Shown here piece by piece: positions 1 through 60,102 of a stretch of 60,102 nucleotides of DNA. The stretch's first letter is position 1; each line of letters opens with the position of its first letter. A program made the translations under genes and the position numbers. The notes beneath the pieces were generated by a model. It was given only the letters and a program-made list of their open reading frames with translations, searched no databases and was not told where the DNA came from. This DNA comes from a virus. The stretch lies in IMG/VR virus record IMGVR_UViG_3300022221_000008, positions 1 to 60,102 of that record. One strand, written 5' to 3'.

Positions 1-127
1 CCGCCTATGACGAGCGGCTGGGCGCGGCCCTGAGGCCGGCCTATGAAGCACGGGCGAACGAGGGTGTCAGGACTGGCAACGAGCTGCGCATGGATGTGCG
101 GGAGCAGATCGCCAAGGCTTTCTTCCT
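1..127. repeat. Left copy of 127-bp exact terminal repeat
   Basis: Bases 1-127 are identical to 59976-60102. Both copies lie in the portal reading frame, and joining them gives one uninterrupted gene. The length of 127 is a common assembler k-mer, so this is most likely the overlap left when a circular contig is cut open, not a physical end of the phage chromosome. Confidence 0.95.
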
Positions 128-692
128 CGATTCCCTTGCGCTTCCCCCGGCTTCGGCCAAGGAAATGACCGCCTTCGAGGTCAGCCAGCGGATTTCCGAG
201 TGGATCAGGCGCGCCATGCCGATCTTCGAGCCCATGGAGTTCGAGTACAACGGCGAAATCTGCGAGCAGACCTTCGAGCTTCTGTTGCGCAACGGCGCCT
301 TCGGCAGCATCGACGACATGCCGCAGGAACTGCGCGGGGCGGACGTTCACTTCAAGTTCGAATCGCCGCTCCACGAGGGCGCCGACATGCGCAAGGGGCA
401 GAAGTTCCTTGAGGCCAAGGCGGCCCTGGTGCAGGCGGCGGAACTCGACCCCGGCGTGGTGCCCCTGCTCAACGCCACCGACACCTTGCGGGATGTCTAC
501 AAGTCCATTGGCGTGCCGGCCCACTGGACCCGGAGCAGACAGGAAATGCAGCGTCTCGTGGCGGCCCAGAATGCCCAGCGGGAAGAGCAGCAGGTGCTCG
601 AGGCCGGCGTGGGCGCCGCCGACATCGCGGCCAAGCTGGGCGCCGCCTCGCGCGACTTCGCCCAGGGCCGCGCGACGAATCCGGCGGCCTGA
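1..692 (+). CDS. Portal (head-tail connector) protein, C-terminal part
   Basis: This is the C-terminal part of the portal protein that begins at 58943. The frame enters at base 3. Joined across the circle the protein is about 574 residues, normal for T7-type connectors, which form the dodecameric DNA gate at the capsid vertex and nucleate head assembly. This part includes a helical segment around TAFEVSQRISEW and ends in a glutamine- and alanine-rich tail. The stop overlaps the next start as TGATG. The scaffold and capsid genes follow directly, the usual podophage order. Confidence 0.9.
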   Translation, partial: AYDERLGAALRPAYEARANEGVRTGNELRMDVREQIAKAFFLDSLALPPASAKEMTAFEVSQRISEWIRRAMPIFEPMEFEYNGEICEQTFELLLRNGAFGSIDDMPQELRGADVHFKFESPLHEGADMRKGQKFLEAKAALVQAAELDPGVVPLLNATDTLRDVYKSIGVPAHWTRSRQEMQRLVAAQNAQREEQQVLEAGVGAADIAAKLGAASRDFAQGRATNPAA

Positions 693-1018
693 TGAAAGCT
701 CCGGAGGGCGCCCCTTGGGCACCGGTCGAGTATGAGGACGCGGATATTGGAGCCTTCAAGTCCCTGGTCCTGGGCGAGGCGACGGAAGAACAGCAGCGCC
801 GCGCGCTTAAATTCATCGTCGAGGAAATTTGCAAGACCTATGATCTGTCTTACCGGCCCGACAGCGAGCGTGACTCGGCCTTCGCCGAGGGCAAGCGCTT
901 CGTCGGGCTCCAGATCGTCAAGCTGACGAAACTCAATCTCTCCGCAATGAGGAAAACCGATGGCCGAAGAAGCAACCCCAAACGACCCGCCGGTCGATCC
1001 ACCGAGCAGCCCGCCTGA
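692..1018 (+). CDS. Bbp19-like small virion-module protein
   Basis: A 108-residue protein whose start overlaps the portal stop by one base. The middle resembles the Bbp19-type domain found beside portals in podophages: a helix, then DSAFAEGKRFVGLQIVK, close to the family pattern of an acidic residue, EG, basic residues and VGL. Its function in the family is unknown. The basic, proline-rich C-terminus overlaps the scaffold gene by 59 bases in another frame. The family assignment is from memory of the motif. Confidence 0.65.
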   Translation: MKAPEGAPWAPVEYEDADIGAFKSLVLGEATEEQQRRALKFIVEEICKTYDLSYRPDSERDSAFAEGKRFVGLQIVKLTKLNLSAMRKTDGRRSNPKRPAGRSTEQPA

Positions 1019-1913
1019 AACGCCGCCCGTAGAGCTCAAGCCCAACGGCTCGGTTGCGCTTGAGCCTGACGGCGAAGCGCTCCCGGTCGAGCCGGAATGG
1101 CGCGAGGACTGGCGCGAGCGCTTTGCCGGAAAGAACACCGACGACCTGAAGAAGCTGAATCGCTACAAGTCCCCCGACGGCATCTGGAGAGCCTATCGGG
1201 CGCTTGAGCAGCGCATGTCGTCCGGCGAATACACGCGCAACAAGCCCCAGGACGCCGACGAGGAGAAGCTGGCCGAATGGCGCAAGGAAGTCGGCGTGCC
1301 GGAGACGCCCGAAGGCTACCGGGATGCCCTGCCGAAGGATTTCGAGATCGCCGAGAACGACAAGCCCTTCATCGACAACCTCTTCAAGGAAATGCACGCC
1401 ATCGACGCCACCCCGGCGGTGGTCGCCAAGGGGGTGGAAACCTACTACCGCATCCAGGCGTCTGCAGAGGAAATCTTCGGCGAGCGGGACGCCCAGCAGA
1501 AGCGCGACACCGAAGATGCCCTGCGGGGCGAGTGGGGGCCGGAATACCGGACCAATTTCACTCACATGAACAACACCCTGTTCGACAGCGGCGTGTTCGT
1601 CGATGCGCCGGAGGGAATGCGCGACAAGCTCTTCTCGGCGCGTCTGCCGGACGGCACGTCCCTGGCCAACGACCCGGACCTGTTGCGCTGGATGGTCGAT
1701 ATGTCGCGGGTCATCAACCCCGATGTCGGCCATTCGGTCACGCCGGTTCCCGGCAAGACCCAGGGCGAGTCGGTCGCGAGCCGCATTGCCGAGCTGGAGA
1801 GCATGTCGGCCGACACCCGAGGGCCTTATTGGAAGGGCAACGACGCCGATGCGCTGCAGGCCGAATTGCGGCAGCTTTATAGCATCGAAGAAAAGATGCA
1901 GGCGCGCAAATGA
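960..1913 (+). CDS. Capsid assembly scaffolding protein
   Basis: A 317-residue acidic protein between portal and capsid genes, the standard scaffold position. Residues 1-45 are proline- and glutamate-rich and look disordered. The centre is helical and charged, with a segment YKSPDGIWRAYRALEQRMS typical of podophage scaffolds, and the C-terminus is a basic-acidic helix ending QARK. Scaffolds guide procapsid assembly and then leave. No catalytic motif is visible. The last four bases overlap the next gene as ATGA. Confidence 0.75.
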   Translation: MAEEATPNDPPVDPPSSPPETPPVELKPNGSVALEPDGEALPVEPEWREDWRERFAGKNTDDLKKLNRYKSPDGIWRAYRALEQRMSSGEYTRNKPQDADEEKLAEWRKEVGVPETPEGYRDALPKDFEIAENDKPFIDNLFKEMHAIDATPAVVAKGVETYYRIQASAEEIFGERDAQQKRDTEDALRGEWGPEYRTNFTHMNNTLFDSGVFVDAPEGMRDKLFSARLPDGTSLANDPDLLRWMVDMSRVINPDVGHSVTPVPGKTQGESVASRIAELESMSADTRGPYWKGNDADALQAELRQLYSIEEKMQARK

Positions 1914-2791
1914 GGCCCATCTACGAAGCCGAAGTGGCGCAGATCGACATTCTCTCGTCTTGTCACCTGGCCTGCGCGAACTGTACCCGCTTCATCGGTC
2001 ATCATGCCGAGCACTATGCCATGTCGGTCGAGTGCTTCGAGGTCGCCGTCAGGAGCCTCGACGGATTTCCGGGCCGGATCGGCATCATGGGCGGAGAGCC
2101 TTGCCTGCATCCGCGCTTCACGGAGATTCTCGCCGCCTACCGGGGGCTTGTTTCACGTGAAAAACGGGAGTTCTGGACCGCCGGCTTCAAGTGGTACGAA
2201 TACGAGACGGAGATCAACCGGACCTTCGAGCCCCATCTGATCCATTTCAACGACCACACGCAACGGGACGGCAAGCACCAGCCCCTTGGCGTGGCGATCG
2301 ACGAGATCGTGGACGACAAGGCCCTCATGTGGGAGCTGATCCGCGCCTGCCCCTTCCAGGAGCACTGGTCGCCGGTCATCAACGACAAGGGGGCCTTTTT
2401 CTGCGAGATCGCCGCTTCCCAGGACCGGGTGACGAACGGGCCGGGCGGCTGGAAGGTCGAGCCCGGCTGGTGGGACAAAAAGCCTGAAGACTTCGAAGAT
2501 CAGGTCCAGCGCTATTGCCCCAACTGCTCGGGCTGCCTGCCGATGCCGGCCTTCAGCGACGGACGCGGCGGACGGGACGGGCCGACCAAGGATGTCGTGA
2601 CCCCCGGATTCCACGAGAAACTCCTGGTGGCGGGCTCGCCCAAGGCAAGGCGGGGGCAGGTGACGATCTGGGACCGCAAGATCACCCGCGCGGATATCGA
2701 AGAGCTGGCCGACTGGTCGCCGCGCAGTTTCAGGGGCTTCGTGGCGCACAGCCCGGAGGACGTGACAACGGCGCTTGACAGAACGGCCTAA
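1910..2791 (+). CDS. Radical SAM enzyme inside the capsid operon
   Basis: A 293-residue protein with the radical SAM cluster motif CxxxCxxC at C18, C22 and C25 and a GGEP motif at 61-64 that binds the SAM amino group. C147, C165 and the group C203-x2-C206-x2-C209 could bind an auxiliary iron-sulfur cluster. It starts on ATGA overlapping the scaffold gene, so it is translated with the virion genes. The substrate is unknown; candidates are a host glycan precursor or a capsid peptide. The gene is an uncommon insert between scaffold and capsid. The chemistry class is firm, the role is not. Confidence 0.85.
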   Translation: MRPIYEAEVAQIDILSSCHLACANCTRFIGHHAEHYAMSVECFEVAVRSLDGFPGRIGIMGGEPCLHPRFTEILAAYRGLVSREKREFWTAGFKWYEYETEINRTFEPHLIHFNDHTQRDGKHQPLGVAIDEIVDDKALMWELIRACPFQEHWSPVINDKGAFFCEIAASQDRVTNGPGGWKVEPGWWDKKPEDFEDQVQRYCPNCSGCLPMPAFSDGRGGRDGPTKDVVTPGFHEKLLVAGSPKARRGQVTIWDRKITRADIEELADWSPRSFRGFVAHSPEDVTTALDRTA

Positions 2792-2803
2792 AAACAATAG
2801 TTA
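2775..2803 (+). promoter_or_regulatory. Probable capsid-gene promoter
   Basis: A consensus -35 TTGACA at 2775-2780 is followed after 17 bases by TAGTTA at 2798-2803. It lies over the end of the radical SAM gene and about 200 bases before the capsid gene, so it would give separate high expression of capsid protein. Confidence 0.5.
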
Positions 2804-2820
2804 AATCACAGCGTTGTATC

Positions 2821-2963
2821 CGGACACCCCCTTTGTGGCCCCGAAGAAGCGCGACAGTCCGCCAAGGCAAAGCCCCGGCGGTGATCGGCCCGGCCCCGCA
2901 GCCGCAATATAAGCAACAAGCAATCTTGCGGACACCCCAGACCTGATAGCCATACGGACACCC
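2821..2963. repeat. Three CGGACACCC repeats in the capsid leader
   Basis: The 9-mer CGGACACCC occurs at 2821-2829, 2929-2937 and 2955-2963 in the untranslated leader of the capsid gene. It could be a protein-binding site or part of RNA structure. The 212-base gap 2792-3003 holds no credible gene. Confidence 0.5.
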
Positions 2964-3003
2964 GGCGCCACGGCAGTTCAACCTTTGCGAGGAGAGTTCC
3001 TCC

Positions 3004-3858
3004 ATGGCTGCAACTGCATTCCAACGGCAGTACCGTCAGGAATACATTCACGGTTTCGAGGACCGTCAGTCGATTCTTCGGGCGACGACCGTCCAGGAGG
3101 CCGTGATCAAGGGCAACGAGGCCGTCTTCCTCGTGTCCGATTCCGGTTCCGCCACCGCACAGACCCGTGGGGTCAACGGCATGATCCCGGCCCGTGCGGA
3201 CAACAACAGCCAGCTCACCGCCACGCTTCAGGAATGGCACGACCTGGTCCGCAAGACGAACTTCAACATCTTCGCCTCTCAGGGCGATCAGCGGCGCATC
3301 ATGCAGGAAACCACCATGGCGGTGGTCAATCGCAAGATCGACGACATCATCATCGCCCAGCTCGACACCGCGACCAACGACACCGGCGCCGCCGCCACGG
3401 CATCGCTGGACATGGTTGTCTGGGCTCGGACGGTCTTGGGCAACAACTTCGTCGATCTAACCGACGAGGATAACATCTTCGGCCTCATCAGCCCGGCCTT
3501 CGAGGGCTACCTGATGCAGATTCCGGAGTATTCCTCGGCCGATTACGTCGAGGTCAAGCCCTTCACCGGCCCCGCCCGCCGCTTCCGTCGCTGGATGGGC
3601 GTCAACTGGATGTGCCACCCCCGTCTGACCGGCTCCGTCGGTGCCGGCGGCAGCGGCGCCTCCGAGCAGTGCTTCATGTATCACCGGAACTCCATCGGCT
3701 GCGCCCTCGACAAGGACGGCATCGATAGTCCGGTCGGTTACGACGAGGAGCAGGGCTATTCCTACGCCCGTGTCTCGATCAACCTAGGCGCCAAGCAGCT
3801 TCAGAATGCCGGTATGGTCATGATGAAGCACAATGGCTCCGGTTACGCGGCGCAATAA
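3004..3858 (+). CDS. Major capsid protein
   Basis: A 284-residue protein after the scaffold, preceded by GAGGAGAG. It has the pattern of podophage capsid proteins of the Phage_capsid_2 type: a short N-terminal arm, a central segment around QRRIMQETTMAVVNRKIDD, and a C-terminal domain with AYSSADYVE-like and FRRWMGVNWMCHP segments. Such proteins build the icosahedral HK97-fold shell. Its own promoter lies upstream and a terminator lies shortly downstream, fitting high expression. Confidence 0.88.
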   Translation: MAATAFQRQYRQEYIHGFEDRQSILRATTVQEAVIKGNEAVFLVSDSGSATAQTRGVNGMIPARADNNSQLTATLQEWHDLVRKTNFNIFASQGDQRRIMQETTMAVVNRKIDDIIIAQLDTATNDTGAAATASLDMVVWARTVLGNNFVDLTDEDNIFGLISPAFEGYLMQIPEYSSADYVEVKPFTGPARRFRRWMGVNWMCHPRLTGSVGAGGSGASEQCFMYHRNSIGCALDKDGIDSPVGYDEEQGYSYARVSINLGAKQLQNAGMVMMKHNGSGYAAQ

Positions 3859-3870
3859 GGAGTATTGAGC

Positions 3871-4191
3871 ATGGCATATGCAGGCTCCACCGCTGGTTCG
3901 TCCGCCTCGAACCCCCCGGCTCTGATCACCTCCTGGTTGGCCGGCTCGACCGCCGGAGGCTCCACTGGGCTGCACGCCCACAAGGAGTTCTCCTATGTTT
4001 CCACCCACACCCAGGCGGAAGTCGCCGCGACCGGGTTCATCACCGACGCCAAGAGCCTCGGCATGAACCTGGGCGATGTGGTGCAGGTGCGTGGCTCGAC
4101 CACTTACCTGCTTTCCTACCACACGGTAAAGACGGTATCTTCCACTGGCGCTACCCTCTCGGCCGGGCTCCTGGTTAGCTCGGCATCCTGA
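3871..4191 (+). CDS. Small head protein, possible decoration protein
   Basis: A 106-residue glycine-, serine- and alanine-rich protein directly after the capsid gene. AAGGAG lies at the right distance from the ATG at 3871, so I chose it over the TTG at 3865. The C-terminal half (GDVVQVRGSTTYLLSYHTV and on) looks like a small beta domain. Position suggests a head decoration or stabilising protein. No family is recognised with certainty. Confidence 0.6.
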   Translation: MAYAGSTAGSSASNPPALITSWLAGSTAGGSTGLHAHKEFSYVSTHTQAEVAATGFITDAKSLGMNLGDVVQVRGSTTYLLSYHTVKTVSSTGATLSAGLLVSSAS

Positions 4192-4214
4192 TCGCGCCCC
4201 AGCGCGGTTAACTT

Positions 4215-4242
4215 GGGCGGCCGCGTGGTCGCCCTTTTCTTT
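4215..4242 (+). terminator. Rho-independent terminator after capsid genes
   Basis: GGGCG at 4215-4219 pairs with CGCCC at 4230-4234, with a further CC/GG pair inside, and is followed by TTTTCTTT. It should reduce transcription from the capsid genes into the tail genes. Confidence 0.75.
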
Positions 4243-4252
4243 GGAGCACAGC

Positions 4253-4708
4253 ATGACGGAAAACGGCCACGACAAGAAGTTCAAGTCGGCCCTTCATATG
4301 GGCCGCTGCTCTCCGAGCGGGCACAAGTGGAACCGCTACGATGTCACGATCCCAGCCGAAACCAATCCGGAAGACCTGCTCGACCCGCACTACTGGCGAC
4401 ACTACGGCGCGCTCCTGAAGCCGAGCGACATTCTCGAATGCTTCTGCGACGACGGTTCATGGGAAGCGTCCTACCGGGTCATGTTCGTCTCTCGGGCCGA
4501 GGTGAAGTTGTCGCTTCGCGGTGAGGTCGTCCGCCACGACAAGACGCCGGATGAGGAGTCCGACACCCACGAGATCAAGTGGGGCGGGCCGGCGGTCAAG
4601 TTCCGCATCCAGCGCAAGGACACCGGCGAGGTGATCCGCGACGGCCTCTATCCCAAGTCCGAGGCGTACAACTTCATGCGCCAGCACCTCCAGTCCATAC
4701 AGGGCTAA
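4253..4708 (+). CDS. Conserved virion-module protein of unknown function
   Basis: A 151-residue protein starting at ATG 4253, with TTGGAG upstream. It contains aromatic and acidic stretches (DPHYWRHYGALLKPSDILE, EIKWGGPAVKFRI) and looks like a compact mixed alpha/beta fold. It lies between capsid and tail tube genes, a place where podophages carry conserved proteins without assigned roles. No catalytic motif is seen. Confidence 0.65.
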   Translation: MTENGHDKKFKSALHMGRCSPSGHKWNRYDVTIPAETNPEDLLDPHYWRHYGALLKPSDILECFCDDGSWEASYRVMFVSRAEVKLSLRGEVVRHDKTPDEESDTHEIKWGGPAVKFRIQRKDTGEVIRDGLYPKSEAYNFMRQHLQSIQG

Positions 4709-4709
4709 C

Positions 4710-5360
4710 ATGGCGACCTCGCAACTCCAGCTCTACAACATCGGGCTCCTGGCGGTCGGCGAGCGAGCGCTTTCCAACCTCAGTGAGGCCCGCGAGCCGC
4801 GCCGTAAGCTCGACGAGGTCTGGAGCCGGGGCAACGGCGCAACGCGCTTCTTCTTGGAGCAGGGTTTCTGGAACTTCGCCATGCGGGCGGCAAAGCTGGA
4901 TTCCTCGACCTCCGTCACCCCCAGCTTCGGTTTCAGCTTCGCCTTTCAGAAGCCGGACGATTTCGTGAAGCTCAACATGATCTCGGCCGACGAACGCTTC
5001 AACGGCCCTCTGACGGACTATGAGCTGGAAGGCGACTATATCTATTGCGACGTGGACCCGCTCTATCTCCGCTATGTCTCGGACGATGCCGACTGGGGTT
5101 TGGATTATTCCAAGTGGCCAGAAACCTTCACCCTTTGGGCCGGGACGTGGCTGGGCCTGCAGATCGCACCGACGCTCTTGAACGATCTTGACCTAAAGGA
5201 ACTCAAGAAAGACGCCAAAGACCTGTTGGCCGATGCCCGTTCGAAGGACGCCATGCAGGAGCCGACGCGCTTCCAACCGCTGTCGTCCTGGGTGCAGGCC
5301 CGTCATGGCCGGTCCTCTCGGGGTGATCGCGGTTTGAGGAACAAGCTGATCGGAAGTTAG
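4710..5360 (+). CDS. Tail tubular protein A (gp11-like)
   Basis: A 216-residue protein opening MATSQLQLYNIGLLAVGER and continuing with LSEAREPRRKLDEVW, the typical start of T7 gp11-type proteins. These form the adaptor ring between connector and tail nozzle. The middle contains an acidic FEKPDDFVKL-like segment and YIYCDVDPLYLRYV, also normal for the family. It sits one base after the previous gene and one base before tail tubular protein B, as expected. Confidence 0.85.
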   Translation: MATSQLQLYNIGLLAVGERALSNLSEAREPRRKLDEVWSRGNGATRFFLEQGFWNFAMRAAKLDSSTSVTPSFGFSFAFQKPDDFVKLNMISADERFNGPLTDYELEGDYIYCDVDPLYLRYVSDDADWGLDYSKWPETFTLWAGTWLGLQIAPTLLNDLDLKELKKDAKDLLADARSKDAMQEPTRFQPLSSWVQARHGRSSRGDRGLRNKLIGS

Positions 5361-5361
5361 C

Positions 5362-8064
5362 ATGGCGCGCGGTGACTTTGCCCTGCAGACCTTCAACCGG
5401 GGCCGCATTTCTAAGCTGGCCCTGGCCCGCACCGATCTCGACCGGACCCGCGTGTCGGCGGAAACCCAGACCAATTGGATACCCCGCACCCTTGGTTCCA
5501 TGATGGTTCGGCCCGGCCTGGGCTATATCGGCGAGATTCCCTCCGAATGCCGCCTGGCCAGCTTCGTTTTCGCCACCACCGACACGGCCCTGATTGAAAT
5601 CACCGGCGGTCAGACGCGTGTCTGGGTTGACGATGCCCTGGTCCAGCGTCCAGGCTCGACCGCTGTCGTGACGGACTTCACATCGACCAGTCTGGCCGGC
5701 TGGACCGACGCCGATGAAGCGGGGGCAACGTCCGAATGGCTGTCGGGCAATTACCTGGGCCTCACCGGGACGCGCTTCGCCCGCGCGATCCGCCGGCAGC
5801 AGGTCGTTTGCAGCGTGATCCAGACCCATGGCCTGACGGTCAAGGTCGATCGCGGCGCACCGGTCCTGAAGGTCGGCTCCTCCCTGGCCGGCGACGACTA
5901 CTTTTCGGAAACCACCCTTCGGCCCGGAAGTTACTCGCTGGCCATCCCGGCAACGGGCGACTTTCACATCGAGCTTTCGGCCAATACGGAATACACCTCT
6001 CGGGTCGAATCGATATCGATCGACTCCTCCGGCCCCCTGACGGTCGCCAACCCCTGGGCCTCGACCGATCTTGACAGGCTCCGTTGGGCGCAGGAGCAGG
6101 ACGTTACCTTCGTCTCCGCTTATGGCTACAGGCAGCAGCGGATCGAACGCTACGGGACGGAATCCTGGGCGGTGGTCGATCATGCGCCCGAGGACGGCCC
6201 CTTCCGGACCATCAATATCACCAACAAGCGCCTGAGCCCCTCTGGGTTGACGGGGAACATTTCGCTGCTCTGCGACCAGCCTCTTTTCAAGCCGGGCCAT
6301 GCGGGCGCGCTCTATCAGGTCACGTCGATCGGCCAGCAGGTCAAGGCGACCATCACGGGGGCGGACCAGTTTTCCGACTCGATCCGGGTTTCCGGCGTAC
6401 AGGACTCGCGGAAGTTCCAGGTGCTCGTCAGCGCCATTTCGACCGACATCACGGTGCGGGTCCAGCGCTCGATCGGCGAAGAGGGCAGTTGGGGCAACGT
6501 TTCCGGCCTGTCCTATACCGCGACCATCGATTCGACCCATGACGACGGCCTGGACAATCAGATCGTCTATTACCGAATCGGCTCCGGCTCGACCGACCTG
6601 GTTTCGACTTCGACCGCCGTGACGGCAAGCGTCGAGCTGGGCTATGCCTCGGGGGGCATTACCGGGATCGCCCGGATCACCAGCGTGCTTTCCGCCACGG
6701 AAAGCAGCGCCATTGTCCTGACCCCCTTTGGCTCGACCGCTCCCTCGGAACTCTGGTCCGAAGGCGCTTGGTCAACGCTGCGCGGTTACCCCTCCGCTGT
6801 GACGCTGCATGAAGGGCGGTTGTGTTGGGCCGGCAAGGCGCGCTTCCAGGGCTCGGTTTCGGATGCCTTCGATTCCCACGACGTCGACATCGAAGGGGAC
6901 AGCGGGCCGCTCAATTTGGCCGTCGGCGAAGGGCCATCGGACGTGATCCAGTGGATGGCCTCCCTTACACGCCTTGTCCTGGGCGCACAGGGGGATGAAA
7001 AGCAGGCCAAGACCTCATCCCTCGAAGAGCCCTTGACTCCGACGAACTTCGCCCTGCGGCCGATCTCCGGCCAGGGCTCGGCGTCTGTCCAGGCGGTCAA
7101 GATCGATCAGCGGCTCTATCACGTGCAGTTGGGCGGCGTCCGGCTGATGGAAATCAGGCCACGGGATGGCGGGCTGGATTACGACTCTTTCGACCGGACC
7201 ATTCTCATCCCGGAAATCGGCCAGCCTAGCATCGTGCGGCTGGCGGCCCAGCGCCAGCCCGATACGCGTCTGCATTGCGTGCGCTCGGACGGCACGGTCG
7301 GGATGCTGATCGCCGATCCGGCCGAGGATGTTCTCTGCTGGATCGACATCAATTCGACCGGCGCCGAGGGCGCGGTGGAAGAAGTCGCGGTGCTGCCGGG
7401 GTCGGTCGAGCGGACGGCGGGCCAATGGGAAGACAGCGTCTATTACGTGGTGCGGCGCGAAATAAACGGTTCGACCAAGCGCTTCCTGGAGAAATGGGCG
7501 CAAGAGGACGCCGCCAAGGGCGGTTCGACCAACTCCATGGCGGACGCCTTCCAGATATTCAACTCCACCGCAACCACGACCATCACCGGCGCCGACCACC
7601 TGGTGGGCGAGTCCGTGTCGGTCTGGGGCGCGGGCAAGGATTTGGGTTCCTACACGGTATCGAGCACGGGCGAGATCACCGGTCTTTCCGAAGCCTCGAC
7701 GACCTTCGTCTATGGCCTTAAGTATCCGGCGCTCTTCAAGTCGGCCAAGCTGGCTTACCTGAGCCAGACCGGTACGGCCCTGACCAAGAGAAAGAAGATC
7801 GATCACGTCGGCATCGTGGCGGCCGACCTCCATGCCCAGGGGCTTCAGTTCGGTCCCTCGACGGATGCGCTCGATCCCCTGCCGATCATGGAACGTGCCG
7901 AGGCGATCTCGTCCGATACCATCTGGAGCGACTACGACGCCGATCCGATTGAATTCCCAGGAAGTTGGGATACCGACAGCCGGCTTGTGCTATATGGAGA
8001 GTCGCCCCGTCCCGCAACCGTCCTGGGCGCCATCGTCGTGATGGATACGAGGAGCAAGACCTGA
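5362..8064 (+). CDS. Tail tubular protein B (gp12-like nozzle)
   Basis: A 900-residue protein with the N-terminal segment LGSMMVRPGLGYIGE seen in podophage nozzle proteins and a beta-rich remainder with repeated GSTD, TSIG and VTAS-like strands. T7 gp12 forms the hexameric tail nozzle through which DNA leaves. The length is slightly above the T7 protein, normal for the wider family. The last base overlaps the next start (TGATG). Confidence 0.85.
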   Translation: MARGDFALQTFNRGRISKLALARTDLDRTRVSAETQTNWIPRTLGSMMVRPGLGYIGEIPSECRLASFVFATTDTALIEITGGQTRVWVDDALVQRPGSTAVVTDFTSTSLAGWTDADEAGATSEWLSGNYLGLTGTRFARAIRRQQVVCSVIQTHGLTVKVDRGAPVLKVGSSLAGDDYFSETTLRPGSYSLAIPATGDFHIELSANTEYTSRVESISIDSSGPLTVANPWASTDLDRLRWAQEQDVTFVSAYGYRQQRIERYGTESWAVVDHAPEDGPFRTINITNKRLSPSGLTGNISLLCDQPLFKPGHAGALYQVTSIGQQVKATITGADQFSDSIRVSGVQDSRKFQVLVSAISTDITVRVQRSIGEEGSWGNVSGLSYTATIDSTHDDGLDNQIVYYRIGSGSTDLVSTSTAVTASVELGYASGGITGIARITSVLSATESSAIVLTPFGSTAPSELWSEGAWSTLRGYPSAVTLHEGRLCWAGKARFQGSVSDAFDSHDVDIEGDSGPLNLAVGEGPSDVIQWMASLTRLVLGAQGDEKQAKTSSLEEPLTPTNFALRPISGQGSASVQAVKIDQRLYHVQLGGVRLMEIRPRDGGLDYDSFDRTILIPEIGQPSIVRLAAQRQPDTRLHCVRSDGTVGMLIADPAEDVLCWIDINSTGAEGAVEEVAVLPGSVERTAGQWEDSVYYVVRREINGSTKRFLEKWAQEDAAKGGSTNSMADAFQIFNSTATTTITGADHLVGESVSVWGAGKDLGSYTVSSTGEITGLSEASTTFVYGLKYPALFKSAKLAYLSQTGTALTKRKKIDHVGIVAADLHAQGLQFGPSTDALDPLPIMERAEAISSDTIWSDYDADPIEFPGSWDTDSRLVLYGESPRPATVLGAIVVMDTRSKT

Positions 8065-8684
8065 TGTTTATTCTCGCCGCCATCGCCGCCGCCATCGCCA
8101 TCGCCGGCTCGCAGGGCGAAGCCAAGACGCAAGAGGAGATCGGCAAGCTCAGCAAGGAAGGCGGCAAGCGGGACCGTCGGATCGCCAATAACCGGGCGAA
8201 GGTTCTGGAGCAGAAGGCCAATCTCGCCGCAGCGGCCTCGCAGCGGGCCGCCATCGACCAGCGCCGCCTCGGGCGCTATATCAGGGGCCAGGCCGTCGCG
8301 GCGGCGGCAGCCTCCGGTGTCGATCCGTCGAGCGTCTCGGTCGGCAGCATCGTCGGCGATATCGACTTCGAGGCCGAGCTGCGGGCGCTCAACTTCCGCC
8401 ACCAGGGCGTGGTCGAGGAGCGCGGACTGCGTTACGAGGCCGTCCTGGCCCGGAATGCGGGCGCCTACGCCAAATATCAGGGCCGGCTTGGTCAAGCCTT
8501 CGCCGAGCAGCGCGCCGCCCAGACAAGGCTGGCGGGTTTCGGGGCCGGCGTGTCGAGCTTCGCCGGCGGGGCCGGACAGAGCGGTGGTGGGTATAGCACG
8601 CAGCAACCCCAGCCCAGCTATCAAACGGAGAACAGTGTGGCGAACAACCAGACCACCCTTTACTCGAAATATGGATACGGCTGA
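8064..8684 (+). CDS. Small internal virion protein (gp14-like)
   Basis: A 206-residue protein with a hydrophobic N-terminus rich in alanine and isoleucine (residues 2-15), then a long helical, basic and alanine-rich region, and a glycine- and glutamine-rich tail. This matches gp14-type ejection proteins, which leave the particle first and insert in the outer membrane. Start ATG 8064 overlaps the nozzle stop. It is the first of three consecutive ejection-protein genes. Confidence 0.72.
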   Translation: MFILAAIAAAIAIAGSQGEAKTQEEIGKLSKEGGKRDRRIANNRAKVLEQKANLAAAASQRAAIDQRRLGRYIRGQAVAAAAASGVDPSSVSVGSIVGDIDFEAELRALNFRHQGVVEERGLRYEAVLARNAGAYAKYQGRLGQAFAEQRAAQTRLAGFGAGVSSFAGGAGQSGGGYSTQQPQPSYQTENSVANNQTTLYSKYGYG

Positions 8685-10543
8685 TGGCAAGACTGCCTGA
8701 TCGCACACGAGCCTTCGGCGGTCGCCCCGCCAATCAGGACAGGCTGCCGGTTCCTTCTGGGCCGGGCAACGCCGCCGGCACTCTGCGGGCCGCCGTTGGC
8801 ACTCTTCCGAGAGGCGGTATGAATGCCGTCGCGCAGGCGATCCTGGATGTGGGGGCCGCGCACGAGCGTATCCAGAACCGGGATGCGGCGGTTGACCGAG
8901 CGAAGAAGATAACGCGCTTCAAGCAAACCGCGACCGATGAATTACGCCGCCTGCAGACCGAGGAAGACCTGTCGGACGACGAAGTCATTGGCTCCTACAA
9001 GGAATCCCTCGACAGCGCCCGCGCGGATTTGCTCAACGGTCACGGTTATTCGGCCGACAGCCAGGCGTCTCTGGCGGCTCAGTTCGAAGGGCTTCACGGG
9101 TCCGCCATGGCCGAGGCCACGGCCCTCAGCCTGACGGCCAAGCGGGCGGCGGTGGACGATCATCTGGGTGCGGCCGTCAATGAGATCGTTTCCTCCACCT
9201 ACGGGAACCCGAGCGCGGAGAATATCCTGACCCAATTCGAGGCGGGCACGCGCATGATCGACAACATGGCTCCCGCCTTGACGCCCGATGAGGAGCGAGC
9301 CTGGCGCCGCGCCGTCGAGAGCAACGTGGTCGAGGCCGCCGTCACGTCCTTTATCGACCGGGGAGATATTCAGCAGGCCGAGAAGGTCCTGCAGCAGACC
9401 GGTGTGAGCGAAATCCTCACGCCCGAAAAGCGGCAGCAGATTTTCAGCCGGATCGGCACCGCCAGGGCCGCGATTGCGAAGCGGCAGCCGACCAAGGGGC
9501 CGTTCGTGGTCGATGGCAAGCTGATTGCCGCCGACGGTCAGGTTCTATACGAGCCCGCCGCGACCGAGACGGACCCGGTCACGCTGCCGAGAAACGCCAT
9601 CCTGGTCAATCCCAAGACAGGCGCGACCATTGCCGAGAATGTTTCGGCCGATCCGGCCGCGACCGCGAAGGCGCTTTCCGAAGGCGCCATCCTGGTCGAT
9701 TCCCAAACGGGAGAAACCATTGCATCCAACCCGGCCGATCCCGACAAGCCCTTCGGGACCGGCGTCCGGGGCGGGGCGCTCAATGTCTTCTCCACCATGG
9801 CGACCCGCTTCGCCAGGGGGGAAACCTCGCCCGAGGAAGACCGGGTCTTCCTCTCCGCCGTGACGGACTACACCCAGGAAGAACTCAACCCCGAAACCGG
9901 CCTGATGCGCCAGCCCAAGGTGCCCGCCTTCGTCTCGCAAGCCTTAAGAGAACGGGGTATGGAAGATATCTTGGAGCCAGCCGAGCCGGATATCACTCGG
10001 CGTGCCTATCAGGCGGTCGGTGAACAGACCGTATGGGAAATCGCGGATAGCGGCAACCTGACTGGCCCGGTTCCGGTAATCGGACGCTTTATCGGCCGGG
10101 TGCCCGGATTGGGCGGCCCAGCGCCGGGTATGACCAGCGCGAAGTCCTATGTGGACGTGCTGAAGCGCGACCTGATCCGCACCCTGCAGAACAACCCCAA
10201 ATTCGCCGATGCGGAACGCAGGGCCATCGAGGCCGATGTGGATATCGGCGCCGATTTCTTCGACGACAAGGAAGCCTACAAGCAGCGCGTGATTGGTGTC
10301 GCGGACGCCCTGGAACGGCGGCTGGAATCCATGACCTCCATCGCCAATTCCAAGACGGCCGGGCGCGAGGAGCGCAAGTGGGCACGCAACGGCATCAACG
10401 CCATCGAGAACTTCCTGGAGGCGCTTCTGCCGCCGCGCGTCCAGACCCCCGAGGAGGCGCAGGAATTCATCAAGAACAATCCACCGGGCACCCCGCTCCT
10501 GGTCAAGGACGGCGACAAGTGGCTTGATATGGAAGTGCCGTGA
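8684..10543 (+). CDS. Internal virion protein (gp15-like)
   Basis: A 619-residue, mostly helical protein in the gp15 position. It contains a central alanine- and aspartate-rich helical part, a repeated hairpin-like motif (NAILVNPKTGATIAENVSAD, echoed by AILVDSQTGETIASNPAD at about residues 305-350) and a charged C-terminus. gp15-type proteins join the ejection tube across the periplasm. No lysozyme or transglycosylase motif is visible. It ends with an overlap to a GTG start. Confidence 0.68.
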   Translation: MARLPDRTRAFGGRPANQDRLPVPSGPGNAAGTLRAAVGTLPRGGMNAVAQAILDVGAAHERIQNRDAAVDRAKKITRFKQTATDELRRLQTEEDLSDDEVIGSYKESLDSARADLLNGHGYSADSQASLAAQFEGLHGSAMAEATALSLTAKRAAVDDHLGAAVNEIVSSTYGNPSAENILTQFEAGTRMIDNMAPALTPDEERAWRRAVESNVVEAAVTSFIDRGDIQQAEKVLQQTGVSEILTPEKRQQIFSRIGTARAAIAKRQPTKGPFVVDGKLIAADGQVLYEPAATETDPVTLPRNAILVNPKTGATIAENVSADPAATAKALSEGAILVDSQTGETIASNPADPDKPFGTGVRGGALNVFSTMATRFARGETSPEEDRVFLSAVTDYTQEELNPETGLMRQPKVPAFVSQALRERGMEDILEPAEPDITRRAYQAVGEQTVWEIADSGNLTGPVPVIGRFIGRVPGLGGPAPGMTSAKSYVDVLKRDLIRTLQNNPKFADAERRAIEADVDIGADFFDDKEAYKQRVIGVADALERRLESMTSIANSKTAGREERKWARNGINAIENFLEALLPPRVQTPEEAQEFIKNNPPGTPLLVKDGDKWLDMEVP

Positions 10544-13299
10544 GCGAAGAGCCGAGCCTTGTAGACCTCTTCAAGCCGCGCGGCGAATCGACCTCGGCGC
10601 CGCCGCCCGCGAGCGTGAAGGACATGTTCGTGCCCCGTCGCGACGTGCAACCCGAAAGCAGCGTCTCGGCCAAGGTGCGGACGGTCGGCCAGGGTGCGAC
10701 GGCGGGGCTGGCTCAGGCTGGCCCTCCGGCGGCGGGCGCCTATATGGGCGCGAAGAGCGGCGCGGCCATCGGTGCCCTCGGCGGCCCCTATGCGCCCATC
10801 ACGGTCCCGCTCGGTGCGGGCATTGGCGCGATAGGGGGATGGTGGGCCGGGTCAGAGGCCGCGCCGGCCATCCAGGGGCTCCTGGCCAAGGTCGAGTTGC
10901 CCTGGTCGGACGAAACCCTGACCTTCGACAGCATCGAATCCGTGCCCAAGGAACTGCGGCCCTATGCGGTGGGCGGGGAAACCCTCGGTGCCACGGCTGT
11001 CTTTGCCGGCGCGCCCTACATGGCCGTCAGGGACGGGCTTCGCTTCGCGCCCAACCTCACGGGCCGGATTCTGAATACCATGATCGAAGGTGCCACCCAG
11101 GCGCCCGGACACTTTGCCGTGGCGGAACTCGCCATGGGCACTTCGGCCGGTATCGGGTCCGGCATCGCGGAATCCCAGTTCCCCGGCGATCCCATGGCGC
11201 GCATGGGCGGCGAGGTGATCGGCGGCTTCGCCAACCCGACCCGCTGGGTCATGACCGGCTATCGCATCACCGCCAACCAGGTCAAGAAGGTCGCCTCGGT
11301 CCTGTCGGAGTCTGCCCAGCGAAGCCGCGCGCAGGACTTCCTGATCGATGTCGTGCTGACCCACGGCGAAGACCCTGCCGCGCTGGTCCAAGCCTTGCGG
11401 GAAAGCGACATTCCAGGCTTGAACCTGACCGCAGGACAGAAGACCGGTTCTCCGGCGCTCCTGGCCCTGGAATCGAAGCTGATCGGTCAGAGCGAACAGT
11501 TCGGCGAGGCGTCGAGAAAGGCCGCCCAGGATGGCCTGGATGCCCTCAAGGGGATGATCCAGATTCTGGAGACGGCCGGCGATCCCAACTCGCTCCGCGC
11601 CGCCGCCCAGGCCCGTGCGGACTACTACACGATCCTGCTGAATGGCCGCGTGAGAGCAGCCGAGGAAAGTGCCCTCCAAGCGGCGGCCGATATCGACACG
11701 AGCGCGCCCGGCGCCCTGGCCGAGTATGGACGGCAGACCCGCGAAACCCTCATGAACGCCATGTCGGACGTGCGCGACCACGAGAAGGAGCTGTGGGGCA
11801 AAATCAATAAAAAGACCAAAGCCCAAAGCGATGCCGTCCAGGCAGCCTACAAGGCTATCCGGGCCGAACGGCTGCCGGAGGAAAGCTTGCCGGCGATTGT
11901 CGAAGGGTTTTATCAGCGGACCCGGCCCCAGGACGTTCTCGACGAGGCTGGGGAGGTGATCGGCCAGGAGGCGGTGGAGATCGACACCGGCGAACTGATC
12001 CGCTTTCGCTCCCGCGCGCTCGACCTGGCCAGGGAGGCGGCGGCCAAGAGCGAATGGAGCGATGCGCGCGTTTACGGTCAGTTGGCCGAGGCCGCCCTGG
12101 ACGATCTCGCGAAAGCCAACGTGACGGAGCCGGCCTATCAGGCGGCCCGCGACTACTCCCGGCAGTTGAACGACGTTTTCAGCCGCACCTTCGCCGGCAA
12201 GGCTTTGGAAAAGGGCCAAACCGGCGCGCCCAGAATCCCTCCGGAACTGGTCATGGAGCGGGCCTTCGGCGGCTCGGGGACCATGACGGAGCTTCAGTTG
12301 CGCCAGTTGGAACAAGCCGTGGCCTTCGCCGGCAAGGAACACCTGAGCCGGATGCTGGAGCTGCAGGAGAACACCCTGAGAGCGGCTGGGGCGCAAGCGA
12401 TCGACCCCACGACGGGCCGGGTCAACCCCGCCCGCTTGGCCAAGTTCCGCCAGGACAATGCCCAATTGCTGGAGCGCTTTCCTTCGGTGGCCGAGAACCT
12501 GAAGGATGCCCAGCAGGCCGAGCTGTTCTTGCGCGATACCATGGCGGGGCGCACCCAGGCGGAACGCGCCATCCGGGACCGGGCGGCCTTCACCAGCCTC
12601 CTGAAGGGCGAAGACCCCTCCCTGGCCTTGGGGCGGGTCTTGAACGGCGCCAGCCCGCGCCGGGAATTCAAGCAACTGGTCAATCTCGCCAAGAACGACC
12701 CCGCCGCCATGGCCGGGCTGCGGTCGTCCGTCTTCATGCACGCCTTCAACAAGGCCAACCGGATGGGCGGCTTTTCCTTCAAGACCTACCGGGAGGTCTT
12801 TTCCAGGCCGCTTTCGGGGAAGGAGTCCCTCCGGACCATGATGGTGCGCGAGGGCGTGGCAAGCGAAAGAGCCATGACCTTGCTGGACCGGTTCCTTGGG
12901 CGGGCCGCCGACATCGAGGACGCAGTGCGCCGCCGGGCGCCGATCGAGGACATCCCCGACAAGGGCGCGGCGGTCTATGACTTCCTGCTCCGGGTCGCGG
13001 GCGCGCGCTTTGCCGCCGTCGCGCCGACCGGCGGGGCGCACACGCTGATCGTCGGCGGTGCGGGCTCTCGGATGGCCCGGGCCGTGATGGACAAGATACC
13101 CCGTGGCAAGACCCACGAGTTTCTGATCGAAGCCTCGAAGAACCCGGAAATCCTTGCCGCAATGCTGGACTCGGGTAAATCGATCAAGGCGCAGCGGCGG
13201 CTCGCGCTCCAGATGAATGCCTTCCTGTGGCAATCTGGTATCCTGCGGGGCGGCCCTGCGGTGCAGGAGGAGGCGGAAGCCTTCTTCCTCGGCCCCTAG
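10540..13299 (+). CDS. Large internal virion / DNA ejection protein (gp16-like)
   Basis: A 919-residue protein starting at GTG 10540 overlapping the previous stop. Residues 50-110 are rich in glycine and alanine with hydrophobic runs (AAIGALGGPYAPITVPLGAG), a plausible membrane-inserting segment. The rest is long helices with conserved-looking NDVFSRTFAGKA and LLDRFLGRAADIEDA parts. In podophages the largest ejection protein spans the inner membrane. No transglycosylase motif is evident, unlike T7 gp16. Confidence 0.7.
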   Translation: MSEEPSLVDLFKPRGESTSAPPPASVKDMFVPRRDVQPESSVSAKVRTVGQGATAGLAQAGPPAAGAYMGAKSGAAIGALGGPYAPITVPLGAGIGAIGGWWAGSEAAPAIQGLLAKVELPWSDETLTFDSIESVPKELRPYAVGGETLGATAVFAGAPYMAVRDGLRFAPNLTGRILNTMIEGATQAPGHFAVAELAMGTSAGIGSGIAESQFPGDPMARMGGEVIGGFANPTRWVMTGYRITANQVKKVASVLSESAQRSRAQDFLIDVVLTHGEDPAALVQALRESDIPGLNLTAGQKTGSPALLALESKLIGQSEQFGEASRKAAQDGLDALKGMIQILETAGDPNSLRAAAQARADYYTILLNGRVRAAEESALQAAADIDTSAPGALAEYGRQTRETLMNAMSDVRDHEKELWGKINKKTKAQSDAVQAAYKAIRAERLPEESLPAIVEGFYQRTRPQDVLDEAGEVIGQEAVEIDTGELIRFRSRALDLAREAAAKSEWSDARVYGQLAEAALDDLAKANVTEPAYQAARDYSRQLNDVFSRTFAGKALEKGQTGAPRIPPELVMERAFGGSGTMTELQLRQLEQAVAFAGKEHLSRMLELQENTLRAAGAQAIDPTTGRVNPARLAKFRQDNAQLLERFPSVAENLKDAQQAELFLRDTMAGRTQAERAIRDRAAFTSLLKGEDPSLALGRVLNGASPRREFKQLVNLAKNDPAAMAGLRSSVFMHAFNKANRMGGFSFKTYREVFSRPLSGKESLRTMMVREGVASERAMTLLDRFLGRAADIEDAVRRRAPIEDIPDKGAAVYDFLLRVAGARFAAVAPTGGAHTLIVGGAGSRMARAVMDKIPRGKTHEFLIEASKNPEILAAMLDSGKSIKAQRRLALQMNAFLWQSGILRGGPAVQEEAEAFFLGP

Positions 13300-13395
13300 A
13301 GCGACAGGATGAGAGCCTCTATGATGGCCGCGACGACGATGACGATAAGTACGAGGGTCAGTATCATTCTGGCCTTATAGGGAGACACCGAACCC

Positions 13396-14811
13396 ATGGC
13401 AACCACCGACCGTCTCCAGGGCTTCGATATCGGCGTGGCCGTCAAGCCGGCCTGCACCGTGGCCTCGACGGGAAACTTGACGCTTTCCGCAGCGCAGACC
13501 GTCGATGGTGTCGCGGTCGGCAACGGCGAGAGGGTCCTGGTCAAGGACCAGACGGACGCGAGCGAGAACGGCATCTATATCGCGGACTCCTCGACCTGGC
13601 TTCGCTCCAAGGACTTCGACGGAAGCCGGGACGCCATACCGGGAACCCTCCTGTGGGTGGACCGGGGCACCGCCAACGCGGGTTCGCTCTGGGTCGCGGA
13701 ATCCTCCTCGACCGCGACCTCTATCTCGATCGGCTCCAGTATCGCCTTCACGCAGATCAACCCAGCCCTTGCGGGTGTCTCGACCTTCTCCAACGACACG
13801 CTCTTCCCGCTCACCACGGCAGGCGCCTGGCGGGCCGGCCTCGGTATCAACGAGCCCGGCGAATCGGTCGTGACGGCGACCAGCACCGGTACGGCACGTT
13901 CTGCCCTGTCTGCCCAGGAAGACGTGATCACGACACAGGGCGATATGGTGAAGGGCTCGACGGCCGGCGCCGCAGCTAGGTTGGCGTTGGGGAGCAAGAA
14001 TTACCTGCTTGGCAGTGACGGCAGCGACGTGGTTTACGTTGGCGGCGTCAGCTTCCGTAGCTCTAGCTTCACGATTGGCACGACCGATAACAACAAACTT
14101 CTTTCCGTCAGCGCCAGCTCAACCGACATCACCATTTCATTTCCCGCCGTGGCGGATAGCGGAGATGGCCTGCGAGTCGGAATCCAAAGATCGGATGCCT
14201 CGACCAACACCATGACACTGATAGGGTCTGGTGCCGAAACCATCAATGGTTCGACCGCCTTGGCGCTTACGGTCCAATATCAGTCCGTGACCATCTGCGG
14301 CAGCACCTTGGCCTGGTACAAACAATCGGAGGTCAAGTTCTTTTCCGGAGCATTGCAGAGCCAAGTTTCTTCCACTTCCGGCACGGCGATCGAGTTCACC
14401 GGTATCAAATCAGATGCCCGCCGCATAACAATTATGCTCGATGGCGTTTCCGGCTCCGGCACGGACAATCTGCAAATTCAGCTTGGCACCGCGTCGTCGT
14501 ATGAAACGTCTGGCTATACTGGCGGCGTGGCAGAGATTACCACCGGTTCGAATGTTGCCAACTTTAGCGCGGCTTTCAGCGTGACGCGCACGCGCACGGC
14601 CGCCAGTGTAGCGACGGGTATCATCACTATCGTTATGATGGACCCCACAACTAACCGGTGGGCAGCTTCCGGCACCACTTCGGAAGTCACGGCCCGTACT
14701 CATACGATTGGCGGCGCCAAATCCCTGGCGGGCGTGCTAACCAGGCTGAGGATCAATTGGACCGGCTCGGATACATTCGACGCTGGTGCAATTAATGTGG
14801 TCATTGAATGA
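13396..14811 (+). CDS. Tail fibre-like protein
   Basis: A 471-residue protein preceded by AGGGAGA. Residues 15-110 resemble the N-terminal domain common to many phage fibres: a strand, SAAQTVDGVAVGNGERVLVK, then DASENGIYIADSSTWLRSKD. The rest is rich in serine, threonine, glycine and short strands, with a C-terminal domain that could be the tip. It follows the ejection proteins, where T7-like phages carry fibre genes. The receptor is unknown. Confidence 0.72.
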   Translation: MATTDRLQGFDIGVAVKPACTVASTGNLTLSAAQTVDGVAVGNGERVLVKDQTDASENGIYIADSSTWLRSKDFDGSRDAIPGTLLWVDRGTANAGSLWVAESSSTATSISIGSSIAFTQINPALAGVSTFSNDTLFPLTTAGAWRAGLGINEPGESVVTATSTGTARSALSAQEDVITTQGDMVKGSTAGAAARLALGSKNYLLGSDGSDVVYVGGVSFRSSSFTIGTTDNNKLLSVSASSTDITISFPAVADSGDGLRVGIQRSDASTNTMTLIGSGAETINGSTALALTVQYQSVTICGSTLAWYKQSEVKFFSGALQSQVSSTSGTAIEFTGIKSDARRITIMLDGVSGSGTDNLQIQLGTASSYETSGYTGGVAEITTGSNVANFSAAFSVTRTRTAASVATGIITIVMMDPTTNRWAASGTTSEVTARTHTIGGAKSLAGVLTRLRINWTGSDTFDAGAINVVIE

Positions 14812-14865
14812 ACCGAATATTGCCGATCAAGCAAGAACGGGAAGACTGCCGATTAAGGAGACGCC

Positions 14866-15090
14866 ATGCCTGCCCTGGACGAGAAAACCAGCCTGCCCCA
14901 TCACGTGGCCATGTGCGACCTGCGTTATCAGGCCATCCAGGATATCGGCAAAAGAGCCGATGAGGCGATCAAAACCATAGACCGTCGCTTGGCCAAGATC
15001 GAATGGTCGGCCCTTTGCGTGGCGGGCTCCGTGATCGTCCAACTGGCGGGCATTATCGTTCTGCTGGTGATGAAGATCATGGAAACGTGA
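14866..15090 (+). CDS. Small protein with one C-terminal membrane segment
   Basis: A 74-residue protein with AAGGAG before its ATG. Residues 20-46 form a charged helix; residues 50-70 are a single hydrophobic span (VAGSVIVQLAGIIVLLVM). Helix plus C-terminal membrane span resembles XhlA-type holin-associated proteins, but similarity is only in layout. It closes the rightward virion block ahead of a terminator. Confidence 0.6.
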   Translation: MPALDEKTSLPHHVAMCDLRYQAIQDIGKRADEAIKTIDRRLAKIEWSALCVAGSVIVQLAGIIVLLVMKIMET

Positions 15091-15092
15091 AA

Positions 15093-15121
15093 CCCCCGCC
15101 GCTCACGGGAAGCGACGGGGG
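15093..15121. terminator. Hairpin between convergent genes
   Basis: CCCCCGCCGCT at 15093-15103 pairs with AGCGACGGGGG at 15111-15121 with one mismatch. On the leftward strand it is followed by TTT. It probably ends transcription from both sides. Confidence 0.6.
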
Positions 15122-15151
15122 CGAGAGAGCACAGGAAGGAGGTTAGGCACT

Positions 15152-15167
15152 CTAGCGCAGGCGCTAG
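15152..15167. terminator. Perfect 7-bp inverted repeat
   Basis: CTAGCGC at 15152-15158 and GCGCTAG at 15161-15167 are perfectly complementary with a 2-base centre. It covers the stop of the leftward gene at 15164 and may act as a terminator part or a protein-binding palindrome. Confidence 0.4.
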
Positions 15168-15424
15168 CGTTTCTCAAGCTTCGTCTCGACGATGGCGATC
15201 TTCACCGTGTGAATGTTCAATATCTCTTCGAGCCGGTGCTGGTTTTCTTCCACCGCCTTTAGCTTTTCAAGGATTTGCCTGTTGCCGGGTGACATGCCGT
15301 TCGGGGACCGGCTCGTGATCCATCTCCAGAGGCCCGCAAGGGCAGCTAGGACGACCGCAATGGCAGCCCCTATGGCTTCGATGGAGTTCTTATCTTGGGG
15401 TGCTTCCACTTCAACGCCAGCCAA
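15164..15424 (-). CDS. Small membrane protein with coiled coil
   Basis: An 86-residue protein. Residues 15-36 are a hydrophobic span (IGAAIAVVLAALAGLWRWI), followed by a charged helix with heptad-like leucine and isoleucine spacing to the C-terminus. One membrane anchor plus a periplasmic or cytoplasmic coiled coil is a layout shared by i-spanins and by XhlA-like proteins. It overlaps the next upstream gene by 55 bases. Its function is not known. Confidence 0.55.
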   Translation of the reverse strand: MAGVEVEAPQDKNSIEAIGAAIAVVLAALAGLWRWITSRSPNGMSPGNRQILEKLKAVEENQHRLEEILNIHTVKIAIVETKLEKR

Positions 15425-15918
15425 GCAAAGGCAACCGTGATAAGCACCAAAGGAAGGCTGGTAAAGTCAGGGCCGAAAATGCGCCCGCAGATATATTCAG
15501 ACGCCCCACCACGATCTCCCACGATCACGTTGCACAGCAGATTTTCAAACAGCAGTGCATAGCCATCAGACAGGAGCAGAATAGCCCAAAGTATGATGGC
15601 GATCAAATCATTTTTCAACGGCGGGTTGATAAGACAAAAGACAAACAATCCACAGTATATTAACGCTCTTGTGTCTATGCCAATCAGGTAGATGGAGTAT
15701 TGGATTTTGTCCGAGTCTTTCAAACCCTGTAAGTAGGGTTCATATATGACCCACCAAGGATCGCCGGAGAACAAGATCCATGCATTGTAGAGGCCTATCC
15801 CCACCCCGAAACAGATCGGGGCGAGGACAGCATGGATGCTTGCTCCTGTCCTCCACAGGTAGAGGGCCATCAGGAAGCCAATAGCGGCACATCCCATCTG
15901 GACCCAGAAATCAATCAT
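15370..15918 (-). CDS. Polytopic membrane protein
   Basis: A 182-residue protein with five or six hydrophobic spans (near residues 5-22, 29-48, 82-100, 107-123, 150-170). I start it at ATG 15918, which overlaps the stop of the 91-residue gene by 8 bases (ATGATTGA), instead of the longer frame. Base composition is visibly more AT-rich than the flanking virion genes, suggesting separate origin. It could be a superinfection-exclusion or holin-type protein; nothing in the sequence decides. Confidence 0.55.
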   Translation of the reverse strand: MIDFWVQMGCAAIGFLMALYLWRTGASIHAVLAPICFGVGIGLYNAWILFSGDPWWVIYEPYLQGLKDSDKIQYSIYLIGIDTRALIYCGLFVFCLINPPLKNDLIAIILWAILLLSDGYALLFENLLCNVIVGDRGGASEYICGRIFGPDFTSLPLVLITVAFAWLALKWKHPKIRTPSKP

Positions 15919-16186
15919 CGCGCTTGTTTTGCCGGAAAATCCGCGCAAGCAATGCGGTATCCACAAGCCATTCTGCGACACGACGAACGATCAGGGCGCA
16001 GGGTCCGCCACCGCCGGGGTCATCATCGATCAGAACGCTGAATTGTGGATGAACGAAGCGCTTGCCCCGCTTGTAGGCTTTGAGAGCCTGTTCCCAGACC
16101 TCGAGCATGTTCTTGTCGGCCTCTTCCGGGGTTTCCCCAACACCGACGATTCCAGTGGAGAGCATCTTAAAGAAGGTTTCAGGCAT
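15911..16186 (-). CDS. Unknown small protein, HicB-like N-terminus
   Basis: A 91-residue protein with AAGGAA before its ATG. The stretch GIVGVGETPEEADKNMLEVWE recalls the strand-turn-helix of HicB-type antitoxins, which often read G, hydrophobic, GDT, EEA and then a helix. A partner HicA toxin is not present. The C-terminus is positively charged. It is first in a three-gene leftward cassette that diverges from the regulator at 16297. Confidence 0.5.
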   Translation of the reverse strand: MPETFFKMLSTGIVGVGETPEEADKNMLEVWEQALKAYKRGKRFVHPQFSVLIDDDPGGGGPCALIVRRVAEWLVDTALLARIFRQNKRDD

Positions 16187-16209
16187 AGCGGTTCCTTTCT
16201 GGGGGATAA

Positions 16210-16261
16210 TTAACGAAAAGTAGCAGTTTTCTTAACGAAATGCCACATTTTATGCTATTCT
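16210..16261 (+). promoter_or_regulatory. Promoter with paired TTAACGAAA sites
   Basis: TTAACGAAA occurs at 16210-16218 and 16232-16240, 22 bases apart, about two helical turns. An extended -10 (TGC-TATTCT, ending 16261) follows. The twin site could bind the winged-helix protein encoded just downstream, giving autoregulation and control of the lysis genes. Binding is inferred. Confidence 0.5.
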
Positions 16262-16296
16262 ACGCACAGTAGCGGCTATGGACAATTTCCCTATGG

Positions 16297-16617
16297 ATGG
16301 TTGCCATGGCGATCAACGACGACGGTTGGAAGCAGATACAGGATAACTTTGCCGCCAAGGGCGTTCACCTTTGCCCGCTTGAATGCAAGGTGTTGGATGC
16401 CCTGCTGGGGCGTGAGCGGGTCGTTCCTCAGGATCACATCGTTGATCATATCTATTGGGATTCGGAAGACGGCGGCCCGCTTCTAGGTCCCAGGCTGGTC
16501 CATGTGGTGGTGTGCCGGTTAAGGAAACTTTTACCAAAGTCCGGTATTCCTTGGCGGATCGTGACGCATTACACCATGGGCTACCAACTGAGGTATGGCG
16601 TCGATGAAGAGGTCTGA
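16297..16617 (+). CDS. Stand-alone OmpR/PhoB-type winged-helix regulator
   Basis: A 106-residue protein (ATG at 16297 or 16306) that looks like the effector domain of OmpR-family regulators without a receiver domain: CPLECKVLDALLG, then RVVPQDHIVDHIYW, then RLVHVVVCRLRKLLP as the recognition helix, and TMGYQLR as the wing. Such domains bind tandem direct repeats, and twin TTAACGAAA sites lie upstream. It leads the lysis cassette and may time lysis. Confidence 0.7.
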   Translation: MVAMAINDDGWKQIQDNFAAKGVHLCPLECKVLDALLGRERVVPQDHIVDHIYWDSEDGGPLLGPRLVHVVVCRLRKLLPKSGIPWRIVTHYTMGYQLRYGVDEEV

Positions 16618-16774
16618 CTTTGCAGATTACATCGCTCGCGCTCAGAACGATCCTGTGCGTATCTTTATCTGCGCCGGTCCGCCCAAATGCGAAGGCGAGC
16701 CCGAGCCCTGCCCATGGTGCCGAGAGATCATGTCGGACGATATGAGCGAAATTGAGGAAGCGACCGAACATTGA
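16604..16774 (+). CDS. Cysteine-rich microprotein
   Basis: A 56-residue protein overlapping the regulator gene by 14 bases and the next gene by four (TTGA). It carries C23, C29, and the cluster PCPWC, a likely zinc-binding knuckle, with an acidic C-terminus. Its tight overlaps on both sides support translation. The function is unknown. Confidence 0.5.
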   Translation: MKRSDFADYIARAQNDPVRIFICAGPPKCEGEPEPCPWCREIMSDDMSEIEEATEH

Positions 16775-17076
16775 TCATCCTGAAGCATGGCGTCTCGACC
16801 TTCGGCATCCGCCCCGAACTTCTCCTGGCCCTCGTTGTGGTGGACGCCGTTTACCGGAAGTTCAACCACGATTGCGTCGTCACGTCCCTGTCGGACGGCC
16901 AGCATTCCAGTAACTCGCTCCACTACAAAGGGCTGGCGTTCGACACCCGGACCCGGCAGCTCACGGCGAGCCAAAAGACCGAGCTGCGCGATATGAGTGC
17001 CAGTGCGCTGGGAAAAGACTATGATGTGGTGCTGGAGAGCGACCACCTGCACGTCGAGTTCGACCCGAAGAGGTAA
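16771..17076 (+). CDS. M15-type peptidoglycan peptidase (endolysin)
   Basis: A 101-residue protein starting at TTG 16771. It has the zinc-binding layout of the VanY/M15 group: NSLHYKGLAFDTRT supplies H and D, and ESDHLHVEFDP supplies the last H and the catalytic region. Small phage enzymes of this type cut peptide cross-links in peptidoglycan. The holin-like gene follows directly. It has no signal peptide, so release would need the holin. Confidence 0.78.
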   Translation: MIILKHGVSTFGIRPELLLALVVVDAVYRKFNHDCVVTSLSDGQHSSNSLHYKGLAFDTRTRQLTASQKTELRDMSASALGKDYDVVLESDHLHVEFDPKR

Positions 17077-17079
17077 GGC

Positions 17080-17256
17080 ATGAAAGGCTACCGCACCATC
17101 ATCTTCAACGCCGTGATGCTGATTGGCTCCCTCAGCGGCGCGACCTTCAGTCCCGACATGGTGAACGAGTGGATTGAGGCTTTCGCCCTGGTTTGGACTG
17201 CTGGCAACATCATCCTGCGCGCCGTGACCAGCAGCCCGATCTTCAAGAAGGAGTAA
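17080..17256 (+). CDS. Holin-like small membrane protein
   Basis: A 58-residue protein: a basic N-terminus (MKGYRT), a hydrophobic span at residues 8-21, an acidic middle, a second span at residues 35-47, and RAVTSSPIFKKE at the end. The closing pattern (ILRAVTS-PI-KK) is common in small phage membrane proteins next to endolysins. It sits three bases after the peptidase gene. Holin function is inferred from position and topology. Confidence 0.65.
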   Translation: MKGYRTIIFNAVMLIGSLSGATFSPDMVNEWIEAFALVWTAGNIILRAVTSSPIFKKE

Positions 17257-17259
17257 CCC

Positions 17260-17553
17260 ATGCTGAAATGGAAGCCCATCGTCCTGGCCGGCCTTCTTGC
17301 TTTGGGCGGCTGCCCAAGCGCCGGCATCGAGGACAAGATCGTCGTGGCCTGCCAGGGCTACGCCGGCGCCCTCGTGACGGCGGCCGACGCCCGCGCGGCC
17401 GGCGACCTGTCGGAGAAACAGGTTGCCACTGTGGAGGCCGTGAGAGCCGCCCTGAACCCCATCTGCCTCGAGGGGCAGTGGGCCGACGCCGCTACCGCCC
17501 TGGCCGCCGTCGAGCGCGGCCTGGCCAACCTGCGCACCCTGGGAGGCAAGTGA
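17260..17553 (+). CDS. Small lipoprotein in the lysis cassette
   Basis: A 97-residue protein with a lipoprotein signal: basic start, hydrophobic core and lipobox LGGC with C18 as the lipidated residue. The mature part is helical and alanine-rich. It lies after the holin-like gene where an outer spanin would sit, but it lacks the proline-rich body of classic Rz1. It overlaps the next gene as TGATG. Confidence 0.65.
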   Translation: MLKWKPIVLAGLLALGGCPSAGIEDKIVVACQGYAGALVTAADARAAGDLSEKQVATVEAVRAALNPICLEGQWADAATALAAVERGLANLRTLGGK

Positions 17554-17717
17554 TGGACCCCGTGACTATCGCAACCGCCGTGATCCAGCTCGCCCGCGTG
17601 GCGGAAGTGCTGGCCAAGGCCGTCCAGCAGGACGGCGGCCTGACCGACGAGCAGAAGGCCCAGGTCAAGGCCGCGGTGCAGAGCGCCAACGACGCCTGGG
17701 ACCAGGCGAGCAAGTGA
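17553..17717 (+). CDS. Unknown helical microprotein
   Basis: A 54-residue protein starting on the stop of the lipoprotein gene. It is a helical, alanine- and valine-rich peptide with QDGGLTDEQKAQVKAAV in the middle. Similar short proteins often follow phage lysis genes. The next possible gene starts on its stop codon (GTGA). Confidence 0.55.
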   Translation: MDPVTIATAVIQLARVAEVLAKAVQQDGGLTDEQKAQVKAAVQSANDAWDQASK

Positions 17718-17878
17718 GCCTGCGCAACAAAGACCCGGAAGCGGGCTCTCTCGTGAAAGCGCCTTGCCTGATCGGCCTTGGAGCCTTCTTCCGCCTGGTC
17801 GACCCACGCCAAAAGCAGGGGCTCGTGATGCTCTGCGGACAGGGGCAGGAAATGCCGGACTTCCTGTCGGCGCCCTAG
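17714..17878 (+). CDS. Possible 54-residue protein at the end of the lysis block
   Basis: This frame begins at GTG 17714 overlapping the previous stop and ends at TAG 17878, which shares CTAG with the stop of the opposite-strand gene. The coupled start favours a real gene, while the lack of any motif weighs against it. Confidence 0.35.
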   Translation: MSLRNKDPEAGSLVKAPCLIGLGAFFRLVDPRQKQGLVMLCGQGQEMPDFLSAP

Positions 17879-18468
17879 AACCTCCACCCCGCCTCAAGCG
17901 CGATCCCATGCCCGGTCAGCCAGTTGGGCACCCCGTCGCCGGTGGATGTCTTGGTCGTGCCCCAAGCCTGGTAACCCGCCCGCAGGAGCATGGATTTCCA
18001 CTCAACCTGTAGGCCGCCCTTGATCTGCCCCACGCCGACCAGCTTTGTAGCGCGCGTGGTGTCGAAGGCCGCCGGCCCCACCCCAACACCGCCATAGATC
18101 GAGAACGGCCCCCACAGGGCCCCTACGCCCGTCACGGCCCCTCTCAGGCCGGTTATGCGGATCGTCTCGCCGTCGGCGGTGGATTGCTGGTCGTCGTCCT
18201 TGCCGCGTCCCTCGTTCCAACCATGCTGTTTTTGCCAATGGTGGAAGGCTTGCGCGCCAACCCACACCTCCAGCCCATTCACTACGGGGACGATGTAGCC
18301 GCCCTCGATTGCGAGCTCGTATCCGGGCTGTGAGTCACACTCGATATGATTGTGATTCGATACCTGATCGCAGGACAGTTGAGCGCCTTGCAAGAGAACG
18401 TAGGGTTCCGCCCATGCCGGTGCGGCGAGCAGGAGAAGCGGGGCAATGAGCTTGGGTAGGTCAGACAT
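17875..18468 (-). CDS. Phage-encoded outer-membrane beta-barrel protein
   Basis: A 197-residue protein with a clear Sec signal peptide (hydrophobic LIAPLLLLAAPAWA, cleavage after AWA). The mature part alternates polar and hydrophobic residues in strands (YELAIEGGYIVP, GLEVWVGAQAF, GGLQVEWKSMLLRAGYQAW) and ends GWRF, the terminal phenylalanine that BAM recognises. A small barrel of about eight strands is likely, like lambda Lom. It may alter receptors or exclude other phages. It is the last gene of the leftward operon. Confidence 0.75.
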   Translation of the reverse strand: MSDLPKLIAPLLLLAAPAWAEPYVLLQGAQLSCDQVSNHNHIECDSQPGYELAIEGGYIVPVVNGLEVWVGAQAFHHWQKQHGWNEGRGKDDDQQSTADGETIRITGLRGAVTGVGALWGPFSIYGGVGVGPAAFDTTRATKLVGVGQIKGGLQVEWKSMLLRAGYQAWGTTKTSTGDGVPNWLTGHGIALEAGWRF

Positions 18469-19057
18469 CCTCAGCCTCCAATGCCGCTTTGCCGTGGGGT
18501 GATGCTTCTTTCCGAAGAAAGTCCCGCACGCTGTCTTTTGAGTAGCCCTGAGCCAAAAAATAGTCGGCTTTCAGAAGCGCCGCCCTGGCCTCCGCAAGCT
18601 TGCTCTCAAGCCTTGCCATTCGCTTCGCCGCTTCCTCGGCCACCGTCTCGGCCACGTGTTCCCCGACACAAACCCCATCGGCTTCCGTGGCGCCGGGAAA
18701 GTTCTTCTGGTCATCCTTGAACCACGGATAGCCTAGCGCCTTGCCAAGGGTTTGGCATATTTCCTCGTTCTGCCTAGAGCAGGCGCGCTCAAGCTTGGCC
18801 CTAGCGTCTCTTGCCTGGTCAAGCCATACGTTCATGAAGTCAAGGATGGTTTTCCCATCTGGCCTGATGTCGTCTAGCCGCTCGTGCCTGAGAATCTCGT
18901 TCTCGCGCTCAAGCTCTGCGATGCGGGCCTTAAGACCGTCGATAATCCCTATGGCGTCTTCAAGCTTGCCGCTAAGAAACTCTGCGTCAGCCGGCCCCTC
19001 GGCAAAGTCGCTGTAGTCGCGCTGGGGCATCCGATAGGCTTTCTGGTCTTCGGTCAT
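18461..19057 (-). CDS. Coiled-coil protein of unknown function
   Basis: A 198-residue protein with two charged helical regions. Residues 28-60 have coiled-coil spacing (LEDAIGIIDGLKARIAELER), and residues 140-175 form a second helix. It overlaps the next gene by eight bases and the previous by four (ATGA). There is no enzymatic motif. Similar coiled-coil proteins occur in phage early regions without known roles. Confidence 0.55.
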   Translation of the reverse strand: MTEDQKAYRMPQRDYSDFAEGPADAEFLSGKLEDAIGIIDGLKARIAELERENEILRHERLDDIRPDGKTILDFMNVWLDQARDARAKLERACSRQNEEICQTLGKALGYPWFKDDQKNFPGATEADGVCVGEHVAETVAEEAAKRMARLESKLAEARAALLKADYFLAQGYSKDSVRDFLRKEASPHGKAALEAEDV

Positions 19058-19317
19058 GTTTCCTCCGGGGGTGGGGGAAGGGGCATGTAGTGTGTCGGCT
19101 GATCGGCGGCAGATGTGTGTCCATTAACTGACCAAACGCCACCGCCCCATTCAGCCCATGAGCAAATGGCCACATCTTGTCTGGCCACATAGCCGCGCCT
19201 TCCAGGTAGGAAGCCAAGGAACGCTGTTCCGTCTCTAGGCGCGCTCTCAATAGTCCGCCACCCGTGCCCGTCTGGCTTTGTCAGGTCGGGGCCGTGTCCC
19301 CAGATGCCGCCGGTCAT
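19054..19317 (-). CDS. DUF551-like small protein
   Basis: An 87-residue protein. I start it at ATG 19317, overlapping the previous stop as ATGA, although an upstream ATG at 19335 exists. The pattern fits DUF551-type phage proteins: WRTIESAPRDGTAFLGF near the N-terminus, a tryptophan-rich centre, and THYMPLPPPPEE at the end. The function of the family is unknown. Confidence 0.65.
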   Translation of the reverse strand: MTGGIWGHGPDLTKPDGHGWRTIESAPRDGTAFLGFLPGRRGYVARQDVAICSWAEWGGGVWSVNGHTSAADQPTHYMPLPPPPEET

Positions 19318-19406
19318 GTGAAGAAGACTCCCCATACGAAGGCTGCCATAGCGATAGCCACCAGCCCCAAGATGCAGGCGTAGTCAATCCATGTCGGTTT
19401 GCTCAC
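19314..19406 (-). CDS. Single-span membrane microprotein
   Basis: A 30-residue frame from GTG 19406 to TGA 19314. Both ends overlap neighbours by four bases (GTGA and ATGA), which supports translation. After a short polar start nearly all residues are hydrophobic (ACILGLVAIAMAAFVWGVFF), one membrane span. The function is unknown. Confidence 0.45.
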   Translation of the reverse strand: MSKPTWIDYACILGLVAIAMAAFVWGVFFT

Positions 19407-20137
19407 GTCGCTTCTCCTATGTTGGCCAGAGTGGGGCGGAAGGTCATAGCCACCACCTCGGGGTTCTCATCCCAGGCGCCGGGGCCGTGAGGGGAAGTCC
19501 AGACCAGGCGAAAGCAAAATTCCGGCGTCGGCCCCCATTGCGGCTGGTCGCGCTCATTCTTTGACGCCCCCCAGCCCTGCCGGGTGCCTGGCGCGAGCCA
19601 AACCCCCTCCATCGGGTCTTTCTCGATATCGATGAAATGTTCCTGGGCGAAGTCGCGATACCACTCCAGATCCTCAGCTGTAGGCTCGGTCTTGTAGATG
19701 CCCTCCGCTATCGCATCTTCTTCGCTGATCGCCTGCACCGGCTCTCTCTTGACGGCGGTCACGTGCAGGGTGATGCGGGAAGCCCAGCGGGGCATGTGGA
19801 TGGAGGGCGTCCAGCACCACTCATGAGCGTTGTCCAAATCCGCCTTGTAGACAGCGCTTCTTGGCGGGCCGTCGACTTCTGCCCACGTCTCTCTGACCCA
19901 CAGCCGATCTCCAGGCTTCACGCGCTGCCAGGTGGTGGGCATGGGGCCTGGGCCTTTGCACAATTGATGATCGGCGTGAAGGGTCATGTCGGCTCGCGAG
20001 TAGCCGCAAGCGGGGCAACGCCCATCGCCCTTCCAGGCCAGCCTTCGCGTCTGCGTCTTCCCCGTGCCGGGCCGGTCGATCTCCCGCAAGAGGGCCTTGA
20101 CCATGGGGCCGCTGAAGATGATGCCGTAGTCAGTCAT
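19403..20137 (-). CDS. ASCH/PUA-like phage protein
   Basis: A 244-residue protein whose parts match a widespread phage group: N-terminal ILFSGPMV-like segment (here IIFSGPMVKALLRE) and KTQTRR, then RLWVRETW, PSIHMPRWASRITL, QAISEEDAIAEGI and a C-terminal ENPEVVAMTF. The fold is related to ASCH/PUA domains that bind RNA or modified bases. C42 and C45 with later histidines may bind zinc. The exact role is unknown. Confidence 0.72.
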   Translation of the reverse strand: MTDYGIIFSGPMVKALLREIDRPGTGKTQTRRLAWKGDGRCPACGYSRADMTLHADHQLCKGPGPMPTTWQRVKPGDRLWVRETWAEVDGPPRSAVYKADLDNAHEWCWTPSIHMPRWASRITLHVTAVKREPVQAISEEDAIAEGIYKTEPTAEDLEWYRDFAQEHFIDIEKDPMEGVWLAPGTRQGWGASKNERDQPQWGPTPEFCFRLVWTSPHGPGAWDENPEVVAMTFRPTLANIGEAT

Positions 20138-20624
20138 TCCGAATCTCCAATATCAGCGCCGTGCCCTTCTCCAGAGCCACCGGCAGGGGGTTGGTGTCGT
20201 AGATGGCCTGTAGCTCGTGGCAGAGCTTGAGGGGGTCGATCTGCCGGGCGGCCCACCAAAGGCGCTCGTTCGTGCCGTGCTGCGCCTCGGGGCCGTTCAG
20301 GTGGCATTCAGGGCAGAGCGGCAGCGTAAAGCGATCTGACTTGATGGCGGGGGCTTTGCTGTAGCGCCAACCTTTTCCGAGGCAATGGGGGCACGTTTCG
20401 TATTCTGTTCCCCAAGGAGACGGTTTCTCATAAAGCCCGTCCTCACAAAGCACGCTGTTGCACGGCTCACCTCCGCGATAATGCGCCACATGACAGGGCT
20501 TTGCTCCGCACACCACGCACCCCGCTCCCTGCTCGCCGCCGAGTGCAGCGATGTAGCCCATGTACTTCGGGTCACGCACGCGCCCGGTCTTCGGCGTTGG
20601 GGGGCTGGGAGCTATGCGGGACAT
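20130..20624 (-). CDS. HNH-like zinc nuclease or recombination protein
   Basis: A 164-residue protein; ATG 20624 follows the previous stop by one base, which fixes the start. It contains CVVCGAKPCHVAHYR, a second CPHC group, and LPLCPECHLNGPEAQH, an arrangement of paired cysteines and histidines like HNH or Ref-type nucleases in phages. SSB and RusA elsewhere in the genome fit a recombination or packaging role. Confidence 0.62.
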   Translation of the reverse strand: MSRIAPSPPTPKTGRVRDPKYMGYIAALGGEQGAGCVVCGAKPCHVAHYRGGEPCNSVLCEDGLYEKPSPWGTEYETCPHCLGKGWRYSKAPAIKSDRFTLPLCPECHLNGPEAQHGTNERLWWAARQIDPLKLCHELQAIYDTNPLPVALEKGTALILEIRND

Positions 20625-20625
20625 T

Positions 20626-20835
20626 TCACCCTTCCTTTGGCAGGCGCGCCATAGGGAACTGGTCCCATCCTGATTCTGACGCCCCGATCTGGTCAATTGT
20701 TAGCCGCGCACGGTCAAGCAGCTTGAGCACGGCTTCGTCATTGCCGAGTGGTGCGAGCGCGCTGGCCATGGAACCAATGGCAAGATGCAGGTCAAGCAAT
20801 GTGCTCCGAATGTTTTCCAAATCCCTATCGTCCAT
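20626..20835 (-). CDS. Unknown small helical protein
   Basis: A 69-residue protein rich in leucine, alanine and charged residues, probably two or three helices. It sits one base before the next gene and one base after the previous. There is no recognised family. Confidence 0.5.
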   Translation of the reverse strand: MDDRDLENIRSTLLDLHLAIGSMASALAPLGNDEAVLKLLDRARLTIDQIGASESGWDQFPMARLPKEG

Positions 20836-20836
20836 C

Positions 20837-21379
20837 TCACCCTCCTATCCGTTCGGCCATCCGGCCAGTGCTCTGCTCGAACGTCATCATAAGTTCGTCA
20901 AACGCGGCAGCGGCCTCAGGGTTGCTGTCAAGGCCGGCACGAGAGGCAACGCCACACCTTTCGCGGAGCCATTGCGTTGCGTGACTCTCGCTTGGCTCGG
21001 CAGGCATCCAGCCTCTTGGGCATCCATCTTTTTTCCAGGCCCATTTCTGAAACTCCGGGTCCTTACACCGCAGGGCTGCCTTCTGACTGCGTGTCATATC
21101 GGACCAGTGCCGCTTGGTCTTTTCCTGCCCCACAGGAGCCGCTACAGCGTCATCGTCGTCCAGGGGCACGGCAATGAGCCCGAAGCGCTGGCCCTTCTCA
21201 CGGCCCGTCTTGAGGCCCTTGAAGGGGTGCCTTTCGGAGCCGTCCGGTCCATCGTCCAGGAAGAACTCGACATACTGCCCCTTCCGGGCCGTCTCGCCGT
21301 GGTTCGATAGCTGCGCTTCTCCGCAGTAGGTCATCTTGCCGTCGCGGATGGCGGCCGTGATGTGTTCTGGAATTGACAC
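20837..21379 (-). CDS. Conserved early-region protein of unknown function
   Basis: A 180-residue protein just downstream of the SSB gene (11-base gap). It opens MSIPEHITAAIRDGKMTYC and has a strand-rich N-terminal half with QYVEFFLDDG, then a tryptophan-containing helical half (SDMTRSQKAALRCKD). Position beside SSB suggests DNA metabolism. No catalytic motif is certain. Confidence 0.55.
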   Translation of the reverse strand: MSIPEHITAAIRDGKMTYCGEAQLSNHGETARKGQYVEFFLDDGPDGSERHPFKGLKTGREKGQRFGLIAVPLDDDDAVAAPVGQEKTKRHWSDMTRSQKAALRCKDPEFQKWAWKKDGCPRGWMPAEPSESHATQWLRERCGVASRAGLDSNPEAAAAFDELMMTFEQSTGRMAERIGG

Positions 21380-21390
21380 AAACGCCTCCC

Positions 21391-21990
21391 TTAGAACGGC
21401 ACCTCATCATCCAACTCGTCATCCGGCGGCGATGCGGGCGGCGGGGCCTCGGGAGCCGTTTCGAACTCAGAAATGCGGGACCGCTCGACCCACTGCTCCA
21501 GTTCGAATATCGGCTCGAAGCTGTCGCCGTTGATGCCCTTGATGATCGATACGCCGGTGCAGCGGAAGACCGGCACCTTTTTGGGGTTGGCGGCCTTGCC
21601 CTTCTCGAAGAGGTCGTAGGCGCGCTTGACGGAGCCCTTAGCCGCGTTGGCGTTGGAGGTCCACTGCCGCAATCCGAGAGGCTGCCCACCAAGATGGGGA
21701 ACGGGGTCGGAGCCGTAGACCATGACTTCGAAGCCGTCCTTGTACTGCGCCTTGCCGATGGGTTCGGGACGGGGTTGACGTTCGCCATTGTAGTCCCACA
21801 CGAACTGCGGCGGGGAAGCGGGCGGGAAGCAAATCCAGCCGGTCTTGATGTTTTCGAAGTCGATGGCGAAGCGTGGGTTCTGGACCTCGACCTCATCGCC
21901 GTTTTCGTTCTTGACGAACCATCGGCCAGCCTTGGCATTGTACTTGAGGAACGGTGTATAATCACCGCCAGTCGTTAAATTAAGAGTCAC
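21391..21990 (-). CDS. Single-stranded DNA-binding protein
   Basis: A 199-residue protein. Its C-terminus is proline-rich and acidic and ends DDELDDEVPF, the hallmark tail of SSB proteins through which they recruit repair and replication enzymes. The N-terminal 150 residues are strand-rich with many aromatic residues (GRWFVKNENGDE, QFVWDYNGE) as in OB folds. It would coat phage single-stranded DNA during replication and recombination by RusA. The body differs from bacterial SSB, so it is a phage-type version. Confidence 0.72.
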   Translation of the reverse strand: MTLNLTTGGDYTPFLKYNAKAGRWFVKNENGDEVEVQNPRFAIDFENIKTGWICFPPASPPQFVWDYNGERQPRPEPIGKAQYKDGFEVMVYGSDPVPHLGGQPLGLRQWTSNANAAKGSVKRAYDLFEKGKAANPKKVPVFRCTGVSIIKGINGDSFEPIFELEQWVERSRISEFETAPEAPPPASPPDDELDDEVPF

Positions 21991-22201
21991 TTTCGTTCTC
22001 CTTCTTCGGTGTAAAGCTGGGGCACATGCCCCCGTTGATTCCGCTGCACAGCATGAATGGATCGAATCCTGTCCATTTGCCCTCAGCGTCGATCTCGTCG
22101 TGCCACGGAAGTCTCGGGTATTTGGAGCATATCCAGCGCCACCATGGGCGATTCTCCGATACAGCGTGGCGGTTGTCGCAGTCTTCGCAGAGGGTGGTCA
22201 T
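21980..22201 (-). CDS. Cysteine-rich phage protein, probably zinc-binding
   Basis: A 73-residue protein. ATG 22201 overlaps the previous stop as ATGA. It has CEDCDNRH at the start, a WRWIC segment, and later single cysteines ending MCPSFTP, a pattern common in short phage proteins thought to bind zinc. The function is unknown. Confidence 0.6.
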   Translation of the reverse strand: MTTLCEDCDNRHAVSENRPWWRWICSKYPRLPWHDEIDAEGKWTGFDPFMLCSGINGGMCPSFTPKKENESDS

Positions 22202-22548
22202 CTGACGAAACGAGACACCAGATAACCGGCGGGCTCCAGGATGATCGGGACAGAGTGGTTCGCCAAGAGCGCCCCGATAAGGATCAGAACGCCGCCCACA
22301 AAACACAGCACTCCGCCGCACTCAGAGGTCATGTTGTAAACCGTGCCAAGTGGCAGCAACCGCCGTCCATGCTTGATTGAATAGAACGCACAAATCATCA
22401 TGGCTGCGCTAAGGGCTAATGACACCCATGCCTCCACCATTGTATAGCGAATAAGCTTTTCGGTCAGTATCGGCGCATATTCTGTTGCCGCACCTTGGCC
22501 TTGTTCGATAAGCTCAATGAGCTTTTCCGTGAGTTGGTCTTCCATCAC
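22198..22548 (-). CDS. Membrane protein with two or three spans
   Basis: A 116-residue protein with spans near residues 38-56 and 75-97 (GGVLCFVGGVLILIGALLA). The two first codons are both ATG. Just upstream an 11-codon frame (ATG 22580 to TGA 22545) starts with bases nearly identical to the start of the gene at 22201, a probable duplicated leader that could couple translation. Confidence 0.55.
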   Translation of the reverse strand: MMEDQLTEKLIELIEQGQGAATEYAPILTEKLIRYTMVEAWVSLALSAAMMICAFYSIKHGRRLLPLGTVYNMTSECGGVLCFVGGVLILIGALLANHSVPIILEPAGYLVSRFVR

Positions 22549-22576
22549 TTCTGATCCTTCTCCTGGCAGAGGGTGG

Positions 22577-22843
22577 TCATTCCTTTATCTCGAACAGGTG
22601 CCCAACGAGGGTGCCGTCGAACATCTGGAACGTGCCAATGTACTCAACCAATTCCTCGATCTTGTGTCCTGTTCCGGCCAGTCGGAAGGTGCGGCTTTCG
22701 GTTGGCGCCAAAGGATCGACAAGGCACCAGATCATCGGTCCGCCATGTTGGGCCTGAACGCTGAGAATCTGTGCTCTTATGGGCATGGTCAGGGAGAACG
22801 TATCCGTGCTCGGCACTTGAAATTTCCAAACTGCTTTCATCAC
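22577..22843 (-). CDS. Small conserved phage protein (DUF7352-like)
   Basis: An 88-residue protein opening MMKAVWKFQVPSTDTFSLTM and containing QHGGPMIWCLVDP, FRLAGTGHKI and YIGTFQM, the recurrent blocks of a small strand-rich family common in phages of proteobacteria. The function is unknown. The start overlaps the previous stop as ATGA. Confidence 0.65.
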   Translation of the reverse strand: MMKAVWKFQVPSTDTFSLTMPIRAQILSVQAQHGGPMIWCLVDPLAPTESRTFRLAGTGHKIEELVEYIGTFQMFDGTLVGHLFEIKE

Positions 22844-23043
22844 TCCGCATCCTTCCTCTGTATCTCCTGCGCCAACTCAAGGATGGTCTTCAATCTCTCC
22901 TTGTGGACGGCCGGAACTTTAATACTTGATTGCACGTAAGTGTGCGCATGAAGCAATTCCCGATAGGCCATGTCGATATGATGGGCCAATGCCTGCTGGT
23001 CGTCCCTGTAGTCCCTCAGGCGGGCGTGGTCTTCGGGGTTCAT
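22840..23043 (-). CDS. Unknown small helical protein
   Basis: A 67-residue, histidine- and glutamine-rich helical protein. I use ATG 23043 because it overlaps the previous stop by four bases. There is no known family. Confidence 0.5.
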   Translation of the reverse strand: MNPEDHARLRDYRDDQQALAHHIDMAYRELLHAHTYVQSSIKVPAVHKERLKTILELAQEIQRKDAE

Positions 23044-23228
23044 GGCTTGGTCCTGGTTAGATTTCTTGCCAGCCGTGCGGCCAACCCTGCCGCAATAAAG
23101 AATGGCCAAAGAATCAAGGTCACCATTGCTGCTCCAATATCGTTCGTTTTGGCATGCACAGCCGATGCCATTCCAGCCCCGATACTGACGTACAGCGCAA
23201 CAAGAAGTACCCAGGCCCACCAAGTCAT
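23040..23228 (-). CDS. Two-span membrane microprotein
   Basis: A 62-residue protein: span one at residues 4-24 (WVLLVALYVSIGAGMAS), a polar turn, span two at 33-51, and a basic tail. ATG 23228 overlaps the previous gene. It is one of a run of tiny membrane proteins in this operon. Confidence 0.5.
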   Translation of the reverse strand: MTWWAWVLLVALYVSIGAGMASAVHAKTNDIGAAMVTLILWPFFIAAGLAARLARNLTRTKP

Positions 23229-23425
23229 GACGCAATCCACTCCCCAACAGAGAACCCGAGCCAAACCATCATAGCAGCGCTCAGCAGGCACAGCAGAAGG
23301 CCAACCCAGCGCCATAGCCGGGGGCGCTTCGTCTCCGGCGTGGTCATGTGGATGTTCAGCAGGCCGGCCTTCACGAGCGGGGACGGCTGATCGAAGCGGC
23401 GGGGGTTTCCCCAAAGGCGGGTCAT
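23225..23425 (-). CDS. Single-span membrane microprotein
   Basis: A 66-residue protein (a later ATG would give 40 residues). A basic stretch KRPRLWRW precedes one span VGLLLCLLSAAMMVWLGF. Positive-inside topology puts the N-terminus in the cytoplasm. The function is unknown. Confidence 0.5.
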   Translation of the reverse strand: MTRLWGNPRRFDQPSPLVKAGLLNIHMTTPETKRPRLWRWVGLLLCLLSAAMMVWLGFSVGEWIAS

Positions 23426-23426
23426 G

Positions 23427-23693
23427 TCAATCCAATCCTGTCTCGGGTTTAGCCTGTCGAATACGATGCGCCATCAACTCGAAGGCGTCCGCAAGCTGTT
23501 CGCGCCGTTCTGGCGATTTTGGGAGCCAGAATGTCACCGCGCTACGGTCGTCGTCTTTAGGCGGGTGGTGCAATCGGTCGCTGCTATGCAGCATTAGGCG
23601 AACAGCGGTATAGACAATCCCTGTGTTGGAGCGCTTTTCCTCGACCTGGACTTCGTTTGTCATTTCTTGGCTGTAAACGTTAATTCGCATCAC
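23427..23693 (-). CDS. Unknown small protein
   Basis: An 88-residue protein with a strand-rich N-terminal half (NTGIVYTAVRLMLHSS) and a helical end (RREQLADAFELMAHRIRQA). It is one base before the next gene. There is no family assignment. Confidence 0.5.
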   Translation of the reverse strand: MMRINVYSQEMTNEVQVEEKRSNTGIVYTAVRLMLHSSDRLHHPPKDDDRSAVTFWLPKSPERREQLADAFELMAHRIRQAKPETGLD

Positions 23694-23979
23694 TCGTCTC
23701 CTTCTGTGGGGTGGCGAAAACTCTCGCTGCTTTCGCGAAGTCCTTGGTTAGCAATTCATAGCGGCCATCGTTGGTCGCATTGGCTATGACCAGACCGCTC
23801 CCGCGAACTGATTTGGCGTATCGGACAAACGGCATCAGCGCCCCCTCCAATTCCGCCACGCGGGTTTTGAGCGCGGCGTTCTCTGCTAACAGGCGCTCGT
23901 TTGCCTCCTCGCCATGGACCGGGCAATTGTCATCCACCGGCTCTGGCAAGGGAAGGCAAGTGCATATATATTCGCTCAT
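23680..23979 (-). CDS. Unknown protein with N-terminal cysteine motif and coiled coil
   Basis: A 99-residue protein from ATG 23979 (ATGA overlap). CTCLPLPEPVDDNCPVHG gives a CxC and CxxH group at the N-terminus, followed by a heptad-like helix (LLAENAALKTRVAELEGAL). Such short Cys-His plus coiled-coil proteins are frequent in phage early operons. Confidence 0.5.
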   Translation of the reverse strand: MSEYICTCLPLPEPVDDNCPVHGEEANERLLAENAALKTRVAELEGALMPFVRYAKSVRGSGLVIANATNDGRYELLTKDFAKAARVFATPQKETSDAN

Positions 23980-24320
23980 CCCGCATCTCCTTTGCTGGCC
24001 TTGTTGAGGGCGTCTACGGCTTCTTTCTCCCACTGCGCCACTGCCTTGCCTTGTTTCTGACCGATCTCATTCGTCATTTGAAAACTGCAAACACCTAGAC
24101 GCCTGGCTGCTCTGTGCAGCGCCCCACGCAACCGCTCAATCTCCGCGTCCTTCTCATCACAGAGCGCCCGCAAGCGGCGTATCTCGGCGGTTGTGCAAGC
24201 AAGCGCTGTGCGATACCACAGTGGGTCGAGAGCACATTTTGGCATTGACCCATGCGGCCACTTCTCGTCTACCTCCAGGGCCTTCTCAATCGCATCTAGG
24301 TCTAGGGGGCTGTCGGTCAT
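23976..24320 (-). CDS. Unknown coiled-coil protein
   Basis: A 114-residue protein beginning MTDSPLDLDAIEKALE and continuing with a long helix (AEIRRLRALCDEKDAEIERL). It resembles its downstream neighbour in helix composition and could form a heterodimer with it. The function is unknown. Confidence 0.5.
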   Translation of the reverse strand: MTDSPLDLDAIEKALEVDEKWPHGSMPKCALDPLWYRTALACTTAEIRRLRALCDEKDAEIERLRGALHRAARRLGVCSFQMTNEIGQKQGKAVAQWEKEAVDALNKASKGDAG

Positions 24321-24517
24321 GGCAAATTCCTTGCGGCATGCTCGCCCTCTTCAGTCAAAGACCATGCATCCCAGCCGTTCCAATAGATGACTAGGCCAAG
24401 ATCCCTCAGGGCCTTGAGCGCAGGCTTCTCCTTGCGAATGCTCATGCTGTAACAGCCCTTCCAGTCGGCCAGCTTTTTCAGCATGGCGGTTTGGTCATCG
24501 GTCAAATTGTCGGTCAT
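24317..24517 (-). CDS. Small winged-helix-like protein
   Basis: A 66-residue protein from ATG 24517. The order helix, helix, LKALRDLGLVIYWNG, AWSLTEEGEHAAR resembles the second half of MarR/PadR-type winged helices, where a two-strand wing ends in T-x-x-G. It may bind DNA, or be a general phage fold. Confidence 0.5.
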   Translation of the reverse strand: MTDNLTDDQTAMLKKLADWKGCYSMSIRKEKPALKALRDLGLVIYWNGWDAWSLTEEGEHAARNLP

Positions 24518-24735
24518 GATTGGCCCCCTTCGAGCGGATGCGGGCATGGGTCCAAAAGACAGAGCGGGTGCGAATAGGCCGGGTGCGCCATCGCTTCGCG
24601 CTCAGACCTGAACGAAAGCGCCTTTTCCGGGTCCGCTGTCGTGAATGGCCCTATCTCCGACATGCCAGCCAGCCACAGCGGCTTGCCGTCCACTTCCTTG
24701 AAATACTTCAGGGCGAATGTCTTGCTGTCAGTCAT
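24514..24735 (-). CDS. Unknown small protein
   Basis: A 73-residue protein from ATG 24735. It has a strand-rich start (TFALKYFKEVDGKPLWLAG), a helix, and a C-terminal histidine, proline and cysteine group. It overlaps the next gene by four bases. Confidence 0.45.
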   Translation of the reverse strand: MTDSKTFALKYFKEVDGKPLWLAGMSEIGPFTTADPEKALSFRSEREAMAHPAYSHPLCLLDPCPHPLEGGQS

Positions 24736-24739
24736 GGGG

Positions 24740-24955
24740 CTACTCCGCCTTATCCAGTTCATCCATGGCCCACTCGACGGCCTCCGCACGCTCTCTGAAC
24801 CTGTCGCCATCTCGCCATGATGTGGACGATCCGTTCTCGCACTGGAGTTCACGCTGGCGGTAGCTCTCGGCAATGTCCTTCAGCAGGCGCATCTTGTTCT
24901 GGCGCTGGACCTGCTCCAGGGTGCGGGGCGCGCGGGTGAGGTAGGGGCTGATCAT
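24740..24955 (-). CDS. Unknown small charged protein
   Basis: A 71-residue protein, basic at the start and acidic at the end, mostly helical (MRLLKDIAESYRQRELQ). It lies six bases after the alanine-repeat gene. Confidence 0.45.
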   Translation of the reverse strand: MISPYLTRAPRTLEQVQRQNKMRLLKDIAESYRQRELQCENGSSTSWRDGDRFRERAEAVEWAMDELDKAE

Positions 24956-24961
24956 GGTGTC

Positions 24962-25618
24962 TCATTCCTCCTTCTTGGCGGGCAATGGCCAGTCCTCGGG
25001 CTCGTCGTCGGACAGCCACAGAACAAGGCGGTCGTATTGCCACTCTTTTTCGGCACTTCCGGCCCAGGCGGCGGCCCAGGCGGCGGCCCCGGCGGCGGCC
25101 CAGGCGGCGGCCCAGGCGGCGGCCCTGGCGGCGGCCCTGGCGGCGGCCCAGGCGGCGGCCCCGGCGGCGGCCCTGGCGGCGGCCCAGGCGGCGGCCCCGG
25201 CGGCGGCCCTGGCGGCGGCCCCGGCGGCGTCCCCGGCGGCGGCCCCGGCGGCGGCGGCGGCGGCCCTGGCGGCGGCCCTGGCGGCGGCCCTGATCTCGCC
25301 GCGCGCAAAAGCCCTGGCGGCTTCGATGGCCGTTCGCGGCCATGGCGATGTTCCGGTCTTCTCGTAAATATGCAGAACGCGAGCGGCACAATCCGCCATC
25401 CATAACCGCAAGCGGCGCTCGACATCCTTGTTTTCAAGAGCGACGGTGGAAGCGACCCACACCAGATCGCCGAACGACACGCCCGCGGACTTAGCATCGG
25501 CAGCACTGTACGGCCCCTTCCAGCGGTAGGCGCGGAGCTTTTTGGTCACGTCCTTGAAAACACCTTCGCAAGGCTTGAGCCGCCGCAGTTCTGCGATGGT
25601 GAGTGTCGGTGCGGTCAT
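24962..25618 (-). CDS. Alanine-repeat protein
   Basis: A 218-residue protein in three parts. Residues 1-110 carry DLVWVASTVAL, LRLWMADCAARVLHIYE and AIEAARAFARGEI. Residues 111-187 are about nineteen four-residue repeats of AAxA where x is R, W, G or D. The end contains LVLWLSDDEPEDWPLP. The first and last parts are shared with the gene at 34377-34832, so the two are paralogues. A continuous amphipathic helix is the likely structure. The function is unknown. Confidence 0.65.
   Translation of the reverse strand: MTAPTLTIAELRRLKPCEGVFKDVTKKLRAYRWKGPYSAADAKSAGVSFGDLVWVASTVALENKDVERRLRLWMADCAARVLHIYEKTGTSPWPRTAIEAARAFARGEIRAAARAAARAAAAAAGAAAGDAAGAAARAAAGAAAWAAARAAAGAAAWAAARAAARAAAWAAAWAAAGAAAWAAAWAGSAEKEWQYDRLVLWLSDDEPEDWPLPAKKEE
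25062..25290. repeat. 12-bp GC-rich minisatellite inside a gene
   Basis: Tandem units of the form GGCGGCCCAGGC, varying at a few positions, fill this stretch and encode the AAxA repeat on the leftward strand. All frames are open here, so other frames are shadows. The copy number may vary between isolates or be wrong in the assembly. Confidence 0.85.
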
Positions 25619-25621
25619 CTC

Positions 25622-25825
25622 TCATTCCTCCTGATCTTCGGCCACCTCGGCCTCGTGAAGATCAAGAACGATGTTCCATAGGGCGTCCCCATAGCCGATG
25701 ATGCCGTTCCAGCTGAGGTACTCATCGAAAATCCGCGCAGCATCCATTCTCTCGATCTGTTTGTCTGGGAAGCCACGCTTGCGGACATCTTCCAAAACGT
25801 CTTCTCGGATGTTCTCAATCTTCAT
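25622..25825 (-). CDS. Unknown small acidic protein
   Basis: A 67-residue helical protein with AGGAACGAGAG upstream. It reads VLEDVRKRGFPDKQIERM and then IFDEYLSWNGIIGYG. A small amphipathic fold is likely. There is no known family. Confidence 0.5.
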   Translation of the reverse strand: MKIENIREDVLEDVRKRGFPDKQIERMDAARIFDEYLSWNGIIGYGDALWNIVLDLHEAEVAEDQEE

Positions 25826-25849
25826 CTCTCGTTCCTCCTTGGGGCGGCC

Positions 25850-26155
25850 CTATTCGACCTGATAGCCGGCACCATTAAGGGCGGCCTCGTGGTTCAAACC
25901 GCCGCGATAAGAGCCATCCAGTTCGCCAAAGCTCAGGCAGTTGCCGTTTTCATCGGCAGGGAAGATGTAGGTTTCGGCGCCGGAAAACATCGCGACTGTC
26001 GCCGAGACAATGACGAACTCGGTGCTGTTCTCGGGCGACTGTTCATTGCCTTCGTCGTCCCACGATGAACCCCAGCCGATAGGCTTTGACAGCTTGTAGA
26101 GCTTTGCCGTTCCGGTCCAGCCGTCCAGGTCTTTAACAAAAGTTGCCTTGTCCAT
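25850..26155 (-). CDS. First gene of the leftward operon, conserved phage protein
   Basis: A 101-residue protein with AAGGAGACGAGACG before its ATG. It is strand-rich with TAKLYKLSKPIGWG, FVIVSATVAMFSGAETYIF and SFGELDGSYRGG. Similar proteins occur early in phage operons, where host-takeover or anti-defence factors are common. Nothing here proves such a role. Its promoter is the leftward half of the divergent switch. Confidence 0.6.
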   Translation of the reverse strand: MDKATFVKDLDGWTGTAKLYKLSKPIGWGSSWDDEGNEQSPENSTEFVIVSATVAMFSGAETYIFPADENGNCLSFGELDGSYRGGLNHEAALNGAGYQVE

Positions 26156-26236
26156 CGTCTCGTCTCCTTGGGGCGGCCCTCTAGCGGGAGGCTTTCAGAA
26201 GACCGCCCCAGGCCCCTTGTTGCTGTGTGTAGGGAC

Positions 26237-26265
26237 AACATAATCCCACTGGAATAGGAATGCAA
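26237..26265 (-). promoter_or_regulatory. Leftward early promoter
   Basis: On the minus strand TTGCAT (26265-26260) is followed after 17 bases by TATGTT (26242-26237). It drives the operon 26155 to 17875. Confidence 0.6.
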
Positions 26266-26284
26266 GGGAAAAAATACGCTTGCA
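26261..26284. promoter_or_regulatory. Operator between divergent promoters
   Basis: TGCAAG at 26261-26266 and CTTGCA at 26279-26284 form a perfect inverted repeat. One arm overlaps the leftward -35 and the other the rightward -35, so a bound repressor would block both promoters. The XRE protein at 26318 is the obvious candidate. Confidence 0.55.
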
Positions 26285-26308
26285 ATGGGAAAACCGGGGT
26301 GCTATCTA
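26280..26308 (+). promoter_or_regulatory. Rightward early promoter
   Basis: TTGCAA at 26280-26285, a 17-base spacer, then TATCTA at 26303-26308. The start site would fall only a few bases before the ATG at 26318, so the transcript would be leaderless or nearly so. Confidence 0.6.
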
Positions 26309-26317
26309 TGGGGAGAC

Positions 26318-26548
26318 ATGGATATCTTACAGCAGCTAAGACAGGCCCGTGAGGCAGCCGGTATCAGCCGAGCCAAGCTGGCCGTGAGGGCGGGGCTCAA
26401 CAAGAACAGCCTTGCCCGCATGGATGACCCGGGTTGGAACCCAACGGCTGGGACCATCAATAGCCTGCGGAAAGTCTTCAGCGACATGGAGGCGAAAATG
26501 CAACAGGCCGGGGAAAGCCCGGCCCCCTCCGGGGAGAGTGCCATATGA
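26318..26548 (+). CDS. XRE-family helix-turn-helix regulator
   Basis: A 76-residue protein, essentially one Cro/C1-type domain: LRQAREAAGISRAKLAVRAG gives helices 1-3, NKNSLARMD is the recognition region, and NPTAGTINSLRKVFSDME completes the bundle. I start it at ATG 26318; an earlier ATG lies inside the promoter. It probably represses the divergent promoters through the inverted repeat at 26261-26284, the role of Cro or CI in a lambdoid switch. Confidence 0.78.
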   Translation: MDILQQLRQAREAAGISRAKLAVRAGLNKNSLARMDDPGWNPTAGTINSLRKVFSDMEAKMQQAGESPAPSGESAI

Positions 26549-26682
26549 CCACCCTTTGGAAACGAGCCCGCCTCGCACGGCAGAGAAAGCTGAACCACCG
26601 CTACGGCTTGCCTGACCGTGAATTGCCGAGCTTCACCAAGAAGTGGACCAAGGCTCGGCGGAAGGGCACACGATATGCCTAA
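26545..26682 (+). CDS. Very basic microprotein
   Basis: A 45-residue protein overlapping the regulator stop (ATGA). Nearly a third of residues are arginine or lysine (WKRARLARQRKLNHRYG, RRKGTRYA). It may bind nucleic acid. It overlaps the next start by eight bases. Confidence 0.5.
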   Translation: MTTLWKRARLARQRKLNHRYGLPDRELPSFTKKWTKARRKGTRYA

Positions 26683-26965
26683 CCCTACGGCAGAAGAGCG
26701 TGCGCGGGACTTCTTTGGTGACCAGCCGGAAGCCCTAGCCCTGATCATTGCCCTTACCAAGCAAATCCGCCAAGCCGAGCAGGCCGCCCGGAATGAAGGG
26801 CTCTTGCAGGGCTTGGACGACGCGCTGACTAGAGCAAACGAACACTTGATCTATGTCACAAGCCAGGGCCTTAGCGCCCGTGTTGCGTCTATCAAGGCGG
26901 TTGTGAATAGCATCAAGGCCGAACGTCAATTGGCCGTTGCCAGCACCCTAAAGGCCAAGCCATGA
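26675..26965 (+). CDS. Unknown helical protein
   Basis: A 96-residue protein from ATG 26675. It is almost wholly helical, with LALIIALTKQIRQAEQAARN and RVASIKAVVNSIKAE. It overlaps both neighbours. There is no known family. Confidence 0.5.
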   Translation: MPNPTAEERARDFFGDQPEALALIIALTKQIRQAEQAARNEGLLQGLDDALTRANEHLIYVTSQGLSARVASIKAVVNSIKAERQLAVASTLKAKP

Positions 26966-27063
26966 CCACCACCCGCACCTATCGCTACGGCGGCAAGTCG
27001 CTCAAGGTCACTTGGACCCGCTACGAGCGTTACACGGTGGTCCGTTACGAGTGGCTGTCATGA
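26962..27063 (+). CDS. Aromatic, basic microprotein
   Basis: A 33-residue frame overlapping both neighbours by four bases. It is rich in tyrosine, arginine and threonine (TRTYRYGGKSLKVTW), probably a small beta hairpin. Translation is supported only by the overlaps. Confidence 0.4.
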   Translation: MTTTRTYRYGGKSLKVTWTRYERYTVVRYEWLS

Positions 27064-27230
27064 GCAGCGTAGAGACTTGGACCGATCCAGTTCTGTGCGC
27101 TGTGGCGGCGTGGAAGGACACGCCTAGAACAGCAAGGCCGGGTACTATCGTTGTTCAGTCACGTGGTAACTGTCAAAAACCCCGGAGCCGGTGTATCGAA
27201 GTCCGGCCCGCAGCGCACGCCCCGCAATGA
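27060..27230 (+). CDS. Unknown 56-residue protein
   Basis: Starts on ATGA with the previous gene and ends on the start of rusA. It has three cysteines and a basic C-terminal half. There is no family. Confidence 0.4.
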   Translation: MSSVETWTDPVLCAVAAWKDTPRTARPGTIVVQSRGNCQKPRSRCIEVRPAAHAPQ

Positions 27231-27583
27231 ACATCACCCTGCCCTTCCCCCCGAGCGTGAATAGCCTTTATGCCGATGGCGCTAGAGGCAAATTCACGAG
27301 GAAGCGGCCAAAGTCCAAGGTCTATGTGAAGTGGCGGACGCTGGCGATGGGCGAGTTGCTTTTGCAAAAGGTTAAGCTGGTCCCTGGCCCTGTCAGGATC
27401 AGACTTCTCTACAGCCCGCCGGACAAGCGAAAGCGCGGGATCGACAATTACCCAAAGGCTGTGCTCGACCTGCTGGTCGATGCCGGTGTCATCCTAGACG
27501 ACGAGCAGTCGCTTAGAGGTTTCAGCGCCGATTGGGACGAAACTCGCAAGCCCGGCTGCTACATCACGGTGAGGCAGGTATGA
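27227..27583 (+). CDS. rusA: RusA-type Holliday junction resolvase
   Basis: A 118-residue protein. It opens with LPFPPSVNSLY, the RusA N-terminus, and has the catalytic acidic cluster: RGIDNYPKAVLDLLVDAGV with D85-type aspartate, then DDEQS. The enzyme cuts four-way junctions symmetrically to resolve recombination intermediates, and in phages it can debranch DNA before packaging. Length matches the family. ATG 27227 overlaps the previous stop. SSB and a sliding clamp are the other DNA-metabolism genes here. Confidence 0.88.
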   Translation: MNITLPFPPSVNSLYADGARGKFTRKRPKSKVYVKWRTLAMGELLLQKVKLVPGPVRIRLLYSPPDKRKRGIDNYPKAVLDLLVDAGVILDDEQSLRGFSADWDETRKPGCYITVRQV

Positions 27584-27882
27584 TCAGCGAAATCGACATT
27601 TGGGGCGACCGCCTCATGGCTGATGGCCGCCAAGTTGGCGTGCTTTCTGGTGAACCCATCGACCTTAACCGTTTCCGAGACTTGATCGCGGAAATCCGTC
27701 ACGACCCGCGCTCCGAAAGCCGTCCCGACCTTGAGGGAGAGATCGACGATCTTGGGGCGACCGTTGGAAGTCTTGAGTGTGAAAATGGCGGTCTTAGGGA
27801 CGAGATCGAAGACTTGGAGGCCGAGCGCGACGAGTTGCGGGAAAAGATAGCGGCCCTAGAGGCCGAGTTGGGGGCAAAATGA
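27580..27882 (+). CDS. Coiled-coil protein between resolvase and clamp
   Basis: A 100-residue protein. The N-terminal 45 residues are strand-rich (IDIWGDRLMADGRQVGVL); residues 50-100 form a strongly acidic coiled coil (DLEAERDELREKIAALEAEL). Overlaps on both sides are four bases. Its function is unknown; it may be a partner for DNA-replication proteins. Confidence 0.55.
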   Translation: MISEIDIWGDRLMADGRQVGVLSGEPIDLNRFRDLIAEIRHDPRSESRPDLEGEIDDLGATVGSLECENGGLRDEIEDLEAERDELREKIAALEAELGAK

Positions 27883-28925
27883 AAGCCTCTTTGGATTCCG
27901 CTAAACTCTTGGCGGCACTTAAGCGAGCCTCTCTCGCGGCAGAGCGCGATGGCATATGCGGGCATGTCCTGCTGATTGCCGAGGGCGACCTCTCCGTTCA
28001 AACCACCGACATGGTGATCTCTTACAAAGAACATCTGGACGCCAAGATTGAGTCCGGACGAACCGTCGTCAATGCCGCGCTCCTTTCCAAGGCTCTTAGG
28101 GGTGGGCCTGTAAGTCTGGCGCTTGATGACCATACCCTTGCGATTCAATCCGGTGACGCCGTGGCGCACCTGCAAACTCTTGGGCCGGATGCGTTCCCGG
28201 AAAGCCTGGGCTTCAGCAAGGACTACCCGTGCCAGTTCGTTATGGATATCGAGGTCTTTGCCCAAGCCCTTAATTGGTGTCTGCCAAGCCTTGAGCCCGA
28301 GGATTCGGTGCGGCATCACCTAACTGGGGTCGAGTTACGCTATGGGATCGACCTGTTGTTCACCGGATCGGATGGAAAGATTCTGACACGACGTAGCCTG
28401 CCCGCCCCCCTGGGCGCCAACAATCTGCCGGAAAACGAGGCCGGCGCCCAATCAATCATTATCCCGAAAAAGTTTTGCCGTCTTGTGGACCAGCTCGAAG
28501 GCGACGGACTTTTCAAAATCAGCGATTCGGTCATATCGGTCGAGGCTGGCAAGCGCCTCATCATATCCAGGCTTCTCGATGGCTCCTATCCCGATGTGAG
28601 CAAGATGTTGCCAGATCGCTCAGCGAATAAGATCGTTTTCGGACCGGAGTTGACAAGCGCAATCGAGTACATCAAGGGACTCGGCTCCGGCAGGGTTTCC
28701 ATCAATGCAGCCGGCAAGACGGCGACGGTTGAAGGTGCGGCAAGCCAGGTAACGGTGCCTTGCGAGGGGCATGGGAAGATAGGTTTTGATATCGCTCATC
28801 TGTCGCGTGCCTGCAAAGCCTCAGACCGTCTCATTTTCTTTGTCGGGGAGCACTCCTGCTATCTTGGCGAAGCTGACACCGTGTTGTGTTCCATGCTGCC
28901 AGAAAGAGTTGCTGCCGCAGCATGA
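27879..28925 (+). CDS. dnaN: DnaN-like sliding clamp
   Basis: A 348-residue protein, slightly shorter than the bacterial beta clamp (about 366). Three similar domains can be seen: residues 1-110, 115-230 and 235-345. Typical parts are MKASLDSAKLLAALKRAS, LPAPLGANNLPEN, IIIPKKFCRLVDQLEG, and RLLDGSYPDVSKMLPD, which matches the clamp motif G-x-YPD-y-x-x-l-P. The clamp tethers polymerase to DNA. No clamp loader or polymerase is encoded, so host Pol III would be used, or the phage clamp may redirect host proteins. Confidence 0.85.
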   Translation: MKASLDSAKLLAALKRASLAAERDGICGHVLLIAEGDLSVQTTDMVISYKEHLDAKIESGRTVVNAALLSKALRGGPVSLALDDHTLAIQSGDAVAHLQTLGPDAFPESLGFSKDYPCQFVMDIEVFAQALNWCLPSLEPEDSVRHHLTGVELRYGIDLLFTGSDGKILTRRSLPAPLGANNLPENEAGAQSIIIPKKFCRLVDQLEGDGLFKISDSVISVEAGKRLIISRLLDGSYPDVSKMLPDRSANKIVFGPELTSAIEYIKGLGSGRVSINAAGKTATVEGAASQVTVPCEGHGKIGFDIAHLSRACKASDRLIFFVGEHSCYLGEADTVLCSMLPERVAAAA

Positions 28926-28971
28926 CCCCCACCGCCATAGCCCGAGCCTACCACTGCCCGACGAGGCAAGC

Positions 28972-29205
28972 ATGACGCCGCATCAATCAAACACCCTGGC
29001 CTTTATAAGATCGTACTGGGCGGAGTGCGAGATAGGGCCAACATATGATGAGATCAAAGATTATCTCGGCCTCAAGAGTAAGTCAGGCGCCTTTCGTTTG
29101 GTAGATGCTCTGGTTGCTCGCGGGCTTGTGGAAAAGAACGCATTCGGCATTCGCTCCGTCCGCCCTGTCGGCTACTGCCCAACCTGTGGAAAACCCTGTG
29201 AGTAG
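28972..29205 (+). CDS. LexA-type DNA-binding domain without protease
   Basis: A 77-residue protein resembling the LexA N-terminus: TPHQSNTLAFIRSYW, then GPTYDEIKDYLGLKSKSGAF as the turn and recognition helix, then LVARGLVEKN as the wing. LexA's C-terminal serine protease is absent; instead the protein ends with CPTCGKPC, a possible zinc knuckle. It could compete with host LexA at SOS boxes or regulate phage genes. Confidence 0.68.
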   Translation: MTPHQSNTLAFIRSYWAECEIGPTYDEIKDYLGLKSKSGAFRLVDALVARGLVEKNAFGIRSVRPVGYCPTCGKPCE

Positions 29206-29410
29206 CGGGGACGATATAGAGGAAACCGTTGTTTACTGGGCACAAAACGGCGTAACGGCGCAAGAGGTTTTGGTATCCATGGGCGCGCTGGATGTGCCTT
29301 GCTGGCGAGCGGTCATGGTGCGGATGATGCTGTGGAACAGCCGGCATTTGGAAAGCGAACTGGCCGGCATGACATGGAACGAGACGGAACGGGAATTGAC
29401 GGGACGATGA
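29198..29410 (+). CDS. Unknown 70-residue protein
   Basis: I use GTG 29198, which overlaps the previous stop and has TGTGGAAA upstream; a longer frame from 29105 is possible but lies mostly within the LexA-like gene. The product is helical with NGVTAQEVLVSMGALDVP and a tryptophan-rich centre. There is no family. Confidence 0.45.
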   Translation: MSSGDDIEETVVYWAQNGVTAQEVLVSMGALDVPCWRAVMVRMMLWNSRHLESELAGMTWNETERELTGR

Positions 29411-29419
29411 TGCTGCGGC

Positions 29420-29500
29420 GACGCTCTCGGGACAACATGCATCCCCGGCAGGTCTGGGGATGATGCGGAAATACCCAATACCGCATGGCTCGGGAGCGTC
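29420..29500 (+). ncRNA. Three-way-junction RNA element
   Basis: Three helices close on each other: GACGCTCTCG (29420-29429) with CGGGAGCGTC (29491-29500), CATCCCC (29440-29446) with GGGGATG (29456-29462), and ATGCGG (29463-29468) with CCGCAT (29481-29486). The region has no credible gene. It may be a leader, attenuator or small RNA ahead of the gene at 29621. Confidence 0.55.
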
Positions 29501-29503
29501 ACC

Positions 29504-29615
29504 GGAGTAGCATTGGAGGTGCGAGCTGCGGGATTCGCCACCCGGACACCGTGACCGAATAGGGCGTCATTGCGATGTAGGGAGCGGGCAGTGAGCACAG
29601 GAGTAGCATTGGAGG
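29504..29615. repeat. Two copies of a 16-bp repeat with a Shine-Dalgarno core
   Basis: GGAGTAGCATTGGAGG occurs at 29504-29519 and 29600-29615. The second copy supplies the ribosome-binding site of the gene at 29621. The first has no clear gene behind it, so the segment looks like a duplicated translation-start region, perhaps after loss of a gene. Confidence 0.55.
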
Positions 29616-29620
29616 GTGAG

Positions 29621-29812
29621 ATGGACATAGAAACGGCCCTGTGCACGATTGCGGACCACTATTATTCCAACGGTGCCAGAGACGGATGGAACAGGGCGCT
29701 TGCTGAGAAAGAGCCAGTGCCTGGCTCCAGACGTCCTCCTTTGCGAGCCTTCAAAGAGGCAATGGCATTTCTGAATGAGATGGCTAGACAACCCGATGAG
29801 CAAGGAGGGTGA
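29621..29812 (+). CDS. Unknown 63-residue protein
   Basis: ATG 29621 follows GGAGGGTGAG, a strong ribosome-binding site. It is helical with CTIADHYYSNGARDGWNRAL and a proline-arginine turn. It ends just before a second GGAGGGTGAG for the next gene. Confidence 0.55.
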   Translation: MDIETALCTIADHYYSNGARDGWNRALAEKEPVPGSRRPPLRAFKEAMAFLNEMARQPDEQGG

Positions 29813-29813
29813 G

Positions 29814-30092
29814 ATGAAACCGGGCGTAATTTGCGTCATCACAAGGAAATCGGATGGCGTGGTTCTCGGCGTCGGGGCTGATTTCGATGCTGACCGCCCC
29901 GGCGGCTTCAGCCTGGAGCAAGCCCAAAACCGCCGCGCCAGAGAGCGCGCCAAGTCCGATTTTGTCAGAAAGCAATGCTCGGGCCTGATTTCCGATGGCC
30001 TTGACAGCTATCAGGTGGGGCAGATTGTGGATGCCCTAATCGGCCGAGACAAGATCGTTATTCAAACAGAGGCGGTCGGTGGTGAGGGCTAG
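29814..30092 (+). CDS. Unknown 92-residue protein, NUDIX-like start
   Basis: ATG 29814 follows GGAGGGTGAG. The first strands (VICVITRKSDGVVLGVGADF) recall the opening of NUDIX folds, but the NUDIX box is missing. The rest is helical. It is the last gene before the long non-coding region. Confidence 0.5.
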   Translation: MKPGVICVITRKSDGVVLGVGADFDADRPGGFSLEQAQNRRARERAKSDFVRKQCSGLISDGLDSYQVGQIVDALIGRDKIVIQTEAVGGEG

Positions 30093-30111
30093 ACAGCCCG
30101 ATGAGTCTGTG

Positions 30112-30235
30112 CCACAAAAGAGATGAGCCCAGCACCCTTAACGGGCCGGGCTCATACGCGGGTTGGTTTGGACGCCGGAACCCGCGCAGGCCATGAACAT
30201 AGGCCACAATCTCCTAAATATCAACCAGGTGTCCA
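30112..30235 (+). ncRNA. Pseudoknot motif, copy A
   Basis: ACAAAAGA is followed by P1 (ATGAGCCC 30123-30130 with 30148-30155), P2 (CGCGGGTT 30157-30164 with AACCCGCG 30179-30186), P3 (GGCC 30189-30192 with 30202-30205) and P4, in which TGGACGCC in the P2 loop (30169-30176) pairs with GGTGTCCA (30228-30235). P4 makes an H-type pseudoknot. ATCAACC precedes the last strand. Confidence 0.65.
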
Positions 30236-30839
30236 AGCGTTTGGTCCGCTCCGTGTGCGGGCTGTTCTGTGGAGACGTGCAACATGCGTAAGGAACCCTT
30301 GGGCGCCGTTGTGGCTCGAAAAGTTCTCTTGCAAGGCGCATGGGCCAACCCGAAAGGACGATGTTGGGTAGCGCCCAGCCTTGGCCCCAGTGCCAGAAGG
30401 CCAGCACGTTTCCACAGAGCAGCCCTAGCACTCAAGCGGGGGATTGGTGAAGGTGTGCAACATGCGTAGTGGACTCACAACCCTTGGTGCTGCGGCCCCA
30501 AGGCCACTGAACGATCCGCTCGCTTGCAAGGCGCATGTAGGCTGGCTGGTCGCTGGCTGGACCCACACCTTCACCAATCCTTTGCAAAAGCGATCACTGT
30601 GGCCCGCAGGATGGGCGTTCTGTGATGCGTAGCGGCGTGGAAAGCAGACACGCTTTCGAGCAAGGTAAGGGTGTGTTGTCAGGAGAGGCTGAGAGGAAGA
30701 CGCTTGTGACCCTGACGAACGGCGGGATAACCAAGGAACAACTGCCGTGCATTGTGGCCCTAAGCCGGAGTAGCGTCCGGCCTACGCATCACAGAGCGTC
30801 TATTGGAGGCCCCAGGGTTGACCTGTGAATGAGAATGGC

Positions 30840-30960
30840 CTACAAAAGAAAAGCCCCCGGATCGGTCGGGGGCGTCTACGCTGGATGATGGTTTGGCGGC
30901 CGAACCCAGCGCAGGAACGTCAATATAGACGAAACTCCCTGAAAATCAACCCGGCCGCCA
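30840..30960 (+). ncRNA. Pseudoknot motif, copy B
   Basis: It has the same order as copy A with different paired bases: ACAAAAGA, P1 (GCCCCCG 30853-30859 with 30867-30873), P2 (CGCTGG 30879-30884 with 30906-30911), P3 (CGTC 30918-30921 with GACG 30928-30931) and P4 (TGGCGGCC 30894-30901 with GGCCGCCA 30953-30960). ATCAACC is kept. The distance from the end of P2 to the start of the last strand is the same as in copy A. Confidence 0.65.
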
Positions 30961-31226
30961 CAGATAGCGTCTCTGTTGCGAGCCCATGCGCGGGACTTAA
31001 AGGCGGCCGGACCAAGACGGCCAGGCTCTTGACGCAAAACCCCCGAGAAAGGACCACGAATCCCGTGGCTTGTGCGGCGGTCGCCTACATGGCTGCCGCA
31101 TGGGGCTCCAGTTGGAACCGGCAGACGGGAACCGTGCCGAGGCCCAGGAAGCTCGCTGCCCGCCTGCGCCGCTTGAGGCACGATGTAGGTTGTATGCTTG
31201 TCCGGCTCCATACGTTGCATGCAAAT

Positions 31227-31259
31227 CCCCTTTGGCTGCGGCCAGGGGGGTTTTGTTTC
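31227..31259 (+). terminator. Terminator at the end of the structured RNA
   Basis: CCCCTTTGGC pairs with GCCAGGGGGG through ten pairs (two G-U) around a short loop and is followed by TTTTGTTTCT, a typical rho-independent terminator. Confidence 0.75.
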
Positions 31260-31288
31260 TATCCTCACCACCGTTGCATGGACTTGAG

Positions 31289-31498
31289 ATGCTACTGAAA
31301 GACGCAAACGAACTAATCACCCTGGCGAGAGACGCGATCACCGAAACCCTGAACGCTGTCAGGGAAGATGGGGTATGCAGGCTCTGCCAGGCAAAACAGG
31401 GTGTACAGCATTCGGCGACTTGCCCTGTCTGGAGTTTGACGCAATGGCGTGGTGAATTTTGGCGGCGGAATGAGCCTGAATTGAAGCTTGAACCGTAG
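31289..31498 (+). CDS. Small zinc-ribbon-like protein
   Basis: A 69-residue protein from ATG 31289. It begins with a helix (LKDANELITLARDAI) and then carries CRLCQAKQGVQHSATC, a CxxC with later His and Cys, likely binding zinc. It ends in a tryptophan- and glutamate-rich stretch. Similar proteins are frequent in phage early regions. Confidence 0.6.
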   Translation: MLLKDANELITLARDAITETLNAVREDGVCRLCQAKQGVQHSATCPVWSLTQWRGEFWRRNEPELKLEP

Positions 31499-31526
31499 GT
31501 TATGCCCAGAGCAATGGAGGAAAGAG

Positions 31527-31862
31527 ATGAAAGCGCGCCGCCACCACAACAACAAAGGTTGTCGCCAGATCAAACGCGGCAAGACGCGCGATCAGGTCAA
31601 GCGGATGGCTGAGAAGCTTGGGATTCCTTACGCGCCTGTAGTTCAACTGGCAGAACCGGACCCTCATAAGGTTCACGATCCAGGTTCGAATCCTGGCGGG
31701 CGCACCAGTTCTCTGGAGGAAAACAGTTGGTTGTGTGCCTCCTGCGGGACTGAATCCTCTCTTAAGTTTCGTTCTTGTGGCTGCCCAACGGATGTTTTGT
31801 ATAGGAACCAGGAAACTGCCCTGAAAATAGAGCGTGGATCAGAGGAGGGAAAAGATGTCTAA
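31527..31862 (+). CDS. ORF that reads through a tRNA gene
   Basis: GGAGGAAAGAG precedes ATG 31527. The first 35 residues are basic and look genuine (RQIKRGKTRDQVKRMAEKL). The frame then runs through the whole tRNA, giving the typical tRNA-derived residues VQLAEPDPHK, and continues to TAA 31862. A translated tRNA is not a plausible protein domain, so the real arrangement is probably a short gene truncated at its 3' end by tRNA insertion, with a separate cistron from 31731. Confidence 0.4.
   Translation: MKARRHHNNKGCRQIKRGKTRDQVKRMAEKLGIPYAPVVQLAEPDPHKVHDPGSNPGGRTSSLEENSWLCASCGTESSLKFRSCGCPTDVLYRNQETALKIERGSEEGKDV
31632..31707 (+). tRNA. tRNA-Met (CAU) with encoded CCA
   Basis: A 76-base cloverleaf: acceptor GCGCCTG with CGGGCGC (one G-U), D stem GTTC/GAAC, anticodon stem GGACC/GGTTC with loop CTCATAA giving anticodon CAT, 5-base variable loop, T stem CCAGG/CCTGG with loop TTCGAAT, discriminator A and encoded CCA. 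The CAU anticodon reads Met, or Ile AUA if modified to lysidine. Elongator Met is more likely than initiator because the acceptor's first pair is intact. Confidence 0.93.
31731..31862 (+). CDS. Possible zinc-knuckle microprotein after the tRNA
   Basis: An in-frame TTG at 31731 has CTGGAGGAAAA upstream and would give a 43-residue protein with CASCGTESSLKFRSCGC, a good zinc-knuckle pattern. Its stop overlaps the next ATG by eight bases. This is the alternative to the read-through frame. Confidence 0.45.
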   Translation: MCASCGTESSLKFRSCGCPTDVLYRNQETALKIERGSEEGKDV

Positions 31863-32010
31863 CAGCAGCTTTGATAAGTGTAGCTTTTTGGCCCAATTCT
31901 GTTGCTTTTTTGGGCTCCACTGTTGGGGGCCTTGGGGCAAGATTTATTTGGATATGTTCCAGAAGAAGCGTTGCGTTCGTTGTGGAAGATACAAAGAGAG
32001 GGCTCTTTGA
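31855..32010 (+). CDS. Cysteine-rich microprotein
   Basis: A 51-residue protein with the strong site AGAGGAGGGAAAAG before ATG 31855. It is rich in cysteine, phenylalanine and tryptophan and ends KKRCVRCGRYKERAL, a CxxC knuckle. Its stop overlaps the next start (TGATG). Confidence 0.5.
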   Translation: MSNSSFDKCSFLAQFCCFFGLHCWGPWGKIYLDMFQKKRCVRCGRYKERAL

Positions 32011-32360
32011 TGACCTTCTCCGCCTTCTGGAGCGAGCAGATTCGCAAGGAAGCCAAGAAGGCTGCCGAGCGAGCATGGAACAAGGCACTGAAGGAAGCCA
32101 CGGCAGAGGAAATCCTGGCTGGCTGGCGCAGATCGAGGGACCACTACTCGACACGAGAGCGTCAGTTCATTCCCTTGCCGTCAACATGGCTCAATCAGGG
32201 CCGCTGGATGGACGAATATGGCGACGAGCCCAGCGCCAAAGAGTGGTACGACCGCAGGCATACGCCAAGATGCAGCCAATGCAAGGTGGAAGGCGTTAAC
32301 CTGATTGGCGAGCAGGGCAAGTGCCATGACTGCTACTACGGGCTGAGGGTAGTGAAATGA
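32010..32360 (+). CDS. Protein with a replication-protein-like segment
   Basis: A 116-residue protein from ATG 32010. FSAFWSEQIRKEAKKAAERA, KALKEATAEEILAGW and FIPLPSTWLNQGRWMDE follow the pattern found at the C-terminus of phage replication initiators and DnaT-like proteins (FW, K, A-A, W-K-A, then P-STWLN-RW-DE). It ends with two CxxC pairs, CSQCKVEG and CHDC, likely a zinc ribbon. It may help load host replication proteins. No helicase or primase domain is present. Confidence 0.6.
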   Translation: MTFSAFWSEQIRKEAKKAAERAWNKALKEATAEEILAGWRRSRDHYSTRERQFIPLPSTWLNQGRWMDEYGDEPSAKEWYDRRHTPRCSQCKVEGVNLIGEQGKCHDCYYGLRVVK

Positions 32361-32605
32361 GCGAGACGTTTACGATCAATGAGCTTGATCGATATGTTTT
32401 GGAATGTCTGACCAATCTGTCCGCCATTGAGCGGCGGGAAGGTTCTGACGGGTGGTTTCAGATCGACGCCTTACCTCCGCTGTGGGCTGTTACCATTGAG
32501 CGCTTGGTGCTTCTCGGTCTTGTCGAGCACAGAGCTACGCACCCCAGCCGGTATCGGCCGAGTGAGCAGGGCGAGAACTTACTGATTCAGCTTGAAGCTG
32601 ATTAA
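32357..32605 (+). CDS. Small winged-helix-like protein
   Basis: An 82-residue protein overlapping the previous gene as ATGA. YVLECLTNLSAIE, WAVTIERLVLLGLVEHRA and RYRPSEQGENLL give helix, recognition-like helix and wing, as in small winged-helix domains. DNA binding is possible but unproven. Confidence 0.5.
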   Translation: MSETFTINELDRYVLECLTNLSAIERREGSDGWFQIDALPPLWAVTIERLVLLGLVEHRATHPSRYRPSEQGENLLIQLEAD

Positions 32606-32627
32606 CCCCTTCCATGGAGGTGGAGAG

Positions 32628-32732
32628 ATGATCGCGTTTATTGATGCCCTTCGGCGCCGAGATGCAAAGCAAGCAGTACTTTGCGCGTCAATGATTGGTG
32701 CTGTGGTTTTTGTGATTTGGTGGTTGGCATGA
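32628..32732 (+). CDS. Single-span membrane microprotein
   Basis: A 34-residue frame with GGAGGTGGAGAG before its ATG. A basic start (DALRRRDAKQ) precedes a span (MIGAVVFVIWWLA). It overlaps the next gene by four bases. The strong ribosome-binding site supports translation. Confidence 0.5.
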   Translation: MIAFIDALRRRDAKQAVLCASMIGAVVFVIWWLA

Positions 32733-32971
32733 CCCATCCCATCACAGACGAAGATATCCGGAACACGACGCCGGACTGGGAGGGCTTAGTGCTTTCTGCC
32801 GGCCGTTTGGCTGGCAAGGTTGGCATAAGCCACGACAGACGATTGCGGTTTTCCTTCGCCCTTGCCGGCAGTTCCGTTCATGCTCCGCAGCGAATGTTTC
32901 TCAGGCTGGTCCGGGAGGGCAAGATTGACCCGAACGGGGTGCCATTAGAGCGAGCAAAGGAACCATCATGA
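32729..32971 (+). CDS. Unknown 80-residue protein
   Basis: It starts on ATGA with the previous gene. The N-terminus is acidic, the centre basic, with RLRFSFALAGSSVHAPQRMF. There is no family. It overlaps the next gene by four bases. Confidence 0.5.
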   Translation: MTHPITDEDIRNTTPDWEGLVLSAGRLAGKVGISHDRRLRFSFALAGSSVHAPQRMFLRLVREGKIDPNGVPLERAKEPS

Positions 32972-33384
32972 CTGACAACAAGCCAAGATATAGCCTCAAT
33001 CCTGATGGTTCGATCTGGTTTGAAAACTATGGAGACATTCATATAGCCATGACTGACGACAAGGCCGTAGAGGCGGTGGCGAAAGTGCTTCATGATCGGT
33101 TTGGGATGCTTCCATGGGCCAGTGGCACCGACTCGACGCGAGAGTATCACCGCGACAAGGCCAAGGCAGCCATAGCCGCCTACAAGGCCCACCTGGAGGC
33201 GGAGGGGATGGTGGTGGTGCCGAGAGAGCCGACGCGAGGCATGTTGGAGGACGGCGCCACGGCGATTGAAGATTGTGACGAGGGCTCCCGGGGGTCTTAC
33301 GGTTGGGAGCCGCATTGGAATTTCCCCAGGGCCGCGTTTGAAGGCTGGCAAGCCATGATCGACCACCTAAGACAGCAGGAATAG
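32968..33384 (+). CDS. Conserved early phage protein
   Basis: A 138-residue protein. The part VPREPTRGMLEDGATAIEDC followed by aromatic residues and AFEGWQAMIDHL is a recurring block in phage proteins: a segment for a VVP-x-EPT-x-M, then a W-containing helix ending in a Y/W-x-AM motif. The N-terminal 60 residues look like a separate small fold. The role is unknown. It is the last gene of the rightward early block. Confidence 0.58.
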   Translation: MTDNKPRYSLNPDGSIWFENYGDIHIAMTDDKAVEAVAKVLHDRFGMLPWASGTDSTREYHRDKAKAAIAAYKAHLEAEGMVVVPREPTRGMLEDGATAIEDCDEGSRGSYGWEPHWNFPRAAFEGWQAMIDHLRQQE

Positions 33385-33398
33385 GCCCTACCTGGGCC
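33384..33398. terminator. Hairpin between convergent operons
   Basis: GGCCC (33384-33388) and GGGCC (33394-33398) flank TACCT. The same hairpin is part of the 81-bp repeats further right. It lacks a T tract, so any terminator activity would be weak or factor-assisted. Confidence 0.45.
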
Positions 33399-33407
33399 GG
33401 GTGGGGG

Positions 33408-33659
33408 TTAGGCGATTGGCTCAATGATTGCGTCTGCTGGAATGTGATCTCCGTCGCGCCCAAAGCAGTAATCAACGCCTGCTTGCCAGCGGCCCATAAG
33501 TAGATCGCAATCGAGCAGGAAGCTTGCGGACCGGACCACTTCGCCTGTGTTTAGCATTTTGATGGCGGGCTGGCCGACTCCGCATCTGACGTGAGCGTAA
33601 ACAGTGTCGCCCTTGCGGATTTGGTGGGTTGGCTTTCGCATCGTAGACTTGCGTTTCAT
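33408..33659 (-). CDS. Unknown small protein with SH3-like strands
   Basis: An 83-residue basic protein with AAGGAGAGG upstream. QIRKGDTVYAHVRCG and KMLNTGEVVRSASFLLDCD look like strands of a small barrel. It is the last of six separated leftward genes and is preceded by one full copy of the 81-bp repeat. Confidence 0.5.
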   Translation of the reverse strand: MKRKSTMRKPTHQIRKGDTVYAHVRCGVGQPAIKMLNTGEVVRSASFLLDCDLLMGRWQAGVDYCFGRDGDHIPADAIIEPIA

Positions 33660-33667
33660 CTGTCCTC

Positions 33668-33748
33668 TCCTTCAGTAATCCACAGCCGCAACGGCCCTGG
33701 GATTGATCACTCAATAGTCAGGCCCTACCTGGGCCGGGTGGGGTTAGG
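33668..33748. repeat. 81-bp intergenic repeat, copy 1
   Basis: Identical to 34301-34381. Each copy lies between two leftward genes and holds, in leftward order, the hairpin GGCCCAGGTAGGGCC, the sequence TTGAGTGATCAATCCC, a GCCG-TTG-CGGC hairpin and the ribosome-binding site AAGGA. It works as a ready-made terminator plus leader unit. Confidence 0.8.
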
Positions 33749-34292
33749 ATGTGTACTTGGCGCGCTCGACTGGTTCCCATGTCTTCCAGCCATCGCCAGT
33801 ATAGTGCCCGCAAAGCTCGTGCTCGATGACCTTGGCGACCAAGGATGTGATGTTCTGATACGGATTGTGTTTCTTGACCAGTTCTCGCAACTTTTCGTCT
33901 TCGTCCAAGTCTTCTGGCGTCACGCCGCAAAGGCGGTAGATTAGGCTGGCGGGGGTGTCGCTGCCGGGCAGGTCACGGTCTTCGGTGTAGTCGCCAACAA
34001 CGGCGATTCGGTCGCCGGCCCATCGTCCGATGACAGCCAAGGCGGTTTCCTGGTAAGGCGCTTCCAATGGTTCGTCTGCCGCACGGCTGGTGCGACCCGC
34101 CCCATGGGCATTCCGGTAAAGATCGAAGTCGCCGCCGCCGCGCCCATTGCTGCAACAACAGAGGATGAAAAGGGCGTGGGGCGTGCCGGGATTGTTGGCG
34201 ATTTGCTCCCATTGCTTGAGCCCGCTTCCCAATTCGTGGGGATGGATAAACTCGCGTTTGTCGAGATTCACAACTTTGTGGTACTGTCCCAT
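33744..34292 (-). CDS. Conserved protein of unknown function
   Basis: A 182-residue protein starting MGQYHKVVNLDKREFIHPHE, with LGSGLKQWEQ and AVIGRWAGDRIAVVGDY. This combination recurs in phages and some bacteria as a family of unknown function. Three consecutive cysteines (LCCCSNGRGGGD) and conserved histidines suggest a metal or catalytic site. The ribosome-binding site is AAGGAGGAAGG. The C-terminus has TSLVAKVIEHELCGHYTG. Confidence 0.58.
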   Translation of the reverse strand: MGQYHKVVNLDKREFIHPHELGSGLKQWEQIANNPGTPHALFILCCCSNGRGGGDFDLYRNAHGAGRTSRAADEPLEAPYQETALAVIGRWAGDRIAVVGDYTEDRDLPGSDTPASLIYRLCGVTPEDLDEDEKLRELVKKHNPYQNITSLVAKVIEHELCGHYTGDGWKTWEPVERAKYTS

Positions 34293-34300
34293 AACCTTCC

Positions 34301-34381
34301 TCCTTCAGTAATCCACAGCCGCAACGGCCCTGGGATTGATCACTCAATAGTCAGGCCCTACCTGGGCCGGGTGGGGTTAGG
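34301..34381. repeat. 81-bp intergenic repeat, copy 2
   Basis: Identical to 33668-33748. It sits between the genes at 34377-34832 and 33744-34292. A shortened relative lies at 34847-34896 and another fragment at 33384-33412. Confidence 0.8.
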
Positions 34382-34832
34382 GCAGGGGCCAGTCTTTTAG
34401 TTCTGGAGTGGACAGGCGCGTGACTAGACGGTTGCGCTGCCAAGTCTGGCTTGCGGCTTTGGCTGTGGTTCCGGCTGCTTCCCAATCAGCGGCTCGCGCG
34501 GCGTCAAAGGCTGCGTTTTCTGCTTCCAGTGAGTGTCTGGTTGCCGCCCAAGCTGCTGCCCAGGCTTTTACCCAAGCGGCATAGCGGGTTGCGTCATCGA
34601 TTTCGCCGCGTGCGAAGGCGCGGGCTGCGGCGATTGCATTACGTGGGGCCGTGGAATTTTGCGCTGCTTCATAGATATGTAGCGTGTGTGCGGCACAATC
34701 GGCTCGCCAGAGCCGCAACTTCTGGTCAATGTCTTTTTCAAGGCGCGCTACCTCTGATGCTATCCACACTAGGTCGGAAAGGGGGGTATTGGCGTTGATT
34801 AGCGAAAGGATCATGCTTGTGTTGTTTGCCAT
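34377..34832 (-). CDS. Paralogue of the alanine-repeat protein
   Basis: A 151-residue protein sharing with 24962-25618 the blocks DLVWIASEVARLE, LRLWRADCAAHTLHIYE, AIAAARAFARGEI and the closing LVTRLSTPELKDWPLP. The repeat array is replaced by a short irregular part (AWVKAWAAAWAA and AAFDAARAADWEA). It shows what the ancestral family looks like before expansion of the AAxA array. The function is unknown. Confidence 0.62.
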   Translation of the reverse strand: MANNTSMILSLINANTPLSDLVWIASEVARLEKDIDQKLRLWRADCAAHTLHIYEAAQNSTAPRNAIAAARAFARGEIDDATRYAAWVKAWAAAWAATRHSLEAENAAFDAARAADWEAAGTTAKAASQTWQRNRLVTRLSTPELKDWPLP

Positions 34833-34846
34833 CGTTCAATCTCCTG

Positions 34847-34896
34847 TGTTGAGTAATCCACAGCAGGGCCGCCGCAACGGCCCTGGAATTGATCAC
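34847..34896. repeat. Degenerate copy of the intergenic repeat
   Basis: It keeps GTAATCCACAGC, ACGGCCCTGG and ATTGATCACTC from the 81-bp unit but has a stronger hairpin: CAGGGCCG (34864-34871) with CGGCCCTG (34878-34885), eight perfect pairs around CCGCAA. Confidence 0.6.
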
Positions 34897-35084
34897 TCGT
34901 GAACGATTATGCAGCACCCTGCGCCATCAGGATCGGCCCAGCCCTTCGTAAGGGCCAGATCGGCCGCTCTCTGAGCTTCGTCCTCGGTGCCGCCGCGGCC
35001 TAAAACGTCAAGCGCGGCATGCTCGGCGCGGGCTATGTCGATACTGTTCGGGCTGCCGTGGGTCACTTCGATCTCGATTTGCAT
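34893..35084 (-). CDS. Unknown 63-residue protein
   Basis: TAGGAGCAACGCC precedes its ATG. The product has strands at both ends (MQIEIEVTHG, GCCIIVHE) around two helices, a compact alpha/beta fold. There is no family. Confidence 0.5.
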   Translation of the reverse strand: MQIEIEVTHGSPNSIDIARAEHAALDVLGRGGTEDEAQRAADLALTKGWADPDGAGCCIIVHE

Positions 35085-35135
35085 GGCGTTGCTCCTAATC
35101 CAAGGTTGGACACATCAAGCTAGAGCCAGTGCCTG

Positions 35136-35158
35136 AAAAAGCCCGCTAGACGCGGGCT
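35136..35158 (-). terminator. Leftward terminator
   Basis: On the minus strand AGCCCGC and GCGGGCT form a seven-pair stem followed by TTTTT. It overlaps the stop codon of the gene at 35146. Confidence 0.75.
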
Positions 35159-35388
35159 AGGCTTGGCAAGCGCGAATCGATGCAGCGCTTTGCGAATTTA
35201 CTCAGGCGCCAGGTTGCGGGTTTGATTTGGTCGGTCGGCACCGTGAGCAACCAGTTAGGATAGAATTCTTCGTGTAGGCAGATTACCGGGGTTCGTCCGT
35301 CGCTGTGTTCTTTGCCAGCTATCGCGGCTGGCAGGGTTCCGCCCATGCCAGACGGAATGTCAACAATTTCGATGCCACGATATTCCAT
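35146..35388 (-). CDS. Unknown 80-residue protein
   Basis: CAGGAGAAAAACC precedes its ATG. The start is strand-rich (YRGIEIVDIPSGMGG) and the centre has ICLHEEFYPNWLLTVP. The leader shares GAGCCC, GGAG and AAAAACC with that of the next gene upstream, so both probably come from duplication of the leader. There is no family. Confidence 0.5.
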   Translation of the reverse strand: MEYRGIEIVDIPSGMGGTLPAAIAGKEHSDGRTPVICLHEEFYPNWLLTVPTDQIKPATWRLSKFAKRCIDSRLPSLARV

Positions 35389-35440
35389 GGTTTTTCTCCT
35401 GATTTGGCGGGCTCATTTAGGCACTAGCAGGTGCAGCATG

Positions 35441-35460
35441 AAAAAGCCCCTGTCGGGGCT
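35441..35460 (-). terminator. Leftward terminator
   Basis: On the minus strand AGCCCC pairs with GGGGCT around GACA or similar, followed by TTTTTC. It ends the transcript of the gene at 35468-35707. Confidence 0.75.
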
Positions 35461-35467
35461 GAGTATG

Positions 35468-35707
35468 TTAGGATTCGAAAGAGTTTATGTCGGCGTCAAT
35501 CTTGGTGAGGCCGCTGCCGTGTGCCGACAATCGGATGTGCTGGCCACACTGGTAGATGTTATCAACGACGAAGGGTCCGCGCCGTGGCCTGGCTTCCCAG
35601 CGGTTGTCGTATGCGTTGAAAACCCTTGCTGCTGCCTTCTGGTAGACCAAGTCGCCAGTTTTGAACGGGCTGTAGTCTTCCGGCAGCCAATTTCGGTCAA
35701 CAGTCAT
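35468..35707 (-). CDS. First gene of the leftward switch, unknown
   Basis: A 79-residue protein with CGGAGTAAAAACC upstream. FKTGDLVYQKAAARVFNAY and GPFVVDNIYQCGQHIRL suggest a small barrel of strands like an SH3 or KOW fold. It lies next to the operator region that faces the XRE gene, so it may be tied to the control circuit. Confidence 0.5.
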   Translation of the reverse strand: MTVDRNWLPEDYSPFKTGDLVYQKAAARVFNAYDNRWEARPRRGPFVVDNIYQCGQHIRLSAHGSGLTKIDADINSFES

Positions 35708-35813
35708 TGGTTTTTACTCCGGTCTAGTGGGCTCATTCATGCTGCACTTGGACTGTTTTGGATCGGTGGCTCTGGGGGGCGCCGTGTCCGGTGATGCTGT
35801 CCTGATACAACTG

Positions 35814-35842
35814 CCTATACGCTAGGCGTACAGAGAGATCAA
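35814..35842 (-). promoter_or_regulatory. Leftward promoter with operator
   Basis: On the minus strand TTGATC (35842-35837), a 17-base spacer and TATAGG (35819-35814). The perfect inverted repeat TACGC-TAG-GCGTA at 35818-35830 lies between and over the promoter elements and is a likely repressor site. Confidence 0.55.
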
Positions 35843-35860
35843 GTGGAAAAATGCGCAGGT

Positions 35861-35888
35861 TTGACTTTTTTTCGTCAAGGGGTATATT
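35861..35888 (+). promoter_or_regulatory. Promoter of the second XRE gene
   Basis: TTGACT at 35861-35866, a 16-base spacer, TATATT at 35883-35888. TTGAC (35861-35865) and GTCAA (35874-35878) form an inverted repeat over the -35. The ATG comes seven bases after the -10, so transcription should start at or next to the ATG and give a leaderless mRNA. Confidence 0.65.
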
Positions 35889-35894
35889 GGGGTT

Positions 35895-36083
35895 ATGGAA
35901 GGCCAGGAATTGAGGCGGCGGCGCCGGGCGCTGGACGTGACGCAAAGCGAGCTAGCGGCTCGTTTCAGCGTGCGCCAGGCGACCATTTCCGATTGGGAGC
36001 GTGGTAAATCGCCGATTTCGCATCCGGGCATGTTGGATAATGCGCTTTGTCATTTGGAAGCCCTGAAGGAGGATCAGGTATGA
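35895..36083 (+). CDS. XRE-family regulator, likely leaderless
   Basis: A 62-residue protein that is a single Cro/C1-type helix-turn-helix domain: LRRRRRALDVTQSELAARFS, then VRQATISDWERGK as recognition helix. No ribosome-binding site lies upstream. Together with the divergent leftward promoter and two inverted repeats it forms a second genetic switch. It precedes the terminase small subunit, so it may time the late genes. Confidence 0.78.
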   Translation: MEGQELRRRRRALDVTQSELAARFSVRQATISDWERGKSPISHPGMLDNALCHLEALKEDQV

Positions 36084-36151
36084 TGCAATGGAGCGTGGTC
36101 ATAGCCCTTCAGGTTACCGGAGCATTGCTACTGCTGTGGGCCCTCCAATGA
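36080..36151 (+). CDS. 23-residue membrane microprotein
   Basis: The frame overlaps the XRE stop (ATGA) with GGAGGATCAGGT upstream. All but a few residues are hydrophobic (VVIALQVTGALLLLWAL), one membrane span. Confidence 0.4.
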   Translation: MMQWSVVIALQVTGALLLLWALQ

Positions 36152-36216
36152 TGCAAACCCCTAGCCCATACGCCAGCCCTGCCTAGCAATCCAGCGAAGC
36201 CATGGTATAAGAGGCC

Positions 36217-36789
36217 ATGACCGTTGATAAACTCGACATCAAGCGCGAGCGCTTCGCACAGGAATACCTCACCGACTCAAACGCCACACAGAGCGCCATA
36301 AGAGCCGGCTACAGTGCCGTATCGGCACACGTCCAGGGAACAAGACTGCTTAAGCACCCTAGGGTCGCTGCACGCATCACACAGCTCCGCAAGGAACTCG
36401 CTGAAAGCCAGCAAGTATCTAGGGAAAACGTCATTGCCGACCTCTATATCATCGCCAAGGCAGACGTCCTCGACTACACCATCAACGGTGTCCTGGACCT
36501 CACAAACCTGCCCGACGGAGCCTCTAAGGCCATCGAGCGGATCGAACAGGTGACCGACGCTCAGGGCCGGACAGTGACGCGTTTCGTCCTCTACAGCAAG
36601 CTCAAGGCTGCCGAGCAACTGGCTAAGCTATTGGGATGGAACGCTTCTGACACGGTTGAGCACCTGCACATGAAGGTCGAGATGGACGACACCGAGCGTG
36701 CCAGGCGCATGTTGGGCATACTGTACCGCCCGACCAGTAGCGAGAATGTCGTTGCAGATCAACGGGTTAAGCCCAACGGCGAGGGCTAG
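36217..36789 (+). CDS. terS: Terminase small subunit
   Basis: A 190-residue protein of the Terminase_2 type. RFAQEYLTDSNATQSAIRAG and LLKHPRVAARITQLRKELAE are the usual helix-turn-helix blocks; EQLAKLLGW marks the oligomerisation region. It recognises phage DNA for packaging and stimulates the large subunit. The large subunit gene lies 19 kb away at 55696 instead of adjacent; tail and sugar genes separate them. Confidence 0.82.
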   Translation: MTVDKLDIKRERFAQEYLTDSNATQSAIRAGYSAVSAHVQGTRLLKHPRVAARITQLRKELAESQQVSRENVIADLYIIAKADVLDYTINGVLDLTNLPDGASKAIERIEQVTDAQGRTVTRFVLYSKLKAAEQLAKLLGWNASDTVEHLHMKVEMDDTERARRMLGILYRPTSSENVVADQRVKPNGEG

Positions 36790-36953
36790 TTCCCATAAAC
36801 CATGTTATGCGCGTTTGGCCCTGATGGGCTAAGTCATTGAAATCATTGAAGGGGGCCGGCCCTCGAATAGCGAAGGGGGGGGGCCTGACGGGCGGTGGCG
36901 GTGGCGGTGGCTCGCCCCTCCCCCCTAAAATTTCCCGAAATTCCCCGCCCATA

Positions 36954-37049
36954 TGTAAGACAACCTGTGTTACAAATCTCCTCGTTTGTCTCACAAACCC
37001 CTTGTAAGACGCCTCCGATTGTGTTACATGTCTTACACAATGTCTTACA
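36954..37049. promoter_or_regulatory. Cluster of six TGTSTTACA sites
   Basis: TGTCTTACA or TGTGTTACA occurs at 36966, 37020, 37029 and 37041, and in reverse orientation at 36954 and 37003. A separate palindrome GTTTGT-CTC-ACAAAC lies at 36984-36998. The last site overlaps the ribosome-binding site of the gene at 37060. The cluster is a probable operator for that gene's product. The 270-base gap 36790-37059 also holds G- and C-rich runs near 36870-36925. Confidence 0.65.
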
Positions 37050-37059
37050 GGAGTTTTAT

Positions 37060-37374
37060 ATGAAGACCATCACCTTCCGCCCTGACCGGGACAACAGTTT
37101 GGTTCTTCCGGTTTTGATGGAGGTTTGGGGCTGCAATCGGTCGCAGGCGATTAACCGGGCCATCAGGGAGGCTGGGAAGTTCAACGAGCCTTCCGCCGGC
37201 CCTGACCGTCCGTTTAATCCGGATCCCCCTCCTTCTTCTCCATATCCTGCGGCGGCGGAAGCGCTTCCCGGGCGCAGCGGTGTTCTGACGCAGAAATCCA
37301 AGCCCCTGACCCGTGCCGAGCGCGAGGCGAGGGTGGAGGAGTTTCAGCGCAAGATGGCGAGGAAGGGGAAATGA
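37060..37374 (+). CDS. Ribbon-helix-helix-like DNA-binding protein
   Basis: A 104-residue protein with CAGGAG before ATG 37060. The first 45 residues (KTITFRPDRDNSLVL, VWGCNRSQAINRAIREA) match a strand followed by two helices as in CopG/Arc repressors. A proline-rich linker and a basic helical tail follow. Ribbon-helix-helix proteins bind arrays of short sites, and six such sites lie upstream, so autoregulation is likely. Confidence 0.62.
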   Translation: MKTITFRPDRDNSLVLPVLMEVWGCNRSQAINRAIREAGKFNEPSAGPDRPFNPDPPPSSPYPAAAEALPGRSGVLTQKSKPLTRAEREARVEEFQRKMARKGK

Positions 37375-37547
37375 CCGATTCCCCGGAGATTGTCGGCACG
37401 GTGCTGGTGAAGATCACGCCTGAGATGATCGAGGCTGGCTTGGTGGAGCTTCTCAAGCACGGCGACGTTGGAGACGCCTTGAGCGAAGAAGAGGGCTTGG
37501 CCCTGATCGAGGCGGTTCTCCGCGCTGCCCTGGGGGTGGAGCCATGA
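37371..37547 (+). CDS. Unknown 58-residue acidic protein
   Basis: It overlaps both neighbours by four bases. It is acidic and hydrophobic (VGTVLVKITPEMIEAGLVEL), with a helix at the end. No family is known. Confidence 0.5.
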   Translation: MTDSPEIVGTVLVKITPEMIEAGLVELLKHGDVGDALSEEEGLALIEAVLRAALGVEP

Positions 37548-37846
37548 GCGGTTGGCGTGAACGTGCGAAGGACTTGAAGCCCGGCGACTATGTGTTTGCC
37601 AGCAAGTATGAGGACGGCGACCCCCTCGATGGCTATGCAATAGGGTTCTATGACGGGACTTTGGCCAAGGTTCCCGTTCGGTACATGGTTGTGGACGCTG
37701 ATGGCAATCAGTTCCGGGGTAACGGCTTTCGCAGGGTGCAGAAGGTTTCGACCCGTCGCGGCAACTGGCTGGTCGATCACTGGTCGGAAATGGAGGCTTC
37801 CTGCCGCTCCGTTTGGTGGTGGGCACGCCGGAGGATGGAGCCATGA
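37544..37846 (+). CDS. Unknown small protein with strand-rich core
   Basis: A 100-residue protein from ATG 37544. LKPGDYVFASKYEDGDPLDG, YAIGFYDGTL and YMVVDADGNQF are strands of a barrel-like fold. The tail is tryptophan-rich. Overlap with the next gene is four bases. Confidence 0.52.
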   Translation: MSGWRERAKDLKPGDYVFASKYEDGDPLDGYAIGFYDGTLAKVPVRYMVVDADGNQFRGNGFRRVQKVSTRRGNWLVDHWSEMEASCRSVWWWARRRMEP

Positions 37847-38169
37847 AGACCGAGGAAGAAGCCCGCAAGTGCTGGTGCCCGTTTGCTAGAAGCGATTCGG
37901 CGCCGGGTGGCTCATACAACCGAGACTACCAGGGCGGCGGCGGCAAGCTTTGCATGTGCATCGCCTCGGGCTGCATGGCGTGGCGGTGGGGCAATGAACA
38001 AACGACCGTTGAGGTGGATCGCACTCAAGACGCCTCTTGGAAAGAGGCACTTCAAAGGCAGGGCTGGTCGTGCGAACGAACCTATCGCAGCGACGATGGC
38101 CGAGTAGAGTATGAAATGCGGCTGGTGCAAGCCCCCAGCGGATTCTGCGGATTGGCAGGCGAGCCATGA
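37843..38169 (+). CDS. Cysteine-rich phage protein
   Basis: A 108-residue protein from ATG 37843. KCWCPFAR, then CMCIASGCMAWRWG, a block that recurs in short phage proteins and probably binds zinc. The C-terminal half has a strand-rich pattern and a further CGLAG. No function is known for the family. Confidence 0.62.
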   Translation: MKTEEEARKCWCPFARSDSAPGGSYNRDYQGGGGKLCMCIASGCMAWRWGNEQTTVEVDRTQDASWKEALQRQGWSCERTYRSDDGRVEYEMRLVQAPSGFCGLAGEP

Positions 38170-38498
38170 CCCTCCTATCCGACCTACAGTCCGCGACGGC
38201 CGGCAGCCGTGAGTTGGATGCTAGAGCAGCGCTCGCTGTCGGGTGGGTACATCAGCCAAATGTTGCCCATAATTTCAAGTGGCGTGATCCTGAAGGCTTC
38301 GACCGTCCCAACATCCCCCACTACACCACTTCCCTGGACTCGAAGCTGCCGGGCGAAAACATTGTGCAGGTCCATTACGATGGCGACAATTGGATTGCTT
38401 ACCACCGTGGCGAAGACTTTGGGTCGTTCATAGGCATCGGCAGGACGGAAGCCCTGGCCCGCCGAGCGGCATGTCTCAAGGCAAGGGAGAAAGACTGA
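38166..38498 (+). CDS. Phage ABA-sandwich-like protein
   Basis: A 110-residue protein. HYTTSLDSKLPGE, VHYDGDNWIAYHRG and RTEALARRAACLKARE follow the order strand-strand-helix seen in a common small phage family (phage ABA sandwich), where a substrate-like W-x-A strand is followed by a T/R-EAL-A-R-A-A-L-KA helix. The role is unknown. Confidence 0.62.
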   Translation: MTLLSDLQSATAGSRELDARAALAVGWVHQPNVAHNFKWRDPEGFDRPNIPHYTTSLDSKLPGENIVQVHYDGDNWIAYHRGEDFGSFIGIGRTEALARRAACLKAREKD

Positions 38499-38776
38499 TG
38501 GACGACCGCAAGCTGCTGGAGCGTTTCGTCGATGGCTGGCGCGAGCTGCCGGAAGACCCGATGTGGTTCCATGAGGATGCCGTCGCCGTGGCCCTGAGAA
38601 AGGCCCGCAAGCAGGCCCTGGAGGAAGCAATGGCCGGTGAGCCCGAGTTGCCGGAATTTCTGGAATGGCTGGCTGACAGGCTGGTTCAAGTGTACGGCGA
38701 GTCCCCAAACACGGATTTTGTTCTGGGTTGTCGCCGTCGTGCCGGCATCCTGCGCGCCCTGAAGGAGAAAGACTGA
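38498..38776 (+). CDS. Unknown helical protein
   Basis: A 92-residue protein whose start overlaps the previous stop (TGATG). It is acidic and helical with LLERFVDGWRELPED and EFLEWLADRLVQVYGE. There is no recognised family. Confidence 0.5.
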   Translation: MDDRKLLERFVDGWRELPEDPMWFHEDAVAVALRKARKQALEEAMAGEPELPEFLEWLADRLVQVYGESPNTDFVLGCRRRAGILRALKEKD

Positions 38777-38870
38777 TGGCCAGCGAAGACGCGATGCAAA
38801 GGGCCCTGTCCTGAGGCACGGACGCGACTGATCCTGTGGACTTTTAGGGCGGTTTCTTGTATGGATCGCC

Positions 38871-39047
38871 ATGCCCTGGGGTCCGAAGGATGCTCGGCGC
38901 CATGACAAGGACGCCGTAACGGCGAAAAAGCAGCGCCAGTGGGCGCATGTCGCCAACGCGGTCCTGAAGCAGACGGGCGACGAGGGCCGGGCCGTCCGGG
39001 CGGCCAACAACGCGGTGCGCAACCCCAAGCAGAAGGACCGCAAGTGA
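38871..39047 (+). CDS. Basic protein of a common phage/bacterial family
   Basis: A 58-residue basic protein: MPWGPKDARRHDKDAVTAKK, RQWAHVANAVLKQ and GRAVRAANNAVRN. The block WGP-K-A-R-H-K-A, then K-RQWA-VAN, occurs in a widespread small family in phages and proteobacteria with unknown role, perhaps nucleic-acid binding. It overlaps the next start (GTGA). Confidence 0.62.
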   Translation: MPWGPKDARRHDKDAVTAKKQRQWAHVANAVLKQTGDEGRAVRAANNAVRNPKQKDRK

Positions 39048-39241
39048 GATTCCAAGCGCTGGAAACCTTCGACAGCCCCGAGACGCGCTCGACCTACGTC
39101 AAGGGGTTCTCCTACACCATCAGACCGGGGAATGAAATCCTCGCAAGGCTTGCAAAAGACTGGCTGGGACGTGGTATGATCGAGATGCACCCAGGCAGCG
39201 AACCGCCATCGAATGTCGCGGGCCAGGGCATCGTCACCTAG
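39044..39241 (+). CDS. Unknown 65-residue protein
   Basis: It starts at GTG 39044. It carries FDSPETRSTYVKGFSYTIRPG, a short beta-rich peptide. It lies ahead of the tail cluster and may be a small virion component. Confidence 0.5.
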   Translation: MRFQALETFDSPETRSTYVKGFSYTIRPGNEILARLAKDWLGRGMIEMHPGSEPPSNVAGQGIVT

Positions 39242-39251
39242 GAGCCCCCCC

Positions 39252-39632
39252 ATGGCAGTTACCCACCCCTCCTCGATGCGCAACCTCATTGCCGATACCG
39301 TCACGGCCCAGGTCGATGTCGGCTCGACCTTCGGACAGCTTCTTCTCCAGGCTTCCGGCTCGACCACCTTGGCGACCCACACCATGGCCTCGACCGCCTT
39401 CGGCGCCGCCTCGACCGGTGTCTGCACGGCCGCCGCGATCGTCGATGCGACCGTTCTGGTCGCCGGAACCGCCACGATCGGCCTGATTCAGTCCGCCACC
39501 CAGGCCAACGAAGTGCTGTCCTGCTCGATCACCTCCACCGGCGGCGGCGGCGATATCGAGCTGTCCTCGAACGTCCTTTCGACCGGTCAGACGGTTTCGA
39601 TCACTGCGCTGTCCTATACGGCGCCGAACTGA
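39252..39632 (+). CDS. Small virion protein, serine- and threonine-rich
   Basis: A 126-residue protein with TAGGAG before ATG 39252. It is alanine-, serine- and threonine-rich with short strands and resembles the proteins at 43891 and 54290 in style. Tandem DVGSTFGQ and GGGDIEL blocks look like a small jellyroll. It is probably part of the tail or head surface. Confidence 0.58.
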   Translation: MAVTHPSSMRNLIADTVTAQVDVGSTFGQLLLQASGSTTLATHTMASTAFGAASTGVCTAAAIVDATVLVAGTATIGLIQSATQANEVLSCSITSTGGGGDIELSSNVLSTGQTVSITALSYTAPN

Positions 39633-39635
39633 TGA

Positions 39636-40520
39636 ATGGTCGCGCACGTCAACACCTCCACGGGTGATGTTACTTCGGCAAGCACGAACGTCGCCTTCGA
39701 TCTGCCGTCGCACTCCTCCGGCCATCTGATCTGTGCCGATCTGGCCTTCTCGACCCCGACCTCCTCGGGCTTCACCGTCACGCCGACCAGCGACTTCACG
39801 GAGCTCTTCGATGTCTTCATTTCCGCCGCCTCCAACGCAGCGGCGGGCTCCTGGTACGGCCTCGCGCCCGCAGGGGGCTTCAGTACGGCGATCACCTTCA
39901 CGGCTAGCGAGAGCGTAGGCGTTTCCTGGGTCACGTCGAATTATTCCGACCCCGATCCCACGACTCCCATTGCCTCGATCGGCGCCCTCAACAGTGGCAA
40001 CAGCAGCGCCCCTCAGGCGCTCGCGACGGCGATTCCGAACGACAATTCAATCGTCCGCGCCGTCTGGGCCAACGACGACGACGACTTTCTCACGGTAACC
40101 GCCACCGGCATGACCCTGCGGGGCGAGGCCGGTGCCGCCACGCCCTCGAACGGCCGCCATATCGCGGTGGCCGACGAGGCGCTCTCCTCGGGTTCCTCGG
40201 CCGCCAAGACCTCCAATATGGCGGCCGAGGAATGGGTTGCCTGGCAATACGTGATCAACCCGATCCTGACCTCTTACGAAACTTCATCGGCGGCCAAGAC
40301 CAAGGATGACGCGGGTTCCGATCTGGCCTCTTGCGATGTCTTCCTGATCAACGAGACCAACCCGCCGACCTTCGGGGATTACGTTCTCTCCAGCACCGCG
40401 ACGGGCGTCTATCAGTTTACCGGACTGGCGACCGCCGAACTGGTGCGGGCCATCGCGTTCAAGGACGGGTCAACTGACGTGATGGACGTTACGGACCCCC
40501 TGACCCCAACGGAGACTTAA
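39636..40520 (+). CDS. Virion structural protein, tail-fibre-like
   Basis: A 294-residue protein, serine-, threonine- and alanine-rich and almost entirely beta. The order of strands (FTVTPTSDFTELFDVF, ITFTASESVGVSWVTSNY) suggests an Ig- or jellyroll-like fold. The C-terminal domain with VFLINETNPPTFG and YQFTGLA resembles the linker domain also seen in the 1004-residue protein (SYEVDVKTFDEGG and on). It is probably a tail appendage. Confidence 0.58.
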   Translation: MVAHVNTSTGDVTSASTNVAFDLPSHSSGHLICADLAFSTPTSSGFTVTPTSDFTELFDVFISAASNAAAGSWYGLAPAGGFSTAITFTASESVGVSWVTSNYSDPDPTTPIASIGALNSGNSSAPQALATAIPNDNSIVRAVWANDDDDFLTVTATGMTLRGEAGAATPSNGRHIAVADEALSSGSSAAKTSNMAAEEWVAWQYVINPILTSYETSSAAKTKDDAGSDLASCDVFLINETNPPTFGDYVLSSTATGVYQFTGLATAELVRAIAFKDGSTDVMDVTDPLTPTET

Positions 40521-40521
40521 C

Positions 40522-40863
40522 ATGGCAACCTCGACTTTCTGGATGCTGGAGACGATCAAACAGGTCCGCGCCGATATTGCGCCGGGCATCTCGGGCTGGC
40601 AGCCAGGGACGGAAGGCCAGGGCGTGCGCGACCTGATCGCGACCGCTGAAGTGACGGTCGGCGTGCCCGAGTCCGACCGCACCAATATCCGCGTTTGGCT
40701 GATCGACCGTCTTCTGGTCGTGGTTGCGCCGCCGTTCCGCGAACTCGGGCTTGAAGCTTGGGAAGATCAGCTCCCGCGCGGGCAGTTCAACGCGGCCATG
40801 ATCGCCGTCGAAGCCAGCCTGCAAGACCAATACGACGACGAGCAGGCGGAAGAGCCGGATTGA
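40522..40863 (+). CDS. Unknown 113-residue protein
   Basis: It lies between two structural genes with one- and three-base gaps. It is mostly helical, hydrophobic in the centre (IRVWLIDRLLVVVAPPF) and acidic at the end (DEQAEEPD). It may be a chaperone or assembly factor for the large neighbour. Confidence 0.5.
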   Translation: MATSTFWMLETIKQVRADIAPGISGWQPGTEGQGVRDLIATAEVTVGVPESDRTNIRVWLIDRLLVVVAPPFRELGLEAWEDQLPRGQFNAAMIAVEASLQDQYDDEQAEEPD

Positions 40864-40866
40864 TAG

Positions 40867-43800
40867 ATGGCTTTTCGCTATCCATCGGCGGGACACTACA
40901 CCTTTGCCGCGTCGGCGAGCGGCGATGTAGCGGAGCTGCTCTATACCGATCCGGTTGCGACCGATGCGACCCTGCCGCAGACCGCCAACACCGGCCGGCG
41001 GTGGAACTGGGAAGACGCCGACACGCCTTCGACGGATGTCGGCCCGACTTCGGGCGAGGGCGGCTCGCCCGAGGGCTATCTCTATACCGAAGCTTCCAGC
41101 CCGGCCGCCGCTGGCGATGTCTTTTGGATCGAGAAGGAAGACCCGGCTTCGGCCGGCAATCCCATCGCCTACGACGCCTCGACGAACGACATCACGGTCG
41201 AGTTTTCGACCAATCAGCGTGGCGACGAGAATATCGCCGAAATTCAAGTCTACACCAATGAGGCCGGCGCCGGTTGGGTCGCGCGGGGGACGGACTTCGG
41301 CGGCGGCGACGTGGCCACGGCCGGCACGCAAATCTGGCGCCAGCGCAGCGTCGATCTTACGGGCCTGATCAGCAATGCGTCGACCCGTATCGCCATCCGG
41401 GTCACTCTCGTTACGACGACGAGCCTTTTTCACCAGGATGTCGGCCTCGATCGCATCGCCTGGATCGGCATCGATTCGGTTTCTTACGAAGTCGACGTCA
41501 AGACTTTCGATGAGGGCGGCACGGCCCTTTCGGGCGTCACGGTCGATCTCTGGAAAGATACCGGCAGCAATACGCTGGAGTTCAAGAAGCGAACCTACTC
41601 CGACGGCAGCGGCCTGGCGACCCTCGCCGACCTGACCGACAATGCCGCGACCCATTTCGTCGTCGCTTCCAAGGCCCTGGAGCTGAAGGCCAGCTACGTC
41701 GAGAGCGGCAGCGCAACGATCACCTCGGCCTCGGGAACGACGATTTCGGTCAGCCTCGGCCAGACCGTCACGAAAGCGCGAACGCTCTGCTGGTACAGCC
41801 TCCGGGGCGGCAACACCTCGGCCATCACGCGGCCCCGCCGGCATAAGTTTAGAACGCAAATCAGCAGCGACGGCACGAAGATCGAGTTTATTCGGCTCGA
41901 AGCCGCCTCGGCCGAGGACGTGATCCTCGATTGGACCGTGGTCGAGCTGGCCACGGGGGTCCTGAAAAGCCTTCAGGAGGTCACGCTTCAGTCGTCGACT
42001 TCGAGCGCGACGGTCAATTCGACCATTACGGCAGTCGATCCCGAACGCACCGTGCTCCTGGTGTCGGAGTCCTACGACGCGACGACGGAAGCCGACCAGG
42101 ACGTGGCGGCCACCTATGCGTTGACGACACCGACCAACATCCAGGCCGTCGCGGCGGCGGTGTCGGGCACGACTGGACAGAATACGGCCCATATCTTCGT
42201 AGCCGAGTTCAACGGCGGCGTAAGAGTGCAACGAGGCATCGAGGATTTGGGCGCCGACGCGGCCGGGTACAACAGCACCTATGCGATCCGCAGCATCGGC
42301 GACAACCCTGCCATCGTGGGCGGCCTGGGGTTGCGCGGCGGCAGCTTCTCGGTTGGCCGCAATACTTCCATGGTGTCCCTGGAGAACAGCACCAGTATTC
42401 GCATTCAGCGCACGGACATCGGGACGCGGATCGCGGGGGCGCAAGCTTGGCAGGTCATTGAAATACTCGACCGGGAAAGGACCGTTCAACAGGGGACGAT
42501 TTCTTTTGCAAGCGGAGACGCTTCGCAGAACCCGACTTTTACGGCCCTGGGCACTTCGGCCACGATGTTCGACATGTTCTCGGGGCGCCCCAACTCGTTC
42601 AACAGCGACACGACGGATGTCACAAGAGAGGATCAGTACCACTTTTCCGCCGCGCTCGGGGCCGACGAAGACGACGTTCTGGCCCAGCGGGTCAACGCGC
42701 TCCGCGCCTTCAGCCTGTTTTACAACGTGTTCGATTGGCGCGCCGGGACTACGGTCGAGCCGGCCAGGGCCGATGTATCCGAAAGAACCATTACCCCGCA
42801 GGAAGCCTATTCGGGAACGGTCGATCTCTACCTGAGAAGCCAGGTCGACAAGTCCGAGACGGCCGGCGATGGCGATCTCAGGCTGAGAAGCCAGGCGTCG
42901 AAAGTCTCGACCGGCATTTCGGGCAACGGCGATCTCGCCGCTTCGGCCGCTTCTCTCGCAGGCCAGGGCACTTCCCAATCGGCCGGCCAGGGCGCCCTGA
43001 CGGCCCAATCGAGCCTGGCCGGGTCCGGCACCTCGCGCTCGGTTGGTCTAGGCGCCTTGGCGGCCAACGACAATACCCTCGCGGGCCAGGGCGCCGCCGT
43101 CTCGCCGGGCAGCGGCAATCTCCAGGCAACGGCCAGCAGCCTCCAGGCAAGCGGCGGCCTGGCCGCGTCGGGCAATGGCACCCTGCCTTCCGGAGACTCC
43201 GGCTTGGCCGGCTCGGCCGATCTCCGGAGTCTCGGCGACGGCGGCCTCGCGGCCCAGGATTCAGCCCTGGCCGGTTCCGGCCTGTTGGCCAGCAGCCTGA
43301 ACGGCGGCGGCGTTCTTCCGGCCGCCGCCGCGAGCCTGATCGGAGAAGGCACCGTTGCCGCCGCCGGCAACGGCGACCTCGCCGCCTCGGCCGCCGTCCT
43401 GGTCGGTCAAGGGCTTTCGCGAAGTCTCGGCCAGGGCGCTCTTGCCACCGCCGCGAGCCTGAATGGCGAAGGCGTGATCGTCTCGGCCGACATCGCCGGT
43501 GCGGGGAGCTTGGCTTCCGGCGCGGCCCAAATGGCCGCCGGGGGCATTTCTCAAAGTCTTGGCCAGGGAAGCCCCTCCGCTGAAGATTCGGCGCTAGCCG
43601 GCGGCGGAACGTCGGTCTCGTCGGGCAACGGGAATCTTCAGGACAATTCCAGCGTTTCCGGCCAGGGCAGCGTCATCTGGCTGGCCAACGGCGCCCTTGC
43701 GGCCAACGCGGCAAATGTGGCAGGTTCCGGGGTGTCGGGAAGCGCGGGTAACGGCAGCCTGGATGTCTCATTGGCCAGTCTGGCCGGCTCGGCCGACACC

Positions 43801-43881
43801 GGGGAAACGCTCGTGACGGGGCAGCGGAACTATGCCTATCGCAGACGCCAGAGCCTCAAGTCCAACACCCGCGCCGCATAG
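40867..43881 (+). CDS. Giant repeat-bearing tail/receptor-binding protein
   Basis: A 1004-residue protein. Residues 1-220 form beta domains (RYPSAGHYTFAASASG, then EDPASAGNPIAYDA). Residues 220-660 contain further beta modules. Residues 660-980 are a run of about fifteen imperfect repeats of about 21 residues with the frame GxGxLxAxxSxLxGxGxS. The repeats would fold as a long rod, perhaps a beta-helix. It ends with GQRNYAYRRRQ. It is probably a receptor-binding spike or adhesin. Confidence 0.68.
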   Translation: MAFRYPSAGHYTFAASASGDVAELLYTDPVATDATLPQTANTGRRWNWEDADTPSTDVGPTSGEGGSPEGYLYTEASSPAAAGDVFWIEKEDPASAGNPIAYDASTNDITVEFSTNQRGDENIAEIQVYTNEAGAGWVARGTDFGGGDVATAGTQIWRQRSVDLTGLISNASTRIAIRVTLVTTTSLFHQDVGLDRIAWIGIDSVSYEVDVKTFDEGGTALSGVTVDLWKDTGSNTLEFKKRTYSDGSGLATLADLTDNAATHFVVASKALELKASYVESGSATITSASGTTISVSLGQTVTKARTLCWYSLRGGNTSAITRPRRHKFRTQISSDGTKIEFIRLEAASAEDVILDWTVVELATGVLKSLQEVTLQSSTSSATVNSTITAVDPERTVLLVSESYDATTEADQDVAATYALTTPTNIQAVAAAVSGTTGQNTAHIFVAEFNGGVRVQRGIEDLGADAAGYNSTYAIRSIGDNPAIVGGLGLRGGSFSVGRNTSMVSLENSTSIRIQRTDIGTRIAGAQAWQVIEILDRERTVQQGTISFASGDASQNPTFTALGTSATMFDMFSGRPNSFNSDTTDVTREDQYHFSAALGADEDDVLAQRVNALRAFSLFYNVFDWRAGTTVEPARADVSERTITPQEAYSGTVDLYLRSQVDKSETAGDGDLRLRSQASKVSTGISGNGDLAASAASLAGQGTSQSAGQGALTAQSSLAGSGTSRSVGLGALAANDNTLAGQGAAVSPGSGNLQATASSLQASGGLAASGNGTLPSGDSGLAGSADLRSLGDGGLAAQDSALAGSGLLASSLNGGGVLPAAAASLIGEGTVAAAGNGDLAASAAVLVGQGLSRSLGQGALATAASLNGEGVIVSADIAGAGSLASGAAQMAAGGISQSLGQGSPSAEDSALAGGGTSVSSGNGNLQDNSSVSGQGSVIWLANGALAANAANVAGSGVSGSAGNGSLDVSLASLAGSADTGETLVTGQRNYAYRRRQSLKSNTRAA
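42834..43800. repeat. Tandem glycine-leucine repeats in the giant tail protein
   Basis: Units of about 60-66 bases encode GxGxLxAxxSxLxGxGxSxSxG. They are degenerate at the DNA level but obvious in the protein. Change of copy number by recombination would alter rod length. Confidence 0.75.
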
Positions 43882-43890
43882 GAGAAGCCC

Positions 43891-44253
43891 ATGACCAGCC
43901 GTGCCTTCGAACCCTTCAAGATGATCGCGGGCACCACCGCGCCATCGCTCCAGGTCGGCGCCACGAACGTCTTCGTCTCGACCGCCTCGGCCTTGGAATC
44001 GACCGCCTTGAAGCGAGTCTGGCAGGGTCCGTCGGGCCGCGCGGTCAGGGTCGCGGAGAAGGACGGGCGCGATTTCTGGCTCAACTTCGGCTCTTCGGCC
44101 ATCACGGCCGGCGGCTCGACCGATTCCCTGCTGTTTTTGGGCGGCACCGTCGAAACCCAGCGCCTGGAGCCCGGCTGGACCCATGTGGCCATGCGGTCGG
44201 TTTCGACCTCGACCGGCGCCGTGGTCAACATCACCCTCGGCTATGGAGGCTGA
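43891..44253 (+). CDS. Small virion protein
   Basis: A 120-residue beta-rich protein starting MTSRAFEPFKMIAGTTAPSL. It ends VNITLGYGG. It resembles the protein at 39252 in style and lies between the giant tail gene and a coiled-coil protein. It is likely a head or tail surface protein. Confidence 0.55.
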   Translation: MTSRAFEPFKMIAGTTAPSLQVGATNVFVSTASALESTALKRVWQGPSGRAVRVAEKDGRDFWLNFGSSAITAGGSTDSLLFLGGTVETQRLEPGWTHVAMRSVSTSTGAVVNITLGYGG

Positions 44254-44254
44254 C

Positions 44255-44794
44255 ATGCCGGCCCGCCACATTTCGACCACCGACATTCCCAGCGACGTGC
44301 TGATTTCCCTGGCGCGCGATCCCGACCAGTTCGAGAAGGGCATCCGGCGCTGGCAGGAAGCCGAAACCACCGCCAAGCGGGAGCAAAGGCGCCTCGCCGA
44401 GGTCGAGAAGAAGGCCTTGACGGCAACCGCCGCCCTGGAGGCCCTCAAGGCCGCCCACGAGGAAAGGGTCGCCGAGCGCGAACGGGTCTTCGCGATCCGT
44501 CAGGAAGCCCTCGATCAGCGGGAAACCAAGATCAACCAGCATGCGGCCCGCGACACCGAGGCTCGCCAAGTCCTCAAGGCCGACCGTGAGGAACTGGAGA
44601 ACGCCACCAAACAGTTGCAAGAAGGCGAAAGGCGCCTGAGCGACCGCGAGGTGGAGCTAGATAACCGGGCCGAAAAATTGAAGGCGGACGAGATCGCCTT
44701 GGCGGCGGTCGAAACCTTGATGAAGGAGCGCGAAGCCCGTCACAAGGCCCAATGGGTCGAACTCCAGGAGCGACTCAAGGGCTTTGCTTGGTGA
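44255..44794 (+). CDS. Coiled-coil protein ahead of the sugar operon
   Basis: A 179-residue protein from ATG 44255. After MPARHISTTDIPSDVLISLA, residues 25-170 are a continuous charged helix (AEVEKKALTATAALEALKAA, ERRLSDREVELDN) with coiled-coil spacing. It has the look of a tail or scaffold-type helical protein. It overlaps the sugar nucleotidyltransferase start as GTGA, so the sugar operon is translationally linked to the virion genes. Confidence 0.6.
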   Translation: MPARHISTTDIPSDVLISLARDPDQFEKGIRRWQEAETTAKREQRRLAEVEKKALTATAALEALKAAHEERVAERERVFAIRQEALDQRETKINQHAARDTEARQVLKADREELENATKQLQEGERRLSDREVELDNRAEKLKADEIALAAVETLMKEREARHKAQWVELQERLKGFAW

Positions 44795-45477
44795 CACCGG
44801 TCCTGATTCAGGCGGGCGGCCGGGGGCTTCGGCTGCACCCGCTGACCGACCATAATCCCAAGCCGCTCCTGAAAGTTGGTGGTAAGCCGATCCTGGAAAC
44901 CATCATCGACGGCTTCGCGGCCCAGGGCTTCCGCCGCATCTGGCTTTCGGTCCACTACCGGGCCGACCTGATCAAGGGCCATTTCGGCGACGGCTCCGAG
45001 AAAGGCGTGAAGATCAAGTACCTGGAGGAAAAGTCCCCCCAGGGCACCGGCGGCGCGCTCAGATTGTTGCCGCGCTGGGACAAGCCCTTCATCGTTTCCA
45101 ACGCGGATGTCTTGACAAAAATCAACTATGGGCACCTAATGGAGGCACACGCGCGGGCCAATGTGCTGGCCACCGTGTGCGCCGGCCTCTACCAGCAACA
45201 GATCAAATATGGCGTCATTGATAGCGAGGATGGCCGTCTTTTGCGGGTGCGCGAGAAGCCAATCGAGAACTTCCAGGTCAACGCCGGCATCTATGTGCTC
45301 GAACCCGATGCCCGCGACTTCGCGCCCGAAGGCCCCTTCGACATGACCGACCTGATCGAACGCCTGCCCCAAGCGGGCGCCAGGGCGGGCGCGGCGGTCT
45401 ACCCCCTGACCGACTACTGGTGCGACATCGGCGGCTTCGAGGACTACGCCAGGGCCAATGCGGAGTGGAGCCATTGA
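44791..45477 (+). CDS. Sugar-1-phosphate nucleotidyltransferase (PtmE-like)
   Basis: A 228-residue protein starting at GTG 44791. LIQAGGRGLRLHPLTDHNPK followed by PKPLLKVGGKPILE is the N-terminal nucleotide-binding signature of NTP-transferases, and the later FIVSNADVLTKINY holds the metal-binding Asp. It would join a sugar-1-phosphate to a nucleotide. In the legionaminic pathway this step makes GDP-GlcN (PtmE). The usual N-terminal CBS domains of PtmE are absent, so this is the catalytic domain only. Sugar and nucleotide are inferred from the neighbours. Confidence 0.75.
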   Translation: MTPVLIQAGGRGLRLHPLTDHNPKPLLKVGGKPILETIIDGFAAQGFRRIWLSVHYRADLIKGHFGDGSEKGVKIKYLEEKSPQGTGGALRLLPRWDKPFIVSNADVLTKINYGHLMEAHARANVLATVCAGLYQQQIKYGVIDSEDGRLLRVREKPIENFQVNAGIYVLEPDARDFAPEGPFDMTDLIERLPQAGARAGAAVYPLTDYWCDIGGFEDYARANAEWSH

Positions 45478-46046
45478 GCGTTCTGGGCCTGATCCCCGCG
45501 AGGGGCGGTTCCAAGCGCATCCCGCGCAAGAACATCCGCCTTCTGGGCGAACACCCCTTGGTGCTCTGGACCATCTATCAGGCCAAGGAATCGGTCATGC
45601 TCGACGGCCTGGCGGTTTCGACCGAGGACCGGGAGATCGCCGATCTCTGCTGCGTTCATTGCGACGTGATCCGCCGCCCGCCAGAAATGGCCCACGATAC
45701 CGCCTCGTCCTATCCCCTGATGCTTCATGCGCTCGACCTCTGCGGCGGGGCCTACGAGTATCTCTGCCTCCTGCAGCCGACCAGCCCCTTCCGGGACGCC
45801 GACGATATCGACCAGTGCATCGCGGCCCTGAAGGTTTCGGGCGCCCCCGCCATGGCCTCCTTCACGCAAGGCGGTAAGGTGCCCAACGGCGCCATCTATG
45901 CCGCCCACACGTCCTGGCTAAGGGAGGGCGGGAACTTCGACGGCCCGGCGGTGGAGCCCTTCTGGATGCCGCCCGAAAGAAGTTTGGATATCGACACCGA
46001 GGACGACTGGAGCGAGGCCGAAACGGCCCTGATGGCAATGGCATGA
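45474..46046 (+). CDS. CMP-nonulosonate synthetase (NeuA/LegF-like)
   Basis: A 190-residue protein from TTG 45474, overlapping the previous stop. VLGLIPARGGSKRIPRKNI is the CTP-binding signature of acylneuraminate cytidylyltransferases; LLQPTSPFRDADDID is their second block. These enzymes attach CMP to a nine-carbon acidic sugar. About 40 residues shorter than cellular versions, mainly in the C-terminal half. It supplies the activated donor for transfer to a glycan. Confidence 0.8.
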   Translation: MSVLGLIPARGGSKRIPRKNIRLLGEHPLVLWTIYQAKESVMLDGLAVSTEDREIADLCCVHCDVIRRPPEMAHDTASSYPLMLHALDLCGGAYEYLCLLQPTSPFRDADDIDQCIAALKVSGAPAMASFTQGGKVPNGAIYAAHTSWLREGGNFDGPAVEPFWMPPERSLDIDTEDDWSEAETALMAMA

Positions 46047-46990
46047 ACCCTTTCCAGGACCGCTACGACGCCTGCAACGGCGGCACCAATGCATCGAAAT
46101 ATGCCGAATTGCCCGATTTTCCGTGCATTATCGACGTGGAATTGACCTCTTCGTGCAATTTCAGGTGCTTGATGTGTCCCACCGGCAACAGATCGCTAAA
46201 GCGTCCTGCGGTTCTCATGACGGACAAGACCTTGCTGGCGATTATCGACCAGTGTGTGGAGCACGATACGGCGCTGCGCTTTATCGGCTGGGGCGAGCCG
46301 ACGCTGCATCCCGTCCTGGTCCCGGCCTTGCGGCAGGCCAGGGGCCTTCTGACGCACATCAACACCAACGGCTCCAAGATCACGCCGGAATTCGCCTTTG
46401 ACCTCGTGGAGGCCGGACTTTCCTCGATCAAGTTCTCTTTCCAGGGCGTCGATGCGGAATCCTACGAGGAGATGCGGCAGATCAGGTTTTTCGAGGGCAT
46501 GCTGAAGGCCATCAAGGTCATGCGAAGCGCACGCGGCGACAGAGCCCTGCCCTACATCGCGGCCTCGACCTCCATCACCTACGAGACGCCCAAGATGGTC
46601 GAGGACTTCCGCGCCCGGCTCGGGCCGTTGGTCGATCGCCTGTCGATCGGTCACACGACCTTCGACTTCATGGACATGAGCGCCGTGCGGCTCAGGCCGG
46701 GACAAAGGGCCATGCTGGAGCGCCTCAAGGGCTTGTCGAGCGATGCCAAGCAGCACCCCAGTCCTTGCCCGGAGGTCTTCCAGAAGCTCTCCATCCAGGC
46801 CGACGGGTCGGTGGTGCTCTGCTGCAACGATTTCGATGGCACGGTCAATCTGGGAAACGTGAACGCCATCCCGCTTTCCGATCTGTGGCGCCATCCCAAG
46901 ATCGAGGCCTACCGGAAACGGCTGGTGAGGGATGATTACGACGCGCCGCTGTGCCGGGACTGCTACGACTATATGGACCTGACCGGATGA
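46043..46990 (+). CDS. Radical SAM/SPASM enzyme in the sugar operon
   Basis: A 315-residue protein. C38, C42 and C45 in [14 protein letters not shown] form the radical SAM cluster; WGEP at 83-86 is the SAM-binding motif. The C-terminal part has [12 protein letters not shown], and LCRDCYD, the cysteine layout of SPASM auxiliary clusters, and [13 protein letters not shown] is typical. SPASM enzymes modify peptides or sugars. Within this operon a role in sugar tailoring is likely. It overlaps both neighbours by four bases. Confidence 0.83.
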
Positions 46991-47634
46991 CCGCCCTGGC
47001 GGCTCAGTACCGGCTCAAGGTGCCGCTCGGGAAGCAAAATCTCGCCATCGACGTGGTGGTCAGCGAACTGACCACCGAGGCCGACCGGGCCGCCATCGCG
47101 GAAATAGCCCAGGGCTTCGAGACGGCGATCGATGTCGGCTGCTTTACCGGCGGGTCTTCCAGCGCCATCCTGTCGGGCGGGGCCTCACTGGTCTGCGTCG
47201 ATACCTTCCGGGGCACGGCGGGAGACTATACCGGCCGGGTGCCGGGCTGGATAGTCCTGCGTATTCTGGAGGCCCGGCTGGAACCTCACCGGGGGCGGTT
47301 TTCGGTCTTCATGGGCAGTAGCGACCAGGCCGCGAAGCTTCTCCGGCCAGCCGACTTCATCTTCATCGACGCCGCTCATGACTACAGGTCCGTGATGGCC
47401 GATATCGCCGGCTGGCTGCCCCTGGTGAAGCCGGGCGGTATTCTGGCGGGGCACGATTTCGACAAGGCCCTGCTCGACCGTCCGCGCGAAGACCTCACGC
47501 CATATCTGGACTACGAGTATTATCAGGGCTTGCATTACGGCGTCGTGGCTGCGGTGCGGGACAGCCTCGCATCCTTCCACTGCGCCGAAGACCCGGACAG
47601 CACGGTCTGGTGGACCGAAAAGGAGATGATATGA
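46987..47634 (+). CDS. Class I SAM-dependent methyltransferase
   Basis: A 215-residue protein. [16 protein letters not shown] is the glycine-rich SAM-binding loop, VCVDTFRG the acidic residue after strand 2, and [17 protein letters not shown] the motif for the metal-dependent Methyltransf_24 type. The C-terminal [10 protein letters not shown] completes the set. It may O-methylate the sugar or the product of the radical SAM enzyme. The target is inferred only from neighbours. Confidence 0.78.
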
Positions 47635-48848
47635 CCCCTCTTTGGAGTGCCGAAGTCGAGGCCCGTATCCGCCGGGAAGCCGTCAACCTCGACCCGCAGC
47701 GACCGCCCGAGACGGTCCAGATGTGCAAGCGCTGCGTCATGACCAACCAGCGCCCGAGGATCGTGTTCGACGAAGAGGGCGTCTGCTCGGCCTGCCGCTA
47801 TGCTGAACGGAAGAAGACCGAAATCGACTGGGCCGAGCGCGAACGGGAGTTGCGTGAGTTGCTCAACATGAATGTTGCCGGAGCGTACGATGTGATCGTT
47901 CCTTCGTCCGGTGGCAAGGACTCTTCCTTTGTGGCCAGCACTTTGAGGGATACTTACGGCCAGCACGTTCTCTGTGCCCGCTGGGCGCCCTTCATGACGA
48001 CTGAGATCGGTGAGCGCAATTGGCAGGCCCTTATTCATGCCGGATTTGACACGGTCACGGGCCAGCCCAACGGGCTTCTGCATAGAAAGCTCGCCCGGCT
48101 GGCTCTTGAGTTTGTGGGGGACCCTTTTGTACCTTTCATTTTTGGCCAACTCTGTTACCCGCTTCATGTTGCGGTGCAAAATGATGTCCGTTTAGTGTTT
48201 TTCGGAGAAAATGGCGAAACGCTCTATGGTGGTGACACCGCTGCGGAGAACAAGCCCTGCTGGGGTTCGGCCGATTGGGAGCGGGTTTATATGAAGGGGG
48301 CGGGTGTTGATAGAATTGTCCAAATCGGCTTGGACCTTGGCGCCATTGAGCCTGATGAAGTGAAGCGGGTTAGCCCATTTTATCGACTCCCTGAAATTGA
48401 TAATCCGCCGGAATTTCATTGGACAAGTTATTATTTGCCTTGGTTCCCACAGGAAAATTTCTACATTGCTGCGGAAAAAACAGGTTTTGAGCCGAATGAA
48501 GAACGATCTCAGGGCACGTACTCAAGATATGCATCGATTGACGACAAAATGGATAACGTTCACTATTTTTTCGGGTATTTGAAATTTGGCATTGGACGTT
48601 GCACATCAGATGCCGCTCATGAGATCAGAGACGGAGAGCTTACGAGGGAAGAGGGACTCTCTTTGGTGGCGAAATACGATGGTGAATATCCATCGCGCCA
48701 TTTGTCAGAGTGCCTTGATTATCTTGATATGGACAAAGAGCAATTTGGTCGTGTTGTTGAGCGTTTCGATATGGCTAGGAACGGCAAGGCGGGTTTGGGC
48801 AATGTGGCGCTCGGACCAGTTAGGCAAGGATTGGCAAGGCAGGCTTAA
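47631..48848 (+). CDS. N-acetyl sugar amidotransferase (WbpG/PseA-like)
   Basis: A 405-residue protein. Zinc-type cysteines C32, C35, C52 and C55 are followed by the PP-loop SGGKDSS at 93-99, which activates an acetamido group as an adenylate before amination to an acetamidino group. This family (TIGR03573-like) makes the amidino forms of legionaminic, pseudaminic and mannuronic sugars. Its ammonia normally comes from a HisH/HisF pair, and a HisF gene follows. The second half is visibly more AT-rich than the first. Confidence 0.85.
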
Positions 48849-49646
48849 GTGCTCGCCTTCAGATTAATAGCTAGGCTCGATATAAGAAACGAGTTCCTGA
48901 TCAAGACTCGGCAATGCGAGGGTGTCAGAAAGGTCGGCGACCCGGCAGAATATGCGGAGAGGTACGATGCGGCAGGAATCGATGAAATTATCTTCTTGGA
49001 TGTTGTTGCCTCTCTATATGGTCGCAATAGTCTTGCTGGCATTGTTGGCCATGTTGGAGAATCTGTGTTTGTCCCTCTCTCGTCTGGTGGCGGCATTGGT
49101 TCGATTGATGGTTCGCGCGCTCTGTTCCTCGCCGGAGCGGACAAAATTATACTCAATAGTGCGGCAGTGCATGACAACGGACTTCTCAGCAGACTTGCCA
49201 GAAAGTTCGGCTCCCAGGCGGTCGTTCTCCAACTCGACGCCAAGCGGCGGAACGGCTCATGGGAAGCCTATTGCGAGGGCGCAAGACAACCGACCGGACG
49301 GGACGCGATAGAATGGGCCAGGGAGGCGGTGGACCGGGGCGCGGGGGAAATCCTTGTCACGTCGATTGACCGGGAAGGCACGTCGAAGGGCTTCGATCTT
49401 GACCTCGTGCGGGCGGTATCGTCTGCGGTCACGGTCCCTGTGGTGGCGGCGGGCGGTTTCGGCCAGGCATCCGATGCGCTGGCCGCCCAACAAGCGGGTG
49501 CCTCCGGGGTAGCCATCGCGGGCGCCCTACACTATAATCGGGTCAAGCTCGACGAAATAAGAGCGGTCTTGGCCAAAGCTGGGGTGAATGTTCGATGCGG
49601 TGTTTCGTCACCGGTGCTTGCGGATTTATCGGCTCCCATCTCGTAG
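48849..49646 (+). CDS. hisF: HisF-like synthase subunit
   Basis: A 265-residue (beta/alpha)8 barrel starting GTG 48849. Asp11 (IARLDIRN) and Asp130 (LQLDAKRR) match the catalytic pair of HisF in identical positions; GGGI and AAGGFG are the phosphate-binding loops. With WbpG/PseA-type enzymes HisF acts as the ammonia-channel partner for HisH. No HisH gene is present in this genome. The first 350 bases are AT-rich, the rest GC-rich, so the gene looks like a recombinant. It overlaps the dehydratase gene by 52 bases. Confidence 0.83.
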   Translation: MLAFRLIARLDIRNEFLIKTRQCEGVRKVGDPAEYAERYDAAGIDEIIFLDVVASLYGRNSLAGIVGHVGESVFVPLSSGGGIGSIDGSRALFLAGADKIILNSAAVHDNGLLSRLARKFGSQAVVLQLDAKRRNGSWEAYCEGARQPTGRDAIEWAREAVDRGAGEILVTSIDREGTSKGFDLDLVRAVSSAVTVPVVAAGGFGQASDALAAQQAGASGVAIAGALHYNRVKLDEIRAVLAKAGVNVRCGVSSPVLADLSAPIS

Positions 49647-50497
49647 AGACGCTTGTGGCCGAGGGTCACGACGTAACCGGTCTGGCGCTCTACAATCCAA
49701 GTCAATCCTGGGGCTGGCTGGAGGGCATCGAGGCCCGCAAGGCCCACGGCGACGTGCGCGATGCCGAGCAGATGCGCCGCCTGATCAAGGGTCACGAGGC
49801 GGTCTTTCACCTCGCGGCCCAGATCGAAGTTCCCTACAGCTTCGTCGCCCCCCGTTCCTTCATCGACACCAACGTCACCGGCACGCTGAATGTCCTGGAA
49901 GCCTGCCGGGCCACTGGTGCGAAGCTGATCCACACCTCTTCCTCGGAGGTCTACGGCACCGCCGCCTACACGCCCCAGGACGAGGCTCATCCGCTTCAGG
50001 CGCAGTCGCCCTATGCGGCTTCGAAGATCGCCGCCGATGCCCTGGTGACCTCCTATCATCGCAGCTACGATCTGCCGGCGGTGATCCTGCGGCCCTTCAA
50101 CACCTACGGACCCCGCCAGTCCGAGCGGGCCGTCATTGCCAGCATCATCCTGCAGGACTTGCGCGACGGCGCCGTGACCCTGGGCGACCTGCGCCCCCAT
50201 CGGGACTTCCTCTATGTCGAGGACACCGTGCGGGCCTTCATGGCGGTCATGAAGCTGTCGGGCGGCGTCTACAATGCCGGCACGGGCATATCGATCAGCA
50301 TCAAGGACTTGGCGGCCAAGATCATCACCTATGCGGCCGCGCAGGGAGAGTACCGCCCTGAGAATGCCGAGGTCCATCTGTTGCGGGCTTCCTCGGCCAA
50401 GCTCTTCGCCGAAACTGGTTGGCGGCCCCGAGTTTCCCTGGATGAGGGTCTGAAACGCACAAAGGAGTGGTGGCATGATTCCGTTAGCCGTTCCTAA
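49595..50497 (+). CDS. NAD-dependent 4,6-dehydratase (LegB-like)
   Basis: A 300-residue short-chain dehydrogenase. GACGFIGSH binds NAD, SSSEVYG and Y140-x3-K144 are catalytic. The segment ALYNPSQSWGWLEG resembles LegB's NSFNSWGWLD, which separates legionaminic-type dehydratases from other sugar dehydratases. It would make the 4-keto-6-deoxy sugar, probably from GDP- or UDP-GlcNAc. It is the entry step of nonulosonate synthesis and is followed by the aminotransferase. Confidence 0.82.
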   Translation: MRCFVTGACGFIGSHLVETLVAEGHDVTGLALYNPSQSWGWLEGIEARKAHGDVRDAEQMRRLIKGHEAVFHLAAQIEVPYSFVAPRSFIDTNVTGTLNVLEACRATGAKLIHTSSSEVYGTAAYTPQDEAHPLQAQSPYAASKIAADALVTSYHRSYDLPAVILRPFNTYGPRQSERAVIASIILQDLRDGAVTLGDLRPHRDFLYVEDTVRAFMAVMKLSGGVYNAGTGISISIKDLAAKIITYAAAQGEYRPENAEVHLLRASSAKLFAETGWRPRVSLDEGLKRTKEWWHDSVSRS

Positions 50498-51323
50498 TCT
50501 GACCGGCAAGGAGGGCGAGTACGTGGCCGAGGCCATCGCGTCCGGCTGGGTCGGTCCCGAGGGGCCGTTCGTGGAGCGTTTCGAGGGAATGGTTCGTGAA
50601 GTATCGGGTCGGCGCTGGGCCATTGCGACAATTACGGGCAGCGCGGCCTTGCACGCCTCCGCAACGGCGCTGGGTTTCGCCGGTGACTGTGTGGTGGTGA
50701 TGAGGAAGTCTTTTCCTGCCGCCAGGAATGTATTTCGTTCCCTTGGGTGCGACGTTGTTTTTTCTGAAGGCGGGGAAAACCATGATATTGCGGCCTATTC
50801 TCCGGGCACCATGAAATGGCCTGTGCTTGTGGACGCCGCCCCAGCCATAGGAAACAAACCCATCGGAACTGTTGAATGCTACAGCTTTGCCGCCAATAAG
50901 ACCGTGACCTGTGGACATGGCGGGGCGGTTGTCGGCGACGATCCGAGCTTGGAGGGCCGGGTCACAATGCTGATCAACAATCGCACCGGCAAATACAACT
51001 ACCGCATGGCCAATATCAACGCCGCCATCGGCTGTGCCCAGATGGAACGGCTGGAGGAATTCCGGGAGATCAAACGCAATATCTGGCAGCGCTATGCCGA
51101 TGCTGGGCTGCCCATGATCGACCGTGGCCCGAGCCGCTGGATGTCCACTATTGAGCAGCCGAAAGTTTTTTTCATAGGCGGTTTTAGGCACCGTCTAGAG
51201 GGCGTAGGCGGTTTTAGGCACCGTCTAGAGGCCGATTGGGGAATCAGCCTCCCCTGTTCCACATCTCTCACCAGGGATGATCAGGACAAGGTGATCAAGG
51301 CTTGCGAAGAATCCTTGCGATAG
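50475..51323 (+). CDS. PLP-dependent sugar aminotransferase (LegC-like), compact
   Basis: A 282-residue protein of the DegT/DnrJ/EryC1 type. IPLAVPNLTGKEGEYVAEAI and GWVGPEGPFVERFE match the LegC N-terminus; D120 binds the PLP nitrogen and K142 (ANKTVTCGHGG) forms the Schiff base. Cellular enzymes have 370-400 residues. The loss lies in the central domain and the C-terminal domain. A 30-bp tandem duplication (51177-51236) repeats ten residues near the end. It would install the 4-amino group. Confidence 0.75.
   Translation: MIPLAVPNLTGKEGEYVAEAIASGWVGPEGPFVERFEGMVREVSGRRWAIATITGSAALHASATALGFAGDCVVVMRKSFPAARNVFRSLGCDVVFSEGGENHDIAAYSPGTMKWPVLVDAAPAIGNKPIGTVECYSFAANKTVTCGHGGAVVGDDPSLEGRVTMLINNRTGKYNYRMANINAAIGCAQMERLEEFREIKRNIWQRYADAGLPMIDRGPSRWMSTIEQPKVFFIGGFRHRLEGVGGFRHRLEADWGISLPCSTSLTRDDQDKVIKACEESLR
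51177..51236. repeat. 30-bp in-frame tandem duplication
   Basis: Bases 51177-51206 and 51207-51236 are near identical and encode GGFRHRLEGV and GGFRHRLEAD. It looks like a recent slippage event, keeping the aminotransferase frame open. Confidence 0.9.
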
Positions 51324-52225
51324 AGAGCGGGCGCCACGACGCCACGCCGCTGAAGCCGGTCGTGAGTGAACTGCGCCGCCAGGGCTGTCATGTCCTGTGC
51401 TACGACGTGAAAGCCGGCGCAATCGAGAATGCTTTCAAGAAGCCCTGGGATATCGTTCTGCTGCTGGGCGACCGCTGGGAATCCCTGGCCGTCGCGACTG
51501 TCGCGGTCGTGGCGAACGTCCCCATCGCGCACATCCATGGTGGAGAGGCGACGTTCGGTTCCCATGACAACCAGATCAGGGATGCGATCTCCAAGCTGGC
51601 CAGCATCCATTTCGTCGCCAACGACGCCTTCAAGTGCCGGCTCGTGCTGGGCCTGGGCGAGGATGGCTGGCGCGTCCACGTCACGGGGGCACCGGGCCTG
51701 GACAACCTGACCAACCTCCCGCCCCGGAGCCCGGAGGCGTATTTCGTCTGCACCTATCACCCTGCCACCCTGCAGGAGAACTCCGACCTGCCGGCCCTTC
51801 TCTCTGCTCTCGACCGCTTCCCCGACTACCAACAAATCTGGACGGGCGTAAACGATGACCCAGGAAGCAAGGAGATCGCCGCTTTACTGGCCGGCCGGGA
51901 TGTTCGGCTACTGTCTGACCGTGAGTACCATCTGCTGTGCCGCCATGCTGCTGCGGTGGTGGGCAATTCCTCCAGCGGCATCATCGAGGCTCCGACGCTC
52001 GGCGTGCCGACGGTGAATGTCGGAACGCGGCAAGAGGGCCGGCTCCAGGGGCCGTCGGTCTTTGATTGCGATGCGAAGTCGATCCACTATGCCCTTGTGC
52101 GGGCGATCAAATACGGCGGGCCTTATGAGAACCCCTATGGCGAACCGGGCGCTTCGGCCAAGATCGCCCGCGTTCTTTCGACAATCGACCTCGAGGGCAT
52201 ACAGGTGAAGCGATGGTCTGTGTAG
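51302..52225 (+). CDS. Hydrolysing sugar 2-epimerase (NeuC/LegG-like)
   Basis: A 307-residue protein beginning at TTG 51302. AHIHGGEATFGSHDNQIRD and VVGNSSSGIIEAP are the two hallmark blocks of UDP-GlcNAc 2-epimerases of the hydrolysing type; VLLLGDRWES is a third. The enzyme would release the NDP and invert C2 to give the 6-carbon sugar for condensation. About 65 residues shorter than NeuC. It overlaps the aminotransferase by 22 bases. Confidence 0.83.
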   Translation: MRRILAIESGRHDATPLKPVVSELRRQGCHVLCYDVKAGAIENAFKKPWDIVLLLGDRWESLAVATVAVVANVPIAHIHGGEATFGSHDNQIRDAISKLASIHFVANDAFKCRLVLGLGEDGWRVHVTGAPGLDNLTNLPPRSPEAYFVCTYHPATLQENSDLPALLSALDRFPDYQQIWTGVNDDPGSKEIAALLAGRDVRLLSDREYHLLCRHAAAVVGNSSSGIIEAPTLGVPTVNVGTRQEGRLQGPSVFDCDAKSIHYALVRAIKYGGPYENPYGEPGASAKIARVLSTIDLEGIQVKRWSV

Positions 52226-53013
52226 TGGCGGAAATCGGAATTAATCATCAAGGCTCCCTGAATCTAGCTCATACCCTAATTAATCATGCCGCCCAGGCGG
52301 GCGCGGACGCGGTGAAGTTTCAGCTCTACCGTCCCTTTCTCCTGTCGCCGCCTGGTCCCTGGCGGGACATGCTCAAGACGCTGGCCCTTCCGACGGGGCT
52401 CTATCCGGACCTCAAAGCCTATGCGGAAGCCCTCGATCTGGAATTCCTCTGCACGCCCTTCGATGTCATGTCCTTGGAATTCCTGGTCGATATGGGCGTG
52501 AAGCGGCTCAAGATTTCCTCCGGCGGGTTAAGGGATATGGCCCTTCTGGAGGCGGCTCGATCGAGCGGTTTGGACTTGATCCTCTCGACCGGCATGGCGA
52601 CCGTTTCCGACATCCGGGAGGCCATGCGCGCGCTCAACTGGCCCAAGGTCTTCATGCTGCAATGCACCAGTTGTTACCCGACGCGGCCCTCGGACGTTCA
52701 CCTGCGGGTCATGGACACCTACCGGCGGGAGTTCGACGCACTGCCGGGCCTGTCGGACCACACCACCGGTATCGCGGTGCCCATCGCGGCCACAGCTTTG
52801 GGCGCCAAAATGATCGAGAAGCACCTGACCCTGGACCGTGATGCGGAGGGGCCGGATCATCAAGCCTCCATCGAGCCGGCGCAGTTCAAGGCCATGGTCG
52901 AGGGCATCCGGGAAGCAGAACAGGCTTTGGGCTCGGATGAGAAGGCCCCGCTCGACTGCGAGGCGCCGGTGATGAAGATCAGAAATGAGAGGGAAAAATG
53001 GCGATCATTATAG
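52213..53013 (+). CDS. Nonulosonic acid synthase (NeuB/LegI-like) without SAF domain
   Basis: A 266-residue protein. VAEIGINHQGSLNLA and AGADAVKFQLY open the TIM barrel; LSTGMATVSDI and IEKHLTLDRDAEGPDHQAS carry the metal- and phosphoenolpyruvate-binding residues. The enzyme condenses a six-carbon sugar with PEP to a nine-carbon acid. Cellular NeuB has about 345 residues with a C-terminal antifreeze-like SAF domain that closes the active site of the dimer partner; that domain is absent here. Activity without it is uncertain. Confidence 0.83.
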   Translation: MVCVVAEIGINHQGSLNLAHTLINHAAQAGADAVKFQLYRPFLLSPPGPWRDMLKTLALPTGLYPDLKAYAEALDLEFLCTPFDVMSLEFLVDMGVKRLKISSGGLRDMALLEAARSSGLDLILSTGMATVSDIREAMRALNWPKVFMLQCTSCYPTRPSDVHLRVMDTYRREFDALPGLSDHTTGIAVPIAATALGAKMIEKHLTLDRDAEGPDHQASIEPAQFKAMVEGIREAEQALGSDEKAPLDCEAPVMKIRNEREKWRSL

Positions 53014-53480
53014 GAAATGGCGGGCACGCAAGGGCGCTTGCCCATCGATATTTCCCTGGTGAGAATGTGCGGATGCTTGGCCCCAATGAAGAAATACCAA
53101 TCGAGGGGGACTTAATAATTGGCATGGGGGACGTAAAAACAAGACGGGTAATCTTTAGACTTCTTGAGAGCAGAATCGCATATAATCAGCAGATTATGGC
53201 CGGCGTTCTTATCGGCCCGCATGTTCATTTAGGAAAGAACATTCTTATCAATACTGGCGCCCAGATTGACCATGATTGTGTTATTGGCGACCACTGTTCC
53301 ATCGCTCCCGGCGCCATTCTTTGCGGCGGCGTGACCCTTGGCGAGGGCTGCTTTATCGGGGCCGGCGCCATCATCGTGGAGAACGTGACCCTTGAGCCCA
53401 ATACCTTCATACCTGCCGGATCGCTGGTTGTTAAACAGGACGATATCCGCATGCCGCAGCGCGTGGTACAGAACGGTTGA
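52998..53480 (+). CDS. Sugar O/N-acetyltransferase (NeuD/PglD/LegH-like)
   Basis: A 160-residue protein. IIIGNGGHARAL at the start is the nucleotide-sugar-binding half; the rest is a left-handed beta-helix of hexapeptides (VLIGPHVHLGKNILINTGAQ, GDHCSIAPGAILCGGVTLGE). The family adds acetyl groups to amino sugars. It would acetylate the amino group made by the LegC-like enzyme. The N-terminal part is shorter than usual. The first 300 bases are AT-richer than the flanks. Confidence 0.78.
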   Translation: MAIIIGNGGHARALAHRYFPGENVRMLGPNEEIPIEGDLIIGMGDVKTRRVIFRLLESRIAYNQQIMAGVLIGPHVHLGKNILINTGAQIDHDCVIGDHCSIAPGAILCGGVTLGEGCFIGAGAIIVENVTLEPNTFIPAGSLVVKQDDIRMPQRVVQNG

Positions 53481-54246
53481 GCCGCTTCTTCTCTGGCGGG
53501 CTCGTCTGAATTGCGGGCCGGCCATTCAAGACCGCAGCCCCCTGATTACGGTCTATATCCCGACATATAATCGGGAGGAACTTCTGATGACGAGGGCGCT
53601 GCCCAGCGTTCTCAAGCAGACCTATGGAAACATAGAAATCATTGTTGCTGCCCATGGCAGCAGCGAAGAGAACATAAGAGCCTTGGCTCGTGCAAGCGTC
53701 GAAGTGTATTTTGCCGAGCGTGACTTCGTTCCTCTTTGTGTGCCTCGTTATAGCGCCTATCCACCGACGGCGGAGAACCACTGGCTCGCCGGCCCTGTCG
53801 CGCCGGCCAATGCCGCGCTCAGGCTCGCCAAGGGAGACTGGATTGCAAGGATCGACGACGATGATACCTGGACCCCGGACCGCCTGGAGAAGCTTCTGTG
53901 CTTCGCTCAGGCGAACGATTTCGAGTTCGTATCGGCTGCGCACGAGACGCACGAGGGCAAGGTTGCTCCCTACGACCTGATGGGAACGAAGATCGGCGGC
54001 ACGCAGACCTGGCTTTACCGCTCCTATTTGAGGTTCTTCCGCTACAATCCCGACTGCTGGCGCAAGACTTGGCACCGGGTCAACGACACCGATCTACAAC
54101 ATAGGATGTGGCGTGCCGGCGTCCGCATGGGATATCTAGACGAAGTGGTGGCAAAAGTGTTACCAAGGCCCGGCGAAAACGCCGTGGGCTTAAGAGCCTA
54201 TCGGGAAGACCGGGCGAACAAGGAACGCCAAATGGCCTTCGATTAG
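53428..54246 (+). CDS. Family 2 glycosyltransferase
   Basis: A 272-residue protein. LITVYIPTYNREELLMTRAL opens the GT-A fold; WIARIDDDDTWTPDRLEKL has the DxD metal-binding motif; HETHEGKVAPYDLMG and DCWRKTWHRVNDTDL follow. No ATG or GTG in frame lies before the conserved part. TTG at 53428 or 53392 inside the acetyltransferase gene are the only choices, so it may rely on a weak start or on translational coupling. Donor and acceptor are unknown; the CMP-sugar made here is not a normal GT2 donor. Confidence 0.72.
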   Translation: MLNRTISACRSAWYRTVEPLLLWRARLNCGPAIQDRSPLITVYIPTYNREELLMTRALPSVLKQTYGNIEIIVAAHGSSEENIRALARASVEVYFAERDFVPLCVPRYSAYPPTAENHWLAGPVAPANAALRLAKGDWIARIDDDDTWTPDRLEKLLCFAQANDFEFVSAAHETHEGKVAPYDLMGTKIGGTQTWLYRSYLRFFRYNPDCWRKTWHRVNDTDLQHRMWRAGVRMGYLDEVVAKVLPRPGENAVGLRAYREDRANKERQMAFD

Positions 54247-54289
54247 CCGCTGGGGTAAGGCTGCAACAGCAACAAGCGGAGCTTCAGCA

Positions 54290-54754
54290 ATGTTTTCCAT
54301 CAGGACTTCCATCCATGGCCGCCGGCTTGCCCTTTCGTCCAGCGGCGGCATCGTTTCCGATCCCTCGGGCTCGACCCAGGGCGCCGACCGCTCGGCCCAG
54401 ATGTGGGGCCGGGGTTTGTTCGAAACCGTTTCCGGTGCCGTCGGGGCGATCTCGAACTCCGGTGTCAGCATCGTCTCCAGCGACTCCACGTCCGGTTCCT
54501 CCATGCCGGTTGCGGCCCCCGTCCAGGGCGTCGAAAAGGAGATCGTGTTCCAGACCTCGGCGACGGCCCTGGTTCTCCATACCACCGCCACCACGATCAA
54601 GTTCAACTCGACCCTGGCCGAATCCGCCGCCGGGGGTTCGACCACCCTCACCGTGACCGGCGCCGCCGCCGGTATCGGTGGAACGCTGGTCCTGCGCGGC
54701 TTGTCTGCGACGGCCTGGCAGATCAAGAGCGCAACCGTGAGTGTATCTTCCTGA
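54290..54754 (+). CDS. Small virion protein
   Basis: A 154-residue serine-, threonine- and alanine-rich beta protein. It starts SIRTSIHGRRLALSSSGGIV and ends IKSATVSVSS. It resembles the proteins at 39252 and 43891 in style, so the virion genes resume here after the sugar operon. A role in the head or tail surface is likely. Confidence 0.55.
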   Translation: MFSIRTSIHGRRLALSSSGGIVSDPSGSTQGADRSAQMWGRGLFETVSGAVGAISNSGVSIVSSDSTSGSSMPVAAPVQGVEKEIVFQTSATALVLHTTATTIKFNSTLAESAAGGSTTLTVTGAAAGIGGTLVLRGLSATAWQIKSATVSVSS

Positions 54755-54763
54755 GGAGCTTGA

Positions 54764-55699
54764 ATGACTAACAGCGCTGGGGCCGCGAAACAGCGGAAGA
54801 TCGCCATTCTCGGTACGACGCCCTCCAGGATGCAGGCGCCTTTAAAGGACGAGTCCTGGGAAATCTGGACCATCGGCCCGGGTGGCAAGGACGCCAACAG
54901 ATGGAGCCGGTTGTTCGAAACCCACACGGTCTGGCCGTTGGATTTCGGCGAACTGAAGGATGACAAGTCCTATCTGGACGACCTCTCGAAGGTCGATGGC
55001 GAGCAGTCGGTCTACAGCATCGTGGACATGAAAACCCACTTGCCGCGCTGGGCGCACGATCATGGCAAGAACGACGATTGGCTCAAGGCCAACGTGCGGG
55101 GCGAATGGAAGACCAACGTGGTGATCGACCGCGAGGCGCTTTTCACCAAGTACCGGCGCATGTGGTTCTCCACCTCGATCTGTTATGCGCTCGCCTTGGC
55201 CATCGAGGAGGGCGCGACCGATATCGGCTGCTGGGGCATCGACCTGGAATCGGGCGAGGAATACATTTCGCAGCACGCCGGCTGTGCCCATTTTCTGGAC
55301 TTGGCCCGGCTTCTGGGCATCAACCTGCACTTCCCCAACGGTTGCGGCCTGACCCGCGATCTCAATCCCTATCCGGATCGCTACGAGACGCACCTTTCCC
55401 TTACCTTAGAGAAGAAGGCCGCCTGGCTGCAGCACATGATTGGTGAGCACGAGCCGCAATACGAAGCGGTGCGGGCCGAAATGTTCCGGATCGAGGGCGC
55501 CAGCATCATCCTGAAAAAGATTCTGGCTCGCAACACGCCCGTTACCCAGGAGGAGATCGCCCTCGCCGACCAGGAATTGATGAATGCCAACCGAAAGCAG
55601 GGTCAACTAGCCTCCAACATCAACCACCTGAAGGGCGAGTTGTCCGCCACCCAGTATTACCGCCGCATGTATGTCTGGGGGATGATCGACCCGGCATGA
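54764..55699 (+). CDS. Phage protein with MptE/DUF115-like Rossmann features
   Basis: A 311-residue protein directly upstream of the terminase. IAILGTTPSRMQAPLKDE begins a Rossmann-like strand-loop, SICYALALAIEEGATDIGCW and GIDLESGEEYISQHAGCAHF are conserved-looking blocks of proteins found next to phage terminases. The arrangement S-x6-A-x-x-x-G-x-x-I-x-x-x-G-x-D resembles DUF115/Maf and GT42-like sialyl- and pseudaminyl-transferases. That would make it a candidate transferase for the CMP-sugar, but this is a weak inference. Confidence 0.6.
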   Translation: MTNSAGAAKQRKIAILGTTPSRMQAPLKDESWEIWTIGPGGKDANRWSRLFETHTVWPLDFGELKDDKSYLDDLSKVDGEQSVYSIVDMKTHLPRWAHDHGKNDDWLKANVRGEWKTNVVIDREALFTKYRRMWFSTSICYALALAIEEGATDIGCWGIDLESGEEYISQHAGCAHFLDLARLLGINLHFPNGCGLTRDLNPYPDRYETHLSLTLEKKAAWLQHMIGEHEPQYEAVRAEMFRIEGASIILKKILARNTPVTQEEIALADQELMNANRKQGQLASNINHLKGELSATQYYRRMYVWGMIDPA

Positions 55700-57291
55700 G
55701 CGCCCTTGACGAACTGGTCCAAAAAATCGAGCGGATGAGCCCGGATCAGCTCAAGGAGCTGGATCGGCAAATCCTCGAAGACCCAGAGTTCGGTAACCGC
55801 TGGGCGCCCAATGCGGGGCCGCAATACGACGCCTACATTTCAGAGGCTGACATACTATTGTATGGCGGCCAAGCCGGAGGCGGGAAAAGCGGCCTGATCA
55901 TTGGACTGGCTTTGACGCGGCATAGGCGCTCGCTTCTGATGCGCCGCCAGTACACCGATCTCGGCGCCTTGCAGGACGATTGCCTAGAGAAATACGGGAC
56001 GCGCGTCGGCTATTCCGGCCAGCCGCCGGCCCGCCTGAAGACCAAGGACGAGCGTTTGATCGAGTTCGGTGCCGCCAAGATGCCGGGCGACGAGGAGCAT
56101 TGGAAGGGCCAGCCCCATGACTTTCTCGGCCTGGACGAGGCGTCCCAGTTTCTTGAGTCCCAGGTTCGCTTCCTGCTTGGCTGGCTGCGCTCGACCAGTC
56201 GGGGCCAGCGTTGCCGGGCCGTCCTGGCGACCAACCCGCCCGACAAGCCCGCCGAGGGCCAATGGCTGGTGAAGATGTTCGGCCCCTGGCTCGACCCCAG
56301 CCATCCCCTGCACCCGACGCCCAATGGGATGCTGCGCTGGGTCGTTTCGGACGAAGAGGGTCACGACAAGTGGGTTGACGGGCCGGAAGACGTGCGGATC
56401 GGCGGCAAGTTGGTGAGGCCGTCTTCCCGAACCTTCATCCCGGCGGCCCTCAAGGATAATCCTTTCCTGGCCAAGACCGAATATGCCCGGCAACTGGACG
56501 GCCTGCCCGAGCCCCTGCGGAGCGCCATCCGCGACGGCAACTGGATGATCGCCCACGAGGACGACCCCATGCAGGTCATTCCGACCAATTGGGTCATCGC
56601 CGCGCAGGAACGCTGGACCCGCGACCCGCCGGATGCGCCCATGTGCGCCATCGGAGTCGATGTGGCCATGGGCGGGAAGGCACAGACCGTCCTGGCGCCG
56701 CGTTACGATTGCTGGTTCGCCGAACTGACCGCGATCCCCGGCGTCCAGACCCCCACCGGGCGGGATATCGCGGCGGAAGTCATCAAGGTGCGGCGCAATT
56801 CGGCCAAGGTTTGCATCGACATGGGCGGCGGGTACGGCAGCGGAGCCTACGAATGCCTGCAGGAGAACATCGGGGCCGAGAACGTGATCGGGTTCAAGGG
56901 CGCCGACGCGGTTGCGAGCCGGACCAAGGACCGCTTGCTGCCCTTCGCGAACAAGCGCGCCGAGGTTTACTGGCGCTTCCGCGAGGCGCTCGACCCCGAC
57001 CAGGAGGGTGGCAGTCCCATTATGCTGCCGCCGGATTCCGAACTGGCCGCCGATCTGGTGTCGGTGCGCCGGCTCGATATCGACACGACGCGCGGTAAAA
57101 TCCAGTTGGAGCTGAAAGAAAAGCAGGCCCAGCGCCTGGGGCGCTCGCCGGACAAGGGCGATGCGGTCGTGATGGCCCACGACACCGGCCCCACCTATCT
57201 GACCCATGGGGAGATTTGGCGCGACACGAACCGAATGCGGCGCAAGCCGGTCGTGATCCGGGGCCATGCGAACAGAAAGCGTCGGCGATGA
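55696..57291 (+). CDS. terL: Terminase large subunit
   Basis: A 531-residue packaging motor. Walker A GGQAGGGKS at 57-65, Walker B FLGLDEAS at 143-150, coupling motif AVLATNPP near 176-183, and nuclease acids in IGVDVAMGGKA (D322) and ICIDMGGGYGS-like segment near 375. The enzyme cuts concatemeric DNA and pumps it into the procapsid. It overlaps the previous gene by four bases. Its partner terS lies at 36217. Confidence 0.93.
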   Translation: MSALDELVQKIERMSPDQLKELDRQILEDPEFGNRWAPNAGPQYDAYISEADILLYGGQAGGGKSGLIIGLALTRHRRSLLMRRQYTDLGALQDDCLEKYGTRVGYSGQPPARLKTKDERLIEFGAAKMPGDEEHWKGQPHDFLGLDEASQFLESQVRFLLGWLRSTSRGQRCRAVLATNPPDKPAEGQWLVKMFGPWLDPSHPLHPTPNGMLRWVVSDEEGHDKWVDGPEDVRIGGKLVRPSSRTFIPAALKDNPFLAKTEYARQLDGLPEPLRSAIRDGNWMIAHEDDPMQVIPTNWVIAAQERWTRDPPDAPMCAIGVDVAMGGKAQTVLAPRYDCWFAELTAIPGVQTPTGRDIAAEVIKVRRNSAKVCIDMGGGYGSGAYECLQENIGAENVIGFKGADAVASRTKDRLLPFANKRAEVYWRFREALDPDQEGGSPIMLPPDSELAADLVSVRRLDIDTTRGKIQLELKEKQAQRLGRSPDKGDAVVMAHDTGPTYLTHGEIWRDTNRMRRKPVVIRGHANRKRRR

Positions 57292-58193
57292 GGATTCTCG
57301 TCACCGGCGGAGCGGGCTTCATCGGCTCGCATCTTTGCGGGCGGCTATTGACCGAACACGAGGTTGTCTGTCTCGACGATCTCTCGACCGGCTCTTTGGA
57401 GAACATTCGGCGCCTCCTGTCCAACGAGCGCTTCCGTTTGATCCGTTCCGATGTTCGCACGGTGCCGCTTGAGCCCTTCGATCAAATCTACCACCTGGCC
57501 TGCCCGGCCTCTCCCGTCCATTACCGGAAAGACCCGCTCCAGACGCTGCGGACCTGCTTCGAAGGGACCGACAGGTTGCTCGGCCTGGATGCGCGCTTTC
57601 TCATGGCCTCCACTTCGGAAGTCTACGGCGATCCCCTGCATCACCCCCAGACGGAGGACTATTGGGGCAACGTCAACCCGATCGGGCCACGGGCCTGTTA
57701 CGACGAAGGTAAGCGAGTCGCGGAGGCGCTCTGCTTCGACTACGGACGCTTGGGCGCCGATATCCGAGTAGCGAGAATCTTCAACACCTACGGCCCCCGG
57801 ATGCAGATCGACGATGGCCGGGCGGTGTCGAACTTCATCGTCCAGGCCCTGCGGAACGAGCCGCTGACGGTTTACGGCGACGGCTCACAGACGCGCTCCT
57901 TCTGCTATGTGGACGATATGGTCGAGGGTCTGATCCGCATGATGGAGCGGAATATTCCAGGCCCGATCAACCTGGGCAATCCGGAAGAGATCAGCATCAA
58001 GACACTGGCGGAAACGATTTTGACCATGACCGGCAGCAAATCGTCTATTATCCACAAGACCTTGCCGGGCGACGACCCGAAGCGCCGCCGGCCGGCAATC
58101 GATCTGGCCGCGCGGGCTCTCGGCTGGGCGCCGCACACGACCCTTAGAGAGGGATTGGAGCGCACTATCGCTTACTTCAGGGCTGTCCTATGA
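57288..58193 (+). CDS. UDP-glucuronate decarboxylase (UDP-xylose synthase)
   Basis: A 301-residue short-chain dehydrogenase. GGAGFIGSHL binds NAD. HLACPASPVHYRKDPLQT, STSEVYGDPLHHPQTEDYWG, NVNPIGPRACYDEGKR and FIVQALRNEPLTVYGDGSQT are the characteristic blocks of UDP-xylose synthases. It converts UDP-glucuronate to UDP-xylose. Host UDP-glucuronate would be needed. Xylose could be a unit of the modified host polysaccharide. The start overlaps terL as ATGA. Confidence 0.88.
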   Translation: MRILVTGGAGFIGSHLCGRLLTEHEVVCLDDLSTGSLENIRRLLSNERFRLIRSDVRTVPLEPFDQIYHLACPASPVHYRKDPLQTLRTCFEGTDRLLGLDARFLMASTSEVYGDPLHHPQTEDYWGNVNPIGPRACYDEGKRVAEALCFDYGRLGADIRVARIFNTYGPRMQIDDGRAVSNFIVQALRNEPLTVYGDGSQTRSFCYVDDMVEGLIRMMERNIPGPINLGNPEEISIKTLAETILTMTGSKSSIIHKTLPGDDPKRRRPAIDLAARALGWAPHTTLREGLERTIAYFRAVL

Positions 58194-58645
58194 GCCATGT
58201 TCGCAAAGCCGTCCCTGGCGACCTCGGCCAATTGGTCGCCATGGCACGGGATTTCACCGGTGAGTCGGCCCTGCCGCTGACCTTCAACCGGGAGAAGTCG
58301 GCGCATTATCTCTTGTGGTTAATCGGCCAACCGGCCTATGACGTTCTTGTCGAGCAGGATGGCGATGTCATCAGCGGCGCGGCCATCGTAGGCTACGAAG
58401 CCCATTGGTACGATGAAACCTGCGCCTATGTGGAAAAGATGTTCGTTCACAAGGAATTCCGGGGGCTCGGTACCGCCAGGGCGCTGGTGAGGGAAATCGT
58501 CCTTGCCTGCCAGGCGCGCGGCGCCGTCATCGTTTTCGCCGCCTCGACCGCCGGGATGGGCGAACGGACGGAAAAGCTGTATGTTAGGCTTTTCGAGCGC
58601 GCGGGCTTCACGTTCCTCGGGCGCGTCATGCAAAGGATACTGTGA
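58190..58645 (+). CDS. GNAT-family N-acetyltransferase
   Basis: A 151-residue protein. VEKMFVHKEFRGLGTARALV is motif A with the acetyl-CoA loop RGLGTA; VREIVLACQARGAVIVFAAS precedes the C-terminal FERAGFTFLGRVMQ. It could acetylate an amino sugar, for example the GDP-GlcN step missing from the sugar operon, or a host protein. Overlaps with both neighbours are four bases. Specificity is not visible. Confidence 0.75.
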   Translation: MSHVRKAVPGDLGQLVAMARDFTGESALPLTFNREKSAHYLLWLIGQPAYDVLVEQDGDVISGAAIVGYEAHWYDETCAYVEKMFVHKEFRGLGTARALVREIVLACQARGAVIVFAASTAGMGERTEKLYVRLFERAGFTFLGRVMQRIL

Positions 58646-58941
58646 TGGGAAAGCAAGCAACCAGCGCAAATCATTATATCGCAATGGCGGCGGTGCCGGG
58701 CTCCTATGTGATCGACCAGCGCGCCTCGCCGCTGGCCCAGGCCCTGAAGGTGCTCAAGGGACCGAAGACCCCCGACGAACCCAACAAGCCCCCGCCCCCG
58801 CCCGAAGAGGATGAAGCCCTGCCCATGCCGGACCCGGAAGACGAATTGGAGGTCCAGCGCAAACGGCGTGCGGCGGCGGCGCGGCGGCGGTCGGGCCGCT
58901 CCTCGACGCTCCTGAGCGAGAACAGCAGCCTGGGGGGCTGA
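58645..58941 (+). CDS. Conserved protein preceding the portal
   Basis: A 98-residue protein (ATG 58645; GTG 58642 is also possible). A hydrophobic start is followed by a proline-rich acidic stretch (PPPPPEEDEALPMPDPEDE) and a basic end AAAARRRSGRSSTLLSE. The block PDPED, then RR and GR-STLL, recurs in small proteins ahead of podophage portals. Function is unknown; it may act in head or tail assembly. Confidence 0.65.
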   Translation: MGKQATSANHYIAMAAVPGSYVIDQRASPLAQALKVLKGPKTPDEPNKPPPPPEEDEALPMPDPEDELEVQRKRRAAAARRRSGRSSTLLSENSSLGG

Positions 58942-58942
58942 C

Positions 58943-60102
58943 ATGGAGATTTCCGAGCGCCACAAGAGGCTGATCGAGGACGCCAGCGCGGCTTTCGGCA
59001 CGCGCGGCTCCCTCATGTCCCTGTGGCAGGAAATCGCCTATCACTTCTATCCCGAAATGGCGGACTTCACGACCAACCGCTATCTGGGCGATGAGTTCGC
59101 CGACCACTTGACCACCTCCTATCCTCTGATGGCGCGGCGCACCCTGGGCGACTCCCTTTCCGCCATGCTGCGCCCGATCCAATTGGACACGACCTCGCCG
59201 GGCGTCTGGTTCAATCTCCGCGCCCTGGACGAGCGGAAAGAGAACACCCAAACGCGCCGCTGGCTGGAGCACAAGACCCAGGTGCAGCGCCGGGCCATGT
59301 ACGACAAGAGCGCCAATTTCGTGCGCGCCACCAAGGAGGGCGACCACACCTTCGTCACCTTCGGCCAGGCGCCGCTTTATCTCGACCTCAACAAGACCCG
59401 CGACACCCTGCTGTATCAATGCTTCCACCTGCGCGACGTGGCCTGGCGCGAGGACGCCGAGGGCAAGATTTCCCAGATTTACCGCAAATGGAAGCCCAGT
59501 CCCTTGCAGCTCTACGGCTCCTTCGGCGACAAGATCAGCCCGAAGGCGAAGGAACGGCTAAGCCAGGCACCCCACACCAACAGCACGGCGGCTTTCGATC
59601 GTCAGGGCGGCGGCGTCAACTGCCTGCACGTGATGATCAAGGCCGAGGACTACGAGCTGCGCGACCGGGAGGGCAAGAAGTGGCGCACGCCCTGGGTATC
59701 GGTCTGGATCGATACCGACAACAACTGGGTCATGGAGGAAATCGGCTCCTGGCAGCGCAAGTACATCATCCCCCGCTGGGTCACCATCCCCGGTTCCCAG
59801 TATGCCTCCTCGCCCGCCGTCACGGCGGCCCTGCCGGATGCCCGCCTGATCCAGGCCATGACACTGACGCTCCTGGAAAGCTCGGAGAAGTTCGCCGACC
59901 CGCCCATGATCGCCACCGAGGAGGTGATCCGCTCCGACATGCAGCTTTTTGCCGGCGGCACGACCTGGGTCGATTCCGCCTATGACGAGCGGCTGGGCGC
60001 GGCCCTGAGGCCGGCCTATGAAGCACGGGCGAACGAGGGTGTCAGGACTGGCAACGAGCTGCGCATGGATGTGCGGGAGCAGATCGCCAAGGCTTTCTTC
60101 CT
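58943..60102 (+). CDS. Portal (head-tail connector) protein, N-terminal part
   Basis: This is the N-terminal part of the portal, continuing at base 3 of the window. It begins MEISERHKRLIEDASAAFGT and contains WQEIAYHFYPEMADF, a segment typical of Head-tail_con proteins, then ADHLTTSYPLMARRTLGDSL. The wing and stem follow. Together with bases 1-692 the full protein has about 574 residues. The start is one base after the previous gene. Confidence 0.92.
   Translation, partial: MEISERHKRLIEDASAAFGTRGSLMSLWQEIAYHFYPEMADFTTNRYLGDEFADHLTTSYPLMARRTLGDSLSAMLRPIQLDTTSPGVWFNLRALDERKENTQTRRWLEHKTQVQRRAMYDKSANFVRATKEGDHTFVTFGQAPLYLDLNKTRDTLLYQCFHLRDVAWREDAEGKISQIYRKWKPSPLQLYGSFGDKISPKAKERLSQAPHTNSTAAFDRQGGGVNCLHVMIKAEDYELRDREGKKWRTPWVSVWIDTDNNWVMEEIGSWQRKYIIPRWVTIPGSQYASSPAVTAALPDARLIQAMTLTLLESSEKFADPPMIATEEVIRSDMQLFAGGTTWVDSAYDERLGAALRPAYEARANEGVRTGNELRMDVREQIAKAFF
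59976..60102. repeat. Right copy of the 127-bp terminal repeat
   Basis: Identical to bases 1-127. Removing one copy yields a closed circle of 59,975 bp. Confidence 0.95.

Follow-up and report, generated by a model that had tools for sequence, protein, structure and literature searches.

Tandem plus-strand RNA domains flanked by predicted minus-strand sRNA genes in the early region of a phage

Closest described systems and the setting of the locus

GOLLD and ROOL are large structured RNAs encoded by phages, often near tRNA genes that include Met-tRNA (PMC12286853). In repABC plasmids, a terminator forms in the leader when the ctRNA pairs with it (PMC3155836). In the I-complex plasmids the loop of an antisense RNA (RNAI or Inc RNA) is directed against a target loop that is able to pair with a downstream complement. 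UUGGCG is named for the Inc RNA target of ColIb-P9 in a title cited in PMC10724649.

The locus compared with these systems here lies in IMGVR_UViG_3300022221_000008, an IMG/VR phage record of 60,102 bp, all of which was analysed (the window). The phage genes in the window include those for tail, terminase, capsid, RusA-like, DNA-clamp and replication-initiator-like proteins. A non-coding interval (30093–31288) separates a gene that ends at 30092 from another that starts near 31289. Several ORFs of 60–157 codons are found in this interval; none of them scores like the phage's own genes and none has a Pfam match, which agrees with the preliminary description of a region without a credible gene. 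The terminator and the nearby tRNA reported in that description were also recovered: the promoter and terminator scan places an intrinsic terminator at 31227–31258 on the plus strand, and an intact tRNA-Met (CAU) is the downstream neighbour (31632–31707, plus strand). The gene with the replication-initiator-like match starts at 31902.

At the gathering threshold cmscan returned only the tRNA, and relaxed thresholds added nothing besides sub-threshold noise; hence the earlier statement that no named class could be recognised holds for Rfam, the tRNA apart. The Infernal search proposed at that time gave no match at E ≤ 10 in the record with the GOLLD model (RF02032), for which the controls matched only below the cut-off, and none at E ≤ 10 with the ROOL model (RF03087), for which the search had no matching positive control. 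The locus is similar to GOLLD in being a large structured phage RNA with a tRNA-Met nearby; however, GOLLD has one conserved 3′ domain, whereas here the domains are repeated in tandem. The likeness to ROOL lies in the size of the core (∼0.55–0.6 kb) and in the phage and tRNA setting, but the domains are separate here. Phage genes and the tRNA-Met at 31632 do place the locus in the phage-encoded, tRNA-proximal position described for ROOL, a position that is not specific to ROOL. Thus the early-region, tRNA-Met setting resembles that of GOLLD and ROOL, but setting is not membership.

Two other kinds of RNA were considered and set aside. No TROVE-domain match that would point to a YrlA or Ro60-associated Y RNA was found in the window, and a 20.8-bit hit of the covariance model built from the duplicated module (R1, described below) in L242, a phage Ro60/Y-RNA locus, was near chance level. 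An intron-split tRNA was looked for in the window and not found. As an observation in its own right, the stretch at ∼28.4–30 kb of phage L253 (IMGVR_UViG_3300043411_002436; L242 1501–3074) combines a TROVE (Ro60) gene (Pfam E 1.4e-36) with tRNA-like repeats and with an adjacent YrlA-like Y RNA match that, at 48.9 bits, falls short of the gathering score.

Three tandem domains on the plus strand

At 30259–30804 on the plus strand three long-range helices follow directly on one another, and no others in the 60-kb record are as strong. Domain A1 (30259–30425) is closed by a 22-bp stem (30259–30280/30404–30425) and its head has the arm CATGCGT/GCGCATG (30283–30289/30336–30342) and a second arm. 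Domain A2 (30436–30585) has a 22-bp stem (30436–30457/30564–30585) and the same head motif as A1 (30461–30467/30531–30537), and domain A3 (30610–30804) has a stem of 23 bp (30610–30632/30782–30804). Each domain folds on its own as a long stem closing a branched head, and not one of the 67 stem pairs is a mismatch. The helix scores are 22.4–23.4 and the remainder of the plus strand across 60 kb does not exceed 17.0. When 30093–31290 was subjected to 400 dinucleotide shuffles, the best helix reached 20.0 as against 23.4 observed, and the third-ranked helix reached at most 12.6 as against 22.4. The helices between distant segments that had been described earlier are therefore present, as stems of 22, 22 and 23 bp; the 17-pair helix listed among them is real, but is only the Watson–Crick core of the 22-bp A2 stem.

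Nine of the 67 pairs are G-U when read on the plus strand and none is A-C. That all non-Watson–Crick pairs are G-U on one strand indicates that the plus strand is the RNA, and makes a palindrome acting at the DNA level unlikely. A1–A3 alone (30240–30825) fold with z = −7.8 on the plus strand and −4.2 on the minus strand. The preliminary description of a large structured non-coding RNA in a phage early region is upheld in this respect. Its extent is another matter: the folding energy of 30112–31259 has z = −8.2, but the structure is unevenly spread. The first part of each half is one copy of a module that is present twice and favours the minus strand, and in the last 0.3 kb (30960–31259; z = −0.9) folding does not surpass that of shuffled sequence. 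Nothing indicates that this last part, which includes a non-coding stretch without unusual structure (30961–31226, plus strand) between the second predicted sRNA gene and the terminator, belongs to the structured core. Of the ‘giant’ 1.1-kb RNA, then, a structured plus-strand core of ∼0.55 kb stands. A single GOLLD- or ROOL-like molecule of 1.1 kb is not supported, as the core consists of three self-contained tandem domains and the flanks read better as minus-strand sRNA genes. The first reading overstated the extent of the RNA and overlooked its minus-strand component.

The tandem relationship of the domains is apparent from shared sequence, which bears out the internally repeated modules reported before. 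The repeat GTGCAACATGCGTA occurs at 30277–30290 and 30455–30468, and CTTGCAAGGCGCATG, which includes the palindrome CTTGCAAG, at 30328–30342 and 30523–30537, all on the plus strand; 22-nt and 18-nt repeats occupy corresponding places in A1 and A2. In the register set by the repeats, 9 of 21 stem pairs are the same in A1 and A2, another 9 have changed at both bases and 3 at one base only, and no pair is lost. Since two perfect helices would be unbroken in any register, what gives this comparison its weight is the shared sequence by which the register is fixed. A3 has GTTCTGTG/CACAGAGC in common with A1. In A2 the arm CATGCGT/GCGCATG belongs to the predicted optimal fold; in A1 it lies 3 kcal/mol above the minimum free energy.

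A possible fourth, diverged domain, D0 (29402–29520, plus strand), stands alone 0.8 kb upstream of the array. It has a long interrupted stem and folds with z = −4.6 on the plus strand and −2.4 on the minus strand; the head arm is absent from its predicted optimal fold, and it contains CAACATGC...CGCATG at a spacing similar to that of the A1/A2 motif pair. This motif pair is found three times in the window, always on the plus strand and in a span of 1.1 kb, while 3.17 Mb of other loci, read on both strands, contain it twice; the pattern was defined after the copies had been seen, so D0 is only a possible relative.

A duplicated module and its predicted minus-strand sRNAs

The segments 30101–30236 and 30829–30960 are two copies of one module, which reads best as a predicted sRNA gene on the minus strand. 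From the promoter scan, the minus-strand fold and the sequence, the sRNA-A gene would extend over 30110–30224, with a predicted promoter (−35 TTGATA at 30224, a 17-nt spacer and −10 TATGTT ending at 30196) and a predicted transcript from ∼30189 to 30110. This transcript would contain the hairpin CGCGGGTT/AACCCGCG and a terminator stem (30155–30123) followed by CTCTTTTGT. The sRNA-B gene (30843–30949, minus strand), predicted from the promoter and terminator scan and the minus-strand fold, has the same layout: −35 TTGATT at 30949, a 16-nt spacer, −10 TATATT ending at 30922, and a putative transcript from ∼30915 to 30843 with the hairpin CGCTGG/CCAGCG and a terminator stem (30873–30853) followed by TTTTCTTTTG.

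These are the sole two promoter-like sites in the 2.5 kb scanned, both on the minus strand and at the equivalent place in the two copies. As a count this is weak alone (two matches against 0.7 expected), and the two copies are not independent. Both −10 regions carry CTATRT, which is close to the −10 sequence CTATAT of S. meliloti (PMC2245857). The promoters are followed on the same strand by the hairpin and the U-tailed stem, which in copy B is a formal intrinsic terminator, and the A-rich sequence ACAAAAGARA conserved on the plus strand is the U-tail on the minus strand. The stem at 30123–30155 has a single non-canonical pair, A-C on the plus strand and G-U on the minus strand. Moreover, folding is better on the minus strand in both module copies, with z = −3.4 on the minus and −0.9 on the plus strand for sRNA-B. 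A leader peptide shared by the two modules was rejected, as by inspection most of the differences would be non-synonymous. The same 2.5-kb promoter scan found no plus-strand promoter near the array, which would consequently depend on read-through.

The plus strand opposite each predicted sRNA has a hairpin whose loop has a possible partner ∼50 nt downstream. Opposite sRNA-A (30157–30235) the loop TGGACGCC (30169–30176) can pair with GGTGTCCA (30228–30235), and opposite sRNA-B (30878–30960) the loop TGGCGGCC (30894–30901) can pair with GGCCGCCA (30953–30960). The complementarity amounts to eight of eight pairs in each copy; between the copies, two pairs have changed on both sides and one on one side, and none is broken. 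By construction the plus-strand loop is also complementary to the sRNA loop, so that the target loop matches both an antisense loop and a downstream site, as in an antisense-controlled pseudoknot.

This geometry is, by analogy, that of antisense control over a pseudoknot in the I-complex plasmids, and UUGGCG is present in loop B. The locus differs from those plasmids in its phage setting, in having two diverged copies and in having no initiator gene directly after the pseudoknot: no credible ORF follows within 0.3 kb, and the I-complex arrangement of a pseudoknot directly upstream of the ribosome binding site of the initiator is not found here. The repABC ctRNA is comparable as a short RNA, here predicted on the minus strand, that has a hairpin, ends in a U-tailed terminator and lies next to a plus-strand transcript with strong folding. 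However, the match to ctRNA_p42d (RF00489) scores 20.9 bits against a threshold of 50 and covers only the terminator stem, and no repC-like gene was identified. Membership of the I-complex or repABC groups is not claimed.

Relatives of the locus were sought by several routes. Phages and plasmids were searched with the region by BLAST and gave nothing significant, and pattern scans of IMG/VR with the repeats and the duplicated module gave chance hits only, those to the relaxed repeat pattern lying inside genes. A covariance model (R1) was built from the duplicated module only, excluding A1–A3, and scored its own two source sequences at 100–109 bits; a second model was dropped because the 3′ halves were misaligned in the whole-domain multiple alignment. 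R1, for which there was no outside positive control, found nothing convincing in ∼1,100 alphaproteobacterial genomes (385 Alphaproteobacteria and 397 and 317 genomes of two orders), in 46 genomes carrying related terminases, or in ∼130 related phage records and loci (42 terminase-related viral records, 8 phage records and 80 clamp-related viral loci). Its best hit, at 32 bits, lies inside an apparent histidine kinase gene and was rejected. A scan for long helices in 2.2 Mb of related loci showed no comparable run of three tandem domains. As the collection of homologues proposed in the preliminary description thus yielded none, covariation is seen only between copies inside one molecule. With no family match and no detectable relatives, this looks like a real RNA, so far of one genome.

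Prophages with BPP-1-type terminases (L212, L214, L219, L220, L221, L224, L226 and L227) have near-perfect hairpins ∼0.9 kb upstream of terL. Their arms (∼20–30 bp) and loop (∼60–75 nt) are in a similar place across the prophages; the arm sequences differ between phages and often consist of short tandem units.

Possible function of the locus

The reading that we favour, tentatively and at somewhat less than an even chance, is that the early transcript carries stem-flanked RNA modules in tandem, which RNase III would cut and antisense sRNAs would modulate. The plus strand of 30259–30804 would form three related RNA domains on the early transcript of the phage. RNase III is expected to act on uninterrupted helices of about two turns, so the heads would likely be cut out of this transcript; they might then persist as separate stable RNAs and bind a common partner, either protein or RNA. 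At either end of the array a minus-strand gene would make an RNA of ∼75 nt, the hairpin loop of which may pair with the plus-strand hairpin loop opposite, which could otherwise close a pseudoknot. Because the sRNA loop is complementary to the pseudoknot-forming loop, the sRNAs would tune the folding, continuation or processing of the plus-strand transcript.

A cis-acting leader, in which the plus-strand structures and the two antisense sRNAs act together as an attenuator for the early genes from 31289 onwards, is rather unlikely. It can be likened to plasmid copy control, since the downstream genes include the replication-initiator-like gene, the predicted sRNA loops are complementary to a plus-strand hairpin with an alternative pseudoknot, and a plus-strand terminator precedes the gene at 31289; UUGGCG in loop B, as named for the ColIb-P9 target, and the terminator formation induced by repABC ctRNA lend the idea further support. 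However, the initiator-like gene is 0.9–1.7 kb downstream, beyond the terminator and the tRNA, the ctRNA_p42d hit is sub-threshold and limited to the terminator, and an attenuator does not need three long tandem stems.

We consider it rather unlikely that a single large ornate RNA of ∼0.55–1.1 kb works as a whole, for example as a GOLLD- or ROOL-like cage held by loop contacts. Its size, phage setting, tRNA-Met and strong structure match what is described for GOLLD and ROOL (PMC12286853), and the palindromic CTTGCAAG in the A1 and A2 heads could make such contacts. Against this, neither model matched, the last 0.3 kb shows no unusual structure, the repeats are self-contained rather than one interwoven fold, and there is no excess of 8-nt palindromes (4 against an expected 5.3), which counts against assembly driven by palindromes. 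Excision of small RNAs accounts for tandem self-contained domains and a possible outlying copy better than a single interwoven particle does.

A replication origin or other DNA-level element would suit a site with replication genes around it, and origins typically contain inverted repeats, but it is highly improbable: DNA palindromes leave the nine-to-zero G-U bias unexplained, and there is neither an iteron array nor an AT-rich stretch (GC 0.57–0.65). A diverged or decayed coding region is barely credible despite the several ORFs, as none has a phage-gene-like score or a family match and decay would not leave perfect long helices.

The favoured reading of RNase III-released modules could be extended to a new kind of phage RNA locus, in which a duplicated pair of antisense sRNAs, diverged in specificity, competes with target pseudoknots and so checks the released tandem modules; we regard this as possible but doubtful. 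If expressed, the locus would represent a phage RNA outside Rfam that is modular, unlike GOLLD and ROOL, and would bring plasmid-style antisense control against a pseudoknot into a phage early operon. Its modularity would make function testable, as single domains can be made, deleted or pulled down. The strand analysis also carries a warning: when a strongly folded stretch is taken for a single giant RNA, small genes on the opposite strand can go unnoticed.

Several features elsewhere in the window are of separate interest. An 82-bp repeat occurs with 100% identity at 33667–33748 and 34300–34381, with a shorter third copy at 34871–34898; each copy is just upstream of a minus-strand ORF, and the repeat is a probable shared promoter or leader cassette. 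Two minus-strand genes, at 24962–25618 and 34377–34832, match an Imm-5-like immunity family, the second below the cut-off. Between the terminase small-subunit (36217) and large-subunit (55696) genes, a sugar-modification cluster (44752–54246) comprises genes for nucleotidyl/cytidylyl transferases, radical SAM/SPASM proteins, UDP-GlcNAc 2-epimerase, NeuB and a glycosyltransferase.
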